DNA of 64,000 nt. It comes from Taxawa tesnikishii (nom. ined.) (taxonomy: Eukaryota; Ascomycota; Dothideomycetes; Dothideales). Below are positions 1-64,000 of this stretch, piece by piece. The stretch covers positions 186,001 to 250,000 of the forward strand of contig JAPDRO010000005.1 of the NCBI GenBank assembly GCA_030247885.1, written 5' to 3'. The notes below the pieces were generated by a model that was not told where the DNA came from, did not search any database, and worked only from the letters and a program-made list of their open reading frames with translations. Every line of letters starts with the position of its first letter. The first letter of the stretch is position 1. A program made the translations under genes and the position numbers.

Positions 1-1977
1 CAGACACGCGAACGCGACGCGCGACTTTTGGCCTCCGGACAGCAGTGCCATCTTCTGCAGACCAGTCATGCCCGTGATGCCGAATGCGCCGAGGTGACGG
101 CGGTACTCTTCGTCCGTCTTGCCGTGGTATTTGGCGGCCATGAAGCCCACTGCGCTCATGTTCAGGTCTAGAGCGTCGACGTGGTGTTGCGCGAAGAAGC
201 CAATGCGCAGACGTGGGTTCTGCGATATCAGACCGGATGTTGGTTGCAGGGCGCCGATGAGCAGTTTGAGTGCTGTCGTCTTTCCGGCTCCGTTAGGGCC
301 CACAATACCGATACGGCTGTCGAGCTGCACGTCCAGGTCAACGTTTTTGAGCAGAGGCTTATCTTTCGTGTACCCGAACGACACGTTGCTCATCTGGATG
401 ATCGGTGGCGAGAGCTTCTCAACCTCAGGGAACTTGAAGTGCACCGTGTATTCGCTCTCCGGAGCCTCGAGCACAGGCATCTTCTCCAGCTTCTTGATGC
501 GAGATTGCGCTTCGGATGACTTGGCGGCATTATAGCGGAATTTGTCAATGAACGACTGCAGGTGTGCACGCTCGGCCATCTGCTTCTCGTACTCGCGCTT
601 GGCGGTCTTGCGGCGTTCCTCTTTAGTTGCGTAAAAAGACTCGAAGTTTGCTCCCTTGTAGTAGTCGAGACGCTCAGAGTGCTGGTGGATGATGTCTGTT
701 GCAACCTCGTTCAGGAAAGCTCTGTCGTGAGAGACAACAAGAACTGTGCTGGGATATGACTGGAGGTAGTTGGATAGGAAGGTAATGGATGGCACGTCCA
801 ACATGTTGGACGGCTCATCGAGAAGAAGTAAGTCCGGCTCGCAGAACAAAGCCCGTGCGAGGGCCAGTCTCATTCGCCAACCACCAGAGAACGTCTTGGT
901 GGCAAATTGTTGTCTTTCGGGAGAGAAACCAAGACCAGCCAGGATACTTGCAGCACGGGACTCTGCCTTGTCGGCCTCCATCTCTGCCAGTCTTGACTGG
1001 ATATCACCAAGAGTGATGTCAAGTCCTTCCTTTTGCTTGTCCAGTTTCGCGGCTTCTCCAGAGGTGTCGGCCATCGAGGAGCGTTCGGCTTCAAGCTCGG
1101 CCAACTCCCTCGTGATTTTGTCTTGCTCCCTGAGCAGGTGTTTCCGCCACACGTCAGCGTCAAGGACAGCTTGCAACGCAGGCGTATCATCACCGGTGAT
1201 CTCCTGTTCAACGTGGAGAATGGAAATGTGCGTAGGAATAGCGACCTCTCTCTTACTGAGAGCCCTGAGCAGGGTAGATTTGCCAATACCGTTCTGTCCA
1301 ACAAGACCATACCGGCGGCCATATGCCAAGGTCAGGTTGGTGTCACTAAGGATTCTCTTGCCACCAATAGAGATGTCGATGCCGTCAACTTTGATGTCTT
1401 TACTTTTCGACTGAGCTTCAGCACTTTGAAGTGGGTTGACAGCCATGAAGAACTCTTCGTACGACTTCTGGTCATCAGGCTGGTCCAAGAGGCGTGAAGC
1501 CTCGTACTCGACAGTCTTGAAAGTCTTCTTGTCTTGCTTGGCTCGCAGCTTTCGTTCTGCCTTCTCAAGCTTCTTCTTGTCGACACGTGATTCCACCTTT
1601 CTCGTGTTTGCCGATTCCAGGTCGACAGTGCCTCCGGTGAGACCTAGTGTAGTCGAGATGTTGCGTTGAGAACCGACATGGATGGTCTGGTCCAGCTTCC
1701 TGGCCGAAGGAGCCTGCTGCCGCCGTTCGCCATCTTTGCCACTTGCATCGTTGAGGCGAGAGACAAACTTTTCTACGAGGTTTTGCACAGTGATTTCGTT
1801 CTCGCTAGACAAGTCGCCGGAAGCTGATAGCAAGAGGGCGCTGATGGTAGCGGCAGCCTCTGCAAGCGGGTCACCCTCAGCACTGAAGGTTTCAGATGCA
1901 TGACTGAGGTAACCGGCCGAGTATTCAGATATAACCGGGTCGATATTGGGAAACTGGGCTCTGATTTCCGTCTCCAT
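1..1977 (-). CDS. GCN20: GCN20-type ABCF ATPase (3' end outside window)
   Basis: Minus-strand frame open without interruption from ATG at 1977 to the window edge (659 codons), so the C-terminus is missing. The N-terminal region begins METEIRAQFPNIDPVISEYS, typical of the GCN20 N-domain that contacts Gcn1. Two ABC domains follow. The first has Walker A GQNGIGKST at about residue 227, an ABC signature SGGWRMRL and Walker B LLLLDEPSN. The second has GPNGAGKTT, and the window ends inside its signature SGGQKSRVAF. There are no membrane segments, as expected for ABCF proteins. In yeast the family protein works with Gcn1 on ribosomes to activate the Gcn2 kinase under amino-acid starvation; that role is inferred here. 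No intron or frame break was seen. A usual fungal GCN20 has about 750 residues, so roughly 90 are lost. Confidence 0.95.
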   Translation of the reverse strand, partial: METEIRAQFPNIDPVISEYSAGYLSHASETFSAEGDPLAEAAATISALLLSASGDLSSENEITVQNLVEKFVSRLNDASGKDGERRQQAPSARKLDQTIHVGSQRNISTTLGLTGGTVDLESANTRKVESRVDKKKLEKAERKLRAKQDKKTFKTVEYEASRLLDQPDDQKSYEEFFMAVNPLQSAEAQSKSKDIKVDGIDISIGGKRILSDTNLTLAYGRRYGLVGQNGIGKSTLLRALSKREVAIPTHISILHVEQEITGDDTPALQAVLDADVWRKHLLREQDKITRELAELEAERSSMADTSGEAAKLDKQKEGLDITLGDIQSRLAEMEADKAESRAASILAGLGFSPERQQFATKTFSGGWRMRLALARALFCEPDLLLLDEPSNMLDVPSITFLSNYLQSYPSTVLVVSHDRAFLNEVATDIIHQHSERLDYYKGANFESFYATKEERRKTAKREYEKQMAERAHLQSFIDKFRYNAAKSSEAQSRIKKLEKMPVLEAPESEYTVHFKFPEVEKLSPPIIQMSNVSFGYTKDKPLLKNVDLDVQLDSRIGIVGPNGAGKTTALKLLIGALQPTSGLISQNPRLRIGFFAQHHVDALDLNMSAVGFMAAKYHGKTDEEYRRHLGAFGITGMTGLQKMALLSGGQKSRVAFACL

Positions 1978-4207
1978 AGTGCAGGTACTGCTGTGAGTAC
2001 AGGCCTTTTCTCGGATGTGCAAGGCGTCTCTCGCCAGGTGGTGGCGGACCAAGCGGTAGCGTGCAGCAGGAATTGTTTGCTGAGTGGATATACGGTCAGC
2101 GAACCCGAGATGGATTAGGATGCCTGCCTTAACGCCGCCGAAAAGGGAAAGCTGTCGTAGGTGGAGTGGAGTGGCGCCAAGGTTCTCGTTCCTTCGTGTT
2201 CTGCGCAAGCTTCGACTCTGCAAACGGTGCAAACTCACGTGACTCAGGTGATATGCGCCTTTCTGAGACACCCGGAAAGGCAAAATCAGTGCCGTTGACC
2301 ATCATGCAGCGTTCTAAGTTGCGTGCTTCTACCACTGGATCTGCACGACTGCAGCTTGTTCCCCCATCCATGGCCTTCCTTTGTCTGTAGACATCAGCTT
2401 GCATTGGCGAGCAGCAATGCCCACACAAGTACTAGCGACGACAGGCCATGGGGAGATATCCCCGAACCCCTTGACCGACTAACGCAAGAGCGGCTAGAAT
2501 TGATTAAAAAGCGCATCGTATCGGCCAATCAAACAGTGATACCGCCTTCCCGGAACAAGATTGCTCAATTATTGTGTGCACCAAGGCGAGGCATCCTGCT
2601 TTTCATTTCTCGCGTGCGGCCTAGTCTGCGTGTTTCTCGCTCGTCCCCGCTTGGCTGGCTGTTGATGGTTTCGTCCGACCCCGCCGGTGCCGACTCTGTC
2701 TAACGTCGGTTCTTCTTCGTTAGTTCACCAAGCTGTGACGTGACGACCCTTGACATCAGAGCAAACAGGTACAAAGCAACATACAGGGCACCAATGCAAT
2801 GCACCACCCACGAGGATACGGCTGCTGTTGTTGGCGAGACCGGCTCCTGGCTAGGCCTGTGGCAGGCTGGCGGTTTGGCCCACGTAGGCGTATGGCGCCC
2901 TTTTCGGGAAAAGCCATGCTACGCGTAGATCCAGTGGGGTTGATCGGCCATCGTTGGCAATCTTTGGATCCATTCCAGCATCCTGGTCCAGCGTTAGCCC
3001 TCAATTGCCCCGGGATCTCCCAGAATTGCGTAACGAGGCCCAGAAGTAACGTAGTTAACCGCTCTCTAACGGCGTTAACCCGCCGAGGGGCTTTGTTTTG
3101 AGATGTCCTTGCTCACACTGGACGGAACCAAGAGTGCCCTTCCACTCCCGGACGCGACACAGTTGACAGCCCGCTACCGGCCAACGTCGCGCTGGCACCT
3201 CCGCATCTGAAACAGCTTCACCAGCGGGCAAGACCGGCAGGAAGCATACCATCGTCTATCATGGACGCCGTGGCGCTTGCTGTGCCGCGCAGGATGATGG
3301 GACGGGGTTTGATCGTCCGTCGGCCACTCGACTATCTCCTTGCCGTGTGCTGTCTGAGACGCAGCCGCACCTGAGTTCGTGGTTTGCTGGTGTTGGTTTG
3401 CTGGCCCCAACTTTGCGCATCGGATCTCGTAAATCCATGCATGAGATTGTGCGTTTGAGCCGTGGTGGGCTGCATGCTGAAAAGCGACGCTGATTTCGAT
3501 TGCATGAGGAGAGGCCACTTCTTGACTGGCGAAGTGGGACGAGCCGCACTAAGAGGTTTCACTTCCAAAGCCAGCTAAGCAGGTCCAAGAACGCCTTGCA
3601 GTTGCACCGAGTCTGAGATGAGCTTAGGTGGAGCTTTTCGCTTGTTGACTTTATGGGTCATCACGGCAGCAGTAGCACGACAACCTTCCTGTATGAGAAG
3701 CGCTGACACGGGACCTCCGCCTGCACGGCGGGTCGATCCATGGATCCATAGTTTTTTCGAAGGCTTGCGCGTATTGCAGTCGCCGTGCACGCTGCTTTTG
3801 CCTTCTGCAACACCTCACCTGGCGTCTTCATTAGGCCTGGATGGACAGGGGAGCGCTGACAGGGGAAGGCCATCCGTGCAGCACCCAGGCGGCATGGTTT
3901 GGACGTCGGAGCACCTCTAGCGGGGCCACTCTGCATGAAGTACCAGAGTGTATGCTCACGTTGTGCAATGGCGTACCCAAGAACGATGCCAGGGCGCATG
4001 CTGCACAGTCTGCACAGCTCATGCCCGCGTCCATGCGCGCTGTTCAGGTTTTCCAGCAACAAAAACCCTGACAGTTCGTTCAAATACACGTATACGTAGG
4101 CAGATGGCATGACATGAGGGTACAAGGCAAGGTCGTTACAGCGCACCCACCGCCTCTAAAACGGCCGTTGTTGTTATGCTGTCGGAATGGGGGCGCTTCT
4201 CGAGTAG

Positions 4208-4236
4208 TAATAATAATAACAATAATAATAATAACA
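4208..4236. repeat. (TAA)n microsatellite with one interruption
   Basis: About nine TAA/AAC units run without a break in the leader region of the gene starting at 5114. A simple sequence repeat, likely polymorphic between strains. Confidence 0.9.
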
Positions 4237-4530
4237 AACCGACTGGCGGGCCGCGAATCTTCGCTTGCCTATGCTCCCTGGTCCTTGTCCCCCTTGTCCG
4301 ATATCAGCTCCCCTTCGCAGGAGCCGCGCCTTTAGGCCAAAGTCTCTGCTTGCTCGTCACGATACGGGAGAGGGGTCGCTGTTCGCGAGCCTTTCCATTC
4401 CGCTGCCCTTGACCCAACACGTCCAAACCTTGCACTCGAATCGACTCTCTTTGCAGGCTCGGCCCCCAAGCCTCCCCTATCGACTTTCCGCCATACCTTA
4501 CCTTATTGCGCCGGCGATTTACCATACGGC

Positions 4531-4572
4531 GCTGCTGCTATCGCTGCTGCTACCGCTGCTGCTACCGCTATC
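4531..4572. repeat. Imperfect GCT/12-mer tandem repeat
   Basis: GCTGCTGCTATC-like 12-base units repeat about three and a half times with single changes. It lies in the untranslated leader region, not in a recognised exon. Confidence 0.75.
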
Positions 4573-5113
4573 CGCAGTGGGACCTTTCCTCTTGGCCGTG
4601 GGTCGTCTGCGCAGGTCGGGTCAATCGCAGCGACTCCTCCGCCATGCGCACGCCCGCTACACAAGTTCCTTTCACGTTGATGCGTTCATTCTGCCGCTGC
4701 TTGCGTTGCTGCACCGGTCTGTTGGAGTTCTAGGGAAAGCATGAGAACAGTGCCCACGGTAGAAACCTTCCCCCTGCCCTTCCCCTCTCGCCTTACCTCT
4801 CCCAGACATCTTGCGGCTTTTCAGATCGCAGAGCCATGGTCCCCTGCCCCATAATGTGACCCATACATACACCTTCGCCTAGACCCTGCGCTGCCATTGG
4901 CAACGGGCGTAAAAACCACATCCAATTGTGCATACTAGCGTTGCGGTGCGCTGTTGCTGACTACTCTGCTATACAGCTTTGTGCAACAAGCACCGGCATA
5001 GGCATATCTGCTCTGGGTTTGGCACTCGGCCGTCCTGAAGACACGCCCGGCCGGAGTCACACACTGGACGAGCGAAGGAATTCGCGTCCAAGCAAACCAG
5101 CCTCCCCTTTGAC

Positions 5114-8100
5114 ATGACCTCGACAGCAACGTGCACGGTACAGGCGGTCGACACCTACGCGGCACCCTCAACCTTCTCGTCGCCCTACACCTACTCTGCC
5201 CACCAGTCGCTCCGCTCCGCCAGTCCCAGAACAACATCCGCAAGTCATGTCCGCACGGGTTCATCGGGGAACGTGACCAGACCGCTGAAGAGAAACACGA
5301 GTTCACGGGAAGATACAAAGATGAGCCAAGAGCAGGGCGGAGGAGCGAGCACGAGTGCGAGTGGTGGTGACCGAGCGAGTGATGCGTCGGGGTGGGCGTC
5401 GCTCAGCACACATTCATCTACCTGGCTAAAACGGTTGTCGTCGTTCTCGCAAGATTCTAGCCAGCCGTCAAGTCCGGGACCCGATTCAGCTTTTGTGTCA
5501 CATTCAAACGCCTCGGGCACCTTCTCACACACGGGCTCGACAACGCCCATGTTTCCTACGTCTACCCCACCACTGCCGCCCAACAAGCTCGTCAAACGCT
5601 CGTCGTCCGTCAAGAGCACCAACAGCTCACCTTTTCTGCCACTTTCCGGATCCAAGCTGCCTATTCCGGTTTTCAGACGACCTGCTACCAGTCACCAACG
5701 TAGTGCAACGCTTCAAGAAAGCCGGCTGAAGAGCGAAATCTCTGGTGTAAACACGCCAAGCCCAGGTTCACGTGTCCATGCCGACGAGGCGCAGTGGCGT
5801 AACTATTTCACACCCAGAGTTGCTGCTGACCGTGTTGGCAACATGAGGAGAAACTCAACAGGCATACCCAACCCCATCAAACGGGTTTATCCCGACCGAA
5901 AATACACACCTACCCTTATCTCAGCCGGACAACCTATCGCCTTTTCGAGAGTCGAGCTTGACGACGATGATGGAGACGATGATGCCCGGGCAAGGCTTCC
6001 ACAAGGATCAAAGGTAGTAACCCCTTTCTTCCCGTCTCCTCTGCCTGCTCGAGCTTTTGCCTCTGCCTCTACTATACCCGTTTCTTCTGAGCGTCTGGTG
6101 AGGAGTCGGCGAGAAACAGTATCTGGAGTAGTCCGGTCGAGTGTCGGGAAAGTCAAGGGTATGGTAGGAGGAAAGCAACCGGGGCAAGGTATTGCTGGGC
6201 AAGAGGGTCGGAGGAAGGAGGGATCGGATGTGGAATCGAAAGAGGAGGAGCCTCTAACAAGAAGTTCTTTCTCCTTCAGCGATCTTCTTTCCGAACCCCG
6301 CATGTGGAAGAGGCCATCTTCCACCCGGGTGCCGGACAGCAAGTATCGTCCTCGAGGAGGAAGAAGCCTCTCTGGCCCTGTGCCATCCATGGGCAACAGA
6401 CTCAGCAGTGGTTCTCGCGATGGTGAACGACCCGCGAAACGACGAGAGACCACAGCACCTCCTCTACCATCCTACACCCTACAACCGTCTCACACCGACG
6501 CATCCCCGACGCCCAGCGGTGCACTTCATGAACTCGGACCAACGTTACAATCGCCCGCTCCGGTCCTGACCCCTTCGCCCTTTGAGAACACATCTACGGT
6601 ACCGGCCCAACAAAGGGATGTTCCCATCTCGTCCATCGATCCCTCAACGTTTCCATCACCTATCTCTTCGGCCCGCCAATCTGTTTCGATATCAGAGATA
6701 GCATCTACATTGGGATCAGATAGCGAGGTAAGATCAGGGACAGACGATGGGCTCGACTCACAAAGTGAAACCGTCTATGATTCTCTTCAAACAAGAGCGA
6801 CAAGAAGCAGCTCTGGTAAACGCGGACCCGCCATTGAGACGATCTTTGACGAATCACCACCCCACTACGTGCACAGCAAGCCTACGATGCTGAAGGATTT
6901 CCTGCAACAAAGTTCTTTGTACGGACAAGAGAACATTGGAAGGCCACGGCACAGCATCATTGAAGAGGAGGAGAGTGTAGCCAGCACGCCCGCTCGATCA
7001 TTCCGCCATGATTCTTCCAACAGATCTTCACCAGCAGCACAGATGACAAAATCTCTTCAGCAAAGTACCATCCCGTCCTCGCCACCAGACGTACCAACTC
7101 TGGTCAAGCTTTCCACACCTGGACCCACAAACGGTTCGGATGATGACCAAGAAAGCTCCTGGTCGTTTGGAGAGGACGATGACGAGCCAACTAACCAACT
7201 GCCACTCAGAGCTCGCTTCCCGCATCTCGACGTCTCAGGAGATATGCTGAGCCCATATAGCAAAGCACAGGGCTCCAGTTCGGTCACTGCAACTCCACAG
7301 CGCAACGGAGACAAGGATGCCCGCAGCAGCATCTTCGACTGGTCTGAACAGTTATCCTTCGACAAGAGCCCCGGCAACAGATCTCCCCAAGGCCAAAAAC
7401 AGTTCACGGGAAGAAGGATGCAGAAAACAGGGGTAGCAGATCTGTTGGCCGACGTGCTCCTAGTGGGATTCATGCTCGTAGTCAGAGCGTGCCAAGTGCG
7501 CCAGAGGTTGACGGAAAGAAAAATGTGGTCACTAACAAGTTCGGAACTTGGGGTGTTGGCAGCAAAGGCGTCACAGAAGACTGGAACGAAGATTTCGACT
7601 TTGAAGAGCCACAGGTCCCCGTACCTGTAATGGGACCTGGAGGTGAGAAGAGATTGGACAGTGGGGTAATGTTTGTACCGAAATCCATCCAGGAACAACA
7701 GACGAATGTGCTTGCCAACATCACTCTCCTCCGAGATTGGGGTTTGCTTATCGAAGAATTGAAAGAGTTGAGGACACGAGCGGCGGCGCTGAATCTACTC
7801 GACGGACCGAATGAGAAGACGTGGGACGAGGTGGACGCTATGATCGATCTTGCTGATCAGGAATCGGACGACATTACTCTCGACCCTCGCTACACACCTC
7901 CTTCCTCACCTACCTTCGATTTCGATGAATTTGAGGAGGCTTTGTCAGGCATCTCACCCAGACCCAGGCCAAAACTACCTGAGACTGTACCAGAGGAAGC
8001 GGCATTGCCTGGACCACATCCCGTTTATACCCACGGCGAGACTGATTTACCACGTACCGTCACTACTCCAACCCGGCCGAGAAAGGACTCTGAAGCCGTG

Positions 8101-8484
8101 GCAAAGCTTGTCATAGCAGCACTACAGCAGAAACGGAACGTTCCAGAGTCGACAAACGGCTCGAAAGCCGATCAGCCGGCCAAGAAGGTCCCATTTGATA
8201 CGGCTACACTTCGACGAATAGTCCCATACGTCCAAGAACTGAGAGATAAGATCAAGAAGACCATTCGGGAAGCCGAGGGCTTGTATAGCAGTCCAAGCTA
8301 CCGCAACCGCTCCGCTGAAGATCCATCGTTCAGCAAGATTTTCCGTGAGCCTCCGGAATCGCCGTCTGTGAGACGGGCGAGCCGTCGTAGCACACCAGCG
8401 TTCGACCGCACTCGATCCGATGAGAGCTTCACGAGCACCAACGACGACCTCGCTGGTCGCATGAAGTTGATGACAGTTAGTTGA
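5114..8484 (+). CDS. Conserved Ser/Pro-rich Pezizomycotina protein, function unknown
   Basis: A single-exon reading of about 1123 residues. The first 90 percent is low-complexity Ser/Thr/Pro-rich sequence with many SP/TP sites, suggesting phosphorylation. Conserved blocks sit near the end: SIFDWSEQ, PKTVHGKKDAENRGSR, RAPSG...ARSQSVP, NKFGTWGVGSKGVTEDWNED and a helical block starting near LRDWGLLIEELKELRTRA. Relatives in other filamentous ascomycetes are, from memory, labelled cell wall proline-rich protein, but I see no signal peptide or membrane segment, so a cytoplasmic scaffold is as likely. The frame changes by one base at the CCCC run 7385-7388: the upstream frame reads on to 7630, but the conserved PKTVHGKK block is in the other frame, which stays open to the stop at 8484. 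No good intron joins them (a GTAGCA...AG pair, 7433-7485, would fit the phase but removes conserved residues). An alternative start is the Met at 5321. Confidence 0.75.
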
Positions 8485-11313
8485 AGGCACCGTACGATCA
8501 ACGGCCTCTCTTGGAGATGAACAGTCGACATCTCCCATTTTGTTCCCTTTGCACTACGGGGCGTTCTCAGACGCCCTCTGTACTTCTAATGTTTCATGGG
8601 ACGACATTGTCGCTTTCAGTGGGCGCTCGCCTACTTTTTCGTTCGGCGATGCGAGACTGGAATACGGCAGGGAATAAAACCCAGCCGATCTCGCGCAAGC
8701 AGAAAATTTCTCCTCCGTATACACAGAAAAGCCTTTCGTTTTATCTTCCATCTGCACAATAGATTCCTTCTGTTGGGCTACGCATGACCGGTGGGAGAAG
8801 GGGGAAATCTGTGGGATTGAGCGGTTTTGGGCTGTACTACGTGTTGCGTGGTTCTACTTCTTTCACCATTGGGAAACGGTCTCTCAAAACAAAAGAAGGG
8901 CATGTCTCTCGTGTTCGGGACGAGCGGGTGTTGATTTTTCCCTCTGAAGTTTTTTCTTTTCCTTCAAGAGTCCTCTGCATAGCGATGTTCCTTTTTTCTT
9001 TCAACTCCTTCACGGCATATACTGTAGCATAGATCTGCAGCAGCGTTCTAACGTTAACTACAAACGCATCGAGCATACTCTCTTCCGAATCAAACGCTGC
9101 ATCTCCGTTCTGATTTGTTGTGAATTCCATGCAACATGAACGGAGCATCAAAACTCCGAACGTACCGGTCTGCCAGCTCAGCATCGACTGGAGTGCTTGT
9201 CTCCTCCGCACCGTCTATCTCTCCTTGGCAAACCTGTGGACGCGTAGTACCACCGTTCCGTCAGCCGAGCGGGGCGTCCTTCGAAGTCACCGATACACCT
9301 GGTTGAACTTGCTTAGTTGCAGCCTCAGCCGGATCCTGCTCTGCCCTACAAACCAAGGCAACGCCTCTGGCCACGGATCGAGTAACCCAAACCTCGCACC
9401 GATGGCGCCAGCAAACCACGTCAGCACGTGTTGACTCGGGAAACAACCCCAAGGGATCCCCAACCAATGCGGATTCTCGTCCGAGTCAAGATTCCGTTGA
9501 TTGGCGCTGCTGCTGTCTCAGATTTCGTCGTGGCCACACAAGCATGCGGAATCCGAACCCCCCTCCCCAAAAGAGCTATCGTGCATGTGAATGGTTGGAC
9601 TGTTCACTGAGTTTTGTCATCCGTTGCGTGGTGCTGAAGGGCGGGCAGATGGGGAAAGCAACGAAGATGGGGAAGTAACGAACACGGGCACGCCATGGCT
9701 TGAGCTGGTGTTCAACGCATGATGGTGCCGAGAGCTACCATTTTTGTGCTGGAAGCAGAGTTTCGATGCGCGATAATGAGGGGGAGAGCAGTTGGACGTG
9801 AAACGGTCCGGTAAGCTGTGAAGTGGAGTGGATGGACATGAGCATTGCGTGAGTATGTCTCGGCTTTCCCCATACCCGTCTTGGCACGGTGGTGAATGTC
9901 AGGGTTATGGATAACAGGTTGAGCAAGGGGCTGAGATGTGTTCTCGACTGCGGTGTGCTCGTCCGCGGAGTACTCGTCCGCGGAGGCACCCTTGTTTCTC
10001 CACTGAGGAAGATGCGATGAGTGGAGACCATGGACCGCTGTTTTTCGGAGACCTGCCGTCCATGGATTTGGTCGTTCTCGATGTTGACAATGTAACAGAC
10101 GGCGTCTTTGGGTTACGCCAGCCTCTTATGTTGTCTGCACCAGACACTGTCTACGATGCCTGCACATCTTGTTCCCTTGCGGAAGGAGCCCATTTTGAAG
10201 ACCGGTTTAGGGGTAGGTAGTCAGTCGACGGAGCCCCTTCTTCTTCCCTCGATGCGCCGATATTCGAAGGCAGACATGTGTGTATCCATTGCTGGTCCTG
10301 CCAATGCAGAACGTTGGGTTGAGCCCGAACGAACGAAGCAGGCTATAAACGTTCTCCTCCCGTCTGCGCTATGGAGGACAGTGAGTGCTAGCGTGACCGT
10401 ATTTCACTGCGACAACTATATCCACGCTGACCAACTCTGACACCTTCACACGTCAAATGCGGCAGCTTCGAGATGGAATCCTCTTTGACGACCACTTGAC
10501 GGGCGATGAATCAACCGATGAAAGTCAGCCTAGTGAAATAGGCTGTAAGGTGCCCTGCAGACTTGCATCATAAACAGCGGTGGACGCTGGCGTCAACGGT
10601 ATCTCTCTACCATAATTACAACTGCACCGAGTAAGATTGATAGACATGCGGGATGTGAAACAGCGATCGAGTCTCGCCTATTTCAATTTCATCCAACGCT
10701 TCTTATATTGTAGACTGTATCGGCTCGTGCAATGGTCAAACCAAGTGCTGCATATCATCATAAACTGCTTTCGCTCTGGTTGATCCGCTCGCCAGCATTG
10801 GACAGGAAATTCCATCCAATCCATCGCCAATACAGAAGGTCAATAGAGCACGGAGAGTGCAGACAATTGAAGTTTAACCTCTTGTGAGGGCCAACTTCCT
10901 CATCAGGCCTGCTGCAGAGCTGGTAACAGAGTCCTAGCCCAGCTGCAAAGATTGTCCGGAACCCCTTGGTCGAGCACTGTGGACTGAGAAGTCGTGCATG
11001 GTGTGGCCTCGTTGAGGTAGTCGAGGACGTTCTCGTTCACTCTTCTGAAATCCGAAGCCTCGAGAGATATGAGCCACGGGGACGGAGATCAGACCCTCAC
11101 AGCTCAGGTTGAGTAGAGGAACAAAAGCTCCTGAAGAGTTCCAGGTAGGCCATCAAGGATCTCGGTTGTGGTAAACTGACAAGTCCATGTTGTATCCGTA
11201 TGTGGTGGGAACGTACTTTCTGTCCGTACCCTCATCTTGAAATCCAGATCACCTCTTCGGCATAGGCGCTCGCTCAGTCGCCGGAATTTCCCTCCCACTC
11301 GTGTCCTTCAGAC
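8485..11313. other. 2.8-kb gap between convergent genes, no gene seen
   Basis: Lies between the stops of the Ser/Pro-rich gene (plus) and the DeSI gene (minus). Short open frames on both strands have no recognisable domain. Contains a 12-bp unit CTCGTCCGCGGA repeated at 9958 and 9973. The part next to 11313 should be the 3' untranslated region of the DeSI gene. A non-coding transcript cannot be excluded. Confidence 0.55.
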
Positions 11314-12197
11314 TCACGACCCTGACAGGGGCGTGTTCGTTCTAGAGATTACCCTCCCTGCACTTGGCACGGTAGCGCTACTCTGACCCTCGTCCTCGCT
11401 CCGGCGCGAAAGCCTAGCCTCCTCTTGCCTTCGCCTCCGCTGATCACTCTTCAGCATCGCTGCATGCTCGTCATCATCATCATCCATATCATCCTCTACC
11501 AACTCTCCGTCCGCAGTTTCGTGGTCCGGCGGGGAGATCCACTCTTTCGGCACAACGCAGGGAACAGCAAGACCGATGCTGGCGGCACGGTTTATCCACG
11601 CCGGTGCGGGTTTACCGGTCAGTTGCTCGCAGAGGTAGGAAGTGAAGTGGTTGCAGTTGTTCGTCAACAGATTATACGACGTTCCCAGAAACTTTTGACT
11701 TGTCTGGGGTACTTCTGTCAGTATCGATCCCAACCCTCCCTCCCTGCGTCATTCCCTTCCTCCCCTACAGGGAATGCATGTGCAGATGTCAGTCGCAAGA
11801 TCGTACCTGGTTGACTATAGTATCAATCTCCTCTTCCGAATAAAATGTAAAACCATGCAAAAGCTCGCACCGAAACGTGCCTCCAGGCGGCTCCAGCTTC
11901 GGTCGTGTCCAATACACCCCGCTTACGCCGCGCTTGTCGTGTCCGCCGTATGCATACTCTTTCTCTTTGATGACGAGGCCGGTGTGCAGTAGAGCGCCGC
12001 CACAATGCCAGAGGATGGATGACAGCCGGCCAGGCTTGGTTCCCTTCAGCGAACGGTGGGTTTCACGTATGGAGGAATTTCCTTACCGGGAGTAGATCGT
12101 ATACATGGATGATTATCTCGGTCCTAGGAACTACGGTCGACGATCGGCTGAGGTTGGATGACTTTCTGGTCCGGCCTGAGCGGCTTGAGGATGCCAT
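11314..12197 (-). CDS. DeSI/PPPDE-family deSUMOylating isopeptidase-like protein
   Basis: Three exons: 12197-12087, 12034-11807 and 11703-11314, with introns of 52 and 103 nt. The product has 242 residues. The PPPDE fold runs from about residue 27 to 180: TEIIIHVYDLLPPGR, then the catalytic His in GGALLHTG, EYAYGGHDKRGVSGVYWT, and the catalytic Cys in NNCNHFTSYLCEQLTG. The tail is acidic (EDDMDDDDDE) followed by basic, SR-rich sequence. The family comprises papain-like cysteine proteases that remove SUMO or ubiquitin from proteins; the substrate here is unknown. The start is chosen at MASSSRSGRTRK because the frame and the donor GTAAGG agree with it. No regulatory signal recognised. Both catalytic residues are present, so it is probably active. 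Confidence 0.9.
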
Positions 12198-12591
12198 TGC
12201 GTTTGTAGGATGTATCAGAGGTTGCTGAAGCAATTCAATCCAGTTACATAGGCCGTTAGAAAAGGCAGTAAATGCTCTATTCAGTTGTTATAATAAAGGG
12301 GACATCTGTATGAGGCCCAAGATTGCCATTGCAGTTGCCATCGAATGCCGATCAGGGAATGCGGGGCGGCTAAACGGCCGCGCACGTGGCAGAGTGTGGA
12401 GAAGTCACTTCGAGGGGCTTCAAGGGACAGGGACAGGGACATGGACAGGGAAGATACACGTAGGTAACCAGGTTTGTGTTATCTCCAGAAATTCGCAGAA
12501 TCTAGTCTCAGCATCGGGTATCATAATCTCATTCCCATCTCGTCCGTTGCAAGCACACGCACCCCCAATCACATCAACACCATCATCCACC
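12198..12591. other. Gap holding DeSI promoter and RXT2 3' end, with GGGACA repeats
   Basis: 394 nt between two minus-strand genes. Contains four near-identical GGGACA units at about 12424-12450. No gene seen. Confidence 0.6.
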
Positions 12592-14251
12592 TCATATCTT
12601 GCCGCCCGCGCCTCTTCTTCCCTTCCTCTTCCCACGGCCCTCTTCCTCCACATCCTCTTCCTCCTTCCCTTTCTTCAACAACTCATCGAGCTGCCATTCC
12701 TCCGGGTCGTACCAGTCCTCGCCATCGCTCATCTCGCCCACATGGCCCTCTGCCTTACACCACCTGAATACGTCTTTGCGTAGTCTGTCCGCCTTGAGTA
12801 GTCCTTGTAGTAGGTCTTCGGCTTCTCGGACCACCTGCTCTTGTTTTTGCACGTACAAGACCAGCACTCGCCGCGTGTCTTCCGCTTCCTGTGCTGGTAG
12901 ACCGAAATCCCGGTCGGGTAATGACGCGGCCGGGAATTGAAAAAGCGGATGCACCGAAGGGATCGAGGAGGGCACGGGAGAGGGCGATGGAGAAGTATGT
13001 GCTGCGGGAGACGGCGTGGTCCGGGCTTTGGCGCGTGTTGTCATGCGGTGCTGGATATGCCCGTTTGCGGATTCTGGAGAGGAGTCTCGTGAGTGGCCGT
13101 TACCCATGGCTGCCGCATCTGACTCCCCGTCATTAGTCGTTGGCTGTTCGTCTGGGTTTGCCCCATCTATTTGCATAGCTTCTGCTTCATCAGCCTGTTC
13201 GCCGGTCGCATTCTCCTTGGTCTGTGCCTGTGTGTCCTCCTCGATGCGCTCGTCCCTCGCGTTTGAGTCTTGTACTCCCTGCTTGTCTATGCTCTTTCCG
13301 CGTCCACTTTCCGCGTTGCCATATCCACGGCTTTGATGCCGTTGACTTCTCCGTCCTGCGTGCTGAGACTGTCGCCATTGGTCGCAAGCGGGGAGCAGTC
13401 TGTGTAGTCTCCATAGTCGCGGGCCCTTGCTGGTCGATTGACATGCTTGAGTCGTTGACACACGGGTCTGTATCGTTCAAGGGCTGATCTGTAGGGTCGA
13501 ATATCGCGGAATCCTGGTAGGTTTCCATATTCTCGAGCGGTATCCACATTTCGTCGCCCCGGAACCTTTGAAGCATTTGTTTCGCACGCCACAAGGCCTC
13601 TTTCTCCCGGTAGACCAGTTCGCGAGCATTTTCCGCCATCTCCGTCAGGCTCCTGGAGATGTAGGGTATGGATAAGGAGGGATGGTTCGGTAGTTCAGAC
13701 GCTGCGGTTAAGGGGGCAAGCAGACCTGGGAAGGTATCAGCAACAAGCACAGTGCAAACGGTGTGCGTACTGACATTCCAATTTGGTCCCGTCGCTGAAC
13801 GGATTTTCTTCTGCTGGTGATCCGACTCCTTCTTCATCATCGTCTTCATCCTCCAAATCCTCTGGTTCTATGATATCGCCGTCTTCGTCGAGACGTCGTG
13901 GATTTTGGTGGATGATGTACCTGTGGTAGCCAGCATGCTCGACTCTCTGCGCGCAAAAGGTGTTACTGCCGTGTCCTGGCCACAAAGAGCTCTTTAACTT
14001 ACCGTTCGGTAAGATCTTCCGCCTGTAGTATCTAGTCTTCCCTCACAGACGTAGGACGCTCCGCGCTTCGATTTGTTGGAGCGGTTGGTGTGAGCGTGTA
14101 TCGAACTTTCTGAGTCAGAATCTGGACGTGTCAGCCGCTGGATTGTGAACAACTACGCGACTGGGAGAGGATGTATACCACTTTGGCGTCTACGCATAGC
14201 GAGCTTCATCCCTCTGATGGTCTCGGCGAACAGTGTCTGTTGCGCCGCCAT
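12592..14251 (-). CDS. RXT2: RXT2-like subunit of the Rpd3L histone deacetylase complex
   Basis: Four exons: 14251-14179, 14121-14003, 13946-13775 and 13725-12592, with introns of 57, 56 and 49 nt. About 499 residues once two suspected missing bases are allowed for. Diagnostic blocks are MAAQQTLFAETIRGMKLAMR at the N-terminus, the Rxt2_N core HAGYHRYIIHQNPRRLDEDG followed by an acidic run, LLAPLTAASELPNHPSLSIP, WRAKQMLQRFRGDEMWIP, and the C-terminal helical block VLYVQKQEQVVREAEDLLQG with GEMSDGEDWYDPEEW. Rxt2 is a small structural subunit of Rpd3L in yeast, acting in the nucleus. The last exon changes frame twice in a poorly conserved acidic linker, near GGGG 13390-13393 and near 13320-13340. 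A 64-nt GTGTGT...CAG intron (about 13403-13466) could bridge both shifts instead, but its acceptor-side reading looks non-coding. It shares a 433-nt divergent promoter with the TRAPPC11-like gene. Confidence 0.9.
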
Positions 14252-14684
14252 GGTGAGCTAGGCGAGTTCGTGGCTCTTGTACGCTTGAAATCCGTGACTT
14301 GTTGCAACAGCTGTACTGTGTAGATGCGTGCAAAAAGCTGGAAGAGGCTCTCAAAGATCGACAGCACTCTGTGCCGAAAGAGTGGAATGCGCTCGCTGAG
14401 GAGGCTGAGGAATTGGAGAGATTGGGGACTCACTTTCACTGACTCTACCCCAGATTTCGGCTGCGTCACCGGCGCTTTTGGGAAAAGGTACAACGGAGGT
14501 TGCCGTTGCTGTACGCGGCTGTTTCGCGTTTGACTTGTTGCTCGCCCATTTACCCAACCATTTAGTGACGGTCTTCCGACCGCAGCTTCCAAGAGGTTGA
14601 GTGGATGTTGTGGCCCGTCGGTAGTGTGTCTGGCGGTATATCGAACTGCCCTTTTGAGACCATCTCCGGGACCATCAGAGCGAA
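14252..14684. promoter_or_regulatory. Divergent promoter region, RXT2 / TRAPPC11-like
   Basis: 433 nt between two start codons on opposite strands. No TATA box or known binding site was identified with confidence. Confidence 0.5.
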
Positions 14685-17600
14685 ATGGAGGCTTATCCGG
14701 ACGATTATATCACCCATAACCTGCCACTGGTCGTGTTGTCCGGTTTGGAAAATGCATCAGCAACGACGCCCTCGTCCAGTCCGGATGGCTTTGACTTCGG
14801 TAGAGGCACGAGAATCACCTCGGATCTACCATGTCTTTCTGGCTCCAGGGCGGAGCATCTCCTTTCCGAGTTCATGAAAGCCGACGGAAGTGCGCTGCCT
14901 TGGAACGTTGAGGGACATGGCAACAGGCCTGATTTGATAGGCTTTAAGCTGGCGAGCTCTGGGAGGGTAGGTACGGCGCCGACGCCTCTGCTGTTCACGA
15001 GAAAGCCTGTACTGATAGCGGAGTACCATAGGAGTACACGTTCCCGCTCCGTAAGGCTGCTCCTCCGCCTCTCACCCCCAGTCTGTCGCCCCCGAATAGT
15101 CCGCAGGCCAATCCGTCGCCAGGCATAGAGTTACACTCCCCATTGAGCCCGCTGTCTCCCAGTTCAGCCCTGTTTCCGGACGGTGTCCTGTCGCCGCATT
15201 GGGTGGCAAAGCATCAGCACCATGTCCCTTCAGTTTTCATCTCCTTCTTTGAGATCAACGCCGACCCATCATCGAGCAGCTTGCAGGACAACCATCTCAA
15301 GAACGACATCAACGCCATCAAGACAGCTCTTACAAAATCGGGGTTCAAAACGCGCTACGCCGTGGTTTTGTTGAGTGACAAGTCCCTCAGCGCCGCTCCT
15401 GAACTTGAAGAGCGCCTGGCTGCACTCAGGAGAGCTACCAGTCTTGACTCCAAGACCTCTCTTTTCTTCTTGCCGCCGAATGGATCACGCACCGAACTTG
15501 CATCTTTCGTCACCAACGTGCTAGTTGCACTGCAACCGGTTTGTATAGAATATTACAGGGATCTCACTAAACATGCAAGACGTAAGAAGAATCGTGGTTA
15601 CGTACCTCCTCCGACAGCAGCTCCTACTCGTGGGACATCTCAAACGTTGTCCACCCAAGGCTGGAACGTTCGTTACGAGTTCAAGCAAGGCGTATTCGCC
15701 GAGTTCAGACAAGAAATGGATGTTGCCGAAAGACACTATTCGTTTGCTATCGAGGAACTTTTCAATCCCGAGGGTGTTTTCGAGACAACCCCTAGTTGGT
15801 CGCCTCGCTGGGATGAAGCCCGGCTGTTGTGCGATGTCATCGCTCTTAGAGTCCTGAGATGTCAACTCTGGCGGGAATGACCACAGGAGCAGCCGAGTCG
15901 TGGAGCAACTACAAAGAAAGAATGCAAGATCTAGTTGACCGTCGCGGCAAAGGAACAGCAACCTACGGCTGGGAAGCCTGGGAGGCACGGTGGGCTCGAA
16001 TTATGGCAGAGCTGATAGAGATGGCGGATCTACCGGTGTTCCAGACGTCAGATATTCAAGGTGATGAAGAGAGTGGCGAAGCACCGGTCAGTGGAAATTA
16101 TGCCCCTCCGGAGAAGGCGTTTTCGGCTATGGAGCGTCTCCCCCATTCCACTTTCTACATCATCCGGGATACTTCTATAGTATATCTGCCAAGTACAACA
16201 GAGCGAGGCGGAAAAGAGCAGAAGCCATGCCAGAAGAAGACCGAACCCCTCCTGGCCAGTCTCCCGCCAGCCAAGTGGCCCATCGCACACGAACCTACGA
16301 TACATATCTAGTACCACAACCGCATGAGGAAATGCCATTACCGGGCCAGCAAGGCTTTAACTATCTGAGCGAAATCAAGGCTTCAATTGAACAGGCGGAA
16401 CGGCATTTCAGAAAGCGAGGGCAGACGCGTGCCGCAGCTCATCTCATGCTCCGCCTTGCAAAAGATTTCGTCGATGGACAGCGGTTTCAAGATGCGTTGG
16501 ACGTTCTTCGACCTACATGGGACAACATGGTCTGGCGAAGGGAACAATGGTGGGACCTCGCTGCTACTTTATTGCAGCTGGTGCACATCTGTGCTGTGAA
16601 GCGTGAGGACCGCAGCCTTCGAATGGAAGTGGAATGGGAGATGGCATGTGATGGCAAGCTGACCTATCCATATCCTGATACGTGCCGCCGTGCTGACATC
16701 TGAAAGTGTTTCCCAAGGGTCTATGGAGGCCCGTAGATCTGACGAAGACAATCAGAGACTACGGATCCTCATCACAAACAGTAACCAGAACATCGAGCAG
16801 CTCCGCTAGACTTTCTCCTGGTGAGTACAGCTTTGAGAAGCTGTCGTATGGTTTTGTGAGGTACACGCTAACACCGCACAGTCTCGTTGTCATTCTCCTT
16901 TGGCAAAGGCGCAGCTCACGTTGGAGAATCGGCATCCGCGCAGCTTGTCTTGAGCTCAAATGCCGCAAAGGACACGACACCCATCACGTTATCGGGATTG
17001 ACAGTAGAGTTCAACGGCAACCCAGCTAGACTTGAGATCAGCCATAGCACGAACAGTGATGGCCGGTCCGACACAGCGCTCACTTCGTTCGAGCACGTCG
17101 AGCTCGCTGACGAAGGCAGCTCATCCTTGCCTGGAGCCAAAATCATGACTGGTTCTACGAACCTCACTCTGCGTGCTGGCCAGAGGCGCATCTTTGCGTT
17201 AACAATCCCACTTCGCGATGCAGATCCATTGAAAGCCACAGAAGCCTCAATCAGCCTGGAATCAGGCAACGTCCACTTCCAGTTCGCTTATGTTCAGCCA
17301 GCGGACATACAAAGTAACAAATGGTGGCTCCCTTCGGACAAACAGCCTTTCAGTCAGCGCATCGGTCGCGAGCAGTCGAATATGATCAACGTCCTGCCGA
17401 AGCCGCCGAAAATGCAGATACGGGTGCGCAATCTCAGCAACGAGTATTTTACAAATGAGACCACCACTCTGGAGTTGGAGTTCTCACATGAAGAAGATGA
17501 CGAGGCAGAGGCTACGCTGAAGATCAGAACCAGTGAGAGCACTGAATCTTCACTCAGACTCGCGTGGGAAGACGACCGCGGAGCTGCCGAGGTTAGCGAG

Positions 17601-18665
17601 GGCGACGCAGTTGACGTCTCAGACTCGACCTTAGAGAGCCTAAAGCTAGGACGAATAGGTGCGGAGTCACAGATTCGCCGTCTCCGCATGACTGCACCTG
17701 ATCTACCCTCAAACTTCACCATCAGCGTCGAGGTGGCTTATCACCTGCTGTCCGACACGGACACCGCAATGACCAAAACGCTTACGCTGAATCTAACATT
17801 TGTCAGTCCCTTCGAAGCGAACTACGAGTTCAAGCCTAGAGTACATCCCGACCGCTGGCCCAGCTTCTTCAGCCTGCCGGATCCGCTTCCCGCTCAAAAG
17901 TTGCAAGAACCCGAAGGAATCGTGCAACGATGGTGTCTCACGAGTCGGATCGCGTCGTTCGCATCCGAACCCCTCATCATCGAGCAAGCGAACATCCTCA
18001 TCAACAACATCACCAACAACGCCATCTGCTCGATCGACGAAAGCTCTGAAAAGCCCACCCTACGAACAACAATCCCACAAGCGATCGAGTCCGTCCCCTT
18101 CATTCTCACGACACGTAAGCTCACACTCGAAGACCGCCGCTCCTCCACCCTGGACGTCTCTCTCTCCATAACCTGGCGTCGCCAATCCGCCTCTACAGAT
18201 AGGACCTTCACCACCCTCCTCGCTGTCCCAAACCTTACCGTCCCAGCCTCCGAGCCGCGTGTTCTGTGCAGCGCAACTCGTGCCTCTTCCTCAACATCCG
18301 CCAACGACTCAGCCGATCCAGAGTTGGTCCACCTCACCTACACGCTCGAAAATCCCTCAATGCACTACCTCACCTTCACGCTGACGATGGAGGCGAGTGA
18401 CGCATTTGCGTTCAGTGGACCGAAGTACAGGACGCTGAGCCTGACGCCGATGAGTCGGACTAGTGTAAAATATACGCTGCTGGTGCACGAAGGTGATAGG
18501 AGTGAGGATGTGGAGGAGGAGGGAAGGGGAAAGGGAAGGTGGGTTTGGCCCGTGTTGAGGGTTGTGGATGCGTACTTTCAGAAGAATCTAAGGGTGTTGG
18601 AGGCGGGAGAGGAGGCCAAGGGGGATGGGAGGGGAGGGGTTGGGGTTTGGGTGCCACGGAAATAA
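14685..18665 (+). CDS. TRAPPC11-like Foie-gras/gryzun trafficking protein
   Basis: Four exons: 14685-14966, 15032-16647, 16707-16820 and 16882-18665. The three introns (65, 59 and 61 nt) have good branch sites. The protein is about 1265 residues if two bases are missing, and the total is then an exact multiple of three. The start reads MEAYPDDYITHNLPLVVLSG, conserved in fungal relatives. The Foie-gras region lies around residues 300-660 (WDEARLLCDVIALRVLRCQLW, RRGKGTATYGWEAWEARW, PEEDRTPPGQSPASQ). A beta-rich C-terminal gryzun half includes ITLSGLTVEFNG. TRAPPC11 proteins are subunits of TRAPP complexes in ER-Golgi and autophagy trafficking; I infer the same role. Frame changes occur at GGG 15873-15875 (LRCQLW to MTTGAAESW) and at the C5 run 16140-16144 (RLP to FHFLHHPGY). 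Both correspond to one lost base. The gene is otherwise intact. Confidence 0.88.
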
Positions 18666-19109
18666 AGACGGGGGTGATTTGTGTAAGGGTGAAATGCGGC
18701 GGCGGGCTAGAATGCGGGCAAGTTCCATAAGCGCAATGTGAAGAATGGGTTGGTGATGGGTCTTACACCAGCTACAAATGGTGTGATTTGGCAAGCGACG
18801 ACTCGCTATAGCAACGATGATAGGCGAATCATTTTTCTGAGCGGAAAAGCATCTGTAGCTACGGTACTATTACAGTCACAGATATGCAGTGACACAACCA
18901 TCCCGAGTAACGCATATGACGCCTTTTAAAGACCAGCTCAGTGGTCGATATAGTCAGTAGGGCCATGTCCAGTGATTGAATACCCAGCAGGTAGTTCTTA
19001 AACCCTCAGCACATTCAATGCGTTGAATGTGCTCTTGTATGAGCGTCCAACGTAGGCGTCACGATTGGGATAGCTGCCGATAGTTGTGTAGGGCATTCTC
19101 CAGTGTCCC
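18666..19109. other. Gap between convergent genes with a hairpin
   Basis: 444 nt separating the stops of the TRAPPC11-like and NmrA-like genes. The only structure seen is the 11-bp inverted repeat at 19008-19033, listed separately. Confidence 0.6.
19008..19033. repeat. Perfect 11-bp inverted repeat, 4-nt loop
   Basis: Arms AGCACATTCAA (19008-19018) and TTGAATGTGCT (19023-19033) flank TGCG. It sits 75 nt beyond the stop of the NmrA-like gene and 340 nt beyond the TRAPPC11-like stop, so it could be transcribed in either 3' end. Confidence 0.85.
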
Positions 19110-20195
19110 CTACAAGCTGTCTCTGTCCCTCTCAAGCGCCTGCCTCAAGTCAAGCAAGTCGCTCTGGATCCCCAGTTCTTTAGCCCCAATAACCCGGCCA
19201 GCATGAGCCTTGCCCCAATCCTCTGCAACTTCATTCAAACTCAGCTGCTGGTAAATCTCTTTTCCGTATAGTCCCCAGATACCCTCCCACTCCTCCGGCG
19301 TACACTGCACATACTGCACTCGTTTCCCGGTAACCTCGCCCCACAATTTGAGCGCGTCAACGTATTTGACGATGTCCGTCGCGACCATACAATACTTTGC
19401 GGGCAGACTCACATCTGGCTTGGTCAGAATGGCAGCCACGAACGTGCCGACATTGTTCTCGATTTCGGAAATCCAAATGATCGTTGATGGTTTGCATGGC
19501 TGCATCCATGTATGAGCGCCATAGCCACCCGGCTACACGTATTCGTTAGCTTGCCGAAAACACTCAGCAGGAGGACTAGGGGTTAGGGGCGATGTACGAT
19601 CTCAACAGGCCTCATGAGGGGGTTATGAAAGTTACTCGCGAACCAGCCAACCCACAAGAACGTGGTTTTCTTGGCCAGCTCTGGCAGCGACCTCTGGATC
19701 TCATCCGCTGCTTTATCTTTGTAGTCCCAATGCGGGACGAGATAGTCCTTGCCCGCGAGCTTTTCACCAGAGGGCAAGCTATGCAGGACGAAATGGTCCA
19801 AGCTCGCAGTCTTGCCGGCGGCGGAGGCGATTCGGAGGATTTGATCGTATTCTTTCTGGCCTGCGCCGTGGTCTCCGAGCGTTTGGATATGTTCCCAGAA
19901 GTTGGTCACTGCAAAGATGGCGCTCGCACCCTTGGCTTTGGTCAGCTGAACTATCCCAGACTTGATGGCATACTGGAAGAGAGAGCGGTTGTACCTCAAA
20001 GGCTTTCGAGAGAGAGGCTTCGTTATCATAGTCGGCTGTTGTCAAATCCGCACCTCGAGCAGCCAGCGCTTTGGCAGCGTCGGATTGTATGTTCCTGGTG
20101 ACAGCACGCACCTGCCATCCCTTTTCGAGCATCCGACGAGCCACCGAACCACCGAGCTGGCCTGTAGCGCCAGTGACTACGATGAGCTTGGCCAT
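19110..20195 (-). CDS. NmrA-like NAD(P)-binding Rossmann protein
   Basis: Three exons: 20195-19995, 19930-19598 and 19532-19110, with introns of 64 and 65 nt. The product has 318 residues. The N-terminal dinucleotide-binding motif is VVTGATGQLGGSVAR, and the NmrA signature GASAIFAVTNFWEH follows intron 1. Exon 3 begins PGGYGAHTW. NmrA-type proteins are atypical short-chain dehydrogenase relatives; some sense NAD(P) redox state and bind GATA factors, others are reductases. Nothing in the sequence decides between these. The fold is complete with no frame break. It lies at the edge of the accessory block next to a rhodopsin-domain gene on the same strand, 781 nt away. Confidence 0.9.
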
Positions 20196-20976
20196 CTTTG
20201 TTGAGTTATTGTAAAGAATGGACGGCGAGAGCTGGTGAGCGATCTAGGAAAATCCAAAGAAGCATTTATACCTCCTCGTCTAGATGGAAGTGTAGGAACA
20301 AGAGAGCTCGAGATGCAAGAGCCTCGAGCATTCGACACAAAGAGTTCTCCATTGCTGACGCGCAGGTTGCCCGCCTGAAAGCCGTACATATTCCTGAAAG
20401 GGTTAAGGGTAGCTGACCTAAGAAGCCCACTGTTGGAGTTCGAGGCTAAGCGGGTGGGACTACTGTGCATGTCATGACGTGGACAGAAAATGAAATAGAG
20501 CTAGGTATATAAGGCGTTTAGCTTCTTCAGACAAGACAGAACACTCATACGTCGATTATCGAGTCAACCATCAACATCGGAATCACTCCGCTTGCGTGGG
20601 GGCCTTACCGCCCTCACTAGCGTAATGACTTGGAATACATATTCGCTCTTCTCCTCGCCAGTCTACCTGCTATGTAAATGCATTGTGATGAAAGAAGCGG
20701 AAGCGAAAGTGCATATGTTTACAATGTTTCTGTACATATATACAGTTATATTAGAACAAGCCACCACTGGCAACAATATACCTACCGGCCACATACGCCC
20801 GCTTTGCCCCGTGGTATCATTGAGAAAGAAGAACCCGCTCAGAAAAGGATCACACTTCGTACCCTCGTCACCAGTCCTCCCAGCCCTCTTTCCTCCCATA
20901 ATCCCAATTCCTCCCCAGTTCTCCCGAATCCAAACCCGTCCCGTCAATATCATGTATCCCTCCCCACCTCGATTCC
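20196..20976. other. Gap between two minus-strand genes, no gene seen
   Basis: 781 nt holding the NmrA-like promoter and the 3' flank of the rhodopsin-domain gene. TATATAAGG at 20505-20514 is TATA-like but lies on the plus strand with no recognised gene after it. Confidence 0.5.
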
Positions 20977-22465
20977 TCAGTGAATCTTAACCTCCGTCGT
21001 CCTCATGATTCCACCCCTCAGCCCCTCCGTACTTTCTGAACTGCTCTTAGGCCTCGTGTCCCCTCCTTCGCTGTGTTCGCTGTCTCCGTCCGGCAACACT
21101 CCAATGTCTCCCAGATCGCCACTCGTGACATGCACGTGGTAGGGTCTCTTGTGCCGCATGACACTTTCCCGGCTGCCTTCGGATCCGCCTGACTGCGTAG
21201 TGCTCGTTATGACGGTCGTCGGACTCGACAGCCCCTTGAGCTCGTAGTTGGCCAGCACAGAGGCAGTCGCACTGAGGTCTTGGTGTCTTTGGTACCCTCG
21301 TGAGTGGTATCCACTTCCGGGTATTCCAGGTCCAATTCCGCCCGTGGTGCGGCTGCGGCCACGCGGGTTGGTGTATGATTTACTCCTGCTTCCCGAGAGA
21401 CCAGTCCGGGCAGACGTGAGGATGGAGCTGAAGAGGGGTTTCACGGCTGGAAGCGACGCTGCCAAAATTCCAATGTACAGCTCCAATGCGTTCCACACGA
21501 AGAAGGTGTCGTGGTAGGTGCGGTCGGTATTGGAGGGGTAATCAGCTTGAGCTTTTGCTTTTACGATGCCGGCTGCGCAGGCGAAATAGCCGAGGGAGAG
21601 GATGGCGACGAGGGAGATCTTGGTGCGTGTATTCATTTGCAGGTTCCAAATGATCGGGATGGGGATGGTGGCGAAGAGAAAGTCGGTCGCAATGTTGACG
21701 ACGGAGTTGAAAAGACCGATGTCTGCGAAGGTTTGGGCACTGAAACACTTGGTTCTCGGATCGGCGGCGAGTTTGACGTCCCAGGAGGCCTGAACGGGCA
21801 TGCAAGCGAAGATAAGGGTGCCGGCACATGCGGCTGTAAAGCAAATGAGGAAACCTGTGACGGGTTTTGTCAGTACGATCACGTTCGCCAGTTTGGAGAG
21901 GGGAACTGTACTGACCGATGATAACAGCTAGAAAGCGTTTCCAGCTCGGATGCGGCGCAAGGCGCATGAGAAAGACTGCAATAGATATCTTGACCAAACT
22001 GACGCCGAACATGACCCAAAGGGAATGGTAGAACTGCCATTGTAGTATTGATCGCATCTGAGAGGCTGAGAGTGTTGAGGTATGCCGCCCTACACCATAA
22101 CGAACCTCGCCGATGAAGGAGGCCAGCATTGCTACACCCAAAACCTGGGCAGAGCCATCAGTGAGCTGTCTAACCAAGACATCCCGGTGTCAAATACGCA
22201 CCGTCGCAGCAGTCATGATCCAGTCATCAGCACCAATGAAGCCCAATTTTCGGATCCTGGCATAGAGACGCATAGCAACAACGATCACAGCTGCGGCGCA
22301 GAAAGTCCCGACTACAGCGAGGATGGCTGGTCCGTTGTTTTGGTCTGCATACTCAGCGTTCAGAGGTGATTGGGTTGTTGCAGTCTTCAACTCAAGTGCT
22401 TGTCGTGCTGATACAACCGCAATGCTGTGCGTAGCCGCATACTGAGATTTATGCCACATCCACAT
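20977..22465 (-). CDS. Rhodopsin-domain (SAT4/Pth11-like) integral membrane protein
   Basis: Three exons: 22465-22202, 22144-21916 and 21854-20977, with introns of 57 and 61 nt. The product has 456 residues. About seven hydrophobic segments fall between residues 45 and 310, including AILAVVGTFCAAAVIVVAM, QFYHSLWVMFGVSLVKISIA, GFLICFTAACAGTLIFACMP and NSVVNIATDFLFATIPIPII. Family hallmarks are GADDWIMTAA after the first segment, CFSAQTFADIGLFNSVVNI and the late DTFFVWNALELYIGILAASL. The C-terminal 130 residues are polar, Ser/Gly-rich and cytosolic in prediction. There is no CFEM domain. The family is very large in filamentous fungi; a few members (Pth11) act as surface receptors in pathogens, most are uncharacterised. 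No ligand is inferred. Confidence 0.9.
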
Positions 22466-24860
22466 GGCGACAACCTGGTTCTCGACCCTTAGTGACTAGC
22501 ACAACTTCACTCCGTCCAGCGAGAGGACCGTCAAGACTGTGGTCGTTTAGATATGAGAGAAGAGAAACCCTATAGATCGCTTCTAATCGTGCCAAGCCGC
22601 GCGGTCGGTAGCTATCAGACAGGAACCGAAGGAAGACCAAATCGTGGGGCAGCCGCGACATGTGCAGATTACATGCAAGTATGTGAGGCAACAAGGGGGC
22701 GGCTTGGGTAAAGAGCGACGTTTTACTTTTCTTGTACCGGGAATATCGAATGAAAGGAAGCGAGAAAACGGAGAGCGACAGAAAGATATGAATGATGATG
22801 CAGCTCACAACGGGGAACATAGTCCTATTAGCTATTTGCAAGCCGCGACTGTACACTCATTGGTCGCGGGCTCACGGCAGATGCATGGACTTTTGGAGAG
22901 CATGGGCGGATATGAAGCCGGTCGATCGTCAACCAGGTGGTCAGTCCAGGACAGATCTCACACGACGATCCCAGCATCGCGTAAGTTCTGAGATGTGCGG
23001 CGGAGAGTAGCCCATTCAGGCAATGAATCTGGAATGAAAACAGCCGCAATTTAGACGAACTCAGTAGTTTGACAACCGCCTTGTTGTTCCTTCGGTTAGA
23101 TACGATATCCCATCTAGCCACTCAGCCTGGCGACTCGAGGGAGTCTAACCAAGCGACGCGAGGGCTACATTTGGCAGGTAGTCACGAGGTTCCCCGTGTC
23201 CGTTCTGCGCCAGTATCGCAGGCGAAGATAAAGGTTTTGCGATGGCAGCTGGCAAACCGTAGCGTCTATTGAGCGTCATGGAATTCTCGAATACTAGCAC
23301 CACTCCTCGCTTAACAGCGTATTCCATTGTTTGTAAGCGGTCTTTTGACGCTAGAGATTCTCTTGATTCAAGTCACTGGTGGCAGCCGTGCAGTGACGGC
23401 AGTAGTGTTGAGGTAGAGGGCGTGCCTGTGAGGCCCGTGATACGTTGCATCAGGATACGTGCGCTTGCAAGACACGGGCCCGGTCATGTCAAAGACTGAT
23501 TAATTTAGCCTTGGCTTGTCCGTCCCTCATCTCCACAGATGGGCGGGCCCATCTGCGGCAGATGCTTCCTTGTCGCCCGCCAGTTTGAACGTCCAACGGT
23601 CGAAGAAAAGGGTCGACACCGCTCTCAAGATGCCGGCTAAATGCGATCCCAGCGGTTGACCTTTGTCGTAGCCGTTGTTTACCGCGCGTGGCCCAGATGT
23701 GTGTGTGCTAAAGAACGGGTCGTTCAGAGGAGCTAGGTGGAACAGGCGGGAGAGGTAACTGCAGAGAACGCCCGAGGCCCGAGGCGCTGAGGAGACGTGG
23801 AATAGGCCACGCCTCAATAATCAAGCTGACAAGGGCTGGGCGTGGTTCACAGGGGAGAAGGCTGTTTTCCACCTCTGTTCGCTCACTGAACGCGTTCTTC
23901 CTTCGGGTTTGCCCCACGCTTGGCGACGCAGGGTCTGCATATATCGTTACATGTAGCCTCAACCTTCGCTCTCACATATGACCCCGTCCACGATTGCTGC
24001 CGTCTCTCAAGTCACTCATCTTGTTCGGACGCCACATGCTCCCTGTCAAGCCTGTCCAACCATGCAAAAGGCTGGGCAAAGGCTCCTTCAGGGTCACCAC
24101 CTACAGCAGCAACCGGAGGCGGCACGGATAATGTAAGGTACGGTGCGTCACCAGCCGGCATTCCGGGATGGAGCACCTCATTGCAGTCGCTAGCTACTAG
24201 CGGTCGTCGTGGAATGGAGCCCGAGGGGAAGACTCGCAATCATCCGGGCCCGCATGCCCTTAATGTGTAGGCTCCAATGCTGTGCTGTGCCGCACCACGG
24301 CCGTCGAGGTCTTCCTGAATGCAACCTTTGTGCGAGGCGGCGACAACTCGAGCCCTTGCCTTCCTGACAGCTGAGGGATGCAGGGCATTTGTAGAGTTGT
24401 CAGAGCTCACAGACACACCATTCCTTCGGTCAAGTATACTCTGGACAGAGGTATGCATCAGGCTACCGAGAGACCCGTGACCAAGGCACTCTTCCTTCTT
24501 TGGCTACAACGTTCCATCGCACAGATTTTGCCAAGATCCCCGCCAGTCCCGTAACACAAGCTGCTAGAGACACTAAGCAATGCATCATGCGAGTCGAGCG
24601 TGGGTCGACTTGCCAAAGTGTTGTCGATCAGTTCCGTGGCCACGAGGCACAGAAATGCCGGGTCCGCCATCGCTACCGGCCCAGAGGCATTTGGTAAAGC
24701 GATGGGTTGTTGGTCCTGACTCTCGCGGCCTCACCCAATCTCTCATGTGATATATCAAGTTACCTCGCCAGATGGTGTAAGTGCTTTCGTTGCTTGTCCA
24801 AGTTCATCATCAGCCACTGGGAGTGCTCTTCCCAAACCTCCGCGAGAACACCCCTGCATC
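22466..24860. other. 2.4-kb gap between divergent genes, no gene seen
   Basis: Holds the promoters of the rhodopsin-domain gene (minus) and the tyrosinase (plus). Open frames on both strands look random. A 9-bp inverted repeat (CAGATGGGC/GCCCATCTG, 2-nt spacer) lies at 23536-23555. Confidence 0.55.
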
Positions 24861-26344
24861 ATGCATATCCTCTGGACCATAGCGGCCGTGGCGCTGTTTG
24901 TTTCATCCATTGCAGCCTCAAAGCAAGACGGAGGCTTCCAGCCAGCGTCGACCTCGGGAACCGATGCGCTCGCTAAACAGGGTCTTGTCAATCTGCACAA
25001 GTACCAAGCGGAGCACAAACCTTCGACCGGATGCAACACGGGCAAGGCATATGTTCGCAAAGAATGGTCAGTCCATAAAAAGGCAACGATTGCTCGACGC
25101 CTGCTCACGAGATTATCAGGAGCACGTTGTCTGCTGATGAGAAGACTGCTTACATTGATGCGGTCCTTTGCTTGCAGTCGAAGCCATCGATCAGCGGTGA
25201 TCTGGCCCCTGGCGCAAAGAACAGATTCGATGACTTCGTTGCGACGCACATCAACCAGACGTTGACCATCCACGGCACTGTAAGTTGCACATTGATTCAT
25301 CTGTTCATCAACCACTGACATCCACAGGGCAACTTTCTCTCCTGGCACCGGTATTTTTCGTTCCACTCGTTCCGCCTCTAGTTCGTATGTCTAACTATGG
25401 CAAAGATACTTCACATGGACCTACGAGCAAGCACTGCGCAACGAATGCGGCTACAGAGGTTACCAACCCTACCACAACTGGGGCAAATACGCTTTGGATC
25501 CCATTCACTCTCCCGTCTTCGACGGCAGCGTAACCTCCATGAGCGGCAATGGCGTCTACAGAGACCACTCAGGCGCCAACATCCCCTCCAACGATGCACC
25601 ACTAATCACTATTCCTCCGGGCGTGGGCGGCGGCTGCGTGGAATCTGGTCCATTCCAGAATATGAGTGTGAACCTCGGGCCCCTGGCTCCAGCTCTGTTC
25701 GACGTGCAACCGAATCCAGACCCTAGCGGGCTGGGATACAACCCACGCTGTCTGCGTCGCGATATCAGTGTATTTGCGAGCAGCACGAGCACGACGGATC
25801 AGAACTCGACCAACCTTATTACCGAGAACACGGACATTCTCTCATTCCAGAACACCATGCAGGGAGATTTCGCAGGAGGCTTGCTGGGTGTGCACACCGC
25901 TGGTCACTTCACTGTCGGTTCGTCTATACCCGCCCCTCTTTCCATCCATCCCCACCTTACCCTTCTCTGTCCGCCAAACGCACCACTTCAGCAACCTACT
26001 AACCCCCTGATAGGCGGTGACCCAGGCGGAGACCTCTTCGCTTCTCCCGGTGACCCATGGTTCTACCTGCACCACGCACAAATCGACCGCACGTGGTGGA
26101 TTTGGCAGAACCAGGACCTCGCGAACCGTCAGAACGCCATCGCTGGTACTATCACCCTGAACAACTCCCCACCGAGCAGGAACACGACGCTTCAAGACAT
26201 TGTGGAACTCGGTGTGAATGCGGAGGGAATTGAGATCGCAGAGTTGATGAACACGATGGGTAAGTCCCCCTGCTCTTCCTTCCTTTGTATCAGGGACTAA
26301 TCGCTATTTCTGCAGATGGTCCGTTCTGCTATATCTATGCATAA
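24861..26344 (+). CDS. Secreted short tyrosinase (type-3 copper oxidase)
   Basis: Six exons: 24861-25066, 25120-25279, 25328-25350, 25406-25917, 26014-26259 and 26316-26344. The product has 391 residues. An N-terminal signal peptide (MHILWTIAAVALFVSSIAAS) predicts secretion. The CuA site has the spacing H-x7-H-x8-H, from THINQ through TIHG to SWHRYF. The CuB site is HTAGH with the third ligand in FYLHHAQIDRTWW. Conserved NECGYRGYQPY and GYNPRCLRRDIS also fit. Such enzymes hydroxylate monophenols and oxidise o-diphenols to quinones. This is the short form, lacking the long C-terminal latency domain, and it ends DGPFCYIYA. Exon 3 is only 23 nt and its use is required to keep the CuA motif in frame. 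Convergent with the FAD monooxygenase, 371 nt apart. Pigment or phenolic metabolism is likely but inferred. Confidence 0.93.
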
Positions 26345-26613
26345 GAAGGAGTTGGAGTAAACATGACTATACGGCCTTCCACATCACACAGCATGTAGCT
26401 GCTACGCATGTGGCTCAGAGTACAGCAACGTCCTTCAATACGTCACACCCTCACCGCCTCTACTAGGGTTGTTCTGGCGATCATATACACGACCTTGTTC
26501 CCCGCTCCTCTTCCTCATATCAACCTCTTTTGTTCGTCACAGGCGGGAGATTCGTTCAACCTGGACTGCACCGCTCCATAGTTTGAACCGGTACTAAATC
26601 GGGTTTCGGAGGA

Positions 26614-26654
26614 TTTGAACTGCATTAGCGGATCATCCGCTAATGCAGCTCAAA
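26614..26654. repeat. 41-bp near-perfect palindrome between convergent genes
   Basis: Arms at 26614-26633 and 26635-26654 are reverse complements over 20 bp with one mismatch, around a single central C. The core is CTGCATTAGCGGAT and its complement. It lies between the tyrosinase stop (26344) and the FAD monooxygenase stop (26716). Confidence 0.9.
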
Positions 26655-26715
26655 CCTCAACTCAATCAAGCCACGAGAACACAACCCCAAGCCCTTAACG
26701 CACGGAGGTCGAAAA

Positions 26716-28182
26716 TCATTTCGCCTTGGTATACTGCATCATCAGAACTACGACCATATCTTGGGTCCGTGTTTGGTAGGGAATTTTTATGGAAGACGAA
26801 TCCTTCCGGTCCCCGTGATATTCGTCCTCTTCATGCGTACACAAAGAGCCTGTCCTGATGCAAACCATCTGGGTCGGTCCAGACCCCTTTTCAAGCACCG
26901 TCAACCTCGAAGCCAAACGCCTGTAGCCATCCCCTCGGCGCATCCGGCGCGTACAATAGCTCGCCACTCCCTGACTTTTCTTGATAAGATCGATCGCACG
27001 CGGAAACATCAACCTCTCGTACTCCAGCACGGCACGATCCAGGTCATACGGCCCGTACTTGATGATCTGCTGGGCCAGCTGGACACTATCGTACATTGCG
27101 CAGTTCACACCTTCGCCGACAAAGGGCGTGCTAGCAAGCTCATCGATCAGTTGCGGACTCTCGGTGGTTATGGGAAGGTTATGAAGTGATGAAACTTACG
27201 TTACGTGCGCAGCATCCCCAATCAGCACGATTCCGGGGACTGTCTGCCATGACAGTGATTCCGTCGGCATGGCGTAAAGCGGCCAGGAACGGAAGTCTCC
27301 TTGACTGTGCTCAATCAGGTCCGTATGTACTTGAGGCCAATCGGCGAAGTGATCTTTCAGCAAGAATTGCCGTAGCGCCGATGGATTCTTGAGAAGGGCA
27401 GCGTTCCGTAAACTCCAACCTTCCGGAAGCTGCAAGCCGACGGTGATGTAGTATGCACCGTCGCCGAGATACTGAGCGCCGATGGACTTTCCATCGCCCA
27501 CGGCCATGTAGTTGCCCTTTCCAGCCAACGAAGCGGCGCAGTAGTGGTACCGATTCCCGGGTTCGATACTAGTGGTTAGGTAGTGTTTGCCGGAATATTG
27601 AGGTTTGGCGCAAGTAACCTTCCCCCATCATCGGTCAGTCAAGATCGGATGTGTGTGTGTGTGCTACTCAATCCGACTCACCAGACTTCTAACTCTCGAC
27701 CATGCACCGTCCGCACCCACTACAAGCCGGAAACCTGATTCGACGCTCCCATCCGCAAAATGGACAGACGTCAACTCATCGGCGGCTCTCTGCACATGCT
27801 GGACCCGCATACCCCAGCGAATCTTCTCCGCTGGAACAGAGCTCAGCAGCAACTCTCGCAAATCTCTACGGTCGATCTCTGGTCTGTCATCGTCGCCGCT
27901 TCCCTCGAGTCTGACGTACACTCTGCCCTTCGCGTCAGCAAGAACCGTTTGCGCGTTCCAGCGCGCGAGTGATCCGAACTGATCGATCAGGCCGGCTTCC
28001 CGAAGTGCGACTTGGCCAGAGCCAGTGTGGATGTCTAGTGTGCCGCTGCCGCCACGTCCGAGGGCCCGAGTTGCTGATTCATCTCGCTCGAAGATGGTGT
28101 AGTCGATGGAGGCAAGTTCCAGCAGTCGGGCTAATGTGAGACCGCTGGGACCGGCGCCGAGGATGGCGATGGGTGGTGTCAT
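26716..28182 (-). CDS. FAD-dependent monooxygenase (PHBH/salicylate-hydroxylase fold)
   Basis: Three exons: 28182-27682, 27618-27200 and 27130-26716, with introns of 63 and 69 nt (the first carries a GT microsatellite at about 27651-27662). The product has 444 residues. FAD-binding motifs are present in order: GAGPSG at residues 9-14 with LTLARLLE, the DG motif GADGAWSRVRSL near residue 160, and the GD motif GIVLIGDAAHVT near residue 300, followed by GEGVNCAMYDSVQLA. The middle block AKPQYSGKHYLTTSI is typical of fungal members. These enzymes hydroxylate aromatic or polyketide substrates using NAD(P)H and oxygen. No signal peptide, so cytosolic. Divergent from the Zn2Cys6 gene at 28479 over a 296-nt intergenic region, which suggests co-regulation. 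Confidence 0.92.
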
Positions 28183-28478
28183 GCTGGGAAGATTTCAAAT
28201 ATCTTGGAGGTGGATGAGAGTGAATGAGAGTGAAATCTGCGTGTAGGACGCCATATTTACATAGTTCTGCTGCTCGAGCGTGAGGCCAGCGAGACAAATT
28301 CCGATGGAAGGATGATAGGGGCATGGATGGAATATAAGTTCCGTAAGTTCCGAAGGATCTCGCTTGCGGAGGTTATGCGGGGTTTATCCAGTCATCTCCC
28401 TTGTCTCCGTCTCATAACCACCAACCTCCGTCGTCTATCCTTCAACAAGCTAGACGGACGTTGTTCTGAATATAGGCC
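28183..28478. promoter_or_regulatory. Short shared promoter, FAD monooxygenase / Zn2Cys6 regulator
   Basis: 296 nt between divergent start codons. It contains AAGTTCCG repeated at about 28336 and 28345, and a CCG followed 14 nt later by CGG (about 28350-28369), the triplet type bound by Zn2Cys6 dimers. Binding is not shown by sequence alone. GGAATATAAG at 28330 is TATA-like. Confidence 0.45.
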
Positions 28479-30496
28479 ATGATGGAAGCCCTCGCTCCAT
28501 ACGCTTGCGATAAATGCCGGTCCCGCAAGGTGGCATGCTCTCGCGATTCCTCCAGATGCCAGCGCTGCAAAGATGAAGATATTCTTTGCACCTACTCTCG
28601 GTCTGGAGTAATTCGCCGGAACAGGAAGCGGAAGCATGAAGCAACAGCCGACAATAAAATTTCTCCTGCTACACCAAGTCGCAGTTATGGCCGGGCTGAA
28701 GCCAACGGCAGTAGCCTGCAATCCCACCTGGCGACCGACATCGAAGTGACTCGCGAGCGGCTACAAGGATTTGATACTTCGCAATACAATTCTTTGAGTG
28801 CGCTTTCGTCTCTGTCCGAAGCCTGCGCAGCGGTCTGGCACGATGGTTCGGAGTTCGATAAGACGGACAAGCAATTCTTCTTGTTCGAGGATCATACTGA
28901 CTCTTGGGTTGATGGTGGATAACATACCAAGTTCATTCCAGCTTGACTGCTGCTGACACGCTCTGCAATAGCATTTGTCGTCACGCTGAACAGAGGTCGT
29001 CCCCTGTTGAGCCCCGCGCCTCCAGAAGTACTGGACCACCTGAGAGCATCTCGCCCGCATCAGGTACGCGACAGAGCTTGGCTAGTCATGTACTACAGCA
29101 TCGTTCTCGCCATGGTATCCTCCACGGAACCCACCAACGAACCGACGAAGGCAAAGCTCCGATGCAACCTCTGGCTCGCCCTCAACGATGTGCGACTCCT
29201 CCTCGAGCCTAGCGAACCGAACATCCAGGCGTTGGTCATCCTAGCATGCCATGTAGAGGAGTTTACAACTCCATCGCTTTGTTGGATGCTCGTAACAAAT
29301 GCTTGCAGGATGTTGCAGGCATTGGGCGTCAACCACCGCCGTCTCGATTCTCGGACCCGCGAGCGGCGTACTATGATCTTTTGGCACTTGAATCTTCTGG
29401 ACAAAGGACTGGCTCTTGTCTTTGGTCACCCTCCGACTTTTCACCGCGCGATGGCCAGGGAGGTTTCCCTGCCGACGCTGGCCCAGCTCTCACCCTTCCA
29501 ACCTCATGTCACCTCTGCCGGCGCGCCCGCCTTGTTCGGAGCACATTTCATCCACCAGATGATGTCGCTGTCCCGTGTCATGGCCGACATTTGGAGTTGT
29601 CTTTACGAAGAAGCAGCGCCTGATGAGCGCAATGCCGAATCAGCGAGCCAGAATCTCGAGTCGTGGTATCGTCAGGCGAAAGAGGTATTTGCGATCCCGT
29701 TACATACTTGGGCGCAGCTGACGTGGTGTGCAGATTCTCGAGGCTGCTGCGCTGGCGGAGAAACCTTTCCTTGATGCTGGCAGTGCAGCCTCCATTGATC
29801 TAGGTCTCCGCATGTTGGAGTGCCAACACCAGTACCTTCTCATTCTCCTCGCTCGGTCCTCCAGCCGGATGAAGTCGCAGTGCATTAACTCATCGAGACG
29901 AATGCTTCATATCCTCGAACACATGGTGTCAGATTCCGAAGAACCCTACAATGGCATTGTGTGGCAGCTAATATGCTGCCCCTTTACCCCATTCTTGACC
30001 TTGTTTGGCGAGATCCTGTCGAACGGCAAGGGCGGGTCGGAAGAGAACAGGGAAGCTTTGGCCGCTATGGAGCAACTCCCAATCTATCTCGGTAAGATGA
30101 GCTCGCGGAACTCGCTTGCAGGGAAACTGGAGCACGTTGCTGTGGTTTTCGTGCAGCACGCAAGGTCGGTGGTCCACCTTCGAGGTACGTGACGTGCGCA
30201 ACTGAGCGCTCCAGACCAAGGTCAAGTGCAATTGACCGTCGTTCTTTGTAGGACCTCGTGCGAGCGAAGCAGCGCAGGAACCAAGCAACGTGACCGAAGT
30301 TTTGCCCGATCCCTGGCCACCAATCGGGAATATGTTGGATTGGGACTCGATTTTCAATCAAGCCATGGCGGCGCCCGTATCAGGTCACCCACAGAACGGT
30401 AACCGTGATGTTCAACCGAACAGTTCGGCAACATGGATGAATGGCATATTCGGGGACGGCATCATTGACTGGATTGGATGGAACAATCAAATTTGA
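28479..30496 (+). CDS. Zn2Cys6 transcription factor, divergent from FAD monooxygenase
   Basis: Four exons: 28479-28914, 28972-29684, 29734-30184 and 30252-30496, with introns of 57, 49 and 67 nt. The product has 614 residues. The binuclear cluster lies at residues 10-38 with spacing C-x2-C-x6-C-x6-C-x2-C-x6-C, beginning ACDKCRSRKVAC, and is followed by a basic RRNRKRKH stretch (possible nuclear signal). The middle region has the fungal transcription-factor domain, with RTRERRTMIFWHLNLLDKGL and GHPPTFHRAM as recognisable parts. It ends in a short Asn/Trp-rich tail. Its divergent position 296 nt from the monooxygenase makes that gene a likely target; this is inference. An MM start gives a second in-frame ATG one codon later. 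Confidence 0.92.
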
Positions 30497-30654
30497 GGGT
30501 CCTGAGTTAAAAATTTCAGCGAGACCGGCAACGTCTTCAGACCGGAGGTAAACACACGTCCGAACTCAATTCTGGCCGGAACCTGTGCAGTCAGATCAAC
30601 ACGTAAAATGGTCTTGAATTCGACCATCAGTCTGCGTACACGACCTGTCCAGCG

Positions 30655-30898
30655 CCGGGACGTTGATCCACAGACCGGCACGGCCGAGTGACCGGGGCGC
30701 AGGTGGGAGCGCCTCTCGCCACGGACGGCGCCACATGAGGCAGGAGATGGACATCGCGTACGTAAAAAACGAGGGCGAAAATGTATAGGAGACGACAGCG
30801 TTGTATGCTATGCTGCTGCCAAGACCGATGGCGGGGATGGTGGTGACGGAGGCGGCGACTACTACGACGGAGTTGACAGGGTAGCTGTGTTTGTCGAC
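30655..30898 (-). pseudogene. Remnant of an amino-acid/GABA permease (APC superfamily)
   Basis: On the minus strand an 80-codon frame reads VDKHSYPVNSVVVVAASVTT, then GLGSSIAYNAVVSYTFSPSF, CLMWRRPWREALPPAPRSLG and AGLWINVPAL. This matches the order of conserved blocks in the C-terminal half of fungal GABA/choline-type permeases (PLNS, IGSS-AFN, LPP--WSLG--GLPIN). A possible splice acceptor TAG precedes it, and a weak upstream match (GRRGSRLPI) lies near 30920. The remaining two thirds of the transporter, including most of the 12 membrane segments, were not found. It is too short to be functional and is read as a decayed gene next to the two regulators. Confidence 0.6.
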
Positions 30899-31225
30899 CT
30901 ACTCAGATGGGCAAGCGTGAGCCTCGCCTCCCATACACCGAACCGTCCTATGCTCGGGCACCGCAATTCGGTCGCTGCATCCGAGGGATCTTATGGTGCC
31001 GCTGTGTCAGGAAAAGTGACCGAATGCTCTCCCCACCATCGCCCGTATCGTACTCATATCCAACACAAAACTCCGTGTTCCATCCACTCTTGGATGTCCC
31101 GATCGTTTCCAAAGCGAACGGACATTCATTCATGATCTGGTATCTGATAGCCCAAAAACCCTCCTCTCATCCAACATTTGAAAATCCCGCCCGGCCTTAC
31201 TACCATCATCCCCTTCCATCCGCCT

Positions 31226-33585
31226 CTACGAACTCGGATACGACTGCATAGGCGGTGGTATGCTCTCATCCGCATCCGGCACGAAACCCTCGTTCACAGA
31301 GCTCAGCCCATGCCAGCCCGCGAACTGCTGCGCAGGAGGTGGTTTGTAGTTGTATGCCTCGTAACTTGGATCAGGGTGCGCATGAGGCAGTGGCTGCATG
31401 TTCGGCACCGCCGCCATCTGCGAAAATGTTTGCGTCTGCGGGTGCGCCGCATACGGGGTGTGCCGACCGTATTTGCAGGAGAAAGCTCCGTACGAGGCGT
31501 GAATGCCGTACCCTGCGAAAAGTCCGGGCTCAGAGTCTCCGAATGTATGGAGCCGGTCGAGCTCGTGTGCAGCCAATGACTCGGTCTTCGTCCCGCCGAC
31601 AGACTCGCCGAGCTATCCTGCAGTTCCCACTTGCGCTGGTTGAGCGCATTCAGCATGGCCTCGGCATCTTTGCTGAACTGGTCACGCCAGGACATGTAGC
31701 CCCAGCGGACGCCGAAATGGCCGAGACAATCCGTCAACTGTTTGATGCACTTTGTGCCTCTCTGAACGTTAACAAGAACATCCTGCGACTGCTGCGGTAA
31801 CCTCGGCGGGGGTGCGGAGTCGACAGGGACGTGTGGCGGTTCCGGGGTGTCACCTGAGAGGAGGCGATCTTGATTCTGCCAGAGCACGTCTATGAACTGG
31901 CGGCCGGTCATGTAGACGCGCATAGCGTCGTAGAAAGTTAAGGGGGCAGTGTAGCTGCGGTCGTTGATGAGACGGGTCAGGACGTCGGCATACTTGATGC
32001 AGTATTCGAAGATTAGGCTTTGGGCGAATGGCGTGATGAGTGGGACTCGTGGTGACGGGGCGAGAACGTAGATGTAGGAATACAGCAGGTCGAGTTCGAA
32101 GAACGACCGGAAGTGTGGCTTGATGCGGTCGGCGAGGTTGTCGTACCAAGCCTTCATGGATTGGCACGTCCGCCAAATGTAAGGATATGGTTCCGGCCAT
32201 GGGTCACGTCCGGACTGAAATAGGTCTGTGTACCACACGGATTGTAATTTCCGCAATTTGATCAACTCCTTTGCTTGACCGTATGACTGAAGCCATAGAT
32301 ACGTCGTTGAAGGCTGCACGACATCGGGTTTATCCTTCGGCTGGGAACTCGAGAACGGTACAGACACATGAGCGGAATCATCCGAGAAGGAGAATGCGCG
32401 CGTCTGAACTAGGCTCGTTGAGCGATCCAGCGTATAGACGCAATAGAAGATCCTCCTACGGAGCTCTAATTTGGCCTTTGTGATCGGCGTTCCTCTTGAT
32501 GGGTCCTGATGCAGACCTAGATCGACCATTGCTCGTGACGCGGCACCTATCAACCCCCAGCTGTCGAAATGATGCGGATCCAACATGGCATATTCGACGA
32601 GGAGCAATAGAGCCTGCACGCTGGAAACAGATCCGGGACGCAAGACTTGGTCGGCGACGCTTAATGCTGCGCTTACGTGTCCGACTGCTTCCATATAATG
32701 TGGATCCCCGCGTTGCTCTGACAGAGAGGCGCCAGAGATGGCGAGAACCATTCGAACGCACCAGAAGTCGAACGGTGTAGCGTTACCGGGCCTCCCCGCT
32801 GTTTGATTGTAGACTGCATCCACAGATCCATAGAAGCTGGCCTCATCGAAAAGGGGAAGCAAACTGAACGTGTTATCCAAGTAGTGCTGTATGGTGATAG
32901 TCGCCAGATGTCTTTGGGGGAACGCGGTTGTCATGCCGAGCGGCAGCTGGTCCTTAGAACATGCTGAAAGGATGAGTTTCGCATAGGACATAGTCGAAGT
33001 AAATCCATAGTAATCTCGAGCTGTGGCGCTCACAGTTCTTTGGAAGATCCCATCAGCCTGCAGATAACAGATCTATAGTACAATCACTACTTACAGAAAG
33101 CCAAAGTCTGATACCAGGTCGTCGATATCGAGAGCTTCTTTCCGTCTAGCCGCTTTGCCGTTCGGTGGGTTCCCGACACCGTTAACTGGCGCGGCTTGTG
33201 CGTATGTAGTGGAATCCTCATCCGGCATACTGATCACGGACGACTTTCGGGCCTGCGCTTCTCGGAGTCTTCGCTCAAGCCGTTCAACCTGAGTTTCCAG
33301 AGTCGAGACATAGCTGCGCTCTTTTCCACGGGCAAATTGGTCGTTGGTACTCGAACAGTCCGCCTGCTTGCCGGCCCTCTCGCAAGCGGAACAAGCCTAC
33401 TGCCATGATCAACGCCAGTACGCCAGACATGTACCCGGTGTAGTTACCGGTAGCTTTCCGTCGCATTTGATCTTTGCTGCCCTACATCGTGAGCACGCGG
33501 CGACGGGTCTGCTGACTTTAAGGAGAGGCGTTTGCAAGACCATGAGGTCCTTGGCCGCAGCGTATGAGAACTCGTCTAGCAACAT
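31226..33585 (-). CDS. Zn2Cys6 transcription factor with fungal regulatory domain
   Basis: Three exons: 33585-33448, 33396-33095 and 33037-31226, with introns of 51 and 57 nt. About 750 residues if one missing base is allowed for; the sum is then an exact multiple of three. The cluster lies at residues 31-60 with spacing C-x2-C-x6-C-x6-C-x2-C-x8-C and is split by intron 1 after KLP. A coiled coil follows (SYVSTLETQVERLERRLREA). Then comes the regulatory domain with FGFLTVSATARDYYGFTS, RMVLAISGASLSEQRGDPHY and LRRRIFYCVYTLDRS. The C-terminus is Pro/Gln-rich, ending PPPMQSYPSS. The intron-2 acceptor was set at CCAAAG because the CAG upstream gives an early stop. Frame changes at the run 31455-31458 (CCCC on the coding strand), where VGTP must join YAAHPQTQTFSQM. 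The target genes are unknown. Confidence 0.88.
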
Positions 33586-34746
33586 GGTTAACCCGCGCTA
33601 AGCACAAGCTTTGCGGACATTCGTAACGACAGACAAGGAGAGACGTGGGAAAGGGAAGGCCAGCAGAAGGCGGAGACATGACCCGAAGAAGGAACACAGA
33701 ACGACATAGAGTGTAGTACAGCCTGGGCAGCGCTCAGCTGTCCTCCACAGCAGTGATGGGGCGCATCACGGCGACGCCGAGATGACATGCGCACCGCTTG
33801 CAGTAACGGGAAGGATCTGTTAAGGGACTCGCGGACAGATGCCAGATGGTGGCCTGTAGCCTTACTTACTTGCAGTAGTATGTCGGAGGCCCCGTCAGGT
33901 CAGCCGTGGGACGTTGCAAGCCCACCGCCCCGCGTGCGATATTTCTCTTTCATAGACCTGGACCTCTAAGCAAGTTTCGAAGGGAACGCCGTGGCTTGGG
34001 GGACAGGATGCGACAAGTGCAGAAACCGACGGCGGGCGAGCGGCACCACGCGGAAGCTTTTTGGCGCCAATAGAACAATCGTGCCTCGGGCTCGGCGAAA
34101 ACCATCCCGACGTTAGTTCCGTTCCGTACAACGTGTACTCAAGTACTCCAATTAACACTGCGGCTTCCATATGTTACTCTACCATTGTCTTTTACTCTAC
34201 CATCCTTGCATCTGCCGGCGCTGGGCTACTTTCGCCGTTCAGTCCTCAATCTATGTTTGATTGTGTCACTACGCTAGTCGGGGCAACCAACTCTGATCCA
34301 TGCTGGAATCCTTCTGCCGTGATAGAAGCTACAGTGGCCTCTCCCTCTCCTCTCTGTGTACTCTGGCCCGGAAATTTCCCCAATCCGACATCCCCAACCA
34401 CCACAGTCAGGCAAATGAGAACAGAAAAAAAGTGTACTGGGGTATCGTCGTTGAGGACCGTTCGGCGGTGATTGCAAAGAAACTCCCACGCGAAAGAGAG
34501 TACGCCGTCCCTGATTAAACATACATGGAAGCGAGCTTCTATAGTTTCGCTCACACCCCAAGGAAAGAAAGGAGGAAGGTCTGTACAAGTCAAAGATCCA
34601 ATGGACAGCAGGTCGTCGGAGTGACTGCGAACGCGGATGTTGAATGTCCGCTCGCAAACCCCTCGACCACCTCAGGAATTCTTTTGTGGCGAGATCGGCG
34701 TCGCAAGCACGACGTCTTACCTACTCTTCAGCCCACCTCCTCTCCC
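33586..34746. other. 1.2-kb gap, no gene seen
   Basis: Promoter of the Zn2Cys6 gene and 3' flank of the ethanolamine kinase, both on the minus strand. No recognisable coding block. Confidence 0.55.
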
Positions 34747-36101
34747 TTAGCGGCGCCTCACCCCTGCACGCTTGCGCTCTCCATTCATTTCCGCTTTGGC
34801 ATCCCAGTACTCGCCGAGACGAATCGGCGCATATGCGGCGTAGTCAAAGTCGATCTGAGAAATCTCCGCTTGGATGAGCGCCCAGATGCCCCAGTAGAAG
34901 CCCGGGATGCCGCGGAAGAGATCGACCTGTGCGACGAGCTGCTCCAGCTCTCTCTCCGACGGCGCTGAAGAGGTAGGGGAGCCGTGGACACGGTAGGATG
35001 ATAGATAATGGCGCAGGAAATCCAAACGCTGCGATCTTGTAGGAAGGGTGCCGTGGTCGCAGTCGAAGCCGCCCCACTCGGCGAAGTGGTTTGCGATGTC
35101 GAAGGCTGCGGGTGCTGGGGTCGCGTATTCATAGTCTATGAAGCTGACTGAAAGTATGTTGTCCCCATTCGTGCGTCCGTGGGATGCTTTGTTAAGCGTA
35201 GAAGGCTCGATGATGACGTTTCCAGAGAGGAGGTCGCAATGGCTAAAGATGTAGTTGTTCCCGTTCAGACCTGGGGTGTTGCCCAATGTGGAGCTGAGGT
35301 ACCGTAGCTCGCTGTCCAGCATGACTTTACGTTTCGTCTCTTCCTCTGTCCGTACCGGGAGTGCGTCGATCCAGGCCTGCATGACGGTCCAGACATTTGG
35401 TGTAGGTCTTCCTGCCTCTTCCAATCCATCTCCGTCCAGGGACGTGTGTTTGGTGCTGCGCGAGTGCATGTCTGGCAGGTCACTAATAGCAGCGATTGGC
35501 AGTGTGCTGTGCCATTGTCCCATCCTGCGCGCGACAGCCTGATACACCTCTGGCCTCCGTAGGTCCTCTGGTGAACACACATCTCCTTCTATGTACTTGT
35601 ATAGCAATCCGTTATCGAAACGCGCAAGGAGCGGTGGCGCGAGGTCTCTGCTGGCCAGGAGGGAGTGGGCTCGAGTTTCTCCTGCAACCGGCTGTTAACG
35701 CAGTCCCGTTTAACGCAGTCCCATGTAGAGATCGCTGCGCTGCTCACTTTCTCGGTCAATGAGGACATCGGTGCCTTTGCCGTATGCCCTCAGGAGTACC
35801 GCCTCTTGATCAATCTGGCTTCGTGTGCAACCAGGCCGTTTCTTGACTGCCTTCAGAAGCTGATCCAGGGATGAGCAATCGGCGTTACAGCGGAGGGCTG
35901 GGTGGCTTGCCTTCAACATACAGTATTGGTGATGCCTTCGGTGAACTTGATTAGCTCTACGTCTCCCTCAGAAGATTCCCATTCCGGAAGAAGTGCGTAG
36001 ATGAGACGGAGGGCAGAGCCCTCACAGTCCCCGCTTTCGAAGCTGAGGTCTATGTGCCTAACTGCCATTGGAGAGTCTGAGCGGGTCATATATGCTGCCA
36101 T
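34747..36101 (-). CDS. EKI1: Ethanolamine kinase
   Basis: Three exons: 36101-35922, 35859-35748 and 35681-34747, with introns of 62 and 66 nt. The product has 408 residues. Motifs in order: KFTEGITNTLLK (ATP-binding region), EAVLLRAYGKGTDVLIDRE, LLARFDNGLLYKYIEGDV, the Brenner-type catalytic site FSHCDLLSGNVI, and the metal-binding FIDYEYATPAPAAFDIANHF followed by EWGGFDCD. It phosphorylates ethanolamine, the first step of the CDP-ethanolamine (Kennedy) pathway to phosphatidylethanolamine, in the cytosol. The start is uncertain: the frame is open upstream to 36221, and in-frame ATGs at 36101, 36089 and 36068 are all possible. OPI3, which converts phosphatidylethanolamine-derived lipids to phosphatidylcholine, lies 21 kb away. 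Confidence 0.9.
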
Positions 36102-37179
36102 GGAACGATTGTTGCGTTGGGCGTATAGCCGTCGCGTTCGGACGTTTGGTAATGTAGTGTTGCGTTTGGGATAGAGATACTTTTTAGGGATGCTGGAAGT
36201 GGCACGTGTTAGTCGCGTCACTAACCCGAGTCATGTTTTCGTCTATCAAAGGCCAGCACGACGAGAGGTATGTTGGAGTGTGTCTCGACTGATCCATTGA
36301 GCAAGATTATACACTTGCAAATACTACTCTTGAGGGCTGTTGGTGCTTGTGGATATTTCCCCCAGTGCCCAGTGCCCGGTGTCCAGTGTAACAGTGGGAC
36401 AGCAGCCGGCTGGGCCTCGACGAGACCCTTTTATGACGTCGGATCCAGGGGCAAGCAAGACAACAAGAAGGGGTACGGATGCTTACCGCGCCGACTGAAC
36501 TTCGAGACACTAGGGAAATAGATCTTGTAGTGCTCCTTGACAGAGGAACACTGCAGCTGAAGAGTGAAAGAGAGAGAGGAAGAGAGAGAAACCGGGAAAC
36601 AAGGGTGGGAGTTGCGGTTGAAGTGTAAAGCGACCTCCGTTCCTACGTGTTTTCTCGGGTCCCTGCAGACGGGGCCATCTCCACACCCTCTCGGCAGTTC
36701 ACGTGCTTTGGAGACCCTGCCCACTTCCGGACTTGTTCCGCGCGAAGCCGCGGCAGAACCCCCAATCTCCCATCTCACAACACGATGCCCGCAGGTGTTG
36801 GTGGTGGTGGTGGTATAGCTGCGGGCGTGAAGATCACTGCGAGTATATATCCTGATATCGCTTGGCCGTTCCACGCTCTCGACAGGATGACAGGGTTTGC
36901 ACGAGAAGCGGCAGGCTGCGGCTATCTCCACGCTGGCTCATAGGCGCGACTCTTATCTTCCACAGCAGCAAAGTGAATCTGGGCGTTGATAACGACCCTA
37001 CCAGATAAGCGGTACATGCATAGAGATCAGGCGAATCTCTAGGACGAGCCGTGGAGATGCATGTCATGGCTGGGGAGCTCTGGACACGTTGATATGGACG
37101 GCTGGCCCTCTTCATCCTCGCTGCCAGCACCGTGCGAGCCGTCATCTGCTCCGAGGCAATCTTTCAGGGAATACTTGAC
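36102..37179. other. 1.1-kb divergent promoter gap, no gene seen
   Basis: Between the ethanolamine kinase start (minus) and the CLC gene start (plus). Contains an AG-rich stretch at 36565-36605. Open frames look random. Confidence 0.55.
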
Positions 37180-39547
37180 ATGGACGAAAGATCACCCCTG
37201 CTGCCTGCTCACGGGGCAGTCCAGGACCGGCGACTGAGCAAGCTGCAGCAGGACGAAGAGGCAAACTCGATAGTCAAGAGCCATGTAACCGTGGAAGAAC
37301 AGGCAATGGCCCACAGTACGATTGGCGAGCGATTGGCGTACAACGACTACACAACTATCGACTTCCTCCATGATCTTGTAAGGCACTCTTCTCGAGCAGA
37401 GCGTGAATGGTGGCTGATGCCCACATGTAGGTCAAGGACTCCTACCGCCATCGCTTCGTCCACAGTGGGAAAGGCATACGGAACAAGGCTTTTGCCCTCT
37501 TCGACTCGGCCACCGGTTGGATCGCCGTTGCCATTATCGGGACTTTAACCGCCTGCGTCGCGTTCGTCGTGGACGTTGCAGAGGCCACAGTCAGTGACTG
37601 GAAGCTAGGATACTGCACACGCAATCCCCTACTCAACCGGGAGGCGTGCTGCGAGGACAAAACGCCCCTGATAGGAATCGCTTCAGAGATTGGGGACAAG
37701 TGCTCGGATTTCCATGTCTGGACCGACAGCTACGCGCCCAAATTTGCCATCTACGTCGCCTTTGCGCTGGCGTTCGGTGTCGTCAGTTCCAGCGCTACTA
37801 CGCTCACTAAGCGTAACCTACCTGCTACTTCTCCGGGTACGGGTGACAAGGGCCAACATAATGCTGATGCACCACCGCAACCAGTCGTCAGCGGCAAGAG
37901 CATGTACATGGCGGCTGGGTCTGGTATTCCGGAGATCAAGACCATCCTCTCCGGTTTCGTAATCCCCAATTTTCTGGACTTGAAGGTGCTTCTCGTGAAA
38001 GGCTTCGGGGCCATCTTCGCGGTCGCAACGGGAATGTGTCTCGGCAAAGAAGGCCCTTTCGTCCACATCTCGACTTGCGTAGGATATCTGGTTGCGAGTA
38101 GGTTCCCGAGGTACCGCGACAACGGCCGGAAGATGCGAGAGATGCTCTCAGCTGCTTGTGCTTCCGGATTGAGTGTCGCTTTCGGCGCGCCCATCGGAGG
38201 CGTACTGTTCAGTTATGAGGAGATCAGCACGTATTTCCCACGCAAAGTCCTCTGGAGGGCATTCCTCTGCTCGTTGTTTGCGGGGATGGTACTCAAGGCT
38301 TTGAACCCTAACGGAACAGGAAAGCTTGTGTTGTTCGAAACCAACTACGGCACATCATACAACGCGGTGCACTATCTCGTGTTCGTGGTACTGGGAGTTG
38401 CGGGAGGTATATTCGGCGGTGTGTTCTGCAAAGCCAACTTCTACTGGTCGAGATGGTTCCGCAAATACCCTATCATCAAGAATTATCCCGTCTTCGAAGT
38501 CTTTCTCATCGTCCTGGCCACTGCACTCTTGCAGTACCCTAACCCACTGACAAGAGAGCCAGGTGATACCATTTTAAAGAATCTGCTCGTCGATTGTCGT
38601 ACCGACGCCTCTCTCGAATCTTGGATCTGCCAAAACGAAGCCCGTACCGACAGCCGTTGGGAATATGTTGGCTGGCTTCTGTACGGCACACTCGCCAAAC
38701 TCATCCTCACCATCATCACTTTCGGCATCAAAGTACCCTCCGGTGTCATCATTCCCGCTCTCGACGCCGGCGCCTTCTTCGGACGCCTAGTCGGCCAATG
38801 GATCGGCACCATCTCCCCGGCATCTTCGCCATGGTCGGCGCCGCCGCCTTCCTCGCCGGCGTCTCGCGCATGACAATCTCACTCTGCGTCATCATGTTCG
38901 AACTGACCGGAGAACTCGAATACGTCGTCCCGCACATGATCGCGATCCTCGTCGCGAAATGGGTCGCCGACGCCCTGGGAAAGGAGAGCGTCTACGACCT
39001 GGCGCAAAACGTCCTTGGGCACCCATTCCTCGACCTCGATCACAGCATGGGCGTCGTGCAAAGTAAGAACGCCCTGGTGGAGGAATTGATCCCGCCAAAG
39101 CAGACGATGGACGAAATCACCGTGCACGTCCCGTCGAGCAACAAAGTCCCTCGCAAACTGCTCGAGCAAAAACTGGACCAGCTCCACCGCCGCGGCTTGA
39201 TGGACGCCGGCCTCGTGCTCGTGCAGAACAACGGTATCCTGCAAGGCTACATCGCCGAAGGCGAGCTGGATTTCGGGCTCAACGACCTCGGCAAGATTTA
39301 CGCTGCCGACGCGGAGGTGAGGTTGCTGGGAGATGCGGAGGAAGGTGATTTCGATCTGAGTACGTTTGTGGATCGCACGCCCATGACAATCTGCGCGACG
39401 GCCCCCATGGAGTATGCGGCGGAGATGTTTGGGAAGTTGGGGCTGAGGCATCTTATGGTGCTGGAGGAGGGTACGGGGAGGTTGGTGGGGGTCATTATCA
39501 AGAAGAGGTTGGTCGCTTATCTGGATGGACTTAGTCGTGAACATTGA
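37180..39547 (+). CDS. GEF1: CLC-family chloride transporter (GEF1-like)
   Basis: Two exons: 37180-37377 and 37431-39547, with an intron of 53 nt. About 771 residues if one base is missing. Selectivity-filter motifs are present: GSGIPEIKTI, GKEGPFVH (with the gating Glu) and PSGVIIPALDAGAFFGRLVGQW. Two C-terminal CBS domains lie around residues 600-765 (SNKVPRKLLEQKLDQL; MTICATAPMEYAAEMFGKLG). The N-terminus carries a dileucine-like SPLLP sorting motif. The Glu in the GKEGP gate fits GEF1-type Cl-/H+ exchangers of Golgi and endosomes, where they support luminal acidification and copper loading. At the CCCC run 38815-38818 the frame changes: GQWIGTISP must continue as GIFAMVGAAAFLAGVSR, which lies one base out. 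No intron fits there. An upstream in-frame GTG at 37132 is not used. Confidence 0.92.
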
Positions 39548-41353
39548 ACACTGAGAGATGTACTGAATGGTGGTGTTGGGTGTTTCTTTTCCTTTATGCT
39601 TCTTTTTGGGGGAAAATTGGAAATCGATCTTCCAATCCTGATGCGAATGCTGACTGCGTCGTTGTATGTTCATATGTCACTGCATGATGGGAGCCGTGCT
39701 GCATCTTCGGTTGAGGTCATGGTCAGTCCGAGAGACTGTTATTGCAACCAGCCTCAGGCTGGTCCTTAAAGGGCATCTCTTACTTCTTCATGTTCTTTCC
39801 AATGTGCCACAGTGTGTTTGTCATATTGCAAGTCCAACAACAAAAATCCCGCCCTTCCGATGACCAGCTCTCGCCAAGTACTAGCGCCCATTACATTTCT
39901 GCTCCGCGACTACCGCTGCGAGTCCCGCTTTACTAGGAATCAGCTCAACGTGAGAGCGGCACCTGACGTCCATGGAGCCGGATTGATGAAAAGATACTGG
40001 AGCGCCGCACGGCAAAACCTTCAGCATTTTGAATCCCTACATGATCACCCACTCGCCTTGTCTTCGGCGCGAAGTTGAGGAACCACGATCGCAATTTGCC
40101 TGCTATCTAGAACGTAATACTGCACGCCAGAGTAGTGCCGTATGCGAAGGCGACGTGCCAATTCTTACGAGCGAACAAGCTGACCTGAATACAGACGAAG
40201 CAGTGGGCATCTCATGGGTTCAGGTTTTCCGTGGGCATCCCATGGATTCAGGTTTTCCAAGCAAATGCATGTGGAAACACTCGCCCGCTTGAAGGAACGC
40301 ATAAACTCGTTCATCACGAGTCAGACATGCGAGGATTAGGATCCGCGTTGACACATGCCAAGTCCATCCCGGGAACTAGGTTGCCGCTCAACAGCCGCGA
40401 ACGGGGTTCGGGACAGAACTTTGACAGTCGCTCACCCGATGACCCTTTAATCCCTCTTACATGGAGAGAAGACCGGCTCCGCAGCAGAAGAAACACTTCA
40501 GGGACGAACACGTGGGACAAGGGGGAAAAAGAAAAGGAAAGGAAACAGATACATTCATACTTACGCAGTGTGACCTCGATGTCAAGCACGCCATACACCT
40601 TGCTCTCATACCACGATCGAGTACAACGGTTAGGATGAGAGCAAGCCAATCTTTCGTTGCAGCGGATGACGCGCGCCAAGCTCGAATACCACTCTCATCC
40701 CAAACGTGCAACTCATCTTAGACGATGGAGGCGATCCACACCTGTGCCTTTAGCACGCGACACTAAAGCCTAAGATCCTTTCACTCCTCGCCCATTCGGT
40801 GCTGTTGGCGGACTCTCTTGCGCTGTTGATTGGAGGGACGCGGAGCATCCTGGGAGAGTGAAGCAATTTTTCTTGTCCCTTGGGTCGGGTCGGCTGTTAC
40901 GTTGTCGTGGTATAAGATGCGTGTCTCTCACTCGCTTGCTCGCTGGATCTCCTTTCTCTTTTCCGCAAGAGAGAAGCCCAATCCTTTTCTGAGGGATCCG
41001 TCTTTGTTTTCCGCGGTCTTACGAGAAACACATCTCAGCAGCAAAGAAAGTCAAAAGCTATTCGTTTCCCAGCACTTGAGCTTTCCCCTCCTCTACCACT
41101 CGTCCTTCCAGTCATCAGTGTGAACTGAACTGATCGATACTCGACTCGCCTGGGTCCCCAAAGCGCCAAAACCTGAACCACTTGATCCACCCGAGCAACA
41201 ACATCTTTACCAGAGCGACTTAACCCGAGCGACAACAATTGCAGCCCTTGCGCCATCGACCTGACCGCCATCAGACTGCCCTCAGCACCCTTGAGCAATT
41301 GATTTTGCCCAGAGCAGCACATCCCCGAGCAACACCACTTCCAGAGCGCCATC
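39548..41353. other. 1.8-kb gap before the MFS gene, no gene seen
   Basis: 3' flank of the CLC gene and a long upstream region of the MFS gene. The last 300 nt are CT-rich, as in a 5' leader. Apart from the 28-bp tandem repeat at 40203, nothing recognisable. Confidence 0.55.
40203..40258. repeat. 28-bp tandem duplication, two copies
   Basis: Units 40203-40230 and 40231-40258 begin GTGGGCATC and end TTCAGGTTTTCC, and differ at two positions. A local duplication in non-coding sequence. Confidence 0.9.
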
Positions 41354-43186
41354 ATGGGATTCGTGAACCCCTTCGCACGCGGCAAACACGACAGGGACTA
41401 CCCGGACGTGGTAATCCCAATCGCCCGACGCACCTCTCTCAGCAGCCCGCCCGAGAAAACCGAAAACAATATGACTTCCAACGACACCGGCAGCGAGGCG
41501 GATATGTCCACGGGAGGCTACAGCATCGAGAGCCTGAAGAAAGAAGTTGACGGCGATGTAGCGACCGAGGGCTTGAACACTGCATACGATCGTGAGTGAC
41601 GTGCTGCTCATCGAGCCAAACCCAAGCTCTCCACATGTGCGGTAGCGTACAGGCGGATGTGAATGCTCATGGCGTTACAGGCAAGTCTAAGGTCATCAAC
41701 AAGGCCATTCAAGACATGGGGATGGGGAGATACCAGTGGGAACTCTTCGTGCTTTGCGGATTCGGATGGTTTGCAGACAAGTGAGCAGTGAAAAAAATTG
41801 TGTTTGCAGTACACGGATCCTGACGGGATATACAGTCTCTGGCTTCAGGGTGTCGCTCTCACGCTCGACCCGATAGCTGCTGAGTTCAACGTCGACACTA
41901 ACAGAGTGCGGTACACCACGCTCTCGCTGTTCGTTGGCCTCTGTATCGGCGCCAGCTTCTGGGGTATCGCTTCGGATGTCATCGGTCGCCGCCTCGCGTT
42001 CAACTGCACGCTCATGTTTGCCGGCATCTTTGGTCTGGCTGCTGGAGGTGGACCGAACTGGATCGGCACCTGCGCACTTTACGCATGCCTCGGCCTCGGC
42101 GTGGGTGGAAACCTTCCCGTTGATGGCGCACTGTTCCTCGAGTTCTTGCCATTCGAGTCCGGCAACCTCCTCACCCTGCTCTCTGTCTGGTGGCCAATCG
42201 GACAACTGGTCTCTTCACTGCTCGCCTGGGCGTTCATCCCGAACTACTCCTGCCCCTCCACCGCCACCACATGCACCAAGGCGGAGAACTGGGGCTGGAG
42301 GTATCTGGTACTCACGCTGGGAGCTCTGACATTCGTCATGTTCCTCTGCCGCTTCTTCCTCTTCCACTTGTACGAATCACCAAAGTTCCTCCTCTCGCGC
42401 GGCAAACAACGAGAGGCCGTCGCTGTCGTGCACGCCATCGCACACAAGAACGGACACAAGACTTGGCTTACCGAAGAGGTCCTGAATCAGGTCGGCGGTG
42501 ACCCCGAGGTAGTGCAGGATGGCGCATTGAGCACTGTGGACATTGTCAAGCGCAGCCTTGCCAAGTTTTCGACCCAGCGCGTCGGACCTCTGTTCCACAC
42601 CTGGAAGCTTGCCGTGACGACCATCCTCATCTGGTTCATGTGGACGACCATCGGAATGGGCTACCCCCTCTTCAACGCGTTCCTGCCCCAGTATCTCGCG
42701 AACAGCGGCGGTGGCGCAGCCACACCGACAAGCATCGTCTACCGCAACTACGCCATCACTTCCATTGTCGGCGTGCCAGGCTCCATCCTGGCGTGCTACA
42801 CCGTCGACATCAAGTACATCGGCCGCAAAGGCACAATGGTCATCTCGACCCTCATCACCGGCGTCTTCCTGTTCCTCTTCACCACCAGCACCGACTCTGG
42901 CGCTCAGCTCGCCTTCTCCTCGCTTGAGGCCTTCTTCCAGAACATCATGTACGGCGTCCTCTACGCCTACACCCCCGAGGTCTTCCCCGCCCCCAGCCGC
43001 GGCACCGGAACCGGAATCGCCTCGTTCTTGAACCGTGTTGCTGGGTTGTGCGCGCCGATCGTCGCCGTCAATGCCGGTCAGGCTAACCCTTCGGGTCCTG
43101 TCTATGCGGCGGGTGGCCTGTTCTTTGCGGCGTTTGTTGCCATGTGTTTGCTGCCGATCGAGACGAGGGGCAGACAGTCGCTGTAG
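41354..43186 (+). CDS. MFS transporter (SVOP/sugar-porter-like)
   Basis: Three exons: 41354-41591, 41681-41780 and 41836-43186, with introns of 89 and 55 nt. The product has 562 residues with no frame break. A polar N-terminus of about 95 residues precedes 12 predicted membrane segments. Family marks are GMGRYQWELFVLCGFGWFAD, WGIASDVIGRRLAF (the MFS motif A region), GVGGNLPVDGALFLEFLP, DIKYIGRKGTM (second motif A) and YAYTPEVFPAPSRGTGTGIA. This subgroup is related to animal SVOP and bacterial niacin/aromatic-acid porters. The substrate cannot be read from sequence. The third exon begins at LWLQG; a CAG acceptor upstream would put the frame out. Confidence 0.92.
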
Positions 43187-43399
43187 ACGGGACGGTAGGT
43201 GGGTAAGCTGGGTGAAAACGGGGTGGTGTGCTGAATGCAGAGAAGCGAGCTGGACGATACAATATACCCATACTTACAGGTAGCAATGCCGTATGACATT
43301 CGCAGTTGGTCATGTCATTAACGCGCCCTACGCTCGACGTGGCCGGGTCTTTTCGTTGTAGTTGTCGATCGTTTTAAGGAGACACCTATTGCAAACAGG

Positions 43400-43429
43400 A
43401 CGCGTGCTGTCCAGCAACAGCACACGCGT
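43400..43429. repeat. Imperfect hairpin downstream of the MFS gene
   Basis: ACGCGTGCTGT (43400-43410) faces ACAGCACACGCGT (43417-43429) across a 6-nt loop, fully paired except for a 2-nt bulge. It starts 213 nt after the MFS stop codon. Confidence 0.75.
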
Positions 43430-44114
43430 TATCTCTATTCAGTGCGTCGGCCGTCTGACGATGGCTTTGCTGCAGTTTGCCGGTCCTCAACCCTCAGAAT
43501 CCAGTACCTTCGGGTGACTTCTCCGGCTGTGCGAAACCAAACGGCAAGTGCGGATTGGCAGCTGTCACGGCAGCACAACGGTGGATATCAACAATCGTAT
43601 CAGGAGGAGAACGGCACCATCGATGAGCGTCTTGACGGACGACAGCACTAGGTAGGGCTTGATATGGGAGTATATTGGTTACCCCACACCTTTCAACGGT
43701 GCAGAACTCGGCTTTGCTGGCCTGACTCAGGGCAGACGAATGAGAGGACAAGGGCAGATGAGAATACGTCAAGGCTCGACGTGCTGCCGCGTGTAATCTG
43801 GATAAGGTTCCATGCACTGATGCGTGTTTCGTGCATACTGTGGCTGGTACCAGTGGTGGCGCGCATGTGCTTCAGCCTTGGCAGTGCTGCAGACTGGTTG
43901 ATTTGAGATTTCGCATGCTACACAGCCACACACACAAAGAAGAGAAGAGGGCCGAAAACAAACACGGAGTGCAGTGCAAGACAGCAGGGTTGAGTTGTCG
44001 CACAGTCAGTTCACTGCCTCGACTGCAACTAGCAAGAATCCGGTGTCTTGTGCTGTCATTTGGTCGTACCAGACTTGTTTGCTTGGCTCGCAGAAGGCAG
44101 GAGCAGGGCCAGCC

Positions 44115-44148
44115 CAAGGGTCGAGGGTCAAGGGTCAAGGGTCAAGGG
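44115..44148. repeat. GGGTCAA heptamer repeat
   Basis: About four GGGTCAA units, one with a single change, lie 280 nt upstream of the CSC1-like start codon. Confidence 0.85.
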
Positions 44149-44425
44149 GCTTTCAGCCACGCACTCTTCCAAGATTTGTTTACGCCAGTGCGTCATCTCT
44201 GCGGCAGGGAAGTGACGATCACCGCCCATCTGTACTGGCTCATAACCTCCTTCCAACCGCCCCAATCCCAATCCGAATCGCAGCTCATCATCGTTGGCTC
44301 GCGTGCAGCGATCGACTACAATACATACATCCTTGACACCCATCACAGCTGCGCATCCTTCTCCCCGCGCATCTCCTATACAACACATCACAACACCTAT
44401 TTTGGGGTCAAGAGGCGTCGCAATA

Positions 44426-47249
44426 ATGGCTTCTGTTGCGGACGCCACTATCAAAAAGGCCACCAGGGTCGTTGCACGCCAAATCGCTGTACGTACATTG
44501 AGCTCTACTGATCCTTTGGCCCGCTCTAACACAGAATCCTCCAGAATCAAAGCAACGACGCCAACGTTGGCTCCTCCCAAACCTCCAGCAAGAACACCAA
44601 CTCGGCCTCGAGCATTGTCACTACCCTTGTCCCTGTCGCCGCCGTTGCTGCTATCTGGCTTGTCGCCTTCCTCGTCCTGAGACGCATCTTCCCACGGAAG
44701 TACTACCCAAGGTCTTTCTTGGGCAGTTTGCGAACCAAGTAGGTCATCTCCGATATCTTTCTCCAACAAACGACTGACAAGACGACAGTGAGCGCTCACC
44801 AACGCTGTCCAAAACGCTGTTCGGCTGGATCGGTGGCTTCTACAACATTCCAGACACCTATGTCCTCAACCACCACAGTCTTGATGGCTTCCTGTTTCTT
44901 CGCCTGCTCAAGATCTCCGTCATCATCTGTCTCGTCGGGTGCTGCATCACCTTCCCTGTCCTGTTCCCCATCAACGCGACGGGAGGCAATGGCATGAAAC
45001 AGCTTGACATCCTGACTTTCTCCAACGTCGCGAACAAATGGAAGCACTTTGCAACCGCAGGATGTGCATGGATCTTCTTCGGGTTTGTCATCTACATGAT
45101 CACCAGGGAGAGCATCTTCTACATCAACCTCCGCCAAGCATACCTGCTCTCTCCATACTATGCCAGCCGTCTGTCGTCAAGGACCGTCCTCTTCACTTCA
45201 GTCCCGGAAGACTACCAGAACGAGGCCAAGATCCGTAGCATGCTGGGGGATTCGGTCAGACGCGTATGGGTCGCGACTGACTGCAAGGACCTGGAAGACG
45301 ATGTCAAAGACCGTGACAAGGTTGCTATGAAGCTGGAAGCCGCCGAGACCAAGCTCATTCGCGCAGCAAATGGCACTCGCCTGAAGGCTGAGAAGAAGAA
45401 CGGCGGTCGTCGCACCTCTGAGGCTGAAGAAGCCGCCATCGGACACAACGGCGAGTCCGGTTCTGTCGCTGCTCGTTACCTGGATCGCAAGAAAAGACCT
45501 ACTCATCGCCTCAAGCCATTGATCGGCAAGAAGGTGGACACGATCGACTGGTGCCGCGCCGAGCTTCAAAGGCTCATTCCCAAGGTTGATCAAGCCCAAG
45601 CCAAGCACAGGTCTCTTGATGTCAAGAAGGTCGGCGCTGTGTTCGTCGAGTTCGACACGCTCAACGCGGCCCAGTCTGCCTATCAGAGCCTCACCCACCA
45701 CCAGGTCCTGCACATGGCACCTCGCTACACTGGCATGAACCCTAGTGAAATCATCTGGAGCAACCTCAGGATCAAGTGGTGGGAAAGAGTCGTCCGCCAG
45801 ATCTTGACTACTTCCTTCGTCGTCGCGCTCATCATCTTCTGGTCCATCCCGGTTGCTGTCATCGGTGCAATCTCCAATGTCAACTACCTTACCAACAGAC
45901 TGCCTTGGCTGGATTTCATCTACAACCTTCCCAGTTTCCTGCTTGGTCTTATCACGGGTCTGCTACCAGTGGTTCTCTTGGCCGCTCTCATGTCTCTTCT
46001 GCCCATCATCCTTCGCCTCATGGCAAAGCTCGGAGGTGATCCAACCAGGTCCGCCGTTGAGCTTACGGTCCAGAACTCCTACTTTGGATTCCAAGTTGTC
46101 CAAGTCTTCCTGGTGGCCACGATAGGTTCTGCGGCCTCCTCCGCCGTCACCCAGATTATCCAAAACCCCAGTAGCGCTCCGTCTCTCCTTGCAACGCAGA
46201 TCCCCAAGGCCTCCAACTTCTACCTGTCTTACTTCATCTTGCAAGGCCTCGGTGTTGTTTCGAGCATGCTGGTTGGTATCACCGGTCTGGTTGTCTTTAT
46301 CATCTTGGGCAAGCTTCTCGACAAGACTCCTCGCAAGATGTACAAGCGCTGGATCAACCTCGCGGGCGTTGGCTGGGGCACGGTCTTCCCAGTCTACACT
46401 AACCTGCTCGTTATCGGTAAGTACATGCCGCAGCAATCTATTACACAAACACATGTACTGACTTGAACAGCGATCTGCTACTCTTGCATTGCGCCCCTCG
46501 TCTTGCTCTTCGCAGCCATTGGCCTTTACTTCTTCTACCTGGCTTACCGCTACAACTTCCTCTTCGTCAACAACGCTAACATCAACACCGGAGGCCGTGT
46601 CTATCCTCGGGCTTTGCAACAGCTCTTTGTCGGACTGTACGTTGCAGAGGTCTGTCTGATCGGCCTCTTCGCCATTGCCACTGCATCTTCCATTGGCGCT
46701 CTCGGCCCACTGATAATGATGATCATCTTCCTGATCTTCACCGTCCTGTACCACGCTTCGCTCAACGCCGCCTTGGATCCTCTTATCAACTACCTCCCCA
46801 AGTCTCTTGAGGCCGAGGAGAGGCACCTCATGGACGCTGAGAAGGCAGAGGAAGGCGAGCTGAACGGTCGTGAGAAGGGTACTGGCCATGCTCTGGGTGA
46901 CAAGCTCGGACCCGCCCCACACAAGAAGCCCAACCTCTTCACCAAATGGCTGCGCCCTGACATCTACTGCGACTACGCCACGATGCGTCGCCTGGTGCCC
47001 AAGGACATCGCCATCCGTTACGAGCCAGAGGTGGAGGAGAACGCATATTACAACCCAGCAATCACATCGCAGACCCCTCTCCTATGGATCCCTCGTGACC
47101 CAGTCGGCGTGAGCAGACAGGAGGTCGACGACACCCAGAAGGTCATCCCGATCACGGACGAGGGCGCATTCCTGGACGAGAAGAACAAGATCGTCTGGGA
47201 TGCAGAGGATGGACGCCCGCCGATCTACCAGGAGCCTGTCTACTATTGA
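44426..47249 (+). CDS. CSC1/TMEM63 (DUF221) osmosensitive cation channel
   Basis: Four exons: 44426-44488, 44545-44738, 44789-46416 and 46471-47249, with introns of 56, 50 and 54 nt. The product has 887 residues with no frame break. Order of parts: an N-terminal membrane segment (TLVPVAAVAAIWLVAFLVL), the conserved RSPTLSKTLFGWIGGFYNIPDT region, two more segments, a large cytosolic domain (about residues 200-370) with an RRM-like fold starting SSRTVLFTSVPEDY, then DUF221 proper with WSIPVAVIGAISN and about seven further membrane segments, and a polar C-terminus. PTRSAVELTVQNSYFGFQV is a typical pore-proximal block. Family members are calcium-permeable channels gated by membrane tension or hyperosmotic stress. 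The membrane in which it acts (plasma or internal) is not shown. Confidence 0.93.
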
Positions 47250-48792
47250 GTGTGAGAATGTCAGCACAGGTTAAAAAGACAGGCACTAGCACGGATTCCC
47301 TGGATCTTGGAGGCTGAATGAAGGACGAACCTGTGTTCACACTCGCTTGGTGCTTTCCATGACGCCTTATACCCCTATATCCCCTTTTTTCATTTGTCGT
47401 GCTTCGGGCGTACAGTTGGGATTGACGGACGGACGGACGGACGAGCTCCCACAAAATCTGATGTCGGAAGGCTTTCAGGCTTCGTGTAATAGTATAGTAA
47501 TGTTCACCATTAATGAGTTAATCATTTGCAATGACAAAGACCTTGTCAACGTCGGCAGACACGGTTGTTGACGGCTTGCGTTCCCAGTGTTTACCGCGGC
47601 CAGCGTCGGCGTTTGCTCTTTCTTTCTCGATGACGAATCCACTGCGGGGATCTTCGAAATGTTTTCCTGGGACGCCTTTTCGCCGATGCAGCGCTTGCAC
47701 CTTTTCGCAAGCCCTGAGAAACGAGTTGGTTGGCGCCGGCTGGGCGGCGGGAACAAGAAGTCCACGTCCGCCAAGGAGAAAGCGACCGAGAAGGCTGGAA
47801 TCGGCCAAGGATCTCAACTGGACCGCACGCGCATTCTCGGTGCAGCTTTCATCCTTCGTCTGGCGGGTCAGCGCAGCTTCAGCACAGCTCGGTGCAGCTC
47901 ACCTCGTCAAAGTCAAGCTAGCTTGCGCTCGTCCGGTGCGAGTGCGATAGCAGGGCAGCTCCAGAGCAGGGTTAGCCTGCGTGCATACCATGCAACGTCG
48001 GAAACGCCAGACAGCGGCACAGCTGCGGATTGAGTCTGCTACGGGACGCTCCCCTTCGAACGAGCCTATGGGGGTTGCGTATCTCAAAACACTACTACAC
48101 TACTCACTAGCAGACCTCTGCGAGGCCTGGTGTTCGGAGTTCACGTGTGGCAGACTAACTGAGGGGTTGCGGGGATGAAACCGCAGAAACGCTCACGAAA
48201 GCTAGGGCACAGCTTCCGAACGGCGTGCTGGCTTCCGGTCCCCTGTTGTCCGGTGATAGTCAGGTGTTGCAGCGCGACGACTCCACCCGTCAACCATGCA
48301 GCAAACCAAGGAGCCCGCCGTTCTACGGATACCTTGCGCCGGGCGCGAGCACCACGGTCGGACGTCGCCATTGGATTGAACGTCACCCATTGGCCTGGCG
48401 GAGGCGTGGCGGAGGCGTGAGCTATCGAACCATCGCATCTCGCTCATCAAGCCATCTCCATAGACCCGAACGTCTCGCTGCTCGGTTTGGGAGCAGCTCA
48501 CCTGCATGTGGCTTGGATATGGACCATCTGGCCGATCAGTCCTCTGCCCCTCCCCTTCGTACGCGCACTGTCCGAAAGGCCATGGTGGGGCAGCAGTCTC
48601 GCATCAGTCTCGCCGGTGGTAAGATAAAGAGTGGCCGAACCCCTCCAGTCACCTCATCACCGCCCTCCGATTCATTCAAAAGATACCCAGTCCAGCAACA
48701 GCTCCAGCTCCAGCAACAGCTCCAGCAACAGCATACCTTTCGTTGAACGATACCAACTCTTCCTCCACCCAATCTTCCTCACCGCACTCAGA
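47250..48792. other. 1.5-kb gap before ADH, two unclear open frames
   Basis: 3' flank of the CSC1-like gene and a long upstream region of the ADH gene. Open frames at 47518-47817 (minus, 99 residues) and 47587-48033 (plus, 148 residues) overlap each other and match no family I know. CAG/CTC-rich tandem sequence lies at 48689-48735, just before the ADH start. Confidence 0.5.
48689..48735. repeat. TCCAGCAACAGC-type tandem repeat in the ADH leader
   Basis: Units of TCCAGCAACAGC and TCCAGC alternate four times immediately upstream of the ADH start codon at 48793. The frame is open through it in phase with the ADH, so a longer N-terminus is formally possible, but ADH homologues start at MSQPEIP-like sequences. 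Confidence 0.8.
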
Positions 48793-50009
48793 ATGTCTCA
48801 GCCAGAAATCCCAAAGGAGCAGTGGGCTCAGGTCATCGAGAAGACCGGCGGCCCAGTCGAGTACAAGAAGATCCCAGTCCAGCAGCCAGGCCCAGATGAG
48901 GTCCTCATCAACATCAAGTACTCCGGTGTCTGCCACACTGACCTCCACGCCGTCAACGGTGACTGGCCACTGCCAACCAAGCTTCCTCTGGTCGGAGGCC
49001 ACGAGGGTGCTGGTGTCGTCGTCGCCAGGGGCGAGCTGGTGAAGGATGTTGAGATTGGTGACCACGCCGGTGTCAAGGTGAGCATTGCTCATGCATCCTC
49101 CAAATCTGCTCACCAGTGACTGACAACTCCAACAGTGGATCAACGGCTCTTGTCTCGCCTGCGACTTCTGCCAACAGGCCGACGAGCCCCTCTGCCCCAA
49201 GGCCCTCCTCTCCGGCTACACCGTCGACGGCTCCTTCCAGCAATACTGCATTGCCAAGGCCGCCCACGTCGCCCGTCTGCACAAGGACATCCCACTCGAC
49301 GCCGTTGCCCCCGTCCTCTGCGCCGGTATCACCGTCTACAAGGGACTAAAGGAATCCGGTGCTCGCCCAGGCCAGACCGTCGCCATTGTCGGTGCCGGTG
49401 GTGGACTCGGATCCCTCGCCCAGCAGTACGCCAAGGCCATGGGTCTGCGGGTCATCGCCATTGACTCCGGTGAGGAGAAGAAGAAGATGTGCATGGAACA
49501 GCTTGGTGCCAGCTCTTTCGTCGACTTCGCCACCAGCAAGAACGTCGTCAAGGACGTGCAGGCCGCGACTGAGGACGGTCTTGGACCACACGCCGTCATC
49601 CTCGTCGCTGTCAATGAGAAGCCATTCCAGCAGGCTGCTGAGGTTCGTCTTTGTCCCCTCCCTAACCACCCCAGCATCCTCCCCTCCCACCACCCACTTC
49701 ACCCTAACCAAGCACACATACTGACGATACCCACAGTACGTCCGCCCCCGCGGCACAGTCGTCTGCATCGGTCTCCCCGCCGGCGCTTACCTTCGCGCAC
49801 CCGTCTTCGAGTCCGTCATCAAGATGGTCACAATCAAGGGCTCCTACGTCGGTAACCGCAGGGACTCGACTGAGGCCCTCGATTTCTTCCGCCAAGGCCT
49901 CATCAAGGCCCCGTTCAAGGTCGTCGGTCTGTCCGAGCTCCAGAAGGTCTACGACCTCATGCACGAGGGCAAGATCGCCGGACGTTACGTCTTGGACACT
50001 TCCAAGTAA
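48793..50009 (+). CDS. ADH1: Zinc-dependent alcohol dehydrogenase (ADH1 type)
   Basis: Three exons: 48793-49077, 49136-49642 and 49737-50009, with introns of 58 and 94 nt. The product has 354 residues with no frame break. Catalytic zinc ligands are Cys in [11 protein letters not shown], His in GGHEGAG and the later Cys in [14 protein letters not shown]. Structural zinc is bound by four Cys in the [16 protein letters not shown] segment. The NAD-binding motif is [14 protein letters not shown]. Length and motifs match cytosolic tetrameric fungal ADHs that interconvert ethanol and acetaldehyde. Codon choice is strongly biased to C-ending codons compared with neighbours, which fits high expression. 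The start at [14 protein letters not shown] agrees with family N-termini. Confidence 0.96.
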
Positions 50010-50710
50010 AGAAACAAGGAAAACACATCAAAGGGAGGGATAGAAAGATACAGATAATACCCTTTGGAACGGAAAGGCGGTGAAAATATGGCGCCCAGGT
50101 GGCGGAGCGGTTGGTTGATGATGGTTACGTTGGTTGCTTACTTTGGATTCGGGGATGCTGTACATACTTTTACCCGCACGATGTTTTGGAACGTTGGAAA
50201 ATGAATACATGAGCACTGACACTTGAAGATCCGTTCCCAAGTACCTTTGTACTTCGACGCAATGGTTTTTGCCTATATCGGATAGGCGGCCGGAATTCAT
50301 GGCACTGCTCATAATGATAGTCAACTTCTGTTGCAGGTTGTCTGTACCGCGGGGATGCTGTCTAACAAGAAACGGCAACAGGGCCAACATTAAAGTCTTA
50401 GAGAGGCGCAAAGGTGGAATAGTATCATACGGGTGCTGCCGACGATGCTGTCTCCTCCTTTGTATTGATATCGCTACAAACGCGCTGCGGCTGCGGGACC
50501 CCTTCAGCGGTCAGCCCCTCTATGAACTTTTCGTCGCACGCTATGAATCGTCTCCATCGTCTCTCCACCTCTCTCAAGACCACCCAATTGCTCGCAAGAG
50601 CTACGAAGCCACGACCACATACATTTCACTTTCACTTCCACTTCCACTTCGTCGCTCGTCAGACTATCGCACCAACACTTAGCCCACGACATCAGACCTT
50701 CTTCCGCACA
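50010..50710. other. Gap between ADH and the ARC1-like gene; open frame extends upstream of ARC1
   Basis: 701 nt. From 50522 onward the sequence is open in the ARC1 frame, with ATGs at 50522 and 50543. It encodes a basic, Ser/Thr-rich stretch with no acidic residue and a TTTCAC-type hexamer repeat (about 50623-50651, read as His-Phe repeats). It could be leader RNA or an N-terminal extension. Confidence 0.55.
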
Positions 50711-52089
50711 ATGGCCAGCTTCGGCAACTTGGACGACAAGGTCAAGTCCTTCATCGAGAAAGCCTACCCACAGGCCGAGCTCGCCGGTAGCGACCCAGCT
50801 AAGGTCTCCTCCTCCATCTTCCCTCAGGCAGAGTACAGCACCGCCGAGAAGACGGAGATTGAGCAATGGCTCATCACCTCATCCCACATTGCCTCGCCAT
50901 CCGAGGACGCAGCAAAGACCGCCGAGCGCCTATCCTCGCTCAACACACACCTCAGCACCCGCACCACCCTCCTCGGCAGCAAGCCCTCGGTTGCGGACGT
51001 CGCACTCTACGCCCGCCTCGCGCCCCTCGTGGCCTCCTGGAGCGCAGAGCAGCGCACGGGAGAGCAGGGATACCACCACATCGTCCGCCACGTCGACTTT
51101 GTGCAGAACGCCCCTCTCTTCTCCCTCAAGATGGCAGACGCCGAGAAGGTGAGCATCGACACGGATAACGTCGTCTCCAAGATCAAGCCCGTCGACGCCA
51201 AAGCCGAGAAAGAGCGCAAGAAGAAGGAGAAGGAGGCACTTGCCGCAGGCGCCGAAGGTGCTGCAGCCGCTGGCGCGACCGTCACATCCGCCGCGACGCC
51301 CGAGACGCAGCAGAAGAGCAAGAAGGAGAAGAAGAAGGAGGAGGAGCAGGAGGAGGAGACCAAGGAGGGTGCTAGCACGGGCGACAAGATCGCCGCGGCC
51401 GTGGGGCAGGAGCAGCCCGGCGTAGAGAAGAAGGACAAGAAGGAGAAGAAAGAGAAGAAGGCCAAGCCGCAGAAGAACGCGCCGGCGCCGGAGAAGCCAC
51501 TCGCCCGCCCTCATCGACCTCCGCGTCGGACACATCCTGAAAGCCATCCAGCACCCAAACGCCGACAGCCTGTACGTCTCGACCATCGCCGTCGGTGACG
51601 CCGCCGGAACGGAGAACACGAGCGAGTACGAGGGCCAGGTGTGCCGGACCGTGTGCTCGGGCCTCAACGGCCTCGTCCCGCTCGAGGAGATGCAGGGCCG
51701 CAAGATCGTCGCCGTGTGCAACCTCAAGCCCGTCACCATGCGCGGCATCAAATCCGCCGCCATGGTGCTCGCCGCCTCCCCGCCTGGCGCCCGGCGAGGC
51801 AGACGACCACAAGGGCCCCGTCGAGCTGGTGAACCCGCCCGCGCACGCAAACGCCGGCGATCGCGTCTACTTTGAGGGCTGGGAGGGCGAGCCCGAGCCC
51901 GTGCTGAACCCGAAGAAGAAGGTCTGGGAGGACTGTCAGCCCGGCTTCACCACCACCGAGGAGCTGGAGGTGGCGTTCGAGGCGGACAGGACGGAAAAGT
52001 TGAAGGAGAGTGGCAAAGGCTTGGGCAAGCTGAGGACAAAGGACGGGCTTTGCTCGGTCAAGAGCTTGAAGGGTGCTACGGTGAGGTAA
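50711..52089 (+). CDS. ARC1: ARC1-like tRNA-binding cofactor of aminoacyl-tRNA synthetases
   Basis: Single exon, about 460 residues. The N-terminal 140 residues form a GST-C-like domain (VADVALYARLAPLVASWS). A long Lys/Glu/Ala-rich linker follows, with repeated KKEKKK. The C-terminal EMAP-II/OB tRNA-binding domain contains IDLRVGHILKAIQHPNADSL, EEMQGRKIVAVCNLKPVTMRG and, after a frame change, GPVELVNPPAHANAGDRVYF with FEGWEGEPEPVLNPKKK. In yeast, Arc1 binds MetRS and GluRS and delivers tRNA to them. Two frame changes are needed, near 51500 (KPL to SPALID) and at the CCCC run 51778-51781 (LAAS to RLAPGE). Both are of the plus-one or minus-two type, unlike the minus-one losses elsewhere in the window. 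No introns fit. The ATG at 50711 has good context (CACAATGGC); earlier in-frame ATGs are discussed in the findings. Confidence 0.87.
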
Positions 52090-52981
52090 AAAAAGTTGGG
52101 AGGGGGGTATGATTGTTGCCATGATTGGGGGAATGACATAGACGGGCGGGTCGCTATGGTTGCCGTTTTCTGCGCAAGGGAAACCACGAAACAGGGACAT
52201 GAAGGCGTAAACGTCCCCCAATCCCTTCTTCTGCGGAGGCAGGAAAATCAGGCAAGCGTCTCGGAAACTCAAGCTCTCGACCATTTTTGCACTCCTAATA
52301 ATTCAGAAACCCTTTCAACTCTACTAGCAGCTCAATTGGCACCCCCGGCCCAACCCTCACTGCAGAAATCTGTAGTGTTTGAAAGGGGTTTTCTTTACTT
52401 TGCCTGTCGTTATTTATAAGGCAAACCCCAACCCCCAACCCCCTTGTAACGAGATTCATCTGAGGAGCTGAGCAAAGAACCTTTTCTTCTTATGCTATTT
52501 GATGTTGTTCCAACAAGCAGTGGTGCGACTGGTGGGCAAATAGAGAAGACTCGCCTGTTGCAGAAGCCATTGGAACAAGGCTTTGTCAGGTGAAGTTGCG
52601 GAAAGCGCGATGCTAGTGTGCGGGCGCCTTTGTGGAAGGCGCTCATCGATTTAAGGCAGGTATGACGGGATAGACTAAGGGCGATAAGACTCGGCCCTTG
52701 GTGAAGGCGGGATCTGGAAGAAGAGTTTGGAGATTTATAGACTGTAACTGTTTTTCCTTTCCTGCTTGATGTTCGTGTCTTAGGAGCAGCATCATGTTTC
52801 ACAAACCTTTGATGTGCTTAACAACACATCATGAGACGTTTCACCACTTACCTCTCATCCCTGATGACTACCTCTGTCAACCCTTTCCTGCCGTTGTTTC
52901 TTCACATCACACCACTCAAAACCCACGCCATCCATCACTCAACCCCACGCCCATGCAACCAACACAAACCACAACTCAATC
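52090..52981. other. 0.9-kb gap, no gene seen
   Basis: 3' flank of the ARC1-like gene and upstream region of the 248-residue ORF. A C-rich repeat (AACCCCC-like units) lies at 52424-52445. Confidence 0.55.
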
Positions 52982-53728
52982 ATGGAGGGTTCCAGCAATA
53001 TGCGCACTCACAGCGTAACCCGCTCGCGTGGTCAAATCCAAAAATCGTCCTCAAGGGCGACCTACCGCAATGGTTCGTCTTCGAAGGTTCACGATGCCAA
53101 ATCTTACCGCGTCACAAAATCTCGCGGCAAGCCGCGCACGGCTCGATCGTTGGTCCGCAAGGGCTTGCCGCTGGACAAGGGGGCTCTGGAAGGCTACGCA
53201 GAGGAAGTAGCAGGAGAGGAAGAGGCCTCGCTTCAACAAGCGACGTCCGGAGGAGCTCCAGGGTCTGTGGGCTGGTGGACGCTAGACACGCACATCAAAG
53301 TGAACGGCAGATGGATGGCTCTGGCACCCGAGAACCTTGCACCTAGGAAAAACGTCTATCGAGACGAGTCCGCAAACGAAGTCGACGTCTCCACCTGGGA
53401 GAAGTGTGTGGGTCTTGCGGAGCGAGTCGGCGTCGACGCGGCGGTGACGATGATCGTTGACGAGGGATACGAGAAAGCGCGCGAGTACTTCGGAGACGGC
53501 TTGAGCGAGGCGCTTGCGCGGAAGCAGGCGGAGGCCATGGAGAAGCTTGGGGAACTCGTGCTGGATGAGGGAGATCAGGCGGCGATGGGTCTGATGAATC
53601 TTTCGCTTGCGATGAGGGCGGCGGACCGGGACGACAACCAAAGCGACTGGATTAGAGTCTCCGAAGCTGAAGCTGAGAGGTTGAGCAAGGAGGTGGCCGA
53701 GGGTAAGAGAAGACTCTTCGAGTTGTGA
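52982..53728 (+). CDS. Uncharacterised 248-residue protein
   Basis: Single exon. The first 60 residues are basic and Ser/Arg-rich (HSVTRSRGQIQKSSSRATYR), without a clear signal peptide. The central part has WWTLDTHIKVNGRWMALAPE, and the rest is acidic and helical, rich in Ala and Glu (VGLAERVGVDAAVTMIVDEG, RKQAEAMEKLGELVLDEGD, SEAEAERLSKEVAEGKRRLF). I do not recognise the family. Even codon use, absence of frame breaks and a clean stop support a real gene. The basic N-terminus could bind nucleic acid or be a nuclear signal. No neighbour suggests a function. Confidence 0.6.
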   Translation: MEGSSNMRTHSVTRSRGQIQKSSSRATYRNGSSSKVHDAKSYRVTKSRGKPRTARSLVRKGLPLDKGALEGYAEEVAGEEEASLQQATSGGAPGSVGWWTLDTHIKVNGRWMALAPENLAPRKNVYRDESANEVDVSTWEKCVGLAERVGVDAAVTMIVDEGYEKAREYFGDGLSEALARKQAEAMEKLGELVLDEGDQAAMGLMNLSLAMRAADRDDNQSDWIRVSEAEAERLSKEVAEGKRRLFEL

Positions 53729-54785
53729 TGATGAGGGCGAGTGTGATTGAGAGCAATGGCTGGACGGGGCGAGTGATGTTGCGCGTGCAGCACCAGAGGA
53801 GAGTGTCGAAAGAGGAAGGTTAGCGAGGCATGAACAGGCGGACGAGACGCCTGCTGGTAAGAGCCCAACTCACTCGTCCGGACGGACAGGAGTGTCTCTT
53901 TTATTGAGTGCAGAATATGGTATGGGAAACATGTCTTCTCTGTGGCTGTGGTAGAGTTAGCAGCATGATCGAATATCAGAGATCTTCTATTGTTTGCTAT
54001 CTGCGTAAACTTTCTGATGTAGTTTTGTGTTATCATCCCTGCAAGAAGACCTGGCACAAGGCTTCGTTCGGTCATAGGTTAACGTTCTTTTCCACCTTGA
54101 GAGCTTGTGATATGCGTCGTCACAGGAACAAGAGGACTTTAGATCACGGTAAGCTCATCGCCCTCATCAGCATGACTACGAGGGCCATGTATACCAGGTC
54201 CTCACCCCTAGGCATCTGAACAACCCGACTCTCGCTCATAGCCAGGAATGGATGAGCTCAGACTTTCATGTTTGACAGTTCGGGCTGGAGCCAAACTGGA
54301 GATTTTCCCTCGTGGCCCCACTAGAAGCATAAGCGCTCTGCTGATCATCAAAGGAGAATGCTGCAGAACACAGGGGCCTTGCTCACTTCGAGTAGTCGTT
54401 TTGCTTGTATCAGGTCCTGGTTTGTACATGGAGAGAATGGATGAACGACGTTCTTGGCAGGTGAAGCTGAGCAGTGCTTCGGGAGTCGGGCCGGCTCTTG
54501 GCGCAGCAAAAATTGAGGCTCTTCGACGGCCAACACATTTTTACAGCCCAACCCCTCTCCAATCATCCGACTTATAAACTCTTGCTCGAGGGTAACCGCA
54601 AGGCCCCTCCCATTCCGCAGTCACGGTCTCCATCACTCTCCCCGCTTCACTTTCTCTTCTTCCCGGACCCTTTTCCACTCTGCAGCAGGCCCTGCACTTG
54701 CAATCCGCTTTCAGATCCAGCTACCTGCGACTCGACCAACAAGCCCCTCGTAGTTGTCCGAACCTTTGCAAGCAAAAAGAAAAAG
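53729..54785. other. 1.1-kb gap, no gene seen
   Basis: 3' flank of the 248-residue ORF and the promoter and leader of OLA1. The last 150 nt are CT-rich. Confidence 0.55.
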
Positions 54786-56297
54786 ATGGCGCCAAAGAAA
54801 GCAGTCAAGGAGGAGAAGATCCTGCTCGGCAGACCGGGCAACAACCTGAAGAGTGGTATCGTATGTAGGGATATGGACGCATCAGCCTGTAAAGAAAGGA
54901 CATCGCTGACAGCCACAGGTCGGACTGGCCAACGTCGGCAAGTCGACACTCTTCCAGGCCATCACCAAGTCGTCTCTGGGTAACCCGGCGAACTTCCCCT
55001 ATGCCACTATCGATCCCGAAGAGGCTCGTGTCATCGTCCCTGATGAGCGATTCGACTGGCTCTGCGAACACTACAAGCCAAAATCCCAAGTCCCCGCCCA
55101 CTTGACCATCTACGACATTGCTGGGTTGACCCGTGGAGCGTCCACCGGTGCCGGTCTTGGAAACGCCTTCTTGTCCCACATCCGTGCTGTCGATGCCATC
55201 TTCCAGGTCGTCCGATGCTTCGACGATGCTGAGATTATCCATGTCGAAGGTGATGTCGATCCCGTCCGTGATCTGACCATCATCAGCGAGGAGTTGCGGA
55301 TCAAGGATATCGAGTTTGTCGAGAAGGCACTCGAGAGCTTGAGCAAGCAGACAAGGCGCGGCGGACAGTCTCTTGAGATGAAGAAGCTGAAGGAGGAGCA
55401 AGCTACTGTGGAGAAGATTTTGGATCTGCTCAAGTCGGGCAAGGACGTGCGCAAGGGAGAGTGGGGACCAAAGGAGGTACGTTACGCGTCTTTGCCATTC
55501 ATTCTGCAAGATCTCCATTCTATGATGATCAAGAGCGACTGCTCTATAATCCCAGCTCTTCGAACGCCTCACCAATTCAACGCAGAGGTCGTCTTGAGAA
55601 CACGTCCCATCTGACTTTCCAGTCAACCCTTTACTCGTTCCCTTGCATGCAACATTGTTCTGCATACGCTGACAAGAAGATGAACAGGTTGAGGTTATCA
55701 ACCCTCTCTTCCTGCTCACGGCCAAGCCCGTTGTCTATCTTGTCAACCTCAGCGAGAAGGACTACATCCGTCAGAAGAACAAGTACCTGCCCAAGATCGC
55801 TGCATGGGTCAAGGAGCACGCCGAGGGTGACCCAATCATCCCCATCTCCGTCTCCTTCGAGGAGCGTCTCACCCGGTTCGAAACCGAGAAGGAGGCCGAT
55901 GAGGAGTGCAAGAACCTTGGCACCAAGTCTGCCCTTCCCAAGGCCATCACCACTATGCGCAAGGCCTTGAATCTCGGCAGCTTCTTCACGACGGGTACCG
56001 ACGAAGTCCGTCAATGGACTATCCGCAAGGGCACCAAGGCGCCCGCGGCTGCTGGTGTGATTCACACTGACTTTGAGAAGACCTTCATTCAGGCCATTGT
56101 GTACAACTACAGCGTGCTGAAGGAGGAGGGAGACGAAGCCACTGTCAAGGCAAAGGGCAAGATCATGACCAAGGGCAAGGACTATGTGGTAGAAGACGGT
56201 AAGTTACTCCAGTTTGGGTGGATCGTCTCGTTCCACAGGCTAACAGTATGCCACAGGCGATATCCTGCTCATCAAGGCAGGAGCTGCCAAGTCATGA
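54786..56297 (+). CDS. OLA1: OLA1/YchF Obg-like ATPase
   Basis: Four exons: 54786-54860, 54919-55476, 55688-56198 and 56257-56297. The product has 394 residues, the exact usual length in fungi. P-loop GLANVGKST at about residue 27, switch region NFPYATIDPEE, G3 motif DIAGLTRGAS, and the G4 position has NLSE instead of NKxD (VVYLVNLSEKD), which in this family gives ATP preference over GTP. A TGS domain ends the protein (GVIHTDFEKTFIQAIVYNY). The enzyme associates with ribosomes and responds to oxidative stress in other eukaryotes. Introns 1 and 3 are 58 nt each, but intron 2 (55477-55687) is 211 nt, far longer than any other in the window. Confidence 0.97.
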
Positions 56298-56909
56298 GCA
56301 ACGCAATTGGTTGGTTTCGTAGTCTACGTTGATACCCAGGGACGGACGGTCGTGGCGCCTACTCTCTCGTGTCAAGGGAGAGGCGGCGTTGGTATTGTGT
56401 GCTCGTTCTCGCTGAATGCTCGGGAGTGAAGATAAGAGAGGCACATCCACAGCTGTGACATGCCAGCTGCGTAATGCGGCCTTGTCCAGCTCTCTCTAGC
56501 AATCTGCCTTCGATGGAGTCCGAAAAGCCCTCTGTTTTGGTACATACACCAGATTGTGAAAAACGAACTTTTTTTTTGGAAGAAACGCAAGCAAGCACTT
56601 CTTTACTGGTTCAACCATTGTTGTTCTCGTCCCTGAACCCTTGATGTGTTTGAACGCCCCCGCTTCTAGTGGCACGTGGGGCACGGATAAACCTTCCAAC
56701 AGCTCCATCTGCCGAGCATCCATGTGAATGCGACGTCAGTGTTGTCTTCTAATCTAAGCCTTTCCACTCTGTGAAAACAAGTTGATCCGCTCTCGCTTCT
56801 CTGCGACATTTGTTCCAATCTCATTTCTGATACATATCCTTGAGAGAGAAACGCTTCCTTCCCGATTGCTGAAAGTCCCGACTGCTGCTGCCTATCCACA
56901 CCATAAACC
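56298..56909. other. 0.6-kb gap, no gene seen
   Basis: 3' flank of OLA1 and promoter of OPI3. A T9 run lies at about 56570-56578. Confidence 0.55.
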
Positions 56910-57721
56910 ATGGCAGGCTACATTGATTTTAGCCAGCCAACGTTCTGGTGTACGTTTCCTAAAGAGTTTGCATTGGGTATCTAGAAATTGATGCGGTGTC
57001 TGCAGTGTCCGCGGCCTCGATCGTGTTCAACCCTACGTTCTGGAAGTAAGGCTTCCTGATGTTCGAGTGAAATGGCGGCCAAGTCACTAACTGTATTGCA
57101 GCACCGCAGCTCGCTCTGAGTACCACAACAAGACCATCACCAAGCTGTTCAAGGGCAACTCGCTGTACGGATGCTACGCTCTCGCCGTCACCATCTTCAC
57201 GTTAGGGATCATCAGAGATGCAATGTAAGTCCAGATCTTCCGGCCACCAAGCCGCATGGAGCACGAAGATCTCGAAAAGCATTCCAGTACTGACTCTCCA
57301 GCTACGAGCGCGCCCTCCGCACTCAGCCCTCCCATCCCCTCCTCCAAACACCTCTCGCAAACGCTCTCGCAGTCGCCCTTTTCGCCAGCGGTAACATCCT
57401 GGTCCTCTCCTCCATGTGGGCGCTCGGTATCACCGGCACGTACCTGGGCGACTACTTTGGCATCCTGATGGACGATATGGTGACGGGCTTCCCTTCAACG
57501 TGACCGACGCGCCCATGTATTACGGCTCTACCATGAGCTTCCTGGGTAGCGCGCTGTGGCTGGGAAAGCCGGCAGGCATTGCTCTGACGGCGCTGGTGTT
57601 CGTCGTGTACAAGGTTGCGCTGAGCTTCGAGGACCCCTTCACCGCTGGTATCTACGCGAAGAGGGAGAGGGAACAAAAGACGGGACCCAAGGGCGGAAGG
57701 ATCGGCCCGAAGACGGATTAG
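56910..57721 (+). CDS. OPI3: Phospholipid methyltransferase (OPI3/PEM2 type)
   Basis: Four exons: 56910-56949, 57006-57045, 57102-57224 and 57302-57721, with introns of 56, 56 and 77 nt. The product has 207 residues if one base is missing. Family blocks: IDFSQPTFWLSAASIVFNPT, ARSEYHNKTITKLF, YGCYALAVTIFTLGIIRD, SSMWALGITGTYLGDYFGIL and ALSFEDPFTAGIYAKRE. Three to four membrane segments. It adds the second and third methyl groups to phosphatidylethanolamine to make phosphatidylcholine in the ER, using S-adenosylmethionine. At the CCC run 57491-57493, MVTGFP must continue as FNVTDAPMYYG one base out of frame; the unshifted frame stops two codons later. Two 40-nt exons open the gene. Confidence 0.93.
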
Positions 57722-58099
57722 AGGCTGAAGGTGAGATCAGAGGGAGAGGGCTGTATTCAACATCAGCGCTGGCGTTAGGGAGAAGGGATGGGAATACGTC
57801 TTTCAACAGCAATGACGTACCCTGGGTGGTTGTAGTGTGTTGACCATGCTTGTTTAGTGATGATGGATGGAGAAAAGCCGGTAGAGAAAAGCCCAATGCA
57901 ACAGAAGCCAAAAGCCCAATGCACCAGATCGAATGCGACGAGCGTGTACTATATGCACAGCCCCATGCTTCTGTTCAACATTTCGATTGTCCGGTTGAAT
58001 TCGTCATACGCATGCACCTTGTGTTGCAGATGCTCTGGTCTTCTGTTTCCTGCATTCAGTACTTTTCTTGTCTCAGGCTCACTGAACTACGACAAAGGC

Positions 58100-58396
58100 T
58101 CACACTCTATACGCCTTCTGGGAGAGCTTCCCTGTCTGGGAGAACTTTTGTGCATGCCATACGTAGAGCAGGTTCTTCACCAGCTTGTGCTCTGTGCCTT
58201 TGGCCTTCGTGGCTCCCTCCAGGAAGGTCAGAGTCCGTGAGATCTGCCCTTGGTCGAATGAAGAAGAGGGACGAGTGCGGAAGGCGGTGCGTAGTCGGTC
58301 TCGCGCTGCGTAGCGTGCGGGTTTGGAGTACTGCACGGCACGTAACGCTTGTTTGTAGAGGGCGCGGTATGCTGTAATGATCTCTGGTTGGGACAT
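58100..58396 (-). CDS. Small LYR-family mitochondrial protein (DUF1763)
   Basis: Single exon, 98 residues. Begins MSQPEIITAYRALYKQALRA, where LYK takes the place of the LYR motif, followed by VQYSKPARYAARDRLRTAF and TEHKLVKNLLYVWHAQKF. This pattern fits the fungal DUF1763 branch of the LYR superfamily, small three-helix proteins that serve as assembly factors or accessory subunits in mitochondria, often with acyl carrier protein. The N-terminus is not strongly cleavable-presequence-like. It is convergent with OPI3 (378 nt apart). The partner complex is unknown. Confidence 0.82.
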   Translation of the reverse strand: MSQPEIITAYRALYKQALRAVQYSKPARYAARDRLRTAFRTRPSSSFDQGQISRTLTFLEGATKAKGTEHKLVKNLLYVWHAQKFSQTGKLSQKAYRV

Positions 58397-59363
58397 CCTG
58401 ATAATGCTCCTAGTCCTTAGACATCTGTCAGTTTTTTTGGTTTACAAATACCTCAACACATACTACTCCATAGATTGCTCACTCTGTTTGACAAGACTGA
58501 TACTTGCCCCCTTTACTCATAGAATTTTCAACTCTCACCTCGCCAGAACTGCCAGATTCAGACAGTCTACTCTGCTTGGCTATGCCTTCCCTACTTAGAC
58601 GTTCGATCTCTCCCTGGACATTCAGAGTTGATTTGGTTTCACACGGACGTCCAAGACTCAAGGAAAAGTGCTGATGTCAGGTGACCCAACCTGTCAGCCA
58701 AGAGGCCCGAGCGTCTCCCCACTGAAACAAAACCTCTCGTCCCGCTTCTCAGACTCGACAGCAGCGACGACACAGTCTCACCTTCGCATACACACACTCG
58801 AACATCTCACAGCGCATCGCATCGCATCTCACTGCTCGCGGCATACATTTGTCGTCGTGACAGTACAGTGTCGTGCGCTAACTCTTTCAGGATCGTGTAG
58901 ACCGCGTTCCATTGTGGGACATTGTAGATCTGCTCGGCTACGCATAGGTGACCACCAACTTGCTCTCAGGTTGGCACAAGTCCAGCGTTTCTCAGTTCAG
59001 CGTACCTCTGTTACAGCCAAGGACGGCACGTCTACCGGACAACTCCCTACAACGGAAGCGTATTGCTGCCCTGCCATTGCTAAACTGCCACCGCTGCATA
59101 CCACTGCCACTGCCACGCCGGCCGCCGCACACCACCCCAGATCACACTGTTTTCGTTGCTTCGCGTTCGAAAAACATTGTGAGAGGGCTCTCATACTGAC
59201 TGACTCGATTTGAGCAAAGGCTTCTCGTTTTCTCTTTTCTTTACGTCTATGCCACGTTCTGAGAATCCACTGTAGCAGAGATTTCAGTTCCTGCGTCTCA
59301 GTCAGGACCCGTTCTTGTTGCAGATTCCTCAACCTTTTCTACCCTTCAGCATTTCTCAGAAAG
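58397..59363. other. 1-kb divergent promoter gap, no gene seen
   Basis: Between the LYR gene (minus) and the DUF2293 gene (plus). The last 200 nt are CT-rich leader-like sequence. No coding block recognised. Confidence 0.55.
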
Positions 59364-61412
59364 ATGGGCCGTACTCAGTCTCGGGCAAACTCCCGTGCCC
59401 CTTCTACCGGACTTGCTCCAGATTCTGCGGCCGACACACAGCAGCGCCGTGAGAAGAAGCCTTATCAGGCCAACAAGGCTTCGTACAAAGCCCGTTTCGA
59501 ACTTGTCAAAGAGAAAAGAGCACGCATGAAGATCAAAGTTTGTTATTCTTGTTTCCTTCGATTGGACTCCACTTAACTTTTTGATTTGCTTAGGAGAGAG
59601 TCGGACGTGAACCACCAGCCGGATACACCTACCTTCCCATCGGTTATGCTGATTTGACAAAGCGCTGCAAAGAGCTATCAAGGAAGTACAATGCCGAAGT
59701 TTCAGCCATATCCGTAAGTCCAGGGCAATAAATCTCACGTGTATCACTCCGGAGCTACTTTGCTACATCGTTTCAATTGACGGCTCTGGATTGCGCCTTG
59801 CTGCTGCATGCTGTTTTCATTGCGAGGCTAACACGCAGCTAGATCGACGCCGGAGGCTACGTGCATGATCCAAACAAGATTTCGCATCACATCTATCGAA
59901 CCGGCCATCACTTTCGTACTGATATCTTTGATGAAGCCTGCGAGTGGGTGGGCTATCACACAAACGACGATGGCAGGTTGATCAAGACCAAGGGACGTGG
60001 CACGATGACCGAGGGTGCAACGGGCACACGCATGTTCAATGCAGCAGTCGAGCGTTCTATGGGCCGGCACAAGAAGGAAAGCGCAGAGACTGTCAAGGAT
60101 GCCATTCGCGAACTTTTCCCAGAGATCCCCAACGAGGATGTTGAACAGATCTATGCTCGAGCCTGGGATCCGAAGGTGAGTCACGCAGGCGAGTTTATTC
60201 AACAGGTTGGTTGACTCTGTACAGAACAAGACGAACGTGGGTCACGCAAAGGGAGAATCATTGGGAAGACGCGTGCAGTTGGCGACCATTGCGCACCTCA
60301 GGCATCAGTACACCGACTATGACAAGCTCTTCGACCTCAGGATGTTCAATCGTGACGAGATCAGAAGTATTGTTGAGCCATTCGTGTTGCAGAAGATGAA
60401 GGAATGGCGTGGCGAGGCAGGTGGCTTCGAGGAGGAAGAGGTGCTCCGCGAGGTCATTTACATTGATGACGACGACGACGAAGACAGTCCACCAGGAAGA
60501 GACCTCAGCAGTATGGATATCCAGAGCCCCACCGAATCAGATGATGACGTGCAGTTCATCTCACGACGGATTCGCCCCGACGAGTTGTCCGACGAACCCA
60601 ACGACCCAACCTGGCTGCGCAAGCATGTTGGTTCGTCCCGGAATGAGCTACACCAGCGTCGCACTCCAGTGCGCAGCGAGCGCACACAACCGACAAGAGA
60701 GCGATATGTGGACATATCTCAGCCAGCGATGGAGGCTGCTTCCGCGGATCAACACGTCCACCAATACACCCACCTCAAGACTGGTGACCACAGCGTTCCC
60801 GATCCCACCCGTCCTGTTTACCATGAACGGTTTATGCAGGCGCCCTACACCAACCCTCCTTCCTATCAAGAGGCGCCACAGCACCACCGCAAAGAAGTGG
60901 CAGATGGCGCCGACCGTGTCTCTATCCAAGTCCAGAACGGGCAGCCACCACCAGATCATTTCATGATGGACGGCGTGGTCTACAAGAGAGTAAGTCTAGA
61001 CGTCCCGAGTGCAATTGATTATGCTGATAACCTCAGGCTCCTGTGAACTGGGACATGTACCCACCACCAGTCGCGGGCCTGCCAGCCCGCAGCCAGCCAC
61101 GCTACGGCCAACAGGACCCTCTATACCGCCTCCCGGTCTACGGCAAGGCGCTGCCGTCAGCAGTCCCACAATTTGGCTCGCCGCCCGTATACGACCAGCC
61201 CCTTCCCTCCATCGAGGGCCCATACGGAGCCGCACCAAGGCGGCCGTTCAAGGGAAGCAGCCGGAGGTCATCGACCTCACAGGTCCATCCCCCGCAAGCA
61301 GCCTGTCTTTGGACAGCCTGCGTACCCGCAGGTGGCGCGTCCGCTGGCGCAAATGACGCCGGCGCCGGTGCATGGCGCCCCTGCGTCTGTCCAGCAAATC
61401 TCGCGGCGCTGA
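59364..61412 (+). CDS. DUF2293-domain protein
   Basis: Five exons: 59364-59537, 59594-59713, 59843-60175, 60225-60989 and 61037-61412, with introns of 56, 129, 49 and 47 nt. About 589 residues if two bases are missing; the sum is then an exact multiple of three. The conserved DUF2293 core spans exons 3-4 (about residues 170-260): KDAIRELFPEIPNEDVEQIY, NVGHAKGESLGRRVQLATIA and HLRHQYTDYDKLFDLRMF. An acidic stretch (YIDDDDDEDS) and a Pro/Gln-rich tail follow. In the last exon the frame passes from RRPFKG to KQPEVIDLTGPSP at GGG 61251-61253, then to RKQPVFGQPAYPQVARP at the C5 run near 61286-61290, ending QQISRR. EVIDLT resembles a SUMO-interacting motif. The function of the domain is unknown. 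Confidence 0.85.
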
Positions 61413-62218
61413 GGCGTTTTCGTTGTTTGGTTTTGGGGGTTCATAGTATCTTGTAGCATTGCGAGGGTTTGGGTGTGGGTTGGGTTTATAATATATCTTA
61501 TCATTCAGAAGAAATGAAAAAAGATTGTCAGAGTAAGCCTCTTCTTGCCCGCTTTTTTGTGATGTGAATCGTGATCTCATGAGCTTCTGCGAGAGGGCGT
61601 GTGCGCTGTTCAAACGCGTGAGCGTACTGCGTGTGTTGAGAATAAGCCATCAGAGGCGCCTCTTTGACTCCAGTTACGGGCCGGATGCAGCAGTGGACTG
61701 CTGCCATGATGTCTCGGACAACGACGTGCTGAGCACCGTGAGAGGAGGAAGATGCACGGTACGAATTATCATGGTACAATATCGCCATAACCAACGCTCC
61801 ATTAGAACACCTCGTTCGACCGCAAATGGCCGGCCTTATGCATGTCACCCCAGCGAAGCCAATTACAAATCACGTCTCCCAGCCCATACAGACAAGTCCT
61901 GAAAAAGCTCAAACACTGATCCGAAGCGGTTATGTAAGGCTCAATTTAGGTGTAGTCCTCACTGCTTCCGGATGCTGTTAGCGGTCCTGCTTCGGTAGAG
62001 GGCAGCACACTACAAGCATACCACTCACTGCTCTTCTTGTGGGTGTATGCAGAAACGAAAGCGCTGCGGACCTGCGTACTGGAGGAGAGCGGTTTCGGCT
62101 GGTATTGGCCCGAAGGCATGGCTTGGCGTGGAATTAAAGTTCACAAAGGGATTTTCGACAGAAAGAAAAAAGAAAAAGAGGGTTCAGGAATGATCAATTC
62201 CTTGATGTGATGCTTAGG
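61413..62218. other. 0.8-kb gap, no gene seen
   Basis: 3' flanks of the DUF2293 gene and the tRNA gene. An A-rich run at 62159-62180 reads as T-rich on the minus strand and could serve as a back-up Pol III terminator. Confidence 0.5.
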
Positions 62219-62222
62219 AAAA
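62219..62222 (-). terminator. T4 Pol III terminator at the tRNA 3' end
   Basis: On the minus strand the mature tRNA end GGGC is followed by TTTT, of which the first T is the discriminator base. Four Ts are the minimal Pol III terminator. Confidence 0.6.
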
Positions 62223-62377
62223 GCCCAACGCGGGGTCGAACTACAGACATGTTAGTACATGTAGTTCGCTGGAAGGGCTGGCACGTAACGTACCCCGCAA
62301 CCTTCAGATGAATCTCTGCATTCATGCGTTGATGATATGTTAAGAGTCTCACGCTCTACCGATTGAGCTAGCCCGGC
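62222..62377 (-). tRNA. tRNA-Lys(CUU) with two insertions
   Basis: On the minus strand, the 5' exon 62377-62341 contains the A box (TAGCTCAATCGG) and anticodon CTT. A 31-nt intron (62340-62310) sits at the canonical 37/38 position. The exon 62309-62294 gives the 3' anticodon stem, variable loop AGGTT and T-stem strand GCGGG. Then a 53-nt insertion (62293-62241) begins GTACGT, contains TACTAAC and ends TGTAG. The last exon 62240-62222 starts TTCGACC (T-loop and B box) and ends GTTGGGCT. Exons sum to 72 nt, one less than the standard 73; the missing base is a C in the T-loop/T-stem C run. Acceptor pairs G1-C72 and so on fit except G4-G69; G28-G42 in the anticodon stem is also mismatched. The two mismatches and the second insertion leave some chance that it is a pseudogene. 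Confidence 0.8.
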
Positions 62378-63844
62378 GGTTTGGACCGACTTTTCTTGCT
62401 GTAGTGGACCACTGCAAGACTGCTTGCTGGGACGGGAGGTGACTGCAATAATGTAACTTTGTTTCTCAACAGGGTGTGGGGTTGGTTCGAAAAGAGCCGC
62501 GAAATGACCGGCGTCCACCCACACCCAGACAGACGATGGACGCGTCCCGAACATCCAGTTCCTGTACGAGGTACAATGAGATAGATGGCTGCAACAGAAC
62601 TGCATCTGAATGGTCTTCGATGGATGTTCAAGCCGGCTGGTGCGCTCGTCCGAAAACAAGATCACGCCAAGTCGGCCATAGAGACTCGATTGATGTTCCG
62701 CATCGAAGACTGGACTGTGTGGGAAATGCCGGCGCGTCCAGATGAACCTCAGGAACCGCAACAATACATCTCCCACGCTGCGACGCAAACATCTCGATTG
62801 TCGAACATTTGCGGTTATACGGGTGTCGTCGGTGGCTGCTGCTGGAAGGACTGGCCTCTGTATGTACCACCTGTGTCGTTACCTGTTGCAGCGAATCTAA
62901 TGGTCGCCGATGTTCGGACAATGGTCTAGATTCCAGGTCCGAATGAAGTACCAAGTAGAGTCCGGTGAATCCGATATTGCAAGTAAAATGTTGTCTTTCC
63001 TCTGTTTCCCTGCTGTGGTCGATATCCTGCGTAGTTGCCGATAAAGATGTTGCCGACCTTAGGTCACACAATCTCGTATCGTATCAACCAGTCTCTAGTA
63101 ACGGAACGAGAAGGTATACCGAGATCTTTCAGGCAACGTGTACTCGAGATCAACGTCCGAAATGAGTAATCCTGGGGGACACTGATGCACGTGGGAAGGT
63201 GGACTTCCTGATGTCCGGTCGTCTCGAGTCAGGGAAGCCGACTCGCTCTATTGATGCACCGCCACTCACGCATCTCCACAGATTATTCCCGCGCCTCGTC
63301 TCGGGGTGTCTGTCTGCCTTTTCGACTTCTACGAACTCGCCTCGAGACTTGATGTAGTGCAGGACGCTCACTTTGGCGCTCCGCTGTCCTTTCCCACCAC
63401 CTGCGCCCTCCGTGATTCTCGACTCCGCTACGGCCAATCTCGCCCATCTCATCCGAGAACTGTTGATCTGTCGGAACGTCTGACCAGGGATCCGCAGTCG
63501 TGGTTCATGGTCCTTGTATCCGAGCCTTAGCTCTTTCGCCAAACCTTCCGTTGCGGTCTTTGCGGGGTCCCATTCGTGGGGACTCCATGGGGTGAAGATA
63601 GGACTAGCCCAATGAACGCGACTCTGCTGCACATCACGCATCACTCCCAAGCTTCCATAGCGTCGGTGGCCTCCTCTTTACCCCTCATATCGCGGGGAGA
63701 ACCGGAGGTGGCGTGTTGTGGTGGTGCATACATATGTAAGTGCTCTTGTCCGCTGCTGTGTTTTCTCGTTTCATTGCTTCAGTTCCTCTTGTCTATTGAT
63801 TCTCTCATCTTTGATTTTATCCATACCCTCATCTTGCGGTCACA
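62378..63844. other. 1.5-kb gap before the flavin monooxygenase, no gene seen
   Basis: Several open frames of 80-170 codons occur on both strands but none has recognisable motifs. The part near 63844 is CT-rich and probably the leader of the next gene. Confidence 0.5.
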
Positions 63845-64000
63845 ATGGCTACAGACGGCGTGAACGGCGCAAATGGCCATGCCGATGGCTCTTTGGCAGG
63901 GGACGACATCCCAGTGTACGACGCCCTGCTTGTTGGCGCTGGATTCGGTTCCTACACTACCCTTATGAGGTGAGAGACTCTGTTCTGGTCCCTGTGACTA
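63845..64000 (+). CDS. Flavin-containing (Baeyer-Villiger type) monooxygenase, 5' part only
   Basis: Only exon 1 is in the window: 63845-63969, followed by donor GTGAGA at 63970. It encodes 41 residues and part of a codon. A Gly/Asp-rich N-terminus precedes IPVYDALLVGAGFGSYTTLM, the start of an FAD-binding Rossmann fold as in fungal cyclohexanone-monooxygenase-like enzymes. The glycine motif reads GAGFGS, with Ser at the third glycine of GxGxxG. This is unusual but only 41 residues can be judged. Substrate unknown. Confidence 0.7.

Follow-up and report, generated by a model that had tools for sequence, protein, structure and literature searches.

A tRNA-Lys(CUU)-like gene in a fungal genome with a putative mRNA-type intron in its T loop

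Spliceosome-type introns occur in the U6 genes of fungi beyond fission yeast. In fission yeast itself, the U6 snRNA gene has an mRNA-type intron that is thought to be due to reverse splicing, as outlined in PMC10484740. The closeness of U6 to the spliceosome offers an explanation for mRNA-type introns in that Pol III gene. In the account given by PMC4090602, insertions in the D and T arms of eukaryotic tRNA genes mostly affect a single gene among many synonymous ones and are presumed to mark pseudogenes, with exceptions in nucleomorphs and a red alga, where removal is confirmed for some; the same source describes BHB recognition for the tRNA introns of C. merolae. In searches of open-licence PMC papers we saw no report of a nuclear tRNA gene with a spliceosomal intron, a scope that leaves the absence unproven. 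Furthermore, as the detection of non-canonical introns in tRNAscan-SE 2.0 is described for its archaeal search model (PMC8450103), fungal genes of such a kind may be overlooked.

Here we describe a tRNA-Lys(CUU)-like gene with two insertions, found on the minus strand of a fungal window of 64,000 bases (the whole stretch of DNA analysed; 54.6% GC, no N). Re-reading of the sequence reproduced the coordinates, the two inserts, the splice signals and the CTT anticodon exactly as a prior sequence-only reading had given them. The features, all on the minus strand and listed in the direction of the gene with the type of evidence in brackets, are as follows:

62222-62377, minus: whole tRNA-Lys(CUU)-like gene, interrupted twice and running from G1 at 62377 to T73 at 62222 (sequence, Rfam tRNA model, ARAGORN on the joined sequence)
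62359-62370, minus: A box, TAGCTCAATCGG (pattern match)
62342-62344, minus: anticodon CTT (sequence)
62310-62340, minus: 31-nt anticodon-loop intron at the canonical position, TSEN type by position (sequence)
62294-62298, minus: 5' strand of the T stem, GCGGG (sequence, Rfam alignment)
62241-62293, minus: 53-nt insert between tRNA positions 53 and 54, bearing the signals of an mRNA-type intron (sequence, pattern statistics)
62288-62293, minus: 5' splice site, GTACGT (sequence)
62260-62268, minus: CGAACTACA, 5' arm of a 9-bp hairpin in the insert (inverted-repeat analysis)
62251-62257, minus: branch sequence TACTAAC, whose branch A precedes the insert's end by 11 nt (sequence)
62237-62245, minus: TGTAGTTCG, 3' arm of the 9-bp hairpin, spanning the 3' splice site as well as TTCG from the T loop (inverted-repeat analysis)
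62241-62243, minus: 3' splice site, TAG (sequence)
62233-62241, minus: B box, GTTCGACCC, its first G supplied by the insert (pattern match)
62230-62240, minus: T loop TTCGAC (6 nt) and 3' strand of the T stem, CCCGC (sequence, Rfam alignment)
62219-62222, minus: TTTT including T73, a short possible Pol III stop (sequence)

A full cloverleaf with a CUU anticodon is recovered at this locus by two programs, in each case with qualification. A full-length alignment of the Rfam tRNA model (1-71) to 62222-62377 on the minus strand scores 19.7 bits, where the gathering score is 29, and accommodates a large anticodon-loop insert as well as a T loop of 59 nt, which an intact GCGGG/CCCGC stem closes. ARAGORN reports no tRNA gene in the raw window, also when introns of 0-150 are allowed; upon removal of the T-arm insert it calls tRNA-Lys(ctt) but sets the anticodon intron at 10 nt rather than 31 nt, and with both inserts removed it returns a plain tRNA-Lys(ctt). 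Its calls at lowered thresholds (274 and 623 on four test sequences) were noise and are left out. The gene also has the two elements of a type 2 Pol III promoter, an A box and a B box that match consensus and start 129 bases apart; the B box, which the sequence-only reading had considered intact, is so partly because the last G of the insert replaces G53 (GTTCGACCC, 62241-62233). Beyond the terminal TTTT, longer T runs lie about 45 bases further on (T5 at 62177-62173 and T6 at 62171-62166, minus strand). Introns removed by TSEN usually pair with the anticodon loop, and in predicted folds AGAG of the 31-nt intron is pairable with CTCT of that loop. The first intron, its position and the anticodon are as in canonical tRNA-Lys(CUU) genes with an anticodon-loop intron; the second intron, two stem mismatches and a 6-nt T loop are not. 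The head of a SINE was considered as another identity for the locus, and the full acceptor stem speaks against it.

The second insertion, between GCGGG and TTCGAC, reads GTACGT...TACTAAC-ATGTCTGTAG and has the sequence hallmarks of a U2-type intron in its GT..AG termini, 5' splice site, branch sequence, spacing and length. Its ends coincide exactly with a junction of the tRNA, where base 53 of the T stem meets base 54 of the T loop; the tRNA fixes this junction independently of the intron signals, with a one-base ambiguity given that G53 equals the insert's final base. Across the window the pattern GTRNGT..TACTAAC..YAG is absent from the plus strand and occurs once on the minus strand, as the insert itself, against an expectation of 0.045 per strand and a maximum of 2 in 200 dinucleotide shuffles; the GTACGT form was not seen in 100 shuffles. 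No 53-mer carrying GTRNGT, TACTAAC and YAG in place was found at 19.2 million shuffled positions, and relaxing the branch site to YTRAC yielded 52 in 19.2 million, or 2.7e-6 per position. As the loose pattern GTRNGT..YTRAC..YAG is by itself common (12 and 9 in the window versus 5.5 expected per strand), the weight rests on the perfect branch site together with the exact junction. These signals and this placement make it likely that the insert is, or once was, a spliceosomal intron, which supports the spliceosomal origin contained in one option of the sequence-only reading, that of an mRNA-type intron spliced from a Pol III transcript; the other options of that reading were a non-canonical tRNA intron and an insertion that killed the copy.

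To place the insert among its neighbours, we compared it with 11 introns of the same window, predicted by script (41781, 46417, 49078, 57225, 60176) or by eye (14967, 16821, 44489, 44739, 59538, 59714) and lacking transcript support; candidates at 7838-7897, 9048-9165 and 2700-2784 on the minus strand, as well as the 41736 start, were dropped as weak or alternative. The 11 are 46-125 nt long with a median of 56, so that the 53-nt insert is of ordinary size. GTACGT is present in one of them, TACTAAC in none, TACTGAC in two, and a TAG end in two, and the branch site of the insert is better than in all 11. The insert thus fits the class of short protein-gene introns in this stretch, but to call it exactly like them was, on these counts, too strong.

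Joining the tRNA across both insertions leaves G.G mismatches at 4:69 and 28:42 and a T loop of 6 nt. The sequence-only reading had called this product near-canonical, which is too generous: the cloverleaf is indeed recovered by ARAGORN, but the paired stems and 7-nt T loop of a mature tRNA-Lys(CUU) are broken by G4.G69, G28.G42 and a loop one base short. Relatives were sought with patterns from the gene: a 30-base pattern of its 5' half gave 0 matches in viral and 0 in prokaryote contigs, and a 19-base pattern gave two viral-contig loci and four prokaryote-contig loci, none fungal. Three of these served as controls for T-loop length, namely a tRNA-rich viral contig with 44 tRNAs (L002), used for the anticodon stem as well, and two from Clostridia with one tRNA-Lys(ctt) each (L003, L005); ARAGORN found no tRNA in the two from Woesearchaeota (L004, L006), nor did ARAGORN or Rfam in the remaining one (L001). 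All 46 of the 46 control tRNAs, none of them fungal, have a 7-nt T loop by ARAGORN, and the anticodon stem of the viral tRNA-Lys(CTT) is paired as TGAGA/TCTCA. The viral contig is 523,836 bases long, and its 44 tRNA genes were called in the 11,236 bases analysed (L002:522-11176), two of them tRNA-Lys(ctt).

Departures from a standard tRNA, as defined by pairing rules, general tRNA structure and the non-fungal controls, number three in 72 nt and all fall in structural features, suggesting relaxed constraint. Conversely, so small a number points to a gene that is young or remains under partial constraint, which counts against a decayed copy. tRNAs with mismatches can function, and the C missing from a C run in the T loop could be a sequencing error. 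The splice signals are all intact, as they would be under selection, but this says little either way, because about 0.7 changes would be expected in their 16 bases at the same rate.

The best explanation, to which we give about an even chance, is that of a decayed or decaying tRNA-Lys copy with an acquired mRNA-type intron. In this view a spliceosome-type intron of 53 nt would have entered the T loop of a fungal tRNA-Lys(CUU) gene copy between positions 53 and 54. Its probable source is an mRNA intron, and its probable route is either reverse splicing into the pre-tRNA with subsequent reverse transcription and recombination, or direct insertion into DNA. As the anticodon intron is still present, the acceptor RNA or gene would not yet have been spliced by TSEN. 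The A box, the B box and the T stem are all preserved at the locus, and Pol III may still be able to transcribe the gene; its product would be a poor tRNA at best, hence a decayed or decaying copy as the likeliest outcome. That an insertion had killed this copy was an option listed unweighed before, and it is now favoured by the two mismatches and the 6-nt T loop of the joined tRNA. That D- and T-arm insertions are mostly taken as pseudogenes in the account of PMC4090602 also speaks for this reading. With such pseudogenes the locus shares a single T-arm insertion and structural defects, and differs from them in that the inserted sequence is that of an ideal mRNA-type intron whose boundary falls exactly on the junction. 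With the nucleomorph and red algal tRNA genes of that account it shares a T-arm insertion and several introns per gene, although the nucleomorph introns are 3-24 nt long, use non-canonical sites and, as described there, are without mRNA-type signals (PMC4090602). Even if the gene is a dead copy, it would be a clean case of intron gain in which the gene sequence before insertion is known, and an mRNA-type intron in a tRNA gene would mean that RNAs remote from the spliceosome are also within reach of reverse splicing or intron insertion.

A working nuclear tRNA gene, in which one Pol III transcript is spliced by TSEN at 37/38 and by the spliceosome in the T loop, is unlikely, though the most probable of the alternatives. 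Both promoter boxes are intact, the B box being completed by the intron's own final G, every splice signal is at consensus, and fission yeast U6 provides a precedent of a Pol III RNA spliced by the spliceosome (PMC10484740). The parallel extends to the presence of an mRNA-type intron in a Pol III-made RNA, as that source describes it, and fails on two points: U6 is in the active centre of the spliceosome, which accounts for its exposure, whereas tRNA is not, and splicing of U6 is demonstrated, whereas the tRNA-Lys insert is a putative intron recognised from its sequence. Predicted folding of the precursor bears on this reading from both sides. The T stem is able to close around the insert, which in the cloverleaf-enforced fold (-44.1 kcal/mol) forms hairpins stacked on it, and the branch site is exposed, with an unpaired probability of 0.77. 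Against this, the unconstrained minimum-energy fold (-50.9 kcal/mol) lacks the T stem, the enforced one being 6.8 kcal/mol costlier, and the 3' splice site is almost entirely paired (0.02 unpaired), although 2/11 predicted introns, folded with 80-nt flanks, hide theirs equally; the 5' splice site is mostly paired (0.19 unpaired). The predicted pairing of the splice sites leans slightly against efficient splicing, and the two G.G mismatches and short T loop of the product count against a working gene. If the insert is spliced, the spliceosome would be able to act on a pre-tRNA, and a single tRNA would need TSEN and the spliceosome, two unrelated machines.

It is improbable that a chance insertion into a dead tRNA gene merely looks like an intron. 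Insertions in the D and T arms of eukaryotic tRNA genes are known and held to be pseudogenes (PMC4090602), weak intron-like patterns are common in the window, and the 9-bp inverted repeat across the 3' end of the insert, a length reached in 4/1000 shuffles, could reflect a fold-back copying error. What speaks against chance is the pattern frequency given above, which does not exceed 2.7e-6 per position even when the branch site is relaxed and is 0 in 19.2 million with TACTAAC. A slightly poorer chance is given to a Pol II transcript, with an untranslated exon or as a long non-coding RNA, whose spliceosomal intron happens to cross a dead tRNA gene. Introns in untranslated exons are frequent in such fungi, and a 208-aa stop-free frame of the minus strand terminates inside the insert. 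This frame, however, has no coding signal (-0.013 per codon versus 0.121 for the DUF2293 exon, which is itself in the training set), and both splice sites falling exactly at 53/54 would be a coincidence. Finally, membership of the insert in a new mobile, introner-like intron family that also struck a tRNA gene is the least probable reading: such elements occur in fungi according to PMC8476143, and the insert is identical to predicted intron 46417-46470 in 39/60 alignment columns, a score that first looked strong (0/2000 simple shuffles) but is reached by 8, 14, 15 and 87 of 3000 dinucleotide shuffles under four scorings and by 17, 23, 32 and 98 of 400 after correction for the best of 11, so that the likeness is not robust, and neither a near-identical nor a longer copy lies in the 64-kb window (best local score 27, against 21-33 in 40 shuffles).

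The tRNA-Lys(CUU)-like gene is flanked on one side by a plus-strand DUF2293 gene, whose last ORF ends at 61046. On the other side a plus-strand gene has its apparent ATG at 63845, judged by eye, and its first residues in the window (63845-64000) resemble a FAD-binding motif, VGAGFGS, also by eye. Pfam matches in the window include Fung_rhodopsin, Fungal_trans and DUF2293, and the single Rfam match is the Aspergillus snoRNA Afu_304 (RF01511) at 55518-55618 on the plus strand, with 68 bits; it lies opposite an ORF of the minus strand (54805-55734) for which Pfam gave no match. By these matches the DNA looks like that of a filamentous ascomycete. An RSN1_7TM/PHM7 gene is split by an in-frame stop into ORFs 44778-46463 and 46467-47246, and looks ordinary because the stop falls inside predicted intron 46417-46470 (GTAAGT..TACTGAC..CAG). 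Immediately upstream of this gene, at 44117-44150, short tandem GGGTCAA units are visible by eye.
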